A stretch of DNA of 64,000 nucleotides from Branchiostoma floridae. Taxonomy: Eukaryota; Chordata; Leptocardii; Amphioxiformes; Branchiostomatidae. Below are positions 1 to 64,000 of this stretch, one piece after another. The stretch is from NCBI RefSeq assembly GCF_000003815.2, contig NC_049990.1:7258770-7322769 (forward strand), given 5' to 3'. Below the pieces are notes generated by a model, which worked only from the letters and a program-made list of their open reading frames with translations, was not told the DNA's origin and did not search any database. The translations under genes and the position numbers were made by a program. Each line of letters opens with the position of its first letter. Position 1 is the first letter of the stretch.

Positions 1-50
1 GGAAAGATTATTGTATCAGAATCATGCGTTATTCGTTTCTAATTATTCAG

Positions 51-3000
51 TGAGCGGAATTGTGAAAGCTGGGAATCTACTCGCCATTATGGGAGCAAGG
101 TGAGGAACATTAGTCTTAGCGTTGACATGTACGAATGTTCAGAATCCATAGACTGTTCACATAGCGAGAGAGAGAGAGACCACACATCAGCAGAAGCGCA
201 CACATCCACAGAAACGTGCGCGCGCACACACACTCACTCGCACACGCACGCACAAACAAACACGCACATACTCAAACGCACACACACACACATAAACACA
301 CACGCACACATGCACACCAGACACACATTATGGTTTGTTACTACGTAGAAAGTATGATAACTATTATATTTGACTCAACGTTAACGACCCTTCATTTCTG
401 CCCTCCACGTGCAAGTGGTGCTGGGAAAACAACTCTGCTGAACACACTGACTCATCGGAACTGCAGTCAGTTTGACATAGAGGGCGCTGTCAAGGTATGA
501 TGGTCGAATATGTTTTACACTTTGAGTGTTCTCAATTCATCACATTGAATGGTTAACATTGACGAAAAGCGCATGATAAGACATTTTAGAAATGATTAAG
601 CACGGTAAGAAATTTACAAAGCTCTAAATACCACACGGAGGTACAATATCTTCCACTTATGTTTGGTATTGCAGGTAAACGGACAACCTTTTTCTCGAAA
701 CATCAGCAGCATGTCGGCTTACATTCAGCAGAACGATCTCTTCGTCGGAATCCTCACTGTCCGGGAGCACCTCATTTTCCAGGTATGAACAAACAAACAA
801 ACATACAACCAAACAAACAAATAAATAGATAAACAAGCGCGGTCACATAGGTCGTAAGAACTTCGTACGATCACTAACTTCGGGCAATTTGGAAGACAAT
901 CATGTACTTCTCCTGCAAAGTTCAACTGTCTTGGTACACAAAATGCTGTTTTAGATCCATGTCGGTCGTTGGTTCTGTCAAAGCCTGCTTAAAGATCCTA
1001 TGGCATCCAAATCGTGCGACGATCGCACGACGATTGTGACCATGCCCTAAGCGTGGAAAAAGGGCAGTGTAATCAAATCAACAGAAGTAGTACGCGGAGA
1101 AACTTGACGGAGAAGAGCAAGGGGCCAGTCACCGGCCTAAGCACCAACCTACATTGTAAGGCAGGCAGAAGTCACAGGAACTGTATTGCATTATACTCCG
1201 AGTGTTTCCTGTAATATAAAACTGCTTTGACGAGAACATTTTGTCATTTTGACGAGAAGATTTTTGTCGTCCCCTTTCCCCAGGCGTCCCTCCGTATGGA
1301 CAAGCACATTACAAGGGAGAACCGGATGGAGCTTGTGGATGAAGTCATCAACGAGGTATATATGTGTGTTCTTTAGGTTGTAACGTGACTAAATTAACCT
1401 TTCATTTGACACGTATGGACTAGTCTGTGTAACGCAAACTCCGCTACAAATGGGTATCTTTTTAAAATCTATCATATCAGATGGGCCTTTCTAAGTGTGC
1501 CGACACCAGGATCGGAACGCCCGGAAGGACCACAGGGATCTCAGGAGGAGAGAGGAAGAGGCTGGCCTTTGCTTCTGAGGTGATGACAACGCTCTACATT
1601 TTCTATCTGTAGCAAAAAGATTTCAACTTGGGACTTATCTGATTAATGTAAATGCCCATTTCCTTGCCCCTTGAAAGAAGTTCGATTTTCGTTTCGACAC
1701 TCCTTCTGTTGCCTTTCCTGGGGGAGCTAATGATTGGATGAAATTGTACATCCTACATTGTGTGTTAAAGGTTCTCGATAGTTGTGAAAACAAAAACCTA
1801 TATTGTTGTCATTGTCGTCCATGGTAGCCGCCATGTTTAATTTTGACGCCATTTTGTTTCCGGTTGGATTTTGGCGTCAGTTCCGGATTAATGTTTACGC
1901 AATGCCTGCTGCATATTGTGTCCGACCTTTTAGCTTTTCTCATGAGAAGCAAATGGCGTAATTATGGTATTTTACTACGTTTCAGTTGCTGACCAACCCG
2001 TCGCTGATGTTTTGTGACGAGCCGACGTCAGGGCTGGACTCCTCCATGACCCATAACGTGGTGCGGTGTCTACAGCAGCTGGCGATCAAGGGCAGGACTG
2101 TCGTCTGCACCATCCACCAACCGCCATCGGAAGTCTTCACCATGTTCGACCAGTACGTTACTTCATAAATAAATACATGTAGATAAATTGATCGGTCAGT
2201 AACATTGTCATATAGCTAGGCTGTTAAAACCAGTCACTGGCCTCCATTCCTCATAGTTTCAAAGCAAGTACGTCATAACTATGAGTTAATAAATACCTAT
2301 GGTTCGCTTTGCTCACTCGATGGTTTATTCGATTGTGGCTTATAGCGCGCTATGTCACAGTGAGTCATAAACCCTTAACCAACTATTTGAAATTAAAGTT
2401 GAATTTTTCATGTCAACGCTCTACATGCATAACGAATTCTATAATGCCGAATTCAACTGTACACAAAATTCATAAGTTATTTCAACGTTTGTTTTTCACA
2501 TTTCATTCTTTCCTGGAATCACGCTGTGCCTGCAGGATCTTACTCCTTGCCGAGGGTCGTGTCGCTTACATGGGACCAACGTCAGGCGCCGTAAGCTTCT
2601 TCCAAAGGTACTTTTATATATTGATAACTGTTTCAAGTATGTTGGAGCAAACGCTATGCATTCCAGTCAGTCACAAGTGTACTGGAGAGGAGTTGTAAGT
2701 ATCGTGTGTATGTTATGATAAAAAAATGAAAAACTTCCTTCGAGTTTTGTCCGCCTTACAACATTTTCCTCCTTACAGATTGTCTCAAAACGTTTTAATG
2801 AGTTTCGGCTCCACCTTCATGAGGTATTATAGACAATGTTTGTTAGGCAACATACGTTTTTTTAGAAATGTGGCACGTAAATGCCTTGTGTGGAGTATAC
2901 ATGTTGCCTTGTGTAGAGTATGCATGTTGCCTCGTGTGAAGTATGCGTGTTAAAGAGTTTGTTTTCCAATTTTCAAGCGCTGGATACAGCTGCCCAACGA

Positions 3001-5061
3001 ACTATAACCCTGCTGACTTCTACATCTACACGTTGGCCATAGAACCTGGGAACGAAGGGGATTGTAAGGCAAAAGTCAAGGTACAACTTGAGTTGAAGGG
3101 GCCACCCACTTGTCTTGAGATTAATAAAAAAGAATACATAAATAAGATAAACTTTACACACTAAAGATTGAAAAATAAGCTTGTGTAAAACAATAGATTA
3201 GGATGTGGCATTGGTACATCTCTTTAAATCACTTTGAATTAATGTATTTGGCGGTATTATGGCATCTGATGGCATTATGAGAATTGTAATCTTTATAGAA
3301 AATGAAATTGGTAATAAATTTCAAATATTGTAAAAATGAAGCATATTTATCAAAAACTCTCTCCCTACCTCTAGGACATTTGTGACCGGTACGAACAGTC
3401 TGATCATTGCACTGCCATCAACAATCAGATCAACCATGCAGATGGGACTGCGGGGCTAGGCGTAAACGCTCATGTTTTAATTATCTTTCTCATAACTATT
3501 TTAGGTTACATAAAGTTAGCCAATTTAGGTTATGATCTGAATATTTGTCTGCACTATGATTTGTTGTAATCATTGTTCCTTCAGTTATACATTTTGCCTG
3601 TGAGACCTTTTGAATCTTAATCACCATTTCAAACCGCCCCCTACTTATGTGTGTTCCGTGATGCATCGTGAGCGATTTTCAGAAACAAGGATGTCATATC
3701 ACAATGTAATGTCAACATGGATAATTACATTGATATTGTCATTTCTTCTTTCTTTCTTTTCATATTTCATCCTTATCTCACGCTTAGCTGCTGGAGGATC
3801 GGTCTGGGGGATCACCGTAAGTTTCAAACCTTTTTTTTTTAGAATTTTTCATCAAACTGACTAGTTTTGACAGGTAAGCAAATATACCTCCATTTTTTTA
3901 AATCAGAATATACCTCCATCAAGATTACCATACAATTATTACCAGGGCCATTTTGAAACGTACTCCCGTGAGAACGCAGCGCAGCGTGAGCCTGCACGAA
4001 AACGAGGTCGGTGCTATTACGTAAGAGCAACGACTTACATATTGGTATCTTGTCCAATGCTGTAGGTACAAAGCATCGTGGTTCCAGCAGTTTGCGGTGA
4101 TGATGTGGCGATGTCATCTGACTACCGTCCGGGACCCCATGCTCTTCACTGGAAAATTAATGCAGGCACTTGTAAGGGTTTCATAACTTTCTTTTTAAGC
4201 ACTTAAGGTAGACATTTCTACACGCAGGCATGAGACTTGTTTAGTAACTGTTGAACAAAAATCAAGTTTAACATTGGAGATACACGAAACACTGGGTCAT
4301 TACTCTATGCACCAGATGTAAACGTTGTTTGCTAATGATAATGACAGTAACCCGTACGGTACATTCTTATCCTTATCAAGCTGTGGAGTACAGTAGTAGG
4401 TAAGTGATAGGATTTCTAATACGTGTCAAAGACATGGGTTCTAAAACTACCCTTATAACTACTAAGTTCGGCTTCTTCCCGTCCCATGGTAATGTAGACT
4501 AAAAAGTTTGAATGGTCAAAATGCATAATAAAAATGAATGTTTCATTTCCAGTTATAAACCTTGAGTGAGGAAACTTTCCTGTATTTTCACAGCCGTATA
4601 AGCTAACAACCCGTCTTTCAGATCGTTTCCCTGTTGGTAGGTCTGGTGTACCTGCAGACAAAGTACGACCAAGCGGGCATTCAAAACTTCAATGGCGTCC
4701 TTTTCCTCATGACGGTACAAAACTCCATGCCTAACATGATGGCAGTGGTGCAGGTGAGAACGATTCTAGCTAACCAACATGAAAGTTTATTAAGTTGGAA
4801 ATTACATTATGGAACACGAAAGCTTGGGCCTGACTAAAATTGGAATCAACAGAATTTTCGACTAACGTCATTGACCAATTATAGCTAACTTTAGCCAAGT
4901 TTTATGTTCATAACGTATATCATTCCAGACGTTCCCGCTTGAGGTGGGCATCTTCAAACGTGAACATGGCGACGGCATGTACAGGACAGATGTCTACTTC
5001 ATCTGCAAGGTTCTAGCTCAGGTAAAGTTCCGGTAGAGCACGGTCAAGTATCTGTGTGTGT

Positions 5062-5102
<41 letters not shown>

Positions 5103-7740
5103 TTGTTTGTTTGTTTGTTTGTTTGTGTGTGTACGTGTTTGTGTGTTGTGTTGTAATCTCCTCCCTCTGCCCCCTCCCCCAGATACCAGCCACGACCGTC
5201 GTCGCCTTCGTTTATACGACTATTACCTACTGGATGGTGGGTAAGTGCAACACATTTTTTCAGCATAAAAAAAGGTGTAACTTCAATCAGACAAAACAAT
5301 TCCCCTATTTATCCGTTATCCCTTGTGGTGCCTAGTGGCACATAGTGCAGCAACTTTCCTCGATGTTTCAGCAGCAGAATATATCTATAGAACAACTTCT
5401 ATAATAACAGGGTATATCTATAATAACAACTTTCCTTGATGTTAAAGTTTCAGTAGCAGGATATAGTACAGGCATAATAGTACCACCTTCCCATTCTTCT
5501 ATTACTTCTATATTGTTTTTGTTGTTTGCCTTGCAGGATTGTATCCTGGTTGGAAACAGTACCTGATCGCTGTTGCTACCATGATTCTCATAGCGAACGT
5601 CGCCATGTCTTTCGGTATGTGGATCACTCGCGGCTATAGCTAACAAACATAAAACATAGCGCGGCTATTGAATAAGCCAGTTCGCCGTTTGAAGTGTGCA
5701 CGTGCAGCACCATACTGTGGGTAATACGTCAAATTTGAAGGCCCCTGACACTATATAAGACTGACCAGGGACCTAATCAACTTTGACGTATAATCCAAAA
5801 TTCATATATCCAATTACAATGCGCGTTTTAAACGATAGACTCTGAGACTGGCTTATTGCGTTGTGTATGACGAACCTGTGAAATACCCAGTATTTTACCC
5901 AACTCATGAAACTATATATTCACACGCATGTACGATGTCTGTTTTCAGGTTTCATCGTCTCCACTTCCACGTCGAGTCTAGAGATGGCGGTATCTACGGC
6001 AAACCTCCCCCTCGTCCCTCTCGTCCTGTTCGGAGGTTTCTTCCTGAACACCCAGTAAGCCACAGCATCACCGTTTCCATGGAAATAACTACCCTCTTGT
6101 GTACATATGCCATTCTGATGTTTTTATCTTAGATCTTATACTTAGGTGTCATCCATCCGTCAATAATTATAAAACAGTCTGCCGTCTAACTGTTAGTTTA
6201 AAACATTCGGGCCCCGACCCTGCCCCAAAATAGTCCGGTAGCAGCAGGGTTTTCCGTGGGGTCATACAGGGGTCACACCAAAAGAAGTGCAACAACAACG
6301 AAAATATGACATTTTGCTTTTGGTCTGTCTGTCTGTCTGTGTATGTGTAAGTGTTTCCAGATATTTGCTTTCAGCATAACACTAGCATATAGGACCTCTG
6401 GAAGGATTGTAATGATATTTACTTTTAATACGGATAAGAGTTGGGAAGACGAAGATCTCGATTTTGGCTCCCCTGGTGTGTCATCTTGTTTAACCGAGGT
6501 TACCTCCCTTTGCATACAGGTCGGTTCCCGTGTATTTCATCTGGCTGGAGTACCTGTCCTGGTTCAAGTACTCGAACGAAGTCCTGACCGTTAACCAGTG
6601 GCGGGACGTTACAAACATAAGTAAGTTTGCTCGTTAATGAAGTTTTTGTTTAGGTGAAGTTTCTGTATTTGTATCTATTTGTTGTCAGTATATATCTAGG
6701 AGCATCTACAGAGGACAGCGGACTACGATCCCCGAGGTTTCGCTCAACTATGCGAAATTTTTGTACCATGCGTATGTAGAGATTTGTGTTGATAGATTTT
6801 TCAGGACTCCATGTAATCTGTATCTCTTGTATTTTGTCTGACCCTTTCCCTCCTCATAATCTCAATGAAAAGCGGCCTGAAGGCCGATTTGAGCTTCTCA
6901 TGAATGAATTAAGGTTCAAAGTTCAAACAAACATGTTTACTAAAGTAAACATTGTCTTTCCTAGCATGCCCTGTTTCTGACGGTGCTTGCGTTGGTACAG
7001 GAATGGAAGTCCTCCAAGCTTTGAAGTACAGTGAGGTTGGTTCAGTTTAACGCTTGTTTGTGGTTACGGTCCATCTGACTCGGATAAAAAAAATGCTTGC
7101 ATTCAACAGCTAGATAGATACGGTATCCGAGTATCTAGCTGTCGAATGCAAGCAATTGTACTATCATTCAAAGAGCAATACGTTACGGCTGCTTCCAAGT
7201 TTCTCTTGCTTGCATTGAATCTATTCGTCTGTGTTTGTAACAACAGGTGGCAGTGTGGTCTTTGGGCTACGGTTGTTGATCAGAATCGAAAGGATCTGGG
7301 TTCTGATCCATAGAATATCAGTGTTTGCCATATCGTTAAAGAACCCACCGCACTTATGGGTGGGGATCTAACCCGTTGTGAGAGGATCAAAACTATCAAT
7401 GTTGTAGAACCCATGCCAGCTTGTACAAAATTGCTGTGTTACATCTAGAGGCCGTTTACCGCAGCCTAGAGTCCAGCCTTGTTAACTTTGGTCCGCTCTC
7501 AACATGTACATTCGCTCTGTGGGGTAGCGGCCGTCGGGAGCGGAGCAGAGCTAACAAGGCTGGGCTCCAAGCTGGTTTACTGGTTATGCGGAGCAGAAAA
7601 AACACCACCACCACCAAACTGTTGCTTTATTCTAGGATAACGTCATAGTTGACATCTGCGCGATGCTGGGACTGATGGGGAGTTTCCTCCTGCTGGCGTT
7701 CGTCTTCCTCCTCATCCGGTCGTACAAGTCCGAGTCGTAA
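51..7740 (+). CDS. White-like ABCG half-transporter, 5' partial, 19 exons in window
   Basis: Exons: 51-99, 416-494, 675-782, 1284-1355, 1481-1579, 1986-2152, 2536-2607, 2978-3080, 3375-3461, 3788-3816, 4066-4171, 4622-4753, 4929-5021, 5183-5240, 5537-5614, 5949-6054, 6520-6620, 6965-7035, 7636-7740 (TAA). They sum to 2 nt plus 571 codons in one frame. The order nucleotide-binding domain then membrane domain is the ABCG layout. Visible motifs are Walker A ([12 protein letters not shown], codon split by an intron), Q-loop (YIQQNDLF), signature (ISGGERKR), Walker B ([12 protein letters not shown]) and H-loop (TIHQP), followed by NPADFY and a membrane half with the GGFFLN and SVPVYF...YLSWF landmarks. 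It ends in one last hydrophobic helix and a short basic tail. ABCG proteins dimerise to export lipids or small molecules; the substrate here is unknown. The loop and membrane motifs resemble insect White more than ABCG2 or ABCG5/8, as judged by eye. The first ~60 residues lie left of the window. Confidence 0.93.
190..330. repeat. CA-rich microsatellite
   Basis: Imperfect (CA)n/(CACG)n tract in the first visible intron of the ABCG gene. Open frames across it (Thr/His-rich) are artefacts of the repeat. Confidence 0.9.
783..836. repeat. AAAC-type simple repeat
   Basis: Imperfect (AAAC)n/(AAAT)n tract starting just inside the intron after the exon that ends at 782. It begins within a few bases of the GTATGA donor. 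Confidence 0.8.
5054..5155. repeat. TG/TTTG microsatellite
   Basis: (TG)n followed by (TTTG)n, then TG-rich sequence, about 30 bases upstream of the acceptor at 5182 in the ABCG gene. Long intronic TG tracts next to a pyrimidine tract can influence exon inclusion; that role is inference. Confidence 0.9.
7235..7420 (+). repeat. Possible tRNA-derived SINE fragment in ABCG intron
   Basis: A B-box-like sequence (GGTTCTGATCC at 7299-7309) lies about 50 bases after a GGCAGTGTGGTC stretch, in the spacing seen in tRNA-derived SINEs. No cloverleaf closes well and no second full copy was found in the window, so this is tentative. Confidence 0.3.
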
Positions 7741-7789
7741 GGATCCCAGGACAACCAGTGCCTATTGTTATACACACACTATTGACATC
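7741..7789. other. Start of ABCG 3' flank/3'UTR, left target duplication
   Basis: Short stretch after the TAA. It ends in TGACATC (7783-7789), which recurs at 8025-8031 on the far side of the adjoining miniature element. AATAAA at 8463 and 9249 are the first plausible polyadenylation signals, so the element below may be transcribed in the 3'UTR. Confidence 0.5.
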
Positions 7790-8024
7790 TAGTCTCCAAG
7801 CAGACCCTACGGTGCCTTAAAAATAGTATCAAAGCTGGCAAGGGACTTAGTATAGCGGCACCAAACAGACCCTACGGTGCCTTAGAAATAGTATCAACGC
7901 TGGCAAGGGAGTTAGCCGGCCAAAGGGAGTCAAACGGGCACCGGAGTACTTGGTGCCGCTATACCAAGTCCCTTGCCAGCTTTGATACTATTTTTAAGGC
8001 ACCGTAGGGTCTGCTTGGAGACTA
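7790..8024. mobile_element. 235-bp palindromic miniature element (TCTCCAAGCAGA family)
   Basis: Terminal inverted repeats begin TAGTCTCCAAGCAGACCC and run about 73 bp with very few differences between arms (7790-7862 and 7950-8024). A third, direct copy of the inner arm sits at about 7863-7910. The element is flanked by TGACATC on both sides (7783-7789, 8025-8031), a target-site duplication of 7 bp, or 8 with one mismatch. It has no coding capacity, so it is non-autonomous. The terminal motif is shared with elements at 60028 and 61097 and, more loosely, 43440. Confidence 0.88.
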
Positions 8025-9292
8025 TGACATCGTCGTGAAAACGAGGGTTTTGTAATCAATTTCTGTGTGTATTTGGTGTGTCTGGGTGTGCGTCCGCAGT
8101 CATTTGAATATAAGGTAGCAGTGGTGTATCGGGATACTCGGGAATTGGAAGTACGGTATGGCTCGGATCCAGCAGTGATGTAGTTTGATTTAATTTAATT
8201 CAATGTAATTTATTGAGATTGCAAACAATGCGATACATAGCAAGCCCAGGCTGATTAGCTGATATTGGGTGCAAGTTGAGGGCCAGGAAGTGATTTCAAT
8301 CGGTTAGTTTTGTGGGTCAGCCTTAGCAGATCCATTGATATTGTAAGTGGGTTTCGATTCATCAAGTTTATTGTTCTCTCTTGAAATAGATCTTCAGATC
8401 ATTGTTGTGTGGCCTTATCGACACTTAAGATAAGTACTGGAATTGACTTCTAATCTTACTACAATAAATGTCAGAATAAGAACTACTTCATAGTATTAAA
8501 GAGGCAAGAAAGGTTGGCATAGTACTATTTTGTTTAACCTTATAGTACCTTGTTAAAGTCTGTATTTCTGAAGTTCGGCGCCAGTTAGTGGGTTCCTTGA
8601 TTGTTGCCAAGCAACAGCGTAGCCTTGTGGTCTAGTCACAAACTACAGCTAGGCCGCTGTTGAAGCAATATCCCTTCAAAACGCCAAACAGAAGCAGTGA
8701 GTACTTTGATCTTATAGCTGCATACAAAGCACCAATGCCTTATATAGAAAATTGCAAAAGTTGAAAGTTCCCAGGTTAGTCATAGTACATGTGCTGGCTA
8801 CAAGACACAATCAGCCATGTCAGCTTCAAATTTGAAAATAGCAATGGGGAGTTCCTCCATTTGTTTCATGATGACATCAAACAGTTTTCGCATGACCATT
8901 ACGTATTATGGTCATATCCTGCCCAACGGATACTGGACCCATGGACCCATTTAATGTTCTCCATATCAATCTAAAGAAATCTCAGTTTTTGCAAAATTGG
9001 TTTCATGTTTCAAGCAAGAAAAGTTAGGAACATATAATATCACTTATCAATCTAAAGAAATCTTCGTTCTTGCAAGATTCTTAACAACGTTCTCATGTTT
9101 CAAGCAACAAAAGATACTGAAACCCACGATTATTAGTAAACTCGCCCGGTTACTTCGTATTGACTTTTGTAGCCTTTACCGTTAGATAGGTTGAACTTCA
9201 ACATCATTGTAGTTTGTAGCTGACCGTACGAAAGTTATTTTTGTTGCGTCAATAAAGATTTTCTTCTCCATTTTGTCTTTTATTGCCTCCAT
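8025..9292. other. Noncoding, ABCG downstream flank
   Basis: AT-rich, no convincing coding sequence on either strand. AATAAA occurs at about 8463 and 9249; the latter, followed by a T-rich stretch, is a fair candidate for the ABCG 3' end but this cannot be settled from sequence. The stretch 8185-8280 looks like old repeat. Confidence 0.5.
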
Positions 9293-9620
9293 GAAATGTC
9301 ATGGAGGTTATATTTACCTTCGCCGAGAAGGTTATGTTTTGGGTAGCATGTGTCTGTATGTATGTTTGTAGAAGACCAGCATAACTCGAGAATGCCTGAA
9401 TGGATTCTATTGATATTTGGTATATATGTGGGTAGGTCTTGTTGAGACATGGAAACGATTAGATTTTGGGCCCCCTAGCGGCCTGTTAAGGAAATTTCCG
9501 AGTTCTGAATATGCTGCGGCTATGATTTTTACTTCTTACTTGAAGTATTTGAAAGTTATGTACATATGAACATCGTTGAACATTAATTATGCAAATGAGA
9601 TCCTCATTTGCATAAGTTAT
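9293..9620 (+). repeat. Dispersed repeat, ACCTTCGCC...AAGGTTATG family, copy 1
   Basis: Contains the recurring blocks ACCTTCGCCGAGAAGG, GTTATGTTTTGGGTAGC, a 'gatattTGGTAt..GTGGGTAGG' block and 'GGGCCCCCTAGCGGC'. The same ordered blocks recur at about 15601 (+), 18490 (-), 39085 (-), 46260 (+, partial) and 62390 (-). No ORF; nature (SINE or other) is unclear. Confidence 0.75.
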
Positions 9621-9765
9621 TGGAAAATGCAATAAAGGCAATAAATGCAGCGACGAAGATATCAAGTAAGCACGAATGATGGCTAACGGGAAATTTGCAA
9701 AACATTTCAGAGTCAGATTGGATGTTTATTACGGCGTAGCTCACAGAACTGGATCCAATGTGTGT

Positions 9766-10255
9766 GAGGTATGTTCTGACGGAATTGAACTATATCGTAG
9801 TGAAGTACATCCAAACTACGACTTCGAGTACTATCAATTAACAGCGTCTTTTCAGCAACACCACGACGAAGACAACAACACTAAGTCTCGGCCCCTTAGT
9901 CTTGACTGTAATAGTGCTTCAAGGCAAGCGACTTCACAGGTATTCCGTGTGACCTAACGTGTGGTCTTTCGTGATGAGCTCTGACATTAAAAGGATTGCG
10001 TCACTTGCACAGCTGTGCAGTCAGCTGTGCTGTACAGGTGAGGCAAGCTTTCAATGTCAAAGCTCATCACGAAAGACCACACGTGAGGTAGCTTGTCTTC
10101 ATGCACTATTTTAGCCAAGTTGATGTTTTTGATAGCCACGTCGTGGTGTTGCTGAAAATAGGCTGTTATTTGATAGCACGTCGTAGTCGTAGTCTGAACG
10201 TACATGTAACGTTACTTCACTACGACATAGCTCTTGTTCAGTCAGAACGTACCTC
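9766..10255. mobile_element. Large imperfect foldback element
   Basis: The left arm (from GTATGTTCTGAC at 9769) is matched in inverted orientation by the right arm (ending GTCAGAACGTAC at 10252). Blocks pair in order: CGTAGTGAAGTA, CAGCAACACCACGAC, and a near-perfect inner stem of about 40 bp ending at the short loop near 10000-10030 (CGTGTGGTCTTTCGTGATGA / its complement). Several insertions separate the arms, so the copy is old. No exact target duplication was identified. It lies about 360 bp upstream of the P450 start codon. Confidence 0.8.
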
Positions 10256-10617
10256 GGGCTACTGCGATCACTTCGTGCCTCATCAGTTCTGTGAACTACA
10301 CGGTTCCTTTTGTTATACAGGTAACATTGCCATAGGGCTATTAAGGAGGGGCCGTGTTCAACACACAAATGTGCCTGATAAAACAAATTAAAACCCAGAA
10401 CCTTTGAACAGCTTCTAAGTCAACAACCATAACCGTAAGACCACTTTGCTACGATTTTGCTACCAATGGCAACAGCTAAGCCCCCCTGTTTCGTTTGACT
10501 GCCGTTACAAATTTTCTGACGAAAAGAGTCACGTACTATTTATTAAGTTCACAGGTGCGCCCCTGAACCGGTTTGTCTACTCATTGTCCTTTATCAACTC
10601 CAGTCGTGGTCTATAAA
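10256..10617. other. 5' flank of the P450 gene
   Basis: No coding sequence recognised. TATAAA at 10613 abuts the ATG and is too close to act as its TATA box unless the start lies downstream. No other promoter element stands out. Confidence 0.4.
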
Positions 10618-13600
10618 ATGGCTACCGCAGTCTTTAGGTGGATAATTCAGTCCGTGCAGGACACTTTACAGATCTATGGGCTGAATTTGCAGTCTTTGCT
10701 GGTCTTCTGTACGGCGTTTGTCCTGGCATGTGCACTTCTGAAACGTTCCCCAAACCTGCCTCCTTACCCGGCAGGACGTGTGCCTGTTCTCGGGCACCTC
10801 CTCGCATTGGGCCGAGCGCCACACCTCAAGCTGACGGCGTGGAGGCGGCAGTACGGGGACGTCTTCACCGTCAGGATGGGAATGGAAGACGCGGTGGTTC
10901 TGAACGGCTACACTGCCGTCAAGGACGCGCTCGTGGACAGGTCCGAGCTGTTCGCATCCAGGCCGCCAAACTACCTGTTTGATTTGACAGTTGATTCCGG
11001 AAAAGGTAAAACATTTCATTTCCATTGCTTTGTTAGTTTTCTACATTGCCAAATTGGAAACATAGTTGTCATGGTAAGTGTTAGGAGACATCGATCAGTT
11101 TCTGTATCTATACATTTTCATGTACGAAAGGTGGTATCTCACTGCACTTGCGTCAAGCTTGCGTCACTGTGAGGTTCGTTCGCATGCGTACTGTTTTGTT
11201 ATTTTCTCCGATTTTTAAAAAAATTTAGATATTGCGTAATACGAAAAAATATGACTTAGAAGACGACAAACTACACAAAAAGTAAGAAAATTCGTTCTTT
11301 ATCTCTAAAATTCGTTGAGTATCGAACCCGGCAGTGACGCAAGCGTGACGCAAGTGCAGTGAGATGCCACCTGAAGGGTTGGGAGGAAGCATACCATTCT
11401 GTTCTCCATACCCCGCGGACAAAGGCTAAATCTTGCCGCGGAGGCGTATAACTACAGTCTTGTTACGCAATGGACCATTAAGGGGGCACACCCCAGTTTA
11501 TGTCGGGTTTCAATTGGAGACTGTACACCCCCAAGTCTAGCGACCATCTCTTCCAGGAAATTATCCTGCAGCATACTAATTCTATATGGGGGTAAAATGG
11601 CCAACTGACTTCTGATCCTTCAATTTCTCTAATTTAGAAAAATGAGAGGAAAAAATTCATTGGGCATTTTCGCATTGGATAAAACCATTAAAAAGATTTT
11701 TCCGGCAAACACGACTGATACTGTCAGAAAGAGAAAAATCTTGCGAGTAAAGAAAATTCTAGTAAACTACAGTTTTGTAATCATCCACGTCGCGCGGCAT
11801 TGCAACTACGCTTACACATCACCTCAGAGGTCAATCTAGGTCACAGGACATTCAAGGCGTAAGGATACCCGGAAATAACTTCGGGCAAAAACACAATTTG
11901 CACCCAAAACATATAATTTCCTACGCTTTTCAGCCACGTTAGCGTTTGATGTCATTTCCCAGTAAATAATCACAAATGTAAACTCACACATAGACCATCG
12001 GAAGCTTTTCATCACCTTTTTGTCGTACACCACACCTGAGGTGTGTACCGTTAATGATTTTAATAATATGTACTATATTTGATCTACATGCGATCGCAGG
12101 TAACATTATCAAATATAGTAACTGTTACATAGCATTTGATATGACAAAGATAATGTGGTAAAATGTGATAAATTGTCTGCTATACATGATTGTAAATATA
12201 TCATATGACATCTTTGTTCCTTAAGACATTGCTGCTGCACGTTGGGGGACCCAGTTTAAACAGAGAAAGAAGTTTGCACTCACCGCCTTAAAGAACCTGG
12301 GCATGAAGGTCGGAAATGGCAGCATTCAGGAGAGCATCCGCGAGGAAGCGAGCAATCTACGAAACAGGGTTAGTTACCTTTGAATAACTACTTCTTGGTT
12401 GATGTCTACGTCTACCACATGTGTCCCTTGTTGCCAAAATTCCAGGTCTTTCCAGGATGGTACCAAAACAAAAAATACGCATGACGGTTTATAAATAGAA
12501 AACTCATATACAGTTCCTGGAATTCTTACTCTTACTCTAACCCTAACACAGTACACATCATTAGGCCCGTTCCATGAGAGTGTCGCCAAAATTAGTTATG
12601 CAAGATTCTACGCTGAATAGACTCGTTATTTACTGATGAAGGAATTGTTTAGATTGCAGAATACGAGGGTGAGCCCTTTGACATCGCCCATGACGTCACC
12701 GTGACGGTTGCAAACGTCATCTGCTCCATGACGTTTGGAAAGCGCTACGACTACGAGGATGAAACGTTCCGCGAGCTGTCTGAAGCAATTTTCACAGTAA
12801 TGGCTGAAGTTGGAGCCGGACAGATCGTCAGCGTCTTTCCTTTGTTACGGTTTGTTCCTGTAGGTGAGTAGAGCTCTCATTACTGAGCATTTCCTAATTG
12901 TGATTTCTACCATGTGTACTGCAACGTTCTTCAGGTTCGAATGACCACAATTCACACGGACGCGTGACCATGGTTAGCCTTATGACGTGACGTCAGCAGT
13001 TGATCTGAAGTGCCGCATGTACTGTATATGGTCTCTTTTACACCTTTCAATGAAACTTTATTTGCAAGTTCTTTCCCGATGGCTAATTGCAAGTAACAAA
13101 AATGATAAACGATGGTAAACTGTGTACAGTAGTAGGCGACTAGTTCTAGTGATAAATTCAAATAAACAAAAAAAAAAAAGCAACAAAAATTGCTATTGGA
13201 TTTGACTCCTTTTTCGGAGACAGTAGAAGACGAATGATTCCACCTTTTCGATATGTGTGGGTTTACATGTATTCCCATCATGAAGTAACTGTTGAGTGTC
13301 CAGGACTTTGCCCTTGTCCAGAAGATTTTAGTATATGGTTCACTCGACTCTGAAGTATGGTTACAGTAGAGACTGACGACCATGGTGGACTTTTCTTTGT
13401 TGTATTGTATAACAAAAATACCTTATTATAAAGAAACTTTCCTTCGTTTCAAAGTGTTACAAAAATAGTACTTAGCCAACAATCTATGAATATTGCCATC
13501 CACAGCGAACCGAGCCAGCGTCAGTGTATCTCGACAAATCGCCAAGATCCAAAAAGTGCTGAAAGAAGAAATGGCCCGCCATCGAGAACACCTGGATCGC

Positions 13601-15494
13601 GAGAACCCGCGAGACTTCCTCGACTTCTGCCTGCTGGAGCTGGAACAGCAGAAAAAGAGTCTGACGGAGGAAAACGTGCTGTACATAGCTCAGAACCTCT
13701 TTCTCGGCGGTACAGACACAACCACCCACACACTGCTGTGGAGTCTACTCTACATGACTTTGAACTCCGAAGTACAAAACAAGGTACATTTAAAAAAAAC
13801 AGTTACCCTGCTGGTCTAACAAAGACCGTTGGAAACCGTAACCGGGGCACCAACTCCCTTCCACGGCAACCTCCCTTCCTCGGCAAACTCCTTTTCCCGG
13901 TACCCGGTATAAGAGAACCCAGCCAACGTTTAAAATTGCGAAACAGACCAAAATACAGCCCCGTTCGGAGACTGCGACGAAGGCTAGGTTTTAATCCTTC
14001 AAAGTTTACCACATTTTCGGTTCAGAATTTCATTTGCATACCATACTGACTGCAAAACATTATTCTGTGTGTTTCTTCTACAAACTTTAACAATGTTTCA
14101 AAGGAGATTGCTTTAACGGTTTTGAACAGTTAACACAATTCCGCTTTATTCCTTTAACAGGTACATGAGGAGCTTGATGCCGTTGTTGGTGAGAGTCTGC
14201 CCGCCCTGTCCCACCGTTCCCAGATGCCCTACGTGAATGCTTGCCTGATGGAGGTCATGAGAATCCGTTACGTCGGACCTCTTTCGGTTCCCCACGCCAC
14301 GACAGCGCCTGTAAAAGTGCAGGAATATGACATCCCTAAAGGGACCCAGGTATTGCTACTCATTATAAAATTACAAATGTTCTTAATGTAACGTTCCCAA
14401 ATACTCACTTCCGTTACAGTTGGCTACATGACTGTGGGCAAAAGTTCCATTTATATCTTATAAATGCTTGCAGCGTACACGTACGTATGTCTAATTTTGA
14501 TCCAGGTAATCGTGAATCTGCACTCCCTCCACGTGGACCCCGCCTACTGGCCTGATCCGGACCGGTTTGACCCCGACAGGTTTCTGGACGCGGAAGGAAA
14601 CTTCATCAACAAGCCTGAGTCCTTCATGCCTTTTTCAGCAGGTAAGTAGAGTTCCACAGACTCTATACCTTTGCCAAGCAATATCATTAGTAACATTGAA
14701 AATCAACCAAATTTGCATGATATTCTCACTCCTACAAAACTTTCATGTCACAAATACGAAATCATTTACAAATTAGGCTTTTGCAGCATTTGTTAATCAT
14801 AGATATGCAAAAAAGTGTAAGTTTCATTTGCCTCATTTGTTATGCAAACCAAGTTCCAGTTTGCATAATCCACATACCATTACATTAATTGGTCAAAAAC
14901 GTAGTGACCTATCGTCGTAAAGAATTATGAAAATTTAGTCATCCCTTTTCAATTTATCCTGTTTCAAAGCCTGTAATTGAAACACGCCAGCAGTTCCAAA
15001 GAAAAATGCTGGAGGCTACGGTCAAAGCTTACGTCACATCCGAACACAACAGCTATTTACTACCCAAAATCGTTACCATAGCTTATCCAAAATTAAAAAC
15101 ACAGCTTTCGAATGTTCAGCTGTGTAGTACACGGGAGAGCCACCAAGGGCCCAAAATCTAATTATTTATTTGATATAAGAAGATCTACCCACATACCAAA
15201 TTTCATGACAACCCGTCGTAGCTTATTGATATCGAGTGCCAGGCTTAGAGATGAGGCACTTCCCATTTTCTGTGCTTTTTTTTTTATTTCACCACTTGAC
15301 ATTTTTTATATCCAGGTCGACGCGTGTGCCTTGGTGAGCAGCTGGCCAGGATGGAGCTATTCCTGTTCTTCTCCACCCTGCTGCAGTCCTTCACTTTCAA
15401 ACCGATAGAGGGCGCTCCTCCTCCAAGTACCAAAGGCGTCTTTGGTCTGACCTTGACACCCCATCCGTTCCAGCTCTGCGCGATTCCGCGTTAG
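10618..15494 (+). CDS. Cytochrome P450, CYP2-clan microsomal type, 7 exons, 507 aa
   Basis: Exons: 10618-11005, 12226-12368, 12653-12863, 13506-13783, 14161-14349, 14506-14641, 15316-15494 (TAG); total 1524 nt, exactly 508 codons. A haem monooxygenase anchored in the ER. Residues ~21-40 form a hydrophobic anchor followed by a Pro-rich hinge ([15 protein letters not shown]). The C-helix Trp136/Arg143 pair is present. The I-helix oxygen-activation motif GGTDTTT is at 315-321, ExxR at 371-374 (EVMR), the PDRF block at about 421-429, and the haem-ligand loop FSAGRRVCLG has Cys453. Full length is normal for the family. The [14 protein letters not shown] stretch and [13 protein letters not shown] loop are typical of CYP2-like enzymes (clan 2); I cannot assign a subfamily or substrate. 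The ATG at 10618 is preferred over an in-frame ATG at 10573 because it gives a standard N-terminal anchor. Confidence 0.95.
11130..11371. mobile_element. 242-bp hairpin miniature element in P450 intron 1
   Basis: Inverted arms of about 40 bp, GGTGGTATCTCACTGCACTT... at 11130-11169 and its near-complement at 11332-11371. The arms contain paired TTGCGTCA motifs. The centre is AT-rich and noncoding. No exact target duplication was recognised. Confidence 0.8.
14800..15260 (-). repeat. Degraded dispersed-repeat sequence in last P450 intron
   Basis: Contains 'ataccaaatttcatgacaac' and 'gggcccaaaatct' blocks and ATTTGCATAA octamer-like motifs in the orientation seen in the minus-strand copies at 38430-39460. 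Fragmentary. Confidence 0.45.
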
Positions 15495-15600
15495 TTATCT
15501 TAGCCATAACGTCATGTTTGTGGATAGGGTTGGTGTGTTTCGATTCATCTGAGAAAATCATATGATAAACTCAAGAATACAATTGTGGATTGTGCTTATA

Positions 15601-16040
15601 ATTACCTTCGCCATTGAAGAAGCTTAAGGTTACATTTTCGGCTGAAACATCATGTTGTGTCTCTGTATGTAGGTCAACAGCATATAACGAGAGTAGCTAT
15701 AGATGGACTTTCATTATATTTGGTATTTAGTAGCGGTTGCGGAAAGGAAGGTCGAGTTTGAAAATGGTTGGCGTAGCATTTTCCGTCGGCACTGCAGCGG
15801 GCCGAGTGTGTGTCCCTTTACATTATCTTGGTGGATAGGTAGGGGTGGGAAAATGAAGGCCAATGGGCCTCCTAGCGGCAAGTTACGGTACTGCAGCAGA
15901 GGTTCAAAGTTGGAGATAAATTGTTCCTCAAGTGCCACGTTCATGATTTTTGAGTAGTGGAAACGTCTTTGGGTAGGTAGTAAGTACGATGTTCATAATG
16001 ATATACATGTTAGGCAAATGAGGACTTAATTTGCATAATT
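15601..16040 (+). repeat. Dispersed repeat, ACCTTCGCC family, copy 2
   Basis: Starts ATTACCTTCGCCATTGAAGA and carries the TTTGGTATTTAG, GGTGGATAGGTAGGGGTGGG and GGGCCTCCTAGCGGC blocks in the same order as the 9293 copy, followed by an ATTTGCATAATT motif. An internal 84-codon frame here is not conserved with other copies. Confidence 0.75.
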
Positions 16041-17047
16041 ATTGTGGAAGTTTCGCAATTCTATTGTTTTCAATAACTGGACTTTGTTACACATGTAGAT
16101 TATGATAGATGGGACATAAGCAGATACCAAATATGCTAATGAAGAACTGATTTGCATTATATATGCAATAATTGCAAAACCGCTTAATGATTAATGATGG
16201 GTATTGTATACTTGTGACACGTGTATGTTAGTCAATGATGAACATTACCATGCATAAATCATGTAAGTGTGCCAGACATTTGTATAAAATTTACAAAAGG
16301 TCTAAATATTTCATTGAGGTATGAGGTGGCCGAACTCTAGTTTATAGTCTAATCTAAAATTCAATATCTACGTTAGGTTCATTGCTTGTAAACATATTTC
16401 AAACCATCTACTTATACCTCACAATAGAAAGAGACCTTTCCAGATATACGTAGCGTTTCTAATCCGTTTTACCCGATACTTTTCCCCACAAGTGTCTGTT
16501 ATAGGATCAGCTGTTCTTGAAGGAGCGACGAGAAATGTAGAAACAGCGCCCGCCGTGACGCGGTCTCCATAGTAACGAGGTAGGGGCGACGCCCTGGCAT
16601 GAGAAATACAAACATTTTTGGCCGCAGCGCGGCTTGGCTTTGTAACTTCACTTTTCACAGTCGTACCGTCCACTTGGCGGGGGTGAAGTGGAATTGAAAG
16701 TGTAGGGGGAGAGTCTGGAGACTAATGTTCGAGCAGATGTAAGGATCTGGATCATTCTTAGTTTTTACGCCTGTTTACATCGTTAAAATCACAATACTAG
16801 AAAAGAGAGCTAAATGTTGGAAAATAGGCGCAAAACACTGGATTTGGAGGATGCTGTTTTTTTTCTCGAAGAAGTTACCACCGTATTAACTGCTTGCCAT
16901 TTCTTATTACTCTTATTCCCAACGACAAGATTTGCGCCTTCCCTTTTACATTATGTGATTAATTCAATTCACAATAAATGACTTCAGAACTTCAGACTTC
17001 AAAACAATCTACGCTTTATTTAGTGATGACCATTGTCCCAAAACTAA
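16041..17047. other. Noncoding intergenic stretch
   Basis: AT-rich with repeated ATTTGCATAA-type motifs near 16020-16160. AATAAA at about 16973. No gene recognised on either strand. Confidence 0.5.
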
Positions 17048-17446
17048 TTTTTTTCTACCCTTCCACTCCGAGGTCTTTCATTTGTAACCTGCACAGTCCG
17101 CGAAGGTTCGACGATTAAGTCTTTGTTTGATCTTATCTTGAAGCTTAAAGACAATCAGGCAGATTATCCTCAAGAATTCGGTTGGTGGGAAATCACTTCG
17201 TCTGCTTTCACAATGTACCGAAAGCAGTACCTTCTCTATCTTGAAGAGCTGTTTAATAAATGCGCAAGATCGAAATCTTTATTGTCAAACCCATGCCCGT
17301 CTCATGTCTATTGCAAGGGAGCACATCATACATGTATATGTATGATAGGTAAAACTAAAAGAAATTTCTATTCCAAGGATTTGTCTGATGATTCTTTGTA
17401 CATCATTGTTAATTTGACTTCTTCTTTGGATGGAGTCACTAATTAA
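17048..17446 (+). other. Unrecognised open frame, about 130 codons
   Basis: Open from just after a stop at 17045 to TAA at 17444; first in-frame ATG is only at about 17212. The translation has a mixed, protein-like composition with several Cys and Lys, but I recognise no domain and there is no clear partner exon. It could be a chance frame, an old transposon fragment or one exon of an unseen gene. Confidence 0.2.
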
Positions 17447-17825
17447 TAACCTTTTTTCCGTTAAAGAAAAAAGGTAGAACGTCTTCAACGTTCCCTGCGA
17501 GCCTTGGCAGTTAACGTTGACCAACGACAGCTAACGCAGTGTTCATTGCTCAAACGCTTTGCCTTTCATAGACACTAGACAGTCTTGTCGAATTTCTCCA
17601 TTAGGCATCTTGCTTCTTGAAGTTAAAGATTACGTAGTCCACGTTTCTTGAAGGAGTCGGCCTTGCAAACCGACACCAAAAGAACAGCAAGTATGTGTGT
17701 GAGAGTTGTTCGGTCACGGTACACATGCGGCAAATTGGATCTGTGTAAATCTCGTGTTCCGCGTCGCGACCCAACCATGGCGCGGCGGCAGGGCGTGCTG
17801 GAGTGTGTATGGTGGTCTATTGACC

Positions 17826-17990
17826 TCACAGCCTCTTCAGCCGGATTCGAACCCGCGTCCACCAATCCAGGCGTACTCCTGTAAGAGAACAAGAGACCCC
17901 GGGCGATGTATATCGTCGCCAACTGAGCAAATTGGCGGGCTAGTCTCTCAGGCGGTCGCGCGGTGTTTATTCTACCGCGCGCTTTGATGT
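17826..17990 (-). repeat. Possible tRNA-like SINE remnant
   Basis: Read on the minus strand, a B-box GGTTCGAATCC (17843-17853 on +) lies downstream of an A-box-like TTGCTCAGTTGG (17919-17930 on +). The A-B distance of about 87 nt is long for a tRNA, and the T-stem and acceptor stem do not pair well, so a functional tRNA is unlikely. Confidence 0.3.
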
Positions 17991-18479
17991 GGTGACTCGG
18001 CAAAAGGGGTTGCAAAGCGGCCTGCGCGCCTCGAGAGGCTTTAGTCCCGTCTTCAAAGGCTCGTCAAGGAGTCTTAAAACAGGTGGAAACAAACGCGCCG
18101 CCTCGTGAGAGGCCATCAGACGGAATTGCTAGAAAAACTGCTCGGACACTTACCACCAATTAGCACGCTCTCCACGGCACATCGACCGGGGGGCCCGGCC
18201 CTTCAGTAAATTAATTTTAATTACCATGGGCAAACATGGCGGGGGATGGGAGGGGGGTGGAGTGGGGGATCGATCGGGTAGCGGTGGGAAAGTAACGGGA
18301 CATGAAAGGGAGAAAGTGAAGCGCCGAAGATGCCGAAACCTTCTTGAGCGCCACTCGAGTGTCGGGGTTGGATTCTGTCCAAATGTTACCCTCGTTCTTA
18401 CCTCCTTTCCTAGTCCGGATGTCGCTTACTCACACAGCCTTCTCCTTTCTCAGAACAACTATCATGTATGACACATTTC
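17991..18479. other. GC-rich noncoding stretch
   Basis: Begins CG-rich then G-rich (GGGGGATGGGAGGGGGG near 18240). No coding sequence supported. Confidence 0.4.
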
Positions 18480-18745
18480 TGAAGTGTGCCCCACTCCCAT
18501 TGAATGTTTGAAAATCAAGGCCATGGCATACCCAGGGCAAAAGATACAAAAGAACAACATTTCTGCTGCAAGCAAAGCCACCAGGAGGCCCCAAAGTGAC
18601 AATGCCCTTCGTCTTTCCAAGACCTACCCCCACACTAAATATCATCATAATCCATCCAGAGCTCATCAAGATATGCTTACCATGAATATGAGGAAACACG
18701 AACGCACACACACAGATACACCCACAACAGTACCTCCGTTTTCCC
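18480..18745 (-). repeat. Dispersed repeat, ACCTTCGCC family, copy 3
   Basis: Minus-orientation blocks: 'ggaggccccaaagtgaca', 'cctacccccacactaaatatcatcat', 'aatccatccagagctcatca', then a CACACACAGATACAC stretch. These match the complement of the 9293 copy in the same order. Confidence 0.7.
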
Positions 18746-19503
18746 GTAAGTAAAAAGAGGGGACAATTCTCAAACCGTGAAATCGTATACAACGGAAATG
18801 TATATTATTAACAGAACAATTGTCAAAATTCCAAAATGGCTAAACTAACTAGAAATTGTAACAAAAGAAAAACGAATCACGATGTGTCCTCTTTAATTCC
18901 ACTATACTATTGCCCAAAATAAGACAACGATAGCATATACATGTACTGTGTTTTCGCAAACCTATGCAGAAGAGGATCAAATCAGCTGTTGAGGGCTAAC
19001 CCGCCGCTACTTACATCAAAGACTAAACAAGTAGGCAAATAGAGGAATTTGTGTTGGCAAAAGAGTTTGGAAAGTTTACCGATAGCTGGGACGTTTGTCT
19101 CCCTCCACACAATCCGGTTCTTACGGGGTCTAATGTAGCCGGGCGGACAGGTGGTCTGTTGTGCGCGCCGTCCGGATGTTTTCCCTCTCTGTGAGAAATC
19201 TTTTCTGTAAATTTCAGCTGAAAACACAGCGCTGCGTCATGGCTAGAACGTAACATGTCCTACCGTGGGCTCACTCGAGACCTGTTGGATGTCGACGTCT
19301 AGAAGGGGAAATATCTTAAAGTCGAAATTTGTATTTTAAAGTTGAAGTCATAATACCAAATCATGTACTATACGTACTACTACATGTAGCTGAATTCTTC
19401 TTAAAGTTTTGATTAATAACATTAGAGTTTCACCTTTCATTCATTGTACGTTTGACTGTAACTATTAAAAATAATTTCATTGAATATCTAAATTGAAGGG
19501 ATA
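18746..19503. other. Noncoding intergenic stretch
   Basis: No gene, RNA or well-formed repeat recognised on either strand. Confidence 0.45.
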
Positions 19504-19511
19504 AATCTATA

Positions 19512-19992
19512 GGTAACAGGTTGTTTCGCAACAATGCCAGTTCGCAACCGTCAGTTCGCAACAAGGCAAGTCTTTTCGCAACAAGGTATAGGTCTTTTCG
19601 CAACATTTTAATGTTATTCATCTTGATAGCCTAATAGTATTGGAAATCGTATTCCTAACATAATTGTACTCATTCCACGTAAAAATCTTACCGGGTGCAA
19701 AAGACAACCCCGGCGGCAGAGGAACATGCATATGGGGCCGCATGGACCTGACAGCCCGATGATTTTCATACGCCTGGTGGTACAGTTTCATACGAAGCGT
19801 GCACATGCAGGAGTATAATTGTGTTAAGAATACGATTTTTAATACTATTAGGCTATCAAGATTAATAACATTAAAATGTTGTAAAACGACTTGTACCTTG
19901 TTGCGAAAACACTTGTACCTTGTTGCGAAAAGACTTTCCTTGTTGCGAACTGACGATTGCGAACTGACATTGTTGCGAAACAACTTGTAACC
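19512..19992. mobile_element. 481-bp non-autonomous hAT-like foldback transposon
   Basis: Flanked by a perfect 8-bp duplication AATCTATA (19504-19511 and 19993-20000), the size made by hAT transposases. The outermost 25 bp of the arms agree at 23 positions; the arms continue as long inverted repeats (about 19512-19680 and 19815-19992). Each arm carries four to five directly repeated TTCGCAACAA/GTTGCGAA motifs, arranged like subterminal transposase-binding repeats. The ~130-bp centre has no coding capacity. Confidence 0.93.
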
Positions 19993-20000
19993 AATCTATA

Positions 20001-21130
20001 CTTAAACAAACCTTGATCATAAGAATTATTACCTGTTCCCACATGCACACATTTATCTTAAAGCTAGAAGTTGATCAGTTAGCCTAGTACAATGCATTTG
20101 TCTACAATGTAACATATGTACTGTTGTGTGTGTTGTTGTAACTTTCGGGAATATATTTCTTATACATGTATGTTTGATGAGTTAAACGATAGACAACCTG
20201 TATCGAGCCCTTTGAGGCGCGTGCAATAAAGAGTTTTTATTCATCCATAGTTCCCGAATTTTCGACACAAGTGGATCCTATGCGGGTAGCATGTGGTTGC
20301 CCGATCGGCCGCTAGGGCATGCTTACTAGGTGTGCGGAATAGCGATGTTTATCTGTCCAGTAATGTGTATTTAAAAGTCATGTACTGTGAGATGCGCAGT
20401 GTTGCCTCTGGGCTGCCAACAAACTTTTGAACGCTTTTTTAGAATAAACCAGTCTACGACTTTTTGTAGCATGCATAATGGTAAATCGCCGTGTTCTCTT
20501 TTATTAGAATACGTCTTCTATATAGTCTGTTTAGTTTGACTGTCGGAAAGGTATACAGGAGCTAGAAAAGGATGGAAACTACGCTGAATCTCACTCGCCG
20601 GGCCTTCAGTGAAAACTTTTAGTCGCCCCCCTCCCCACGATATCTGTTCCCAGATAGCTTGAGGTGTATTCCTTATGCAATTACACAAACCATCTATTTT
20701 AAACTCTATCTGCCTTTACACTTACAACTGTCTTAAGAAGCGAGAAGAAGTTCATTTTCATACTAGTATACTTTCGACTTTGTAGTTTTTGTTTCATATC
20801 ACATCCTTCCACAATTTGTACTCAGAATCACTAGGAACTGCATTCTGTTTACTTTGACCTGTACTTAGCTTGTTAGCAGACTATGAAACACCTTCTTGTC
20901 TGCTCCGTCCTGCCCGAACCATGCACCAAGGAAGATCTAGAAGCTCTGACCCCCAGAGGAAGGGAGTGTGTGGAGTACTGGAGCAGGAAAGTGTAGTGAT
21001 GACACGAAAGTAGAAGAAGAAGGGTGTTAGAGAGCATAAACGTACAATAAAGGTCATCCATTCATTCATGCCAAGATTTCCCTCTGTTAAAGTGCTGAGG
21101 CGAAAACGGGTGAATAAATGGCGCAATTAG
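20001..21130. other. Noncoding; possible LINE 3' remnants
   Basis: Two stretches end in polyadenylation-like tails: TGCAATAAAGAGTTTTTATTC at about 20222 and ACAATAAAGGTCATCC at about 21046. Sequence before the second (20880-21000) has protein-like composition on both strands. Retroelement 3' ends are plausible but no reverse-transcriptase motif is visible. Confidence 0.3.
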
Positions 21131-22426
21131 ATCAAAATTAGGATGTTTCCATCAGGAAGGCAGCGGTCACGACAAAACTGTGTAGAAAATGGCCGGCGTT
21201 TTATCTAAAGCAATTTTCCTTCGGCAATTTCCACAAAATTACAGGCGGAGTAAGAGGATAATCTAATTCACTCGGCGTGTTGGTTTTTAAGTACAATAGG
21301 AGGAACAGCAAGGTCCATAGTTAAGTAGTTATGCTGTGTTATGTTTTGCTTAGGAATAAAACTACCGTAAGAAAAATATAAAATATGATCTCCGATCGAA
21401 ACGCAATCCATCAAAAACGGCAAAACGTAAAAATAACTACGGTATCTCAAACCATATTTCTGGTATATTTGACCCAACTTCCTGTTAGTGTCCCCGACTT
21501 GCCTTACATTCAAATGTCAATCGCGTAACTGCGGACACACATGACTTCAAGCAAACAAACAAACCCCAACTGATTGCAAAGCCCGTGTTTTTATGGAGCT
21601 CGAGGCTAATAAAGATGGGTGTTGAAATCGTATGAAGACCGTGACATATAGAGACTGTTTTTAGTATCAGAAAGTTGACAACGCACAAAAGTCGGGCAAA
21701 ATATATATATACTAGTACATGTACTACGTATGACAGCAGAGTGAAAGAGACAATAAACGCACGGAAGAGGAAACATGAAAAACGAACCATGGATTGCAAT
21801 ATTAGACAGAATCTTTTTTACCACCTTTCCATTGAGGCGGTGAAGACTGAGCGGCCAAATATTTTGATTTATTTCAGCAGCTTAAAACTAATTTCATTGA
21901 TATGAAATATATTCTACAGATTTTGTGTCTTGTCTTTTAAATGATATCTTAGCATCGTGGATAGAATAATGTTCAATCATAAAGTCCAAGGTCCAATTTC
22001 TATCTTAACATGTCATGACTACAACTATTGATTACATTTTAACAAATGCTGCCACTAACATTTACATGTCTTTTCCCTCTTCATTAAAAAAAGTGTGTAC
22101 GAACTCACAGACTTATTGTAGTGTAAGGTGAAGTAACTTCACAATGAGAAGTCTCCATAGAAGAGCAAATAGTTCCCACCCCGTCAGTCTTCCCCCTCTT
22201 CACCGTAGGAAATTAAGAGCAGTGATTGGCTGATGGCCAATTGATATGCAAGCGGCCATTTAATCCAGTAAACCGGCGGCCTGTATGTGGCGGGACCCAG
22301 TTAAGGTTGGAGTGAAAGTTACCGTGGCAAGAACTGTCACACCACTGCTGGGGGGTCATCACAAACTTTCTTAAGAAGATAGTATACTGTTGTGAATGTA
22401 TAGGCGAGAGGAGATATCGCTCTAGT
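21131..22426. other. Upstream flank of Arx
   Basis: No coding sequence recognised. The last ~300 bp before the Arx ATG are GC-rich relative to the surroundings and probably hold the promoter and 5'UTR; no clear TATA box. Confidence 0.45.
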
Positions 22427-25400
22427 ATGACTGCGTTAAAATCACCGTACAGCATCGAGGGAATCCTCGGGCGGACGAGCAACCCCTCCCGAGGGAGCGA
22501 CGGAAGAGGGTCGGTGATCGTAGCGGGACTTGGCCTGATCGGACCAGCTCCAGGGGCAAAGGAATCGCGCTCTATCCTCGTACAAAGTACGTACCAAACT
22601 CCTCTCTCTCTCAGCGCCAAACTGTGTCTGTACCAAAGTTTGCGTGGAACTGCAGTATGTGTGCATAGCTGTTCTCATCATTTTGCACGCAACGCCGACG
22701 TTAAATAGTGGTTTACGCTACTCGATGATCCGTTACGGTATCACGCCTGTCTTCTTTAGTTGCCACACTTCGCTCATCAGTGCTAAACGACCATCAGACA
22801 CGCTCTGCTACGCCACAGTCGTCTTAATTTGATTACTTGTCTTTAATAGATGTTTGTGTGGTTAATGAGTTAAGTAAATAACGCCTGTTGATTCGCGCCG
22901 CGGGAATATTGTATTCAACGCTTATTATAGGGCGACATTACACAGTTCGTTAACCGCTAGTATGCGAGCAACATTTTGGCTCTTTCCATGTTTCAGCGCT
23001 GCCTTTTAGATACAAGTGATTACGCCATGGTTTGGCTCCTCTACCCTGGTCTAACCCGACCCCACTTTCTGTGGCCGATCCGGTTGCATACTGCTCCGAT
23101 TGCTTTACAATTAGATTACAGCAAAAACTATATATGTAGTAACGCAGACTGTATAGTTTAATACGCATGCACGCCAAGTATGCGTCCCGCTCGCATTGCT
23201 CTTTCCGCCAGAGATGGTAGCCGGGACAGTCATTATCTCCCGCTGTAATGCTTTCTTGCACGACACAAACGAGTCCAAATTGCCCCCCTTTGTCGAAAAG
23301 CTCGGGTAATGCGGTAAAACTTTGCCCCATTTCCGACGATTTTCCCCCGCCGCTTTCTGGAGTGTTTAAGAGCGTGATAAGGGGACCCCGTCGTGATATG
23401 GATGAGATGGGCAACTATCTGACTATGTTCTGTATCACATCATTCTTCTTTACGTCTAAAAATCTAAAACTATTGTAGATATGTCCGACATTAAGGGGAA
23501 GAGGTACATGCTAGGTGATGATTTTTGGATGAGGATTCATGAAATGGAACATAACAAGGAAGCAGTGAAGATAAAATCCTGTAGAATAAGTAGGGAACCG
23601 GAGAATCCAGTTGTCAGGGGGCCTAATTTGGTCCCGTATTTTGATGGATGTGTCAATACCTTTGCCAGTTGTCAGATTCTTCAATTACATCCCGCACCAC
23701 CAGCGTCCCGTCATCATTTACCGACCCCGGGAGTTGAAAGGTGCCAATTACTGGGTCGTAAAAAACTAAATAGCGCCGCCGCGATCGCACTGCCCTACCC
23801 CGGGCCCCCGGAGAGAAACACCGAGCCCAAAAGGACTCCCTAAAACCCAAACTCAAACCTAAAACTCTGCCTGAATAAAGAGCAAATTGCATTAATTCAA
23901 AAGCAAACTTTCCCCGTGGCTCAATTCTCGCCTTTTCTTTGCAGAAAATTGCGGCGGGATGAATGCGGAGGTGGCGACGATCGGGAGAGCTGCAGGGCAC
24001 GAGGACAATAGCGGGGAGAGTGCCGCCCTGGATTTCTCCATTAAGAGAAAATCAGCAGAGGACAAGAAAGACTTAAAGCAAGACTTAAACAGAAACCATT
24101 TCTCGGAGAAAGACATCAAAAAGGAGGACATGCACGAGGGAGAGGACAGCGGGAGCGAGAGCGATTGTGGGCCGCTGGGGAGCGACCTGCCACCGTGCGG
24201 CAGTCCAACAAGCTCCGGTGCCGTCCACGAGGACAAACTGAACGATCTCTGTGACAGTATCAACGGACAAGTGAATTCTTTAGCTGGAATCGACTTGGAA
24301 AACGGCGGGAAAAGGAAACAGAGACGCTACCGAACAACTTTCACAAGCTACCAGCTGGAAGAACTAGAACGAGCATTTGCCAAGACCCACTACCCCGACG
24401 TTTTTACCAGGTGGGCTTTTCTTCATTTCTGCTCTTCTTTTGACCTCTTAATAGTAATCAATTTGCAAGTTTATGCCCGTAGGCTAATTTCAAGTACATG
24501 GTATAAACATAGGAGATATACAAGTGACAATAAACAGTGGTAAACATTATTGTGAAAAGAGGCTACTCGAATACTAGTGTTGGCTATTTCTAAACAGGTT
24601 GTGTTTGACTTCTTTTTAAATAGTTTTCTTTAATGAAGAACACCAGAATTGAAAATTATAACTTGCGTTCATACCTTATAAACCATGCTATCAGCATAAT
24701 TGTAACTTTAAGGTCATAAGGCCATGGTATGGATGTGAATATCATTTTGCAAATACCTTATTTTCTACCAAACAAGTTGCGCGGTTTTTAGGTTGCAACC
24801 GTATTGCAGTTTACAACAATAGGGGCACCACAAATGACAAATGCGAAAAAGAGAGCGGATATAGGCCATTGGTTTAATAGCGCTATAGCCAAATTATTAT
24901 TGTTATTTTAATTCACATTGAAGGCTAGTTTGTTTGTCCATTTGCGGGCCGGGTCGGCGTTCTTGACCGCAAGAATGCCCGGCAGGCTTTGAGGACAGTG
25001 ACAGCGGCTCCGGCCACGAGTGTCCCGTACGGACAGACGTGAGGGATAAGAAGGGACCGACAAGTCCATAAGACCTGAGTAGCTAATGACATCAGGGGAA
25101 GGGGAAGGGTGACACCCCGACACCGTAACTCCGACAGTTGACGGGACCGTCGCACTAAAATTAGCCGGGTCTGTATTTTCCCAGCTGCCGGGAGCGCGTC
25201 GGTTGCCCGGCTTTAATTTCACCCGCGTAAGATCTTCACTTTCCTGATATTAACTCGAGCAGACCAGAGGTCGGACCGAACGGACAGGAAAATTGACCTT
25301 TCCTAATGTGGGATTCTGTCAATGACATTAGATTATGGCGGAACATGGGTGGGCGGCCCGGCCCGGCTACCCGGAGAGACTGTTGTTCTAGACACGCTGC

Positions 25401-28400
25401 GGCTTCGTGGCAGGCCGCCCGTATATTTCATGGTCCAATATATATAGTCCATATTATTTAGTAGTACTTAGCCAGACTGCCATCCTAAGTTAGTTTACCG
25501 GGGCTCACATACTCTCTAAACAACCTGTTGTTAAGGTGGGTTCACATGTGCGTGTATGTTCAAGTCCGTGTGAGGGCCGTGTGGACTTCTTAGCATCTGC
25601 CAGGCTCCACAGGTTGCTGGAAAATAGCACAAATTGGACAAACATAGACGCATAACATGCCAAATGAGCTAGCTGACCGGAGAGTATGGTTTGCTAACTC
25701 CTCTGGTGTGTTATCTGGCTGTATTGGTCCAACTCAATTTTTCTAGCGACCTGTGGAGCCTGTAAGAGGCTAAGAATTCCATACGACTGGATGGCAGTGT
25801 CTAGATTATATATATCATAACGTCTATAACAACGTATCAAACCTAGACGGGGAAACGACATATAGCAATATGCTCAAAACATATCATAGTAGACAAAAAC
25901 GAAGAAACAGTCGACATAATTTCGGAATTTGTCCCAGTACTTAGATATTTTGAATCTTCAGTGTTGAAATGAGCCTGTGAAACACGCTGGAAAAAAAAGT
26001 TCCGATATCAAGATTAAAATTTCAAACCACTGATCTTTCTTTCAAACTTTTGATCAATTTCAAGCATTGTACAAACTTTTCCCCATGACATTTGTCTATT
26101 AGTGTTTATAGATTCATAGAATTTGTACTACTAACATAACAAGGTATTTCGAAGCACAATTTGCAGACTTTGATACTAAGAATGCCTTTGCACAGACTAC
26201 AGTTGTATGGTATTGGTCAGACTAGAACGCGCTGAAATATATCAAACGCGAGGTATCTTGATGATTGGCCAAATATACAAAGCATACTGTGCATTGTCAT
26301 ACCCCGGTTTCGTGTGTTTCAGTGAGATGATTGTCTATTTGGTAGCACATTTCGTTCAAGTGACAGACTGACACACATTTTGACGTTGTCGACGTTGACA
26401 AAAATGGCTCAACTTAACTATAATCGAATTCCTCTGTGATCGAAGTATTAGCAAAGTATATGTCAGTTCTGTGCCTGTAATTCCTCAGAAATAGTAACGC
26501 GAACGTAACGATAATGCCAGCAAACATACATACTAGACAAAGGACAAAGAAGTTAAAATGTTTTACCGTACGAAGTTTGTATTTTGTTCCTTCATAAAGC
26601 CTTTGCTTATGTTTGAGAATATAAATAGCAAAAGAAAAGAGATATTTTGAGACTTACGTTAATAAGATGGTGGCTACGGTACCTCACAGCCACGCCCTAT
26701 TTTAGACTCTAAACAAAACCTTAACAAAAATAAAATGACAAATCTCAAGAAACTGTTCACTAGCCAAAAACAAGACAATCATTTGGTCGCCAACATATAA
26801 GGAGTCTATAACCACTATGCCTATACAATCCATAGCCTGAGCGATGCCTGAAGAAGGAAGATTGTCAAACGAGGGTTAGCTTGTAGTTTTATATAACGTC
26901 CTTGCTTGTAATGAGTACAGTTTTGGAAATGATATGCGTAAAAGTAAAATGTATAGTCAAGAAATCAAACCACAAGACAAAAGTTGCCATGTATTCTTCT
27001 GCAAATGAAACAAGATGAGCTAATGTTGTCACGTCACTTTAACAGACCCATCCGCAAACTCCATAGAATAAAATGGTAATGTGTTATTACGTTCCCCTCT
27101 ACAGTACAATGAAGCAAATAGAAGTAAAGACTATGTACTATAATACATGAGTAGATCTGTGTGTAAACCTTTCGTTAAAACAGACAATTATGCTTACAAA
27201 AAAAGGCAAACAAATCGAACTAAGGCAGTGCTTGGATACTGTGGTTTTGGGCCTTATAGTTCTGTGTGCTTCACCCTCTTCAAACCCTGGTATCATGTTA
27301 TACGTATTCAAATTCGTATAGGTAAGAACTAAGTACTCTCTTTTTCAGTTTGATTTAGCGTATTGAAATCTTGCCAACAACCGTCTGTGAACACTTAGTT
27401 TGCAGTATATTTTACGGCGTGTATGGTGCAGGCTGTATTTCGATGCAGTAATCAGAAAGGGAATTTACTGGTGAAAACGTACAGACGTCATGAAAATACC
27501 CCACCCTTTGGACTGGTCGTGATGTCATCTTAATCCTCTACAAACCCCGGATAGGGTGTCTCCTGTATGGCGCAATCTTGCATAATTTTGTATTTTTTAA
27601 ACCAAACATGAAAAAATAGACGAGGACAAAATAGCACTGCACTCAAGTGATGTACCTTATATCAACACACAACACATCACATCAAATGACTAAATAAAAG
27701 CAAAACAGGCACTATAATGATACTATACGTATAAGTAGCGCCATTCTCCACTTCACAAGTTGTCAAATATAGACAGTATTACTGATACACTAGTTAAGAT
27801 TTACGATTTTGAAAGCTGGTTTGGATTACGTCTATACATGTATGTGTATCTGTAACACAAACGTGTGGGATCTGTCTCGCAGAGCTTGAAGGATGAGTCC
27901 TATAAAATGATCATAAGTTGAATTTGATATGTGCATCTTTGCCAGAGTCCGTATTTTACAAGCTGACAGAATAGATACATTAGTCGACTCACTCCGATCT
28001 ATGCGGTACAATTCTAAACGAACTTTTCGCCTTTTTTTTTCTAATTTGTCGGGAAGGGTATCGTATTCACCACGACCAAAAGCGATTAGATAAGATTTTT
28101 CAATAGCTTCTTTCCTTGTTGTAATCAGTGCGTTTCAAGTCTTTTGATTGACTTGGCCAAACAGTGTTTAGGTGAAGGCATGTTTCCCCAATCTATTGTA
28201 AATATTAACAAACTAGCTAGTTAAAACTTATGGACAGTTTATTTTGCGATACACCAGTCTCCATGCATCACATTGGACCCATGATCTTGTAACGAAGTAG
28301 TCAATACAACATTGATGCCTTCACTGTCAACCGTGTACAACTAAAGATGACGTCCCTGCCATTGACAAACACGAAATGTGAAAATTGAAAAGAGTTTACA

Positions 28401-31400
28401 TATCTATATCTACTCGACATAAAGAATTACAAACCCTGATGACACTACTTTAATCTTAAACTGACATTTATGCAAATATCGAATATCTTTATGCTTTGGT
28501 TGATATTAATATCTTTCTTCATTTGAACTTCGTGAAATCATATGTAAATATTTGTTCTATGCATCACGCTTTGACGTAACATGTGTTTTGAAGACAGCTG
28601 ATATCATATGACAGATAGATATGTAGAAATATGGGCATTTCTGTTCTATAAATACCAGGATACTAGGTGGGGTTCGTTCATGAGTATGTCATATCGTGAT
28701 ACCCGTTAACATTGTTCAGCCACATGCATGTTACGGTGAGTTGCTGTGGAGTTTGTCAACCACAAAATCAATAAACGTCTCTTCTTTAAGCGGTTGAAAT
28801 TTTCTTCTTTGTAATGGTGGACGAGGGAAATGCACAGGATATAAGCGAGCCGTGTGGGTGTGGCACTTTGAAGTACACAAAATCTGTTTTCATATACCAG
28901 CTTCTTAAATCTTGTTCATGCCACGCATGTTAAAAGTCAAACAAACAAAATGATTGTTGCCCAAACATCATTTTAGGATTTACAAAAAGTGAACTGATGT
29001 ATGAGTATCATAGCAGAATCGATATGGACACATGCATGCCCATGTCAACTTTTGCACATCATGTGTGTTGATTAATGACAACAAGTAAACACGTTTTTTA
29101 CTGTTTGCGGTCGAAACTCTTGTGGTTTCGTAGTGGGAAGGCTTCTCGAAAACCGCGAAACTAAAACCATGGCAAATACATGTAAGTCAAAGTTTACTGT
29201 ATTCAGGCCACGGTCATCTTTGTTAATCATAAATAACGGTGGCTGCGGGATCTGATCTGATCAAATCCTCGTAGTTATCATACAGAGTAATAGATACAAA
29301 AATTGTTTTCATTGCCATAGTGTCAATAGACGTGTTTCCCATGGGGCCAATGCTCACTTATGGCAATGAACTGTCTTCCGGGGAATCCCAACAAGCTAAT
29401 CAACTCTAAAGCCAACACTGAGCTCCCCTGGGCGCTGTTTTGTCTTGAAATAATTCCGTGGAACAACAACTTTAATCAGCCGAGTGACATGTCATGTGTT
29501 CATTACAATTGGACCACAATCGCGGTCATGGTGGCTACATGTATAGATATGGATCCATGGGTTGTGGACCAGTGATAATTAAAACCGACGGATATTGTTT
29601 TATTGGTGTAACATCTGTTATTGGTTGTAATGAATGAAAGAGCTAGGCTAATTGTGTATAACAATGACTATTTCTTAAGTCAATTGTTAATTGGCTCGAC
29701 GCCCTTGCTGTCGTTCGATGATGACCTCGCTCCTTTAAAAAGGTCGTTTATTTTCTATTGTGGAAAGAAAACTACTCTTCTCTTAGTTAACATCACAGAA
29801 CTCACACATGATAAATTGGTGGTTTCGTCTTCCACTGTCTCCAAGAAAAGAAGCCAAGCCTAACTAGTTAAGTTTTAGAGTTAGTATTTGAATCAGAATA
29901 GTCGTATGTGATATTACTGTTATTCTTCATTCACCGTCTTTCTGTTTCTCAACATCTAACTACATGTTGTTGCCTTATTACAGGGAGGAGTTAGCAATGA
30001 GAGTGGATCTAACCGAAGCTAGAGTACAGGTAGGTCCAACTAAGCCAACTCTACTTTTCTAAACAAGATATCAAAATACAAGGTTCTGCTGCAGGATCAT
30101 AGAAAGTCCATAGGATAGACACTATAATCTAAGTGCTTTATCTTTTGACACATTCTATCTATCTACCATTCCATAGGAGCTGATGCATCTAAATACTGTG
30201 AAATTTATTTCCGTTTCTTCCATTCACCACTTAAGTCTGTTCACTCCTTTTCTTTCATTATCTTGTCAACGTCAGTCATTCTTTTAATCTTTATTATTTT
30301 GAATATAAGGGTACATTTTACGTAAAGAGCATGCCATGTATGGCAAGGAAAACCAATGTAGCCAAAAGACAACAACACATTGTAAATTTAATATCTGATG
30401 ATCAGATATCAAATGATATTCACAATCGGATTTTTTTTCTTAAAACAAAATTGTTTTAAGTCTTTTTGGGGAAAGTTGAATTGAAGTTGAGAAATTTTTC
30501 GCACATAGTTCTCCCACGAACCCCCCTCCACCATCCCCACTCTATATGACACACACATCCCGGGTCATAATCACCATTGCCCGCTGCCAGCCGTCCAAAT
30601 TGCGCGCGAAAATTGTGTCCATTTACCCTGCCCCAATTATGCCCATTTCTGCCGAGAAGTAAAACGGGAAATGGCAATTCTCCGATAATGAACCAACTCT
30701 TAACGAAAATGGCTTCAACCCCGGGACCTCTTTCGACGGCAAAGATTGCCCCCGAATTTTCTCCCTGATTTGCCTCGGCTGGCGGGGAAATTTGCTTAGG
30801 GTAATTTGGCCTAATTCTCGGGCTATTTAAGCAATTATTGTCAACGTTTTGCGACGGGAGGATTTGATTGCAGATTGTGTCGCCGCGCGCAGCGCTTAAC
30901 TCGTCAAATTGCCTCCCCGCTATAGGAGAGATCTACCGCCGCTCTTCGGAAATCTCTGCGGCCCCGCTTTGTCTTCCCGAGCAATCCATACCCAACCCTC
31001 TAATCACGCAAAATTGAAAAGCGGGAAATTACAGAGAAGGCTCATTCAATTTTATTAGCATTCAACAGGATGCGTTACTCGAGTCGATGTAATTTCGAGA
31101 AAATTGGTCGAAATTGGCGGTTCTCGAAACACAATGTGCAAATCTAATAGTGCGATGGGAGCGGCGGGATTGTATGAGTGACAACCTGCTTATAGTAAAA
31201 CTGAAAGGTCCTGGCCCTTGTCAGACTCCTCAGGTCGTGTAGGAGAAGAAAATGCCCCCTTCCTGTAGCGTTTGCCACTTCACGAGTTGATAAAGTTGTC
31301 AAAAGTTGAAAAGAAGAAGCGATCTACAAGCTTGACGCGTGTACAATTTGGTGAATGTGTATTACTCAGTTAATGAAGACCGTCTGGTAGCGAGAGTAAA

Positions 31401-32792
31401 GACGTATAATCACCGTTCTTGAGCGACAGACAATCATCCCGACTTTAAAGGAGCCCTGTTGGATATGGCGTGTTACATGCCTCTTTATTCCCGTTAGTTA
31501 CGGGCCGATTGTTCAGGGAAATGCAGTTTATAACAAAGTGGCAGCTGTAGTATTCTCTATGTGTTCGTAAAAACCTTTAAAGGTTTTTACGTTGTTTTGA
31601 CGAAACTCTTGCGTTTATGAGCTATTTACAGAAAACATTTAGTCCAGACTGTTTTACGTCAATACAGTGAAAGTTCACTTAAGGGCAGATCCACATATTT
31701 GCTTCGTATCCAGATAGTTTTCATAAATCATATATTTTGTTTGATCCTATATATTACTGCAAAATGAGCGGTACAATATATTTGTGAACCTCTCCGACTA
31801 TTTCAAATGCCGAAAAAATCATCCCTAGGCAACTGAATTTTCTGTTCACAAAATAAAGACTTACTACAAGAGGAGGCAAAAGAATACGACATCCTCTCAA
31901 ATTCTTTTTTGACTGTCGTACTGTATGCAGTAGCCAGTAGTATGCAAATGTCCTACTGATCATGATTCCTAAACCCTTTTCCTACAGTCTTACACCCCCT
32001 TTCCAATAGGACGGCGCTTTCGTCGCGCTCTCTCTGCGCTCCTCAAATTTAAGAGATCGCTCAACGAATTGTTTAGAAAAACGAATCTCTTAATGCTTTG
32101 TGTGTTTTGTTGTCTTTTCAGTCACACTTTTGTATGATATGCCCAGTATGGATGTCGAAGGTAAAACACACCCGTTTTAGGTTGCAGTGAGAGCGCAGCG
32201 CGATCGCTGTCTAAACGAAATGGGCCTTATTTTAGTTATATAACAGTGTATATCAATATGAAATATTCTATTGCATATCTGTTGTAACATGGCCCGTATA
32301 TTGTTGTTACAGGTTTGGTTCCAGAACCGGCGAGCCAAATGGCGGAAGCGAGAAAAGGCCCAGGCCCAACAGCAAGCCCAAATGCAGCTCCACCACCCCG
32401 GGGGCCTCCCGGGGGTCCATCCCTACCTGGACATGGGCTGTGCTCCCCACCACCCTGGGGAACATCCCCCGGGGGTCCCCGGTCTAAGCTGCCCGCCGCT
32501 GTCCCCTCTCCCTCCCGCCCTCCACCCTGGATCGTTCCCCCTCCACCCTGCCCTCGGCGGTGGGCTGCTCAGAACGCCGCTGGGTCCGGCGGGGTTCTCG
32601 CCGTTTCTCCGCGGGGCCGCTCCCGTGTTCCGCCCAATGCTGCAGGTGGACGGCTTGCAGGCGCTGGCTGAGTCCGACCGCCGGGCATCCAGCATCGCCA
32701 CCCTCCGCCTCAAAGCCAAGGAGCACTCGGCACAGATCGAAGCGCTGGGACAACACGCTAAACCTGCCACACTGAAGGAGGTGTGCTCCTGA
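22427..32792 (+). CDS. Arx: Aristaless-related homeobox (Arx), 4 exons, 383 aa
   Basis: Exons: 22427-22586, 23945-24410, 29984-30029, 32313-32792 (TGA); 1152 nt, 384 codons in one frame. A paired-like homeodomain transcription factor, nuclear. Exon 1 carries an octapeptide/eh1-like repression motif (YSIEGILG, residues 8-15), as in Arx. Exon 2 has an acidic Ser/Glu-rich stretch, then [20 protein letters not shown]. The homeodomain (about 179-238) is split by introns after ...PDVFTR and after ...TEARVQ, the second leaving [13 protein letters not shown] in exon 4; position 50 is Gln. The exon 4 tail is Pro/His/Gly-rich and ends in an OAR motif ([16 protein letters not shown], ~347-362) and KEVCS, close to the vertebrate Arx terminus. 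The poly-alanine tracts of mammalian ARX are absent. The exon 1 link rests on a GTACGT donor and exact phase match; an alternative start is the in-frame ATG at 23959. Confidence 0.93.
22587..23944. other. Arx intron 1
   Basis: Fairly GC-rich for this window, particularly 23170-23400 and 23640-23900, with CAAATTGCCCC-type motifs also seen in the 30560-31140 block. Two chance-length frames (23248-23478, 23481-23843) are not recognisable proteins. Candidate regulatory DNA. Confidence 0.4.
24930..25430. promoter_or_regulatory. Candidate cis-regulatory island in Arx intron 2
   Basis: GC-rich block inside an AT-rich intron, with clustered homeodomain-type TAAT/ATTA cores (AAAATTAGCC, CTTTAATTTCACC, TCCTAATGTGG, GACATTAGATTA). 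Composition shifts sharply at both edges. Enhancer function is inferred from position and motif density only. Confidence 0.35.
25579..25794. mobile_element. Palindromic miniature element in Arx intron 2
   Basis: Inverted arms of about 57 bp (from GTGTGGACTTCTTAGC at 25579, to GCTAAGAATTCCATAC at 25794), sharing the invariant inner block CAGGCTCCACAGGT. About 75% arm identity by eye; no clear target duplication. Confidence 0.7.
30030..32312. other. Arx intron 3, 2.3 kb
   Basis: Contains the 30560-31140 block described separately. The remainder is noncoding; the pyrimidine-rich stretch near 31970-32060 has no clear function. Confidence 0.5.
30560..31140. promoter_or_regulatory. Candidate conserved enhancer in Arx intron 3
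   Basis: A ~580-bp segment rich in short motifs repeated with variation: CAAATTG/CAATTAT/AAAATTG (at least eight times), CTAATTC, TAATCA, ATTATTG and ATTTGCTTAG, alternating with CG-rich spacers. It does not read as coding. Its base composition differs from flanking AT-rich intron. The dense homeodomain-type cores inside a homeobox gene intron suggest auto- or cross-regulation, which is inference. Confidence 0.4.
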
Positions 32793-33599
32793 GGACTACG
32801 GGCTACAGGGGCGGGCCAGTAGGCTGTGTAGGGATTTGAGGAGGGTTTTGTATAAGCCATGCAGGCTTCTCCCCTCCTCCTGCACTTTCTTGACTGTATT
32901 GTTATTGTTTTTTATGTGCGAAACAAACAAACAAACAAACAAACAAACAAACAAGGGATGGTCGATAGTCTCTATCAGACTTCTAAGGATGCGGAAAGAA
33001 TATGAAATATTGACGAAGATTTGCCATTGGCAGGCCATATACAGAGTTGTTAGCAGACCTGTTCATGTAACTCCACTCATCCTATTCGCATAGTCTTTAA
33101 TAGTCTACCCAGTAAACCATGCAGTTTGGTAGATATAAGTAGAAATGGTTTGGTAAAATACTCCATAGAAATTTCTGCTTCTCCCAGAGTATGCACAGTA
33201 TTTCGTCAAGGCGTAAAAGTATTTTTTTCCAACTCAGCTTGCAAATTCTCCTTATCCTGCATCTACTGAACTCCAACCTGCCCGCCCTATTAAGCCGACT
33301 TTGCTGCAATGTCTTAAGATTTTCATGTCTGTCCAAGTGTTGTGAATAGTAACCCTGACCGTGGGTCTGTTGCGTTGTTGTTTGACCCTGTTAAGTGTAG
33401 AAATGTATTGTGCAATCTTGTTGTGATCTGTGAATATCTAAAGCCAGTTACTTTTCTGTATACAGTGCCATGCAAGGAAGTGGTTTTTGAACTGACAATG
33501 ACATTTACATAATTGAGTGTCTTTTGAAAATTTACCCAACATTCACAGGTCTAAGGCGCCTGTTTGAAGTTAAAGTTGGGAATTGGGATACTCCCAGAT
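32793..33599. other. Arx 3' flank/3'UTR
   Basis: Follows the TGA at 32790. Contains an (AAAC)n microsatellite at about 32922-32955. No AATAAA was picked out with confidence. No other coding sequence recognised. Confidence 0.5.
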
Positions 33600-34044
33600 A
33601 GGGCTGGGTACCGGTACACTGTACCGGTACAAAACGGGTTTTTCTTATTGGACCGGTCCAGAAAAATCGGACCTGAAAAAATTTGGTGGACCGGATGTTG
33701 GACCTATTGGAAAATGAAAAGATTATATGATCAGGATTTCACACGTTTTCGGGCCTTACCGGTCAAAGGAAATATCAAGACCGAGTCTACCAAGTTTTAC
33801 AGTCAATCGTACAGAGGCAGTTAGCCTTGTAGGGTTTTAAAACGCCAGTGGGAGTCTAAAACTCCACAAAACTGATTTCTTTTATATAGCGAAATGGACC
33901 ATTGTTTCGAGTATCTGCATTCACAAGTTTTCACATACTGAATCAGGTCTGGGTTCAGGTCCGGACCTGGACCTGATCCTCTGGACCTGAACCGAACCTG
34001 GACCTGGACCTGGACCTGAATTTTCTGTACCGGTACCCAGCCCT
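33600..34044. mobile_element. 445-bp inverted-repeat element with GGACCT array
   Basis: A perfect 19-bp terminal inverted repeat, AGGGCTGGGTACCGGTACA at 33600-33618 and its complement at 34026-34044. The left end repeats GTACCGGTAC twice; the right end carries a run of GGACCT hexamers (about 33950-34018). The AGGGCTGGG start resembles hAT termini, but the flanks show no exact 8-bp duplication. Noncoding. Confidence 0.85.
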
Positions 34045-35799
34045 GCCCCCAGCCTCCCTAGGCCGGCGTCACGTTTCCAAACCGGGGCCCGGCCGGTCAG
34101 CTTTCGAGAACAAAAAAAGTATGGTATAAAAGACACCAAACTACACAAGACATAAAGAGTCGTGGGCATTATGTCTGTATATTTTTACGTGTTCGTTTCT
34201 ATGGAAATGTGACGTTAGCCTAAGCAGGCTAACATACTAGTAGTCAACAGAGATACTGCTCTGACTGCCCAGGGTGCATTATGAAAACCGTTCTGAAATA
34301 CAGCTTCTCCAACATAGTACTAATAGACCTGCTGAAATACAGAAAGGGGCACAATTAGAGATAAAAGCAAATGCACGGTCTCCGGACTGACCGTAAATTG
34401 ACCCCGCAATTGGCCCAGGGTAGAGTTTCCATTTGTCAAATCGTCGTAAATATAACCACACTTCTGGGGGTTACAGAAAGACCAACAACATGGGTGCTGT
34501 TCTGGTAACAAACAAACGTACAGATAAACCACTGGTACACCCTTTGCTAGAGCTATTAGAGAGAAATCGACGCCTTTGTTTTAGATAATCATCGGTAACG
34601 TTTTTGTCTATATTTAGTTTGATGACAACGTCAGCGTTCGTCATACTAATATGGCATACGTTTAAAATTGTAAGTGTATATTGAGTCGTATGGAAATGAA
34701 TTATAAAAGTTCATATAGACGTAACGTTATGTATAGACCCGTCAACTGTGACATAATGTGTATTGTAAGTGAATGAGTTCTCATGAGTATCGGGCTTCCC
34801 ATGTAACTATATTTAAATGAATCCCTCGTGTAATTTATTACTTAAGAATGTCAATATCTCCAGGCATGGTGTTATGCTACACTCGACGTAAGTGGCGTTT
34901 ATGCTTGTACAAGTGGTGCGTATCAGTCAAGAAATTTTGTCCATTGTTGTATATTGTGGAAATTTATGGATGTCTTCGAAAATACAGTATCTATAGAACC
35001 CGTCTCTTGATGTCTAGAGTTTTAATTCTATGTGTAAATACAGCTGCGAGGTCTGTAAAAGATTTTTTATTCTCCACTTAGCTTCTTGGCTCTTTGTAAT
35101 GTTATATTTTATTGACCCACTCGTTTGTGATGTAAAGGGTCGTTCGTTTGAAGTAGAAATTCGATTAGATTTGGAGTTTGCCGAACGTATTTGCTCCTGT
35201 AGCGCAGAGTGTGTCCTTTGTCTGGCGGGAGCAGGGTATCCAGGCCCGGGGAGAGGCAGGCGACATGAATGCGTTCTCCGGGCATCTGCAAAAGCCTAAT
35301 CCAATTTGAGAAGGTGCAGCCAGTCAGCATCGGTAAAGAGCAGAAGGAAAACTGACCCCAATTTCTCATGCTGCTCTTATATTGTAGAACAATCAAGTAG
35401 AATAGCAGTACCAGGAAGTCCTCTTCGTTGAAAATCAGTAGGCCGTTCTTGCACGCAATAAAGCAATAACATACGTTCTACTACGAAAAAGAAATACGGA
35501 AAATATGTGGAGCAACGAGAGCTAGAGAAGAAGGCATGCATCAAATTTCATTTTTGATATTTGCATACGTTGACAAAAAAATCTGGAATATTTTATGCTT
35601 TTTAGTTGCGTTGTCTGGCACTTGTACATGCATATCTTGAATTCTTGACCAATATCAGTATGAGAATATTATGCAACATTCGTGTGGCGTTTTTGGACAA
35701 CAATTTCACAAACCTTGCAGCAAAATTATCCTGAAGTACCGGTGGAATTTTCCCGTCTTTTCCCCAAGGGCCTTCTTAAGGGTTAACATAAATAAGATG
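34045..35799. other. Noncoding intergenic stretch
   Basis: No domain recognised in any frame. Segment 35150-35300 is locally GC-rich with no coding match. Confidence 0.45.
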
Positions 35800-35899
35800 C
35801 TGGTATCTTGTTTCCTTGAAGGTTGGGCTCCTGAAGGACTGTAAATATTGTCAAGTTCCTATAGTATCAAGACGGCTCGTTTGGTCGACAGGGCACACC

Positions 35900-36100
35900 A
35901 GTTTCTGTCAGTGTCAGACGATTTTTTTACGTGCTCGAATGACGGATGGCGGCCATGTTTGCTCACGTGTGGGGGTCGCCATGTTGGATCCCGCCCGATT
36001 ACAAACCAATGAAAAGGAACTTTTGTTCGGCCTAAAGGGCCGCTTCGCGGGGACAACATGCCGACTGTGTCACCATGGTAACCGCAAGGTCAAATGTACA
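35900..36100. promoter_or_regulatory. Promoter-like segment with RFX X-box and YY1-type sites
   Basis: Contains GTCACCATGGTAAC at 36069-36082, a full match to the RFX X-box consensus GTNRCC-N2-RGYAAC. Just upstream are ATGGCGGCCATGTT and GTCGCCATGTTGG, YY1-like, plus a CCAAT core in ACCAATGAAAAGG. Such clusters are typical of ubiquitous promoters, yet no gene start is recognised next to it. Confidence 0.4.
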
Positions 36101-38084
36101 AACCATGTGGACTTGGTATTAGCACTGTCATAGCAAAGTTGCAACCAAACTAGTTTCTAAGTTCACTAGATTAGCTCCTTTTTGTCACAGGTTGGTCAGG
36201 TTAACGCATTAGTATCATTTGCTGATACACCGACATTGCACTTCAAACAATATCGACCGTGTGCGTTTCATTGAGTACGACCTATCAATAGACGAGGACA
36301 AAGAAGCACGGCCCCATATTGTACAAATTAAGGCACTTTCAATAACTAAACCGAAAAGCAATCCCTTTTACATTCTTAAAAGTGCATTTATTAATGTTTC
36401 GCGCCATTGTCTTCGTGATGACGGCATCTTTGCACAATTATCTCAAACTCAAAACTCAAGGTTTTTGTCTAATCAACGACACACTATTATGATGACAATT
36501 GGTTATCCAAAGACACCTATGCTCTGACATCTGTACTGTGCAACGTATCGATATCCGCAGCACAATTCCGATTGAAATAAACATGCATCCGATTACACTG
36601 CGCTAACACTAGCATATACCTAGCCTCTACCAGGCTGTGGTAAACTTACCGCTGCGCCGACCATGTCTTCAGTCCAGTAGGTTCCCCTTCAGTCTGTTCG
36701 TTTCCTAGGATTTGTTGAGTCCGGTTGGAATCCAACCTAGCTTGTCTGATTCATAGCTAAAACCCTTTGATCGAGCTTCCATCTGATAGAACGAAATATG
36801 TCTGAAAGCTAGAACCCCGAGCTTCTTGCTAGAAGCGTTCAGCCAAATGATCACATTCAAGGTTTTGTAGCCATATCACTACAAGCTTTATTATTAAGGC
36901 AAGCGTGTTACAGAAGTGTCGTATGAACAGTACTTATGATAGTATGTCGATTGGCTTGTTGCACGAAACGAAACGTACCCGCTACATCATCATCTTAGTG
37001 ATTATTCCAAATGCAGAAGTGAAGCAGTGGCCTACATCTAGTAAATGCATTCAGAGCATATGAGCCAAATTACTCAACTTATCCCCCCTCCCCACAACTA
37101 GAACTGTTCTTCATAAGGTATTTGCTGAGAAGTATTAAAGTGGAATATGAAGACAAACTATAGACTCCTGCGCTGACTGTTGTTCTAGCCAATTGTTATT
37201 TGCCCTCTTCCTGCTGAAAAAGTAGTAAAAGCGCAACTATTTTTTTTCTTTTTCTTGTACATAAGGATCGGAACAACTACTCTAAATGCTACCCTCCTAT
37301 ACATATGATGTATGATAAACATACATGTACAAAAAACTAAGTGTAAAACAAAGAAAACACATTTTACTTGAGTAACAATGAAGCTTTGAATGTACAATTC
37401 GTATGTTCATCTCTAATAACAAAGGAAAAAAAGAAAGTCAAATTCCTACTACTGCTACATGTACAAGTATCCTTGTAGGTGATGGAATCATGACAAAGCG
37501 AAGTCTAGCGTCATAGTAATTTGTTGTACTAGCGCCCTCTTGAGTGGCACAATACGAAGGTTACATATACAAGAGGGAATATTTATCAATACACTTCAAA
37601 AACTCATGGAAATAATTTATCCAAACCTTACACTCTTGGGATTGCTGTAAAATAGATTTCTACTGTGGTAGAATTTGTCTAATAATTGTCAATTTGTCAG
37701 ACTCAAAGGAGTTTGCCGACCAATGAGACTACGGATGGGTGGTAGCTGCAGAATATTTCACACCCGCTTGGTAGCGCTCCTGAACAATGCTCTTCCACAG
37801 GTACCATGATTGACTTAAACATATCGCACTAAACTCAGTGGGACGCAAGTAATCTATGTAAATCAAAGATTTTGTACCAGGTATCGTCTAACAATACCGA
37901 TTATTGGTATAGTGAAACATTCTTCGCCTGGATACCCTCATTCATGTCCACAATTACTTTTTCACTCACACACACTACTTTGGGGCGAGGATAATGGTAT
38001 AATACTAGTACTGTATGCGAGTAGCTTGCCACAAGGCTAGAGGAAAACTGTCTGCACTTTTGCAAAAATGTTGCTTTTCTAGTT
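36101..38084. other. Noncoding stretch downstream of the lectin-kringle gene
   Basis: No coding sequence supported on either strand. On the minus strand this is the 3' flank of the gene ending at 38085. Confidence 0.45.
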
Positions 38085-41000
38085 TTAGATAAGGCATGCA
38101 GGGTTGTTGCAGTACTCCCAGCGGGTGCTAGGGTCCGTTGTGTAGCACCACAGGCCGAGCGCCCCATCCGGGTTGCGGCAGTAGTTCTCGGGCGGGTCAG
38201 AGTGATTATCAAACCACCACCAGTAGTAGGGATAAGCGTGTGGATAGTTGAGATCCCATCGCTGACAAGTCTTCCCACTTCTAGTGACGGAGAGATTCCC
38301 GCGGTAGTCAGATCCGTCACTCTTGTCTGGGCAGACTGGGCCATAAAAAACATTTTGTGATTATGCCAAAAAGCAGTTACTCAAGTTACTTAAGTCTTTA
38401 AATACATCTCTTACTCTCTTCCCTCTTTCTCAGTTACATATGTGACAACTTTGAAAGTACTATAAAGGAATGCAGTGGATTTATGAACTTTTCCTAATCA
38501 ATTATGCAAATTAGCTGTTAATTTGCATAATAAATATCACATTATATAAGTCTTCACTTAGGCTATTTACATACCAAAAATCATGACGATCCGTCAACAC
38601 GTTCATATTTTCTAATTAATTATACAAATGAGGTCGTCATTTGTACGATGAATATGTCTTAACATTTCTCTCTTTTTCAGCTACATATGTGACAAGTTTT
38701 AAAGTCCTATCATGGAATGAAGTGGATTTATAAAATGTCCTCATTAATTATGCAAATTAGCTGTTGCTTTGCATAATTGGTATCTCATTATGTAGGTCTT
38801 CACTTACGCTACCTACATACCAAAAAAACATGATAATCCGTCAACATCTTCATATTTTCTCATTAATTATTCAAATGAGGTCATCATTTGCATAATTTAT
38901 ATCTATTGACATTTCCCTCCTTCCCAGCTACATATGTGACAAGTTTCAAATTCCTATCATGGAATGCAGTGGATTTATAAACTTTCCTCATTGATTATGC
39001 AAATTAGCTGTTGATTTGCATAATTAGTATCCCATTATGTAAGTCAACACTCATTCTATCTACATACCAACAATCACGAAGATCCGTAAACACGTTGTAG
39101 AGTTATTCTCGTCCAAAGTTTGAAAGGAAACCGGCGCCTGCTGCAAAGCGGCGCCTGCTGCAAAGCCGCTAGGAGGCCCAAACTCACAGCACTTACTCTC
39201 TGCCCCAAGGGCTATCTACCACTCAAAAATCATGACCACAACATGTCCAGAACACGAGATATAAAAAAATGAGTTTCCGATGCAGTACCTTAGCAAGCCG
39301 CTAGGGGGCCCATTATCGAACTTGACCTTCGTTTTCCCGACCCCTACCCATCTACCAAATATCATCAGGATCCATCCAAGGCTTCTTGAGTTATGCTGTT
39401 GACACAGAGACACACAAACACGCCCAAAACATAACCTTAGCCATTCTGACGAAGGTAATAAAAGTACAAACTGTAAATAGTAACCTGTTTTATCCGCATT
39501 CTTCATGAGGCAAGAGGCGTGGTCACGTGATCCTTCATCTGAAGCAGGAAAATGAAAACCATAATGAAACTTAACATATATGAGAGTCTTTACATATATT
39601 AAGTGTTAATAAGATTTCGTAGACCATGAAAAGCAATTTGGAACCACACGGACATCAGTAGATGTCTCAAAATGTACTATCCAAGCAAAGATTAGGCTCC
39701 GGCTGTTTTTTTTTCACATTTTTTTTTCACTGGACTGCAACACGGAGGAACTTCAAGGAGAGGAGCTGGTACGGTGGACAAGAGGTGGGTATGCAGGTGA
39801 ATAAAAGTTGCAAATGGCTGAATTGCAGGTAAGTAAAAAGAAATTGTCGTGACCTACCCTGTGTCAGCTGACAGATGAATTTCAGAGTAGTGTCGCACCT
39901 CAGGTCATTCCACCCTCTGCCCCTAGCGGAAACGTAGTGCACGCAGTCTTCCCCGGCCCCGAAAGCGTCGTCTGGTTGGCCCGGTTGCCAGTTACCCCAA
40001 TCAGAAGTCGCGTTGTATGGCGTCCAGTCTACCCACATCCACTCACCCTCGCCCAATTCATCGCTCAGCCCGAACCAGAAATATTCGCCACTATCCACGG
40101 AGTTCTTCAGCTTCACCAGAAAGGTGTCGAGGTCTTGGTTCTTCGGCATGGCCAGGAGCCCCCCGTCATCTTCACACACATGTCTGGCCTGGCTGTACGT
40201 CTTGGCTTGGTTGTACGCCTTGAAGAAAGTTCCGTCGTATGAAGTGTAACCAGAAGGACAACCTGGGGAAATATGATCATCCATAAGTTAATGTATGTAG
40301 ATTTTGTTTTTGTTCAGCTAAGTTTTGCAAGTTTAGGTCTGGTTGTGGGCCTTGAAGCTTCCATTGTTATATTATATAACGTTATATGGAGTATAACCAG
40401 AAGGACAACCTATTGAAATGTCCCTAAAGGGTCGTTCTGACTTGGTGCGGAGTGTAGACAAAAGGACAACATGTTGAAATATGGTATTCCTTAAGTTAAA
40501 GGTTGGAAGTTTAACAAGAAGGACAACCTGGTGAGATAATGATAATCGTTTAGGTATATGTCGCAGGTTTGGCGTTTGCTTGTTCGCCTTGAATCATGGA
40601 TATCAAAAGCTATCAACCACCCAAACAATCTGAACAAAGCGTGTCCATGAAATAAAGATAGATTGAAAAAAAACTGCTTCGACATAATTTCTTAATCATT
40701 TTTGCAAATGTTGTCCTATTTTGCATAATCTACATTTCACCTACATACCTACCAAATTTGTTGTTCCTTTCTTAGCTTCACTATAGTTAACTTCAGTTAC
40801 CGAGTTATCTTGACGGTTGTTCACCAAATATGACCACCACTTTTCGCGGAGAAAGCGTTGACAAAAAAATGAAAACAGCGAGAAAACTATTATCTCTCTT
40901 GTCTAATTATCCTTCTTTTTTATTTTATCATACCCCAATTAAAAACGGGTAAACAGTACACAAAGTGGACGATATTAGGCTGTGCATGAAGTAGTAGCGC

Positions 41001-41642
41001 TACGTTAGGAATTGATAAGTTACTAGTAGGCAACAATACCTTTTTCTGTTTTACCTGGTTGATCAGTGGTTGTCTGCGGAGTGCGGAGATCAACCAGTGT
41101 TTGATCTCGATTAGGAGAGCCGGTAAACTGCAGCTGTGGCCTGCCTGCAAACGTGTAGGTTGTCGTTTCGTTGGAATCTGGACCTATAGGAGAAAGTACC
41201 ATTGAAAAATCTTCGAATTCAGACAAAGATGGTTGAATACGAACAATAGGTACGTGAAGACTTAACAACAACACTCACAATACGTGTTATCGTAGCCTGG
41301 GTTCCATCCGATTTCAACCGAGGCTTCTTACGTACACTCGCTGCCCTTTGCTTGTTTTTGCAACATCGAAACTCCTTTCCAGTCCTGTTTCTAGTATTCT
41401 AAACGGAGGAGATGAACCATTGGAAAATACAACACTACAAAAGAATTCCAAATGTTGCAAAAACAAGTAAAACACCGAAAATGAGAAGATACAACATACA
41501 CTTCGTCGAGACGGTGAATGTAAATAAAACAATAATAATGATAATTATGATCATTAACGGTGTACTTACAGTTTGAAGAGATACACCCCATGGCAAGCAT
41601 CATGCCGAAAATGACCAGCATTCTCTGTTTTGTGGCCCCCAT
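38085..41642 (-). CDS. Secreted C-type lectin-kringle protein, 4 exons, 285 aa
   Basis: Minus-strand exons in order: 41570-41642, 41055-41183, 39858-40262, 38085-38335 (TAA); 858 nt, 286 codons. Exon 1 is a signal peptide (hydrophobic MLVIFGMMLAMGC core). Exon 2 is a 43-residue Thr/Gln-rich linker. Exon 3 is a long-form C-type lectin domain: CPSGY start, VCEDDGG, QPGQPDD with the QPD motif linked to galactose-type binding, EDCVHY, WND and a final FICQ. Exon 4 is a kringle with six Cys (CPDK, CQRW, NYCRNPDG, LWCYTT, YCNNPAC), ending four residues after the last Cys. All three introns are phase 1, the class used in exon shuffling. Predicted extracellular; a sugar-binding role follows from the lectin motifs, while function of the combination is unknown. 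Confidence 0.9.
38425..39085. repeat. 247-bp tandem repeat, about 2.7 copies
   Basis: The landmark CAG(T/C)TACATATGTGACAA occurs at 38431, 38678 and 38925, exactly 247 bp apart each time. Each unit includes an ATTATGCAAATTAGCTGTT block and a 'cataccaaaaatcatgacgatccgtcaac' type block related to the dispersed ACCTTCGCC-family repeat. Lies in the last intron of the lectin-kringle gene. Confidence 0.9.
39086..39470 (-). repeat. Dispersed repeat, ACCTTCGCC family, copy 4
   Basis: Minus orientation: GCCGCTAGGAGGCCC and GCCGCTAGGGGGCCC, then CCTACCCATCTACC, AAATATCATCAGGATCC, CCCAAAACATAACCTTAGCC and GACGAAGGTAATA. It begins at the end of the 247-bp array and seems to be two joined partial copies. 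Confidence 0.75.
39680..39735. mobile_element. Solo arm of a TCCAAGCAGA-type miniature element
   Basis: CCAAGCAAAGATTAGGCTCCGGCTG followed by a T-run closely matches the right arm of the element at 60028-60201. No opposite arm is found nearby, so it is a truncated copy. Confidence 0.6.
40263..41054. other. Intron of the lectin-kringle gene
   Basis: Noncoding. Contains three short near-copies of the exon edge motif AACCAGAAGGACAACCT (at about 40248 in the exon, 40396, and degenerate ones at about 40455 and 40513), i.e. the lectin exon 5' boundary appears duplicated into the intron. Confidence 0.5.
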
Positions 41643-42069
41643 TCCTCAGGACTAAAGGATGTAGATGCAACTGCAAAATGTGAACAGAGACAAACTTCTT
41701 TGTCTCGGTCGAATTTCAAAATGTGGTTTCCACACACCGAACTGAGGCTTTATTTCTCTGGATAGGAAATAAGTCTGCTGTCCAGAATCTATAAATTTGC
41801 ATACTGGCTTTGTCCGTACTGCACAAGATCCGACTGAAATGTAAATGAGAAAGTTATTAGCGGTCACAGAAGGTTAAGTATTAAGTTGAAGCGTTATGTG
41901 CTCCTTTGTAGAGTAGCAATCCAGTCGTGTGGAGCCTTGGGTGCCAGACCACGCATGCGCAGGACGGCTCCCAAGAAACGCCCGGCTCTTTTTCGACCCT
42001 GGACAACATCAAGCCTTTATCCCACATCAATAAAGGATTTTATTTTCAGCGAGGAGAACTGGATATTGG
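41643..42069. promoter_or_regulatory. Upstream region of the lectin-kringle gene
   Basis: Holds an NRF-1-type palindrome ACGCATGCGCA at 41951-41961, about 310 bp upstream of the ATG, and an ATGCAAATTTATAG stretch on the minus strand near 41790, an octamer next to an AT-rich core. Promoter activity is inferred. Confidence 0.35.
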
Positions 42070-43310
42070 TACACTTCAAACAGTTTTAGTCAAATACTGC
42101 GACATAGAAATGCTCGTTTTCCCCTCAAATTGTCCTCAAAGGAAAATTTAGTTGATCTTGTAACAGCTTGTCTTCGTAAGTTGGAAAAACTGGCATCAAA
42201 AAGTAAAAAGAAATTGTGGAAGAGGCACAGATATCATATACAGTTATATGTTATAAGAGCCGGCGTAAACAATGAACCTTAGCCGGATCCTTAAATATGC
42301 TTGAAGATCACATGTGCAGTGGTGTGGAGGTTATGTTCCAGGAAAAGATCATTCATGGCTGTCCGTGTGTCCTTGGAGTGGCGGAGAGCATTTGTCTACA
42401 GTTTGAAGTAGAGGCCATGGCTTTTGACTATCTTATAAGTTAAGCCGGCAGATACGAGCGTATAGGTACAGTCCAAACAGTTATGGTCAAATACTAGTAG
42501 TGCGACATAGAAATTTTCGTTTTTTCCCTCAAATTTTCCTTAGCCGGGTCCTTTCATCTGCTTGAAATTCACATGTGAGATGGGGAGATTAAGATCGACG
42601 TTCCGAGAAAAGATTATTCATGTGACTGACAAGTCAGTCATCATGTGTGTCCTTGGAGTGGTGGAGGGTGTTTGTCTACCGTTTGAAATTAAGGTCGAGC
42701 CTTTGGACTGTCCTACAAGCTACTCATACTCGTTTTTTCCCCTAGAATTGTCCTCAAAAGAAAAATCAGTTGGCCTTGCAAAAGTTAGTCTTCGTATGTT
42801 TCAAAAACAGGCATTAAAAAGTAAAAAAGCAAAAAAGAAACTGGAAGAGAAAGTACTATGTGTTGTAAGATCAGTAGATCCTGTCACCTGCTTAAAGATC
42901 ACATGTGGAATGGGATCCATTTGCCGAGAAAAGATCGCTGTTCTGGGAAAAGATCATTCATCTGTGTCCTTGGGGCAGTGGAGGGTATTTGTCTACCATG
43001 TGAATTGAAGTAAGGCCGAGGCTTTGGACTGTCGCATAAGGCCTTATAAAAGTTATAAGTTAAGCCGGTAGATATAGGTGCAGTCCAAATAGTGTGACAT
43101 AGAAATACTCGTATTTCCCTCAAATTTTCCTCAGCCGGGTCCTTCATCTGCTAGAAGATCACATGTGGGATCGGATGGGGCTTGAGATCGACGCTCCGAG
43201 AAAAGATGACTCACGTGTGTCCTTGGAGTGATGGAGGGTGTTTGTCTACCGTTTGAAATTAAGGTCGAGCCTTTGGACTGTCTTACAAGCTAAGCCAGCA
43301 AAACCGAGCG
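42070..43310. repeat. Higher-order tandem array, four related units in two dimers
   Basis: The landmark CCTTGG(A/G)GYRGTGG recurs at about 42371, 42651, 42968 and 43221. Each unit also has TCACATGTG, (G/C)GAGAAAAGAT, TTTGTCTACCGTTTGAA and CCGGGTCCTT blocks. Units 1 and 3 share an extra AAGTAAAAAGAAA(T/C)T-containing insert that 2 and 4 lack, so the array looks like a dimer of about 570-600 bp duplicated once. An ORF of 148 codons inside (42562-43008) is only partly maintained between units. Confidence 0.85.
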
Positions 43311-43439
43311 GGAAAAAAAGAAAGAAAGGAGGCAAGCAAACGTGCACACGTATGTAAATGTATTTACTCAAACCCTATGTGACCATGGCTAAATCCCCAA
43401 AGACTGAAGGGATACAAATAGATGGATGGATGTACTGAC

Positions 43440-43899
43440 CACTCTCCAAGCAGAGGTTGATGGGGAAATCGTGACCCTTTCCTTGCCGTCTTCTTCTGTC
43501 AGCTATCCCCACTAACTGACAGAAAGTAGTCCTTTATATTCATCTGTTGTTAACTCCAATATTCTGTTAACAACCCAAAACTTCATCACTGCAACTAAGC
43601 GTTTTTAAAACACAGTTGTCCAGGCATTTGTTGTAATGTGTCCAATTATTTCATCATTGGGTGGGAAACTGGACTTGCCTTCATCTTTTCTTGTTATACT
43701 ATGTACAATGTATTATTTTCGGTCTGACGTGATTTTCCTTTGCTTTTGCAAGTCTTGTACTTGAGTACGCTACCTCTTTGTCATATTGTGTTATTGTTTA
43801 AATGTTTGAATAAAAAAAATTAAAAGAAAAAAATCACTGACAGAAAAAGACGGCAAGGAAAGGGTCACGATTTTCCCTATCAAACTTTGCTCAATGAGA
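43440..43899. mobile_element. 460-bp non-autonomous hAT-like element
   Basis: Flanked by a perfect 8-bp duplication GTACTGAC (43432-43439 and 43900-43907). The arms start CACTCTCCAAGCAGAGG (left) and TCTCATTGAGCAAAG (right, complement) and share the exact block CGTGACCCTTTCCTTGCCGT. The centre ends in TTTGAATAAAAAAAATT, which resembles a polyadenylated tail and may be captured sequence. Confidence 0.9.
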
Positions 43900-43907
43900 G
43901 TACTGAC

Positions 43908-44540
43908 AACTAGGTTATCTTATTCTGACATATATATATTGCGGTTTTATCTTATTCAACTTTTCATCTGTACAAAAACTTAAAAAATTTGGGGATTCAT
44001 AAGGTAACTTCAGATGATGAAGTCGACCCAGAAGGTTAATTAAAGATGATACATGTATAATTTGCGAAAAGGGCAAGAAAGAATGTGTTTTGTTCTTGTT
44101 TCTTTTAGGTGTACATTTTTTTTCAGTTAAACGCCTGGCAGTGCTAGTGCCGGTGACATAATTTCAAAAAGCACACATTTCCAGCAATATATTCTTGGAA
44201 AACCTGCAAAACACATTCAGAAAACGTCAGCAACTTCAAATACGTTTAAACCAAGTCCCTCTGCCACATCTGCTTGGAGCACTTTGGGTGGGGCTGATGA
44301 CGCAATCGTAAAGCGACATCTTGCGGTTGTGCTTATATCGGCACATATTCATGTACCAAGGACGTTATATATAAAATGTCCTTGCAAACAGTTACACAGA
44401 GCAATTTTTGCTGGGCAATCGTACATGGTTCAATGTATAACAACAACTATCAAGCAACAGCACTACACGCCTAATCTCTCCTATATACAGAGCCTCAAAA
44501 TATCGTCGATATTCAACAATATGCAGATGTAGCTGTCACT
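43908..44540. other. Noncoding stretch upstream of importin alpha
   Basis: No gene recognised. AT-rich, with no well-formed repeat. Confidence 0.45.
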
Positions 44541-44935
44541 TCCGCCTGAGTCAGTGTGACTTTCGCGGGAAAACTGTCCCGGCATGCATTGTGGCTCGTT
44601 GAGTCAGCAAGAACGTGCCATGAATGAAAGGGGAGTCCTGGTTGGTCCATTTTTTTTATGATTGTTTCTTCAACAGGGAAATACCAAATTCACACTAAAA
44701 AAACTGTATATATCTTAGGGTATGATATGCTAATATTAATTTGTCTATAGTTGATCAAAATGAGTTATCAAAAATTTTATCGACATCATTACAAATCAGG
44801 GTGGGTCAGAATTGACCAATGAGCGGGCTTGTTCTATTTCTCTCTCGGTGGTTTCCAGTGACGTCAAAGTTGGCCGGCATTTTGGATTTCTGGGCTGAGA
44901 GAAACGGAAGGATTTCCCTCAGATTTCCCCTAAAA
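44541..44935 (+). promoter_or_regulatory. Importin-alpha promoter region
   Basis: Contains a palindromic E2F-type site TTTCGCGGGAAA at 44561-44572, two TGAGTCA (AP-1-like) sites near 44547 and 44600, a CCAAT core at 44816-44820 and a perfect CRE TGACGTCA at 44859-44866, 70 bp before the ATG. No TATA box stands out. E2F plus CCAAT plus CRE fits a housekeeping or cell-cycle-linked promoter. Confidence 0.65.
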
Positions 44936-54918
<9,983 letters not shown>

Positions 54919-57900
54919 GCTAAGAACAGAATCCTCTCCTCCAAGACATGCTCTGGCAAGTGTGATGATAACGAACCATCCTTTGGCCACTTTGAAATGA
55001 TAGTTATAACTGGTTATAACTTTCCAGGGTTTGAAACTAAGCAGACCATTGATCGTAAGCAGGGTGCTAATTAACTATTGCAGCCAGTTTTTTTTTTACT
55101 AAAAAGAACATTGAAATCCCATTCAGATTAGAGATTTTTTTGTGCAAGACCTAAAACAGATTTTTCTCATGGACAGAGAGTTACAGATACATGTAAGTGT
55201 CTGCAAGAGGTGATTCCTCTTCTCCTATACAATGTACATGAGACACTGGGCCCTGGCTTTGGTTGCTACAGTAAAACAGCTAAGTTGCCAGGCAATACAG
55301 TCAGTTTCAAGCCCTGGAACAGTGACTTAAGCTCGATAAAGAAGAGTAAGGAAATATTTCAAGCAACAGACTTTGTGTGCAGGTTACACAAGTTTGCATC
55401 AATGTTTGTGATAGAAAGAGAGAAAAAAAAGAAAAACTCCGGCAGAATTCTTTGTTCCTGGATACCACCTAGTTTCTTTGACGCATGTAAGATATGTCTA
55501 GTAGAATCATGGACCCAGGAGCAAAGAGACCTGTGTAGATAGGGTCTTAAAGGGTTTCTGGAAAGAAGAAACCAGTCATTAACACTGGACTGAGTCTTTC
55601 CAGAAAACCCCTATAGGCCCACTTACCTAAAAAACTCTTTGGAAAAAAAAGAACCAAAAAAATTAAGTCAAGCAAAATGGTGCAAAATGTATCGACTCAA
55701 ACAGTTGAAAAAAATATTTATAGCCAATTTGGACTTATTGTTGCCTGTGAATTGTAAATTCCTAAATTTATGAGAATGAAAATGCAAACAAGGTATGTTG
55801 CAGCAAAATGTAGTCGTGCTTCATCGCTAAACGGTTGAGAACAAAAAATGGTGTGACTTACTAGTGTGCTTTATACTCGTGCACAAAGGAGTAGGTTTGT
55901 GTTTTGTGCATAGCTTGGAGAATTCTTAGGCTTAAAGTAACTGTTATACAGACCATTGACAAATCATCGGGTTGGAGGGGTGATGATCATGATGTATTTA
56001 TTGTGGCATTTCCTTGGCCGCATCCGTCAGAAAAGAAATTTTTATCTATTTTTAAAAGTTTTTCTAAATTTGTAAGTGAGAATGTAGCTCGTAGGGAAAA
56101 AAAGTCAGTCAGTCCCCCCCATTCTTTAACCTGATGGTTTGTCAGAAGACACAGTGCTAGTCAGCTATTGTATGTAGGATGCCCAGCTGTATAGGATATT
56201 ATGATACTCCCTAGCATCTGTCTGATTAGCATATAGCAGCCTGGCTTTGCCTGGCGATCTGAGATATAGCTCCATGGCATTTTCAGGACAACGTCTGTAT
56301 GATAATCTCCACTCCAGTAATGTACACACACTCAAAACCAACAGAAACTTCTTTTGTTTAGTGAGGTAGAGCCAGCATTCAGTCTAACCAATTGGTCCAC
56401 ATTGGACAATCGAATGCCATTTGCTTCAGCAAAATGTCACAGTTTGGCTAGCAATGGGAAAAATGGTACGTTGTTTGTTGTCTTCATGTGAAAGGACAAC
56501 TCTTATGTTTTTGCTGCTTTTAAGATATTGTATGAAAACGGTATGTGGAAGTATGGGTAACTTTTTGGCAGTTTTGTATGCAAAAGAAAAAGTACTTCAA
56601 TGCTGGTGTTCTATATTCACATATGTGGTTACCATAGCATTTGTATACATTGTCATGGCAACCACAAATCATTTATATGGCAACCAACCATTCTGATCAG
56701 TGCAGTTAACATGATCTACAAACCTGTTTCATTTACTAGATACCGAGGTCACAAGTTTTATTTCACATAAGATAAAGCCATGTACATGTTAATCATATGA
56801 TAGAAACTTTGTATATACAGTACTATGAGCCAACCTCATTAAGCAAATAGCATCCAAATTCTATGTGTGTATCTGTACCTACCATTGAGATATGGTAGGG
56901 GTTTAGAGTTTCAAACTTTGGTGGATGGCAAGGCTCTATGATAAAGTAGAGAGAAATGCTGCCTAGCATGTATCGACTGTCATGTTTGGTAAAATTGACT
57001 TTCAAAAAAAGGCATTTTTGACTGTTGTTGACGATGCTACTGATTTGCTGGCAAAAGTGTGGAATTGTAGTGTTTGAAAATGAACATGTATTACCAAATT
57101 TGTACAACAAGAGACTCCATGCACATTGAAATGACTGGCTTTTGTGATGCCATGAACCACATAGCCAATGGCTGTTGAGGATTGGTGATTAGATCATAGG
57201 CTTCAGAATAATGGACAACATTGTGTGCTTCCAGTCAAGATCTGGTTGTACACACCATATGTTTACCAGACACAAAAATGTTTACTATAATCACAGTAGT
57301 CTTAATTTTCAGGACAAATATACGCTAGAGGAACACTTATTGTAAACAGAGCTAGAATTGGTCTGAACAGGAAACATACTAAGTTCTAAATAAGGATTCC
57401 TGATATTGGCACAGGGTGTTGATTAGAATGCATTTGTTGTAATCTAAGTTGAGCACATATTTATTGGTATGAATTCATATTACATTAATTTTACAAGTCG
57501 TAAAGTGAAAATGCACAATTCTCTGATCAGTTGCTGTATTCTCCAAAGCCACTCCATGGGTGCAGCTTGGTTCTATATGGAGTAAAATTAAGTTGAAATA
57601 TCTCACTTACAATTATGCTGAATGTTTTAAGCAGAATGATTTTGTTTCCCAAGGGCTAACTTACCAATTATCACATGTAACATTTGTTTTATGCTGACTC
57701 CTGATTGGTCAGTTTAGATAATTGACACATTTAAACTGGCCAATCACAGCCTTTTGTGATTAGATGGTCCATATGTAACCCCTAATAGTAGGAAAGTCAA
57801 ATGTAACCCTACCAAAAGTGCTAGATGGTGCCCCTTATAGTTACTTTTAAGTTTATTACTACTAGTGAAGAATTGGTGTCTACATACTGCTGCATAGGCT

Positions 57901-59354
57901 GTTTTTGATCAAACCAATTTTTTTTCTTGGTTCTAACATTTTTTTTCAGCTTGAAAAGGAGTGTAATAGTAAGTTAAGAGTAAAGCATTTATGTTACTTA
58001 TATACATATCCTGTCGAGACTAATTGTTCTTATCATTTATACAAACTGTATAAATTTTGGGCTTGTTTCTCTTTTGCTTTGATCCAAGAGAAAGAATTGT
58101 ACTTACATGATACATATATGTGCCCATAAGCATTCAGCTCTGGAATGGAGGCAGCGATAAGTAGGTTTCTTTTTTTAGACACTGGAGCATACCTCAAGAA
58201 AAGGGGGGTATGCTTGTGTCGTAAAAATGTGATGTAAATTTCGTACGTTCTTGTTTTGTAGAGCGGGAATTCTCTTGCGGTATTGGCGTCCAAGACTCAA
58301 TTCGAACATGACATGCGAAAGATTCTATACCTTCCTCCCAGAGTTGGACAAACTCTCCGTATTGTATGAAGAATTTACTACAAGCAATATTTCATTGTAA
58401 CACTTAGTTTTTAGTTAGGTAAAGGTGTTATTAGTTTTGTATGTATGTTGATGGACGTCACTGGGCCATTTTAGCATTCAGGTGAACTTTTCAGACTCTT
58501 GAAAAGTAAAAAAAAAGGACATGTACACCTCAGTACAAGGTATCTTTGCAAGGTTTTGCTTGCACTCTTTGCCGTTTTGGCCTGTATTATAATATATATA
58601 TGTTTTAAGAAAATGTACATGTACAAGAGTCATCAGCAACTAAGTGTGCATATTTTTTATAATCATTTTTTTTTCAAAAGTGAAGTAAAATGTTCCAGTG
58701 ATGTTGTTATTATGGTGTTACAACTTGAGATGTATTGTTGCTCTTATAGCCTGACCCTCCCTGTTCTGATAATCAAATAGTCCAAATTCTGGCCTAAATA
58801 GTGCCTCAGAAATTGTAAAAAAAAAAAAAATAGTGGAACATACTATTACGTGGGGGAGGAGAGGGTTGGGTGACTGAAGCTTTGTAGCTTTAGATTTTGT
58901 ATTCACTAGCCTAATAACTCGTATGAAGTGGTAACTTCGATAAAACGACAAATTTCTCTGATTCATTAGAAACGTTATTTGGTCAAAAAATGCCAAAGAT
59001 CGCAAACAGCAGTTGAACTGTGTGTACAACGGGAACTGTCAGCCAAAATTTTATATAGGACCGTCACAAATCATTTACTACCAGTGTTTGTGAACCATAG
59101 AGCCGAAAACAAGTGTTGTATACATGCTGGTAGGATGTCCTTTACGATTTGTTCTATGCAAGTTACCATTTTTCTGTGTACATGTACATGGCCGTTCACG
59201 TCGGAGGCAGGTAATAACAGGAAATGGAGTTGGTGCCATCTCGGCATGGGGCCAGCTTCATTCTGCAAGTATCACAACTGTGTTGCGTCTTCTTTCATTG
59301 TCTTTTAATTTGTCTGCATGAGTGGTAAAACAAGGAAAAACGTGAAGGAGCAAA
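54919..59354. other. Importin-alpha 3' flank, long AT-rich noncoding region
   Basis: No coding sequence supported on either strand over 4.4 kb. Probably includes a 3'UTR of unknown length. A TTTGAAACTAAG hAT-like fragment lies near 55027. No strong polyadenylation signal could be singled out. Confidence 0.45.
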
Positions 59355-59490
59355 AATTAGTGGCAAGGTAGTTTTGCGGTTAGGGTAGTTGAACCCTTGC
59401 AGGCCCCAATGTTGGGCTCTTGAGAAAAGCACTTCAAATTTCCTCACTAGACTCAGGTGAAAATTAGTACCCAGCTTCTGTATAAAACAT
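59355..59490 (+). repeat. Possible SINE fragment
   Basis: TTTTGCGGTTAGGGTAGTTG then CTCTTGAGAAAAGCACTTCAAATTTCC, a tail block often found behind tRNA-like heads and similar in layout to the 53226 SINE. The B-box is not clear. Confidence 0.4.
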
Positions 59491-60027
59491 TCTTTGAGGA
59501 GGTCCTGGATATGTCAATGAAGGTTAGACATCCAGATAATAAGATTCACCTAAAAAGCAGTCACTCAAGCAACTGGTTAAGATACTGGAGGTCATGTGGG
59601 GAGACGCATCAATCTCAAAAAAAAATCACCCAGAGTATTGTACCATAGTTCAAACTGGATGACATCTTGCCAATCATTCTACAGTTGTGGCAAATCTCAC
59701 CATTATTAGTGAACTATTGATAAATACACAAGATGTACAATATTATAGACTTTATTTCCATGTAAGGAAAGTTTTAACAAACATTGATATTTAAGAAACA
59801 GCTGCCCCATTGTAGAGGTCAGAATACTCAAATTCAAACAACCAAAACACAAGGTTAGGTTTTAGGATACTTGACTTTCATAATATCTTATAAAATAAAT
59901 GTATCAAATAGTCCAATGTTCTCTCTTGGAGAAAAGCTTGACAACACACGCACATGCTCTTAATTTTAGATGCAACAACAATTTGGCAACTAATTTGGCT
60001 GTTAATCTTTCCCAGGGAAAAGGGTAT
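59491..60027. other. Noncoding between convergent genes
   Basis: AT-rich, no gene. TTTATT at 59753 would read AATAAA on the minus strand and could serve the rhomboid gene; uncertain. Confidence 0.4.
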
Positions 60028-60201
60028 TACCCTTAAAGCAGAGGTTAGGCTCCGGGTGTATTTTTGGTCGTTTTTATCGGGCTTCCTATTTTGTATTGAA
60101 TCTTGCTGTGTCAAAACCTAACCGAGGTCAGTGCCAGCAAAATAGAAAGCCCGATAAACGTTTAAAAAAACAGCCGGAGCCTAACCTCTGCTTGGAGAGT
60201 A
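60028..60201. mobile_element. 174-bp miniature element, AAGCAGAGGTTAGGCTCCGG family
   Basis: The left arm AAGCAGAGGTTAGGCTCCGG and right arm CCGGAGCCTAACCTCTGCTT are exact complements, and TATCGGGCTT(C/T)CTATTTT also pairs. Flanked by AAGGGTAT on both sides (60020-60027, 60202-60209), an 8-bp duplication. Noncoding. Confidence 0.88.
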
Positions 60202-60774
60202 AAGGGTATGACTATACTATGAGCTCTTGATATGACACTTCATTGTTGTGCCTACATTTGCAGTATGGTACTACATACAACAAGCTAGTTAAAACTTTAC
60301 ATCTCTTATTTCAAAAACAACAAGTTCTGAATGCTTGTGAGTGCTTTGTACAATAAACAATCCATCGTGTGCATATACATAAACTCACAGCTGAGACAGC
60401 GATCTGGCAGAATGGTCAACTCTACCAGCTGAGGTGGCAAACAGCAGCAATCTCTACCCTTCCTTGTACAAGTATATAAATGTGCACATACATTAGAAAA
60501 TTTGTTACACGGTGCAATTGTACAACAATATCCATGCGGTGTACTCTGCTTGATAATAAAGCAACTGAGGTCTACAATGCACACTACTCTGTAAAAGTAA
60601 ATAAATAGTTGCTACACGGCCAGCAATTGTTGGCAGGTTAGCTTTAGTCTGGTCAGCCAATCAGATTCTCTCCTGCCTTGTGGAGGGAAAGTTACCAGCC
60701 AATCAAAAATTAGTTCTTGACTGTAAAAGATGATGTAATTGCCTAGTAACTTTTCCTGGCAGGAGGAGAATGGC

Positions 60775-60877
60775 TGTTTCAGTTGTCATCTCTGCACCTG
60801 TTGCAGGTGTCATATGTACAGGTGCTATCTGCACAGCTGTTGTAGGTGTCTTCCATGCAGCTGCTCTATGTGTCATA
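60775..60877. repeat. Minisatellite, left part
   Basis: Imperfect repeats of GGTGTCATNTGTGCAGCTG / CACCTGTTGCA type, unit about 23-25 bp. Continues at 61567-61650 after two inserted elements. Confidence 0.8.
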
Positions 60878-61087
60878 TACTGTAATTCCTGATTTTTTCA
60901 ATGTACTGTTATGTTCACGGTTTTCACGGTGACGACTGAAACGTGAACTTATCATTACTGATAACAAATAATTCACAGACTTTTTTTTACGTGCACTTGC
61001 CTTGACAGTGAACATTTAGTTCTGAGAACAAGTTAAATTTTCTCAGACCGTGAAAGTTTGGTACCGAGGAGACAAAGTGAATTACAG
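60878..61087. mobile_element. 210-bp miniature element with TACTGTAATTC ends, copy 2
   Basis: Starts TACTGTAATTCC and ends GAATTACAG, followed by TA; TA also precedes it at 60876-60877. It is the inverse of the 51104 element along its whole length. Inserted into the minisatellite. Confidence 0.85.
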
Positions 61088-61096
61088 TATGCAGGT

Positions 61097-61566
61097 AATC
61101 TCCAAGCAGATCCTATGGTAGCATACGATGGTATCAAAAGCTGCCAGAGGTGTGAAGTCGGCCTAGGTGTGTGTTTGGCTACTGGAGCAAACACACACTT
61201 AGGCCGGCTTCACTCCTCTGGCAGCTTTTTATACCATCTTATGCTACCATAGGATCATCCTCCTACGCAGGGACATTCAACAGCCAAACTGCCCGTCTGG
61301 ATGTGCCCTGCTCTTTCAATCGCCACCCTTAGTTCCTGACCACCTTGCCTAAGAATATTAATTAGGTTACCCTTATACATGCAAGACAGCTTTTGAAAAC
61401 GGAAAGCTTATTCTCTGATTGGCTGACAGCTGGTTTGAGGCGGACGTCCACAGGAACCAAGGAACTAAGAGTGACGGTTGAAAGAGCAGGGCACATCCAG
61501 CCAGGCAGTTTGGCTGTTGGATGTCCCTGCGTAGGAGGAGGCCATAGGATTTGCTTGGAAATTAGA
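61097..61566. mobile_element. 470-bp double-hairpin element (TCTCCAAGCAGA family)
   Basis: Flanked by ATGCAGGT on both sides (61089-61096, 61567-61574). Outer termini AATCTCCAAGCAGATCC and GGATTTGCTTGGAAATT (inverse) match the 7790 element. Inside are two consecutive hairpins: arms from about 61100-61175/61185-61257, and 61258-61340/61450-61545. No protein is encoded. Confidence 0.88.
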
Positions 61567-61650
61567 ATGCAGGTGTTATCCGCACAGCTGTTTCAGCTGT
61601 CATCCTTGCACCTGTTGCTGGTGTCATCTGTGCAGCTGCTCCAGTCTCGT
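61567..61650. repeat. Minisatellite, right part, overlapping the rhomboid stop codon
   Basis: GGTGTTATCCGCACAGCTG, then AGCTGTCATCCTTGCACCTG and GGTGTCATCTGTGCAGCTG units. The last unit contains the TGA and final codons of the rhomboid gene on the minus strand. Confidence 0.8.
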
Positions 61651-63891
61651 CAGCCTGCGCTGCCGTAGCGCCTCCAGGTCAGACAGGGGTGCGGATGGAG
61701 CGGGTCCCGCAAATGCTGTGTGGATGGGAGGGGCGCTGGGTTGCCTGCCCCCACCAGCACCTGGAACAGAGAGATAGAAAAAGGCTTCTATCTTAAAAGA
61801 TGTACATTTAGAAGATAGGTGTTAAACAACTAATGCATAATTTTCCATGCAAAACAGAGGAAAAACAGTACTGATTTTTTACTTCATTATGAACTGAATA
61901 CATTGGCAAAGTACACGGGTGAGCACTATCCTCTGGCTGCATAACAATCATGACAATATTGATTTCTAACTAAAAGTGTCCTGTGTATTACCGATTTTGA
62001 AAAATGCAGAATACAGGTGTTAAATGCCTACACGACAGGAAGATTTCATCCCACTATATATATAAGGAACGGTTATTTTGCAGCACATCCACATGGGCAA
62101 TGCTAACGTAAATGTTGCAGTTTCTACATGCATCATGATGTTAAAGTGCCCTGTGTGTCCTATGTACCTGTGTCCCTCACGCTCTCCTGAATGGCAGCCT
62201 GTGTGGCCTTCTGTTCATACTCCTGCAGACTCTGCTGCATCGCTACCTCCAGTTCTTCCTCCTCCGTTAGCCCCGCCCCTTCTTGAGCCCGATATCCAGT
62301 GGCACCTGCAAGACAGTGTTGTAAAAACATTCACCAGGTTGGTTTATCAATAGACCAATCCTGACTGTCCATCGCAAGTAGCTCAACCAAGCTGAGCTCA
62401 AGAACATAAGATATCAAAATTGTAGGTTCTGTTGCAGTTCCATAGAAAGCCGCTAGGAGGACCATTATCAAACTTGACCCTCGTTTCCCAACACATACCT
62501 CCCTACCATATATCATAAAGATTCACATACACTTCGCTAACCAACCACCACAGCACCCAAAACATAACCTTCTTGGCATAGTTACAATTTACTATACTTA
62601 ATACATGTAATCAAGCGGTCCCTATACAATGATGTTTCTTACCTGCATGGTAGGTGTAGGACTGTTGTCTGGTCGCTCGGGTGTGTCTGGGTTCTGCTGC
62701 TCCATAATCGTCATGGTAACGATGTCTGCTCCAACCTTGGGGGTGGAAGGTTCAAAAGTGAGAAGAATGCAGTTCTTAACATGACTAAACATCCGGAAGT
62801 ACATGTAGTCTCTGTATGTTATCTAGTTTCAGAGATTTATTTGTTTTTGAATATTGTTTACCTGGATTTGTAACCTTCCTAAACACAGATTTGTCAACTT
62901 TTTGATCACGAACCTAATGAAACCATTCATAGATTTTAACATTAGCATCTGGATCTATATCTAGAAGGACAACTTTGACATACCTCCAAATGGCAGGTCC
63001 ATGATGGCCTTGAGAGGCCCGCTGGTGTACAGCAGTCCCACCAGGATACCCGACAGGTGACCCATGAACGAGGCTCGGGGGATCAGGATCTGGGGATTCA
63101 AACAAACAAAAACTATCATTCTAACCCTTGTTCTCTTAGTATACATTGTACATTCTGCTAATTCAAATACTGTAAACAACCAGATAGTGTCATGTATGAA
63201 TATTTTTCACAGCTATGACTCTAACCTAGCCTGAGTATCAATTCTTCTGTAATGACTGCTGAATCAATACTTTGCTTCCTAACCATGGAGTTAGCAAACA
63301 AAAGTATTGAGATAGTGGTCAATACAGAGGATGGTACTCACTCAGGCTAGCTCTAACCACAATGTTAATTCTACAACCCTGTATAGAAGTACAAAAAAAC
63401 ATTTCAACCTAGGATTGATTTGTTCTAAAATCCTTATTTTCATAGACCTATTGTTTTAGCACGGACATGCCACACTGTTTGCAGGTATAACTGCCTTATG
63501 GCATAACACAACACCATTGCTGGGCAGAAGCTAGTTACAGTATACTTAAGTATTACACTGAATGACATGTTATACCTAACTATTGCACATCTAACTACAA
63601 GCACTGTATCTATTGAGGATGCTCCAGCAGTACGGTGGCAAAGAGTTCCATACTACCGTAGTTCTAGGGAAAAGTTAATTTTTGAACACCTCTGTCTTTC
63701 TGGTTGACATCTTGGTTGGTACTTGATGGTGTAACTATTTCTTAGATAAGAGAACATTGATAGCTGTACCTGTATGACAACCAGCTCCACCCAGCATGCA
63801 ATTCTGCGGGGAACAGGAAACCATCCCATGACATAGGTCATACCCGGAGGGAGGTAGTGTGTGGTCAGGACTTTCAGCGCAAATATCACAC
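61624..63891 (-). CDS. RHBDD1: RHBDD1-like rhomboid protease (RHBDL4), C-terminal 197 aa, 5' partial
   Basis: Minus-strand exons in order: 63770-63891, 62984-63089, 62643-62735, 62168-62305, 61624-61760 (TGA); 596 nt = 2 nt plus 198 codons. ER intramembrane serine protease that clips ubiquitinated membrane proteins for degradation with VCP/p97. The first visible exon begins at the Gly after the catalytic-Ser motif GxSG, whose Ser must lie in the exon right of the window; it reads GVIFALKVL and PVPRRIACWVEL. The next exon has the catalytic His in GHLSGILVGLLYTSGPLK. A Tyr/Arg-rich segment follows. The fourth exon has a ubiquitin-interacting motif (EEEELEVAMQQSLQE). The last ends LEALRQRRLTRLEQLHR, an Arg/Leu helix in the place of the VCP-binding motif. 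This domain order is specific to RHBDD1. Confidence 0.92.
62390..62590 (-). repeat. Dispersed repeat, ACCTTCGCC family, copy 5
   Basis: In a rhomboid intron, minus orientation: 'catagaaagCCGCTAGGAGGACC', 'cattatcaaacttgaccctcgtt', 'acctccctaccatatatcat', and 'cccaaaacataacctt'. Same block order as 39086-39470. Confidence 0.7.
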
Positions 63892-64000
63892 CTGAAGTAA
63901 CAATAGAAAATAAAGTTAGAAGATAAAATGTTTTACATGTAGTAGATCTACAAAATGTATAATAGTAGTAGCATGTAGTAGCATGCAAGCACACATCATA
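63892..64000. other. Intron of the rhomboid gene at the right edge
   Basis: Noncoding; the acceptor for the exon ending at 63891 is at 63892-63893. The preceding exon, expected to carry the catalytic Ser, is outside the window. Confidence 0.7.

Follow-up and report, generated by a model that had tools for sequence, protein, structure and literature searches.

In the 64,000-nucleotide stretch of Branchiostoma floridae DNA analysed here (the window), four minus-strand exons splice to an open chain of 285 amino acids. With a probability of about 0.65, we read this chain as the product of a single four-exon gene for a secreted lectin–kringle protein, put together from shuffled phase-1 exons, that would act as a glycan-to-protein bridge. 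The features of the gene are as follows.

41570..41642, minus strand: exon 1, start codon and signal-peptide-like sequence, ending in phase 1 at the donor CAAACT/gtaagt
41055..41183, minus strand: exon 2, Thr-rich linker, a 1-1 exon of 129 nt
40263..41054, minus strand: intron 2, carrying partial copies of the lectin exon
39858..40262, minus strand: exon 3, entire C-type lectin domain with QPD and WND, a 1-1 exon of 405 nt
38336..39857, minus strand: intron 3, 1,522 bases
38085..38335, minus strand: exon 4, the last exon, entire kringle domain with six Cys, then a TAA stop

The four minus-strand exons and the phase-1 introns of the preliminary description were all recovered at the stated place, as was the intact chain. 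All three introns are GT-AG, and a check of each of the three junctions bears out phase 1 throughout. The exons had also been called symmetrical, which is true of exons 2 and 3 but not of the kringle exon, which is terminal and has phase 1 at its start only. An in-frame stop lies two codons 5' of the ATG in exon 1, the codon at the exon 1/exon 2 junction is that of Cys25, and an alternative donor of exon 2 after 41040 would add five residues in frame. Intron 3 contains a 247-bp tandem repeat in 2.6 copies (38419-39070), while intron 2 holds two partial copies of the start of exon 3 together with its acceptor (40506-40547 and 40385-40419, compared with 40238-40281 at the exon itself).

Taken as one gene, the four exons would encode a signal peptide followed by a short linker rich in Thr, a single C-type lectin domain and, at the C-terminus, a single kringle, and all the parts named in the preliminary description are present in the chain. 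The N-terminal stretch is the sole strongly hydrophobic one, with its most hydrophobic 15-mer starting at residue 8; from this and the signal-peptide-like start, the chain reads as probably secreted. The linker is 23% Thr. Pfam placed both domains above their cut-offs, Lectin_C (PF00059) with 67.1 bits against 22.6 (E 2.7e-18, residues 87-199, profile positions 2-106 of 107) and Kringle (PF00051) with 77.0 bits against 34.3 (E 1.5e-21, residues 208-283, profile positions 4-79 of 79), and reported no third domain in the 285 residues at E ≤ 0.001. Pfam likewise gave no trypsin-like domain in the chain, and the stop comes directly after the kringle. The lectin domain has QPD at 163-165, WND at 185-187 and four core cysteines (97, 174, 190 and 198) that presumably form two conserved disulphides, and the six kringle cysteines are residues 204, 226, 255, 266, 278 and 283. 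Single-sequence AlphaFold2 modelling of the chain gave a mean pLDDT of 33.6, too low to yield a fold. Elsewhere, Pfam applied to 20 of the 307 stop-to-stop open reading frames of at least 60 residues in the window named nothing but pieces of a P450 and of a homeobox gene. The lectin–kringle gene has an Arx-like homeobox gene as its neighbour.

Both domains are well beyond what chance would give; their adjacency is less so. The host genome is very rich in both lectin and kringle exons, and adjacency is accordingly less remarkable; uniform placement, with numbers taken from first-look candidate counts of both exon types, leads one to expect, genome-wide, ~1.3 cases of a lectin exon followed within 1.6 kb by a kringle exon on the same strand. 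Two adjacent genes, a lectin gene that stops within or beyond exon 3 and a kringle gene with a missed first exon, would fit this density. An error of this type is known in lancelets, where a published 'fusion' of Lectin_C and fn2 is two neighbouring genes (PMC4967905, partial text). A strong poly(A) signal is moreover absent at the gene end, the 1.1 kb that follow the stop containing weaker variants but neither AATAAA nor ATTAAA. We nevertheless consider two genes unlikely. Neither the lectin nor the kringle exon reads as a self-standing gene end, because exon 3 ends in a donor and has no stop there, its frame staying open for 43 residues more, and the open frame of exon 4 has an acceptor before the kringle domain and no Met codon. 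The phase of the exon 3 donor matches that of the kringle acceptor, and tblastn with the gene's own protein found no further exon of either type across the 64 kb of the window, returning only weak pieces at E values of at least 4. A crude scan of intron 3 for a phase-1 signal-peptide first exon yielded four short candidates, none convincing (best hydrophobicity 1.56).

A paralogue on C1 holds the same pair at similar spacing, its lectin and kringle lying 1.3 kb apart compared with 1.5 kb in the window gene, and this too speaks against two genes. DNA identity between the two is collinear, at 72% over the lectin, 71% over an intron 3 block and 77% over the kringle, and the C1 kringle ends in CLI and a stop like that of the window. 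Neither exons 1 and 2 nor the beginning of the lectin exon could be recovered in the C1 copy, and the part of the lectin exon that comes next lies in a different frame. This collinear, partly decayed copy supports one gene, and it shows that lectin and kringle travelled together, not that the pair is used. The broken state of the C1 copy, the repeats in introns 2 and 3 and the over-representation of lectin domains among lancelet presence/absence genes (PMC12373286, partial text) would all suit a window locus that was recently shuffled or is decaying, and is unexpressed. We think this improbable, since 285 codons are open, all splice sites are intact, every structural cysteine is kept in both domains except an optional hairpin cysteine, and NG86 dN/dS against the C1 copy is below 1 (0.39 for the lectin part and 0.57 for the kringle, values without a significance test).

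The single gene appears to owe its two halves to different sources. After the C1 copy, the next five matches to the kringle, on C7 and C11, are 62-68% identical to it; related kringles form runs on C7 (at 25.14, 25.32 and 13.1 Mb) and on C11, with a further match on C4, and the kringle tree places the window kringle in a seven-row clade with these C7, C11 and C4 kringles (100/98). A first tree had joined the window and C1 kringles as exclusive sisters (99/96), but the nearest kringles were absent from it; once five nearer kringles were added, the window kringle grouped with those of C7, C11 and C4 (96/84) and the C1 kringle fell just outside. No lectin relative lies near the C7, C11 and C4 kringles among the matches listed (136 of 1,467 and 150 of 1,565 candidates scored). 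The lectin is 48-60% identical to its best 18 relatives (136 of 1,467 candidates scored) and belongs in its tree to a 20-row clan (84/92). The trees exclude matches that span <85% of the probe or contain a stop, as well as loci L012-L023, which are second copies of places already represented; one duplicate lectin (L027_245, the same as L026_8145) was removed, and the partial lectin of L042 was entered manually. That the nearest kin of each module sit in a different gene set indicates that the modules come from separate exon families, as the proposal of phase-1 exon shuffling had it. The gene was apparently assembled by such shuffling from an exon of the lectin clan and an exon of the kringle subfamily from other chromosomes; the direction of this movement we infer.

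Exon shuffling of the 1-1 type has been reported as frequent in the lancelet genome (PMC4284660, partial text). The literature searches listed no description of a protein with a single CTLD and a C-terminal kringle, and to that extent the claim of a novel architecture stands. The order of lectin exon then kringle exon is, however, not unique in the genome, occurring also in the L009 series and in 13 of the 18 loci of the best lectin relatives. The remark that this is not a standard vertebrate architecture applied the wrong yardstick, since lancelet genomes commonly hold such combinations. Given a genome so rich in both exon types, the lectin–kringle pairing is one more outcome of ordinary lancelet exon shuffling. 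It offers a small, clean case for the dispute over whether new lancelet domain combinations arise rapidly (PMC4284660, partial text) or reflect gene-prediction errors (PMC4967905, partial text), with the exon, phase and kinship evidence directly readable at the gene.

Many of the best lectin relatives head much longer exon series. An LDLa exon follows in 14 of the 18, a kringle (2-4 kb downstream of the lectin) and a sushi exon as well in 13, and nicotinic-type Cys-loop channel exons in 12; the order, with domain names assigned by Pfam in L036, is Lectin_C, LDLa, two unnamed exons, Kringle, Sushi and Cys-loop channel. By eye the two unnamed exons resemble a Frizzled-type Cys-rich domain, a candidate dropped because neither Pfam nor PDB sequences called it. 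With a kringle so placed in 13 of these 18 loci, the window gene might be a shortened channel-type gene, a free ectodomain left after loss of the LDLa, the two unnamed exons, the sushi and the Cys-loop channel. In an AU test on the first sample, a tree forced to unite the window kringle with the channel-type ones came out marginally more likely (p 0.512), and p was 0.221 once the five nearer kringles were added. This derivation is nonetheless doubtful: the window kringle is 32-41% identical to channel-type kringles against 62-68% for those of C7 and C11, with which, together with C4, the tree unites it, whereas the channel-type kringles form a separate clade on a branch of ~2 changes per column (12 kringles, excluding a partial match at L028 and L033, where no kringle was found). 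The window lectin groups with non-channel lectins (97/92), and constraining it to the channel lectins gave a p-AU of 0.082, which is no rejection (L042 left out). No trace of the remaining series was seen either: at E 1e-3, LDLa, sushi and channel exons had no match on the minus strand of the window. A channel-type origin of the kringle thus appears disfavoured, not rejected. If transcribed as read, the channel-type loci would be unfamiliar neurotransmitter-type receptors with a possible glycan-binding head. It is conceivable, if rather a long shot, that the window protein is a free secreted reader of the same class of glycans as these lectin heads, serving as decoy or bridge in a system whose ion channels are gated or positioned by glycans of microbial or self origin.

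Sugar-binding C-type lectins carry at calcium site 2 the motif EPN or QPD, a WND and a Glu between them. This motif set is complete in the exon 3 lectin (QPDDAFGAGEDC and WND), making calcium-dependent sugar binding plausible, with sugar chains bound via the calcium site of the QPD, the next Glu and the WND. The preliminary description went further and took QPD to mean galactose-type ligands. Galactose-binding C-type lectins have a stacking Trp after QPD and a Gly-rich loop; QPD is present in the window lectin but the subsequent stacking Trp is absent, and the motif varies among the lectin relatives compared (QPD, QPN, EPN and EPD). A galactose preference is therefore weakly supported, the QPD letters being all that points to galactose as the ligand; QPD alone would not fix the ligand class. 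The lectin does not have both of the two extra hairpin cysteines of long-form C-type lectins: of its N-terminal hairpin the first (Cys69) is present and the second is replaced by Phe (TFFK), a position at which each of the 14 channel-type lectins compared has Cys (CFK or CYK). Loss of the second hairpin cysteine could free Cys69 to pair with Cys25 of the linker, which would leave all twelve cysteines of the mature chain paired.

Lysine-binding kringles have an acidic pair, DxD or DxE, after CRNP (positions 55 and 57), plus a Trp and an Arg. The pair is incomplete in the window kringle, which has DGA, and in the C1 copy, which has ERR; DxD/E occurs in 20 of 35 other non-channel kringles and in none of the 12 channel-type kringles compared, a set taken largely from the top Pfam scores. 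With DGA in place of DxD/E, classical lysine binding seems unlikely. A kringle of this kind would most likely be a rigid, disulphide-bonded protein-contact module, and the whole protein a soluble bridge from a glycan-bearing surface to a protein partner.

Among solved structures, the best relatives of the kringle are those of plasminogen, HGF and prothrombin, which share its kringle signature and six cysteines; a plasminogen-type kringle with DGK, which we take to be plasminogen kringle 3, aligns at its DGA. Unlike the plasminogen/HGF family, the window protein has no protease domain, and its lysine-site acidic pair is incomplete. The best solved relatives of exon 3, both tandem and single-domain, are the lectin domains of the macrophage mannose receptor, the PLA2 receptor, langerin, CLEC4F and CD209, several of which carry EPN where the window lectin has QPD; these five are membrane receptors without a kringle, unlike the window protein. 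Within the genome, the channel-type series shares a lectin exon 54-60% identical, of the same phase and with a kringle downstream, but the window gene lacks the LDLa, sushi and channel exons, carries a kringle from a different subfamily and reads as secreted. The C7, C11 and C4 kringles are alike in clade and in identity (up to 68%), but have no lectin relative nearby among the matches listed. Of the lancelet multi-domain C-type lectins, or CTLDcps, 300 in B. floridae (PMC10140915, partial text), the gene has the general form of one CTLD joined by phase-1 exons to another extracellular module; here the partner is a single C-terminal kringle, a pair for which the literature searches listed no description. 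B. floridae adhesion GPCRs carry Kringle, Somatomedin B and Lectin_C modules, and so have the same two mobile modules in their ectodomains, but they are seven-helix receptors, whereas the window protein would be a secreted protein of two modules (PMC2246102, partial text).

Splice sites and an open reading frame confirmed the four exons of a probable lectin-kringle gene, which are separated by three phase-1 introns and encode an intact 285-aa chain.

Exons of the probable lectin-kringle gene
41642-41570, minus strand, exon 1, canonical splice site
41183-41055, minus strand, exon 2, canonical splice sites
40262-39858, minus strand, exon 3 (lectin), canonical splice sites
38335-38085, minus strand, exon 4 (kringle), canonical splice site

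Each of the three introns splits a codon between its first and second bases, the spliced frame holds 285 open codons followed by TAA, and an in-frame stop lies two codons 5' of the ATG. As the preliminary description had anticipated, Pfam called both a lectin domain (Lectin_C, residues 87-199, 67.1 bits) and a kringle (Kringle, residues 208-283, 77.0 bits), with no further domain in the chain at E ≤ 0.001; the anatomy of the chain is plain. The closest solved structures are those of plasminogen and HGF for the kringle, and of mannose-receptor-type, CLEC4F and langerin domains for the lectin. Since hydrophobicity is maximal at residues 8-22 and revealed no other stretch resembling a membrane helix, secretion would be the natural reading; the chain carries four N-glycosylation sequons. 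Intron 3 contains a 247-bp unit repeated 2.6 times with 84% matches (38419-39070), and intron 2 contains partial repeats of the lectin exon acceptor and first bases (40385-40419 and 40506-40547, against 40238-40281), possibly remnants of a local duplication.

The two modules have different nearest kin. With 150 of 461 kringle candidates scored, the best relative of the window kringle was that of a second lectin-kringle copy on contig C1 (67%), followed, at 62-68%, by five matches from C7 (25.14 and 25.32 Mb) and C11; several of these relatives lie in kringle runs (C7 at 25.14, 25.32 and 13.1 Mb; C11 at 19.64 Mb). A 54-kringle tree to which five nearer sequences had been added (three from C7, one each from C11 and C4) placed the window, C1 and added kringles in one clade (supports 100/98) apart from the other sampled kringles; within that clade the window kringle joined the five (96/84) without that of C1. 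The window lectin was 48-60% identical to its 18 best relatives among 136 of 1,467 candidates scored. It paired with the C1 lectin in a tree of 26 lectins (88/65, not starred), and both fell with the lectins of loci L025, L026 and L041 in a starred six-row set (97/92) that adjoins the lectins of the channel-type genes described below. Such a divergence in kinship between the lectin and kringle exons matches the prediction of exon shuffling, and assembly by phase-1 shuffling, as originally proposed, is well supported by the intron phases and the separate kin. Lancelet exon shuffling mostly involves 1-1 exons, according to the available part of PMC4284660.

Fourteen of the 18 best lectin relatives (loci L024 and L028-L040, on C15, C19, C17, C16, C6, C8 and C4) head longer exon series, and the other four (L025, two in L026, L041) have no such series within the stretches fetched. 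The series is best seen at L036:2957-8105, and also at L029 and L037. For L036, Pfam gave the order Lectin_C, Ldl_recept_a (LDLa), Kringle, Sushi, Neur_chan_LBD, Neur_chan_memb, with two exons between LDLa and kringle that received no Pfam name. Exons at the other loci were located by tblastn with those of L036 and L030, and these genes are exon-level readings from genome sequence. The LDLa exon was found at all 14 loci, and the kringle and sushi exons, following LDLa and the two unnamed exons, at 13; the stretch fetched for L033 (C6) yielded neither and held no more than the initial exons of the series. At least one exon of the channel ligand-binding domain was found at 12 of the 14 (not L024 or L033), and the 10 kb fetched contained a TM1-TM2 exon at eight.

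Exon phases assigned by a splice chooser were 1-1 for lectin and LDLa, 1-2 and 2-1 for the unnamed exons, 1-1 for kringle and sushi, and then 1-0, 0-0, 0-2, 2-1 and 1-1. Over the exons found, seven loci (L024, L029, L031, L036, L037, L038, L039) share this single series; L032 deviates only at one exon not found, L033 and L040 differ, and the chooser gave no result at one exon each in L028, L030, L034 and L035. At L029, L031 and L037 the reading frame runs from lectin to TM2 uninterrupted by a stop, and the splice-chooser chain of L036 has one stop. When joined, the L036 channel exon cores best matched acetylcholine-receptor beta subunits (E 7e-25), with other subunits, alpha-4 among them, coming next, and the L036 Cys-loop encloses 13 residues. 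On these exon readings, 13 loci (12 with channel exons) appear to form a family of ligand-gated channels headed by lectins. A novel architecture with Neur_chan_memb, shared by B. belcheri and B. floridae and noted in the accessible portion of PMC4967905, may be one of them. PMC6354393, as far as its text was available, describes a lancelet clade of at least nine nicotinic-type genes, and 'lectin' and 'kringle' are absent from that main text, as is 'lectin' from the available part of PMC4795631. No title or abstract start in the open-licence PubMed Central literature listed concerned lectin-headed channels. At a further locus (L027:2242-3129), a frame that by eye resembles a pentraxin-type domain continues straight into a lectin domain.

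Because no LDLa, sushi or channel exon match was found on the minus strand of the window, the window gene is, judged by its exons, outside the channel-type family. Its kringle could nevertheless have descended from channel-type kringles, a grouping that the AU test leaves standing (p 0.512 at first and 0.221 once the five nearer kringles had been included, over ∼80 columns). However, the window kringle is only 32-41% identical to channel-type kringles, against 62-68% to the next five after the C1 copy, and the kringle tree separates the two.

In lancelets, a predicted fusion of lectin and fn2 domains in two species was later resolved by ESTs into two genes (PMC4967905, in the portion available), and for this reason we tested the exon linkage of the window gene by sequence. 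Against a single gene stands the abundance of both exon types, which under uniform placement would give ∼1.3 neighbour pairs genome-wide on one strand and no more than 1.6 kb apart. A single gene is nevertheless the likelier reading; two genes, one lectin and one kringle, joined on paper fit less well with a lectin exon that runs open for 43 further residues without a stop at its end, a lectin donor whose phase agrees with that of the kringle acceptor, a kringle frame devoid of Met codons, a tblastn search of the 64-kb window with the protein that found neither a further lectin nor a further kringle exon, no phase-1 exon in intron 3 with a start codon and convincing hydrophobic stretch (crude scan), and the recurrence on C1 (25.83 Mb) of both exons in unchanged order with 1.3 kb between them. 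The C1 kringle likewise ends in CLI and a stop, and the two loci are collinear in DNA (lectin exon 72%, intron 3 block 71%, kringle exon 77%). Since its lectin exon start was not found, the next part lies in a different frame and exons 1 and 2 were not found there, the C1 copy appears, in this assembly, to have decayed. Between the copies, NG86 dN/dS, calculated without a significance test, came to 0.39 in the lectin part and 0.57 in the kringle.

Among 150 x 150 scored exons, one same-strand lectin-then-kringle pair within 5 kb was observed against 0.11 expected. This pair (L009, C12:21711500-21720500, minus strand) comprises a lectin, a lectin split in two exons and a kringle followed by a donor-like GTAAG, and is probably a different, longer lectin-kringle gene. 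At L010 (C8:3611500-3621000) the order is reversed, a kringle exon preceding a lectin exon by ∼4.3 kb on one strand.

A six-frame search of the 513.4-Mb genome (431 contigs) gave 528 kringle and 1,565 lectin candidates at first look; 150 of each were scored and all exceeded the cut-off, counts that are lower bounds (at least 150 each) because both window exons are absent from these lists. The available part of PMC10140915 counts 300 B. floridae genes combining a lectin domain with other domains, and the combination fits a lancelet setting rich in both modules. No description of the lectin-kringle pair was found among the open-licence PubMed Central papers listed. The interest of the gene lies in its being a testable case and in the channel-type genes reached through its lectin. 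Elsewhere in the window, on the plus strand, are an exon encoding the beginning of a cytochrome P450 domain (10567-11169, 46.1 bits) and a homeobox gene of the paired class that has an OAR motif and is divided among exons (23896-24540, 32262-32789), which we take to resemble Arx (aristaless-related).

In the lectin, the second calcium site known from sugar-binding lectins is completed by three elements, QPD (163-165), the Glu within GEDC, and WND (185-187). QPD had been taken to suggest galactose-type ligands. Such a preference is weakly supported: galactose-type lectins have a Trp after QPD that is missing here, and the first motif varies among the relatives compared (EPN, EPD, QPN or QPD), so that specificity has probably shifted repeatedly. 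Where all 14 channel-type lectins compared carry the second Cys of the N-terminal hairpin, the window lectin has Phe, leaving over Cys69; the linker holds Cys25. Once Cys20, in the signal peptide, is set aside, twelve cysteines remain in the chain, an even number, and Cys25 may pair with Cys69. We infer that the protein most likely works as a soluble, glycosylated, two-headed binder, in which the lectin would bind glycans in a calcium-dependent manner and the kringle would make a lysine-independent protein contact. DxD/E follows CRNP in 20 of 35 other non-channel kringles but in none of the 12 channel-type kringles compared, and the window kringle has DGA at this acidic pair. The alignment places DGK at the same position in plasminogen kringle 3, which binds lysine poorly.
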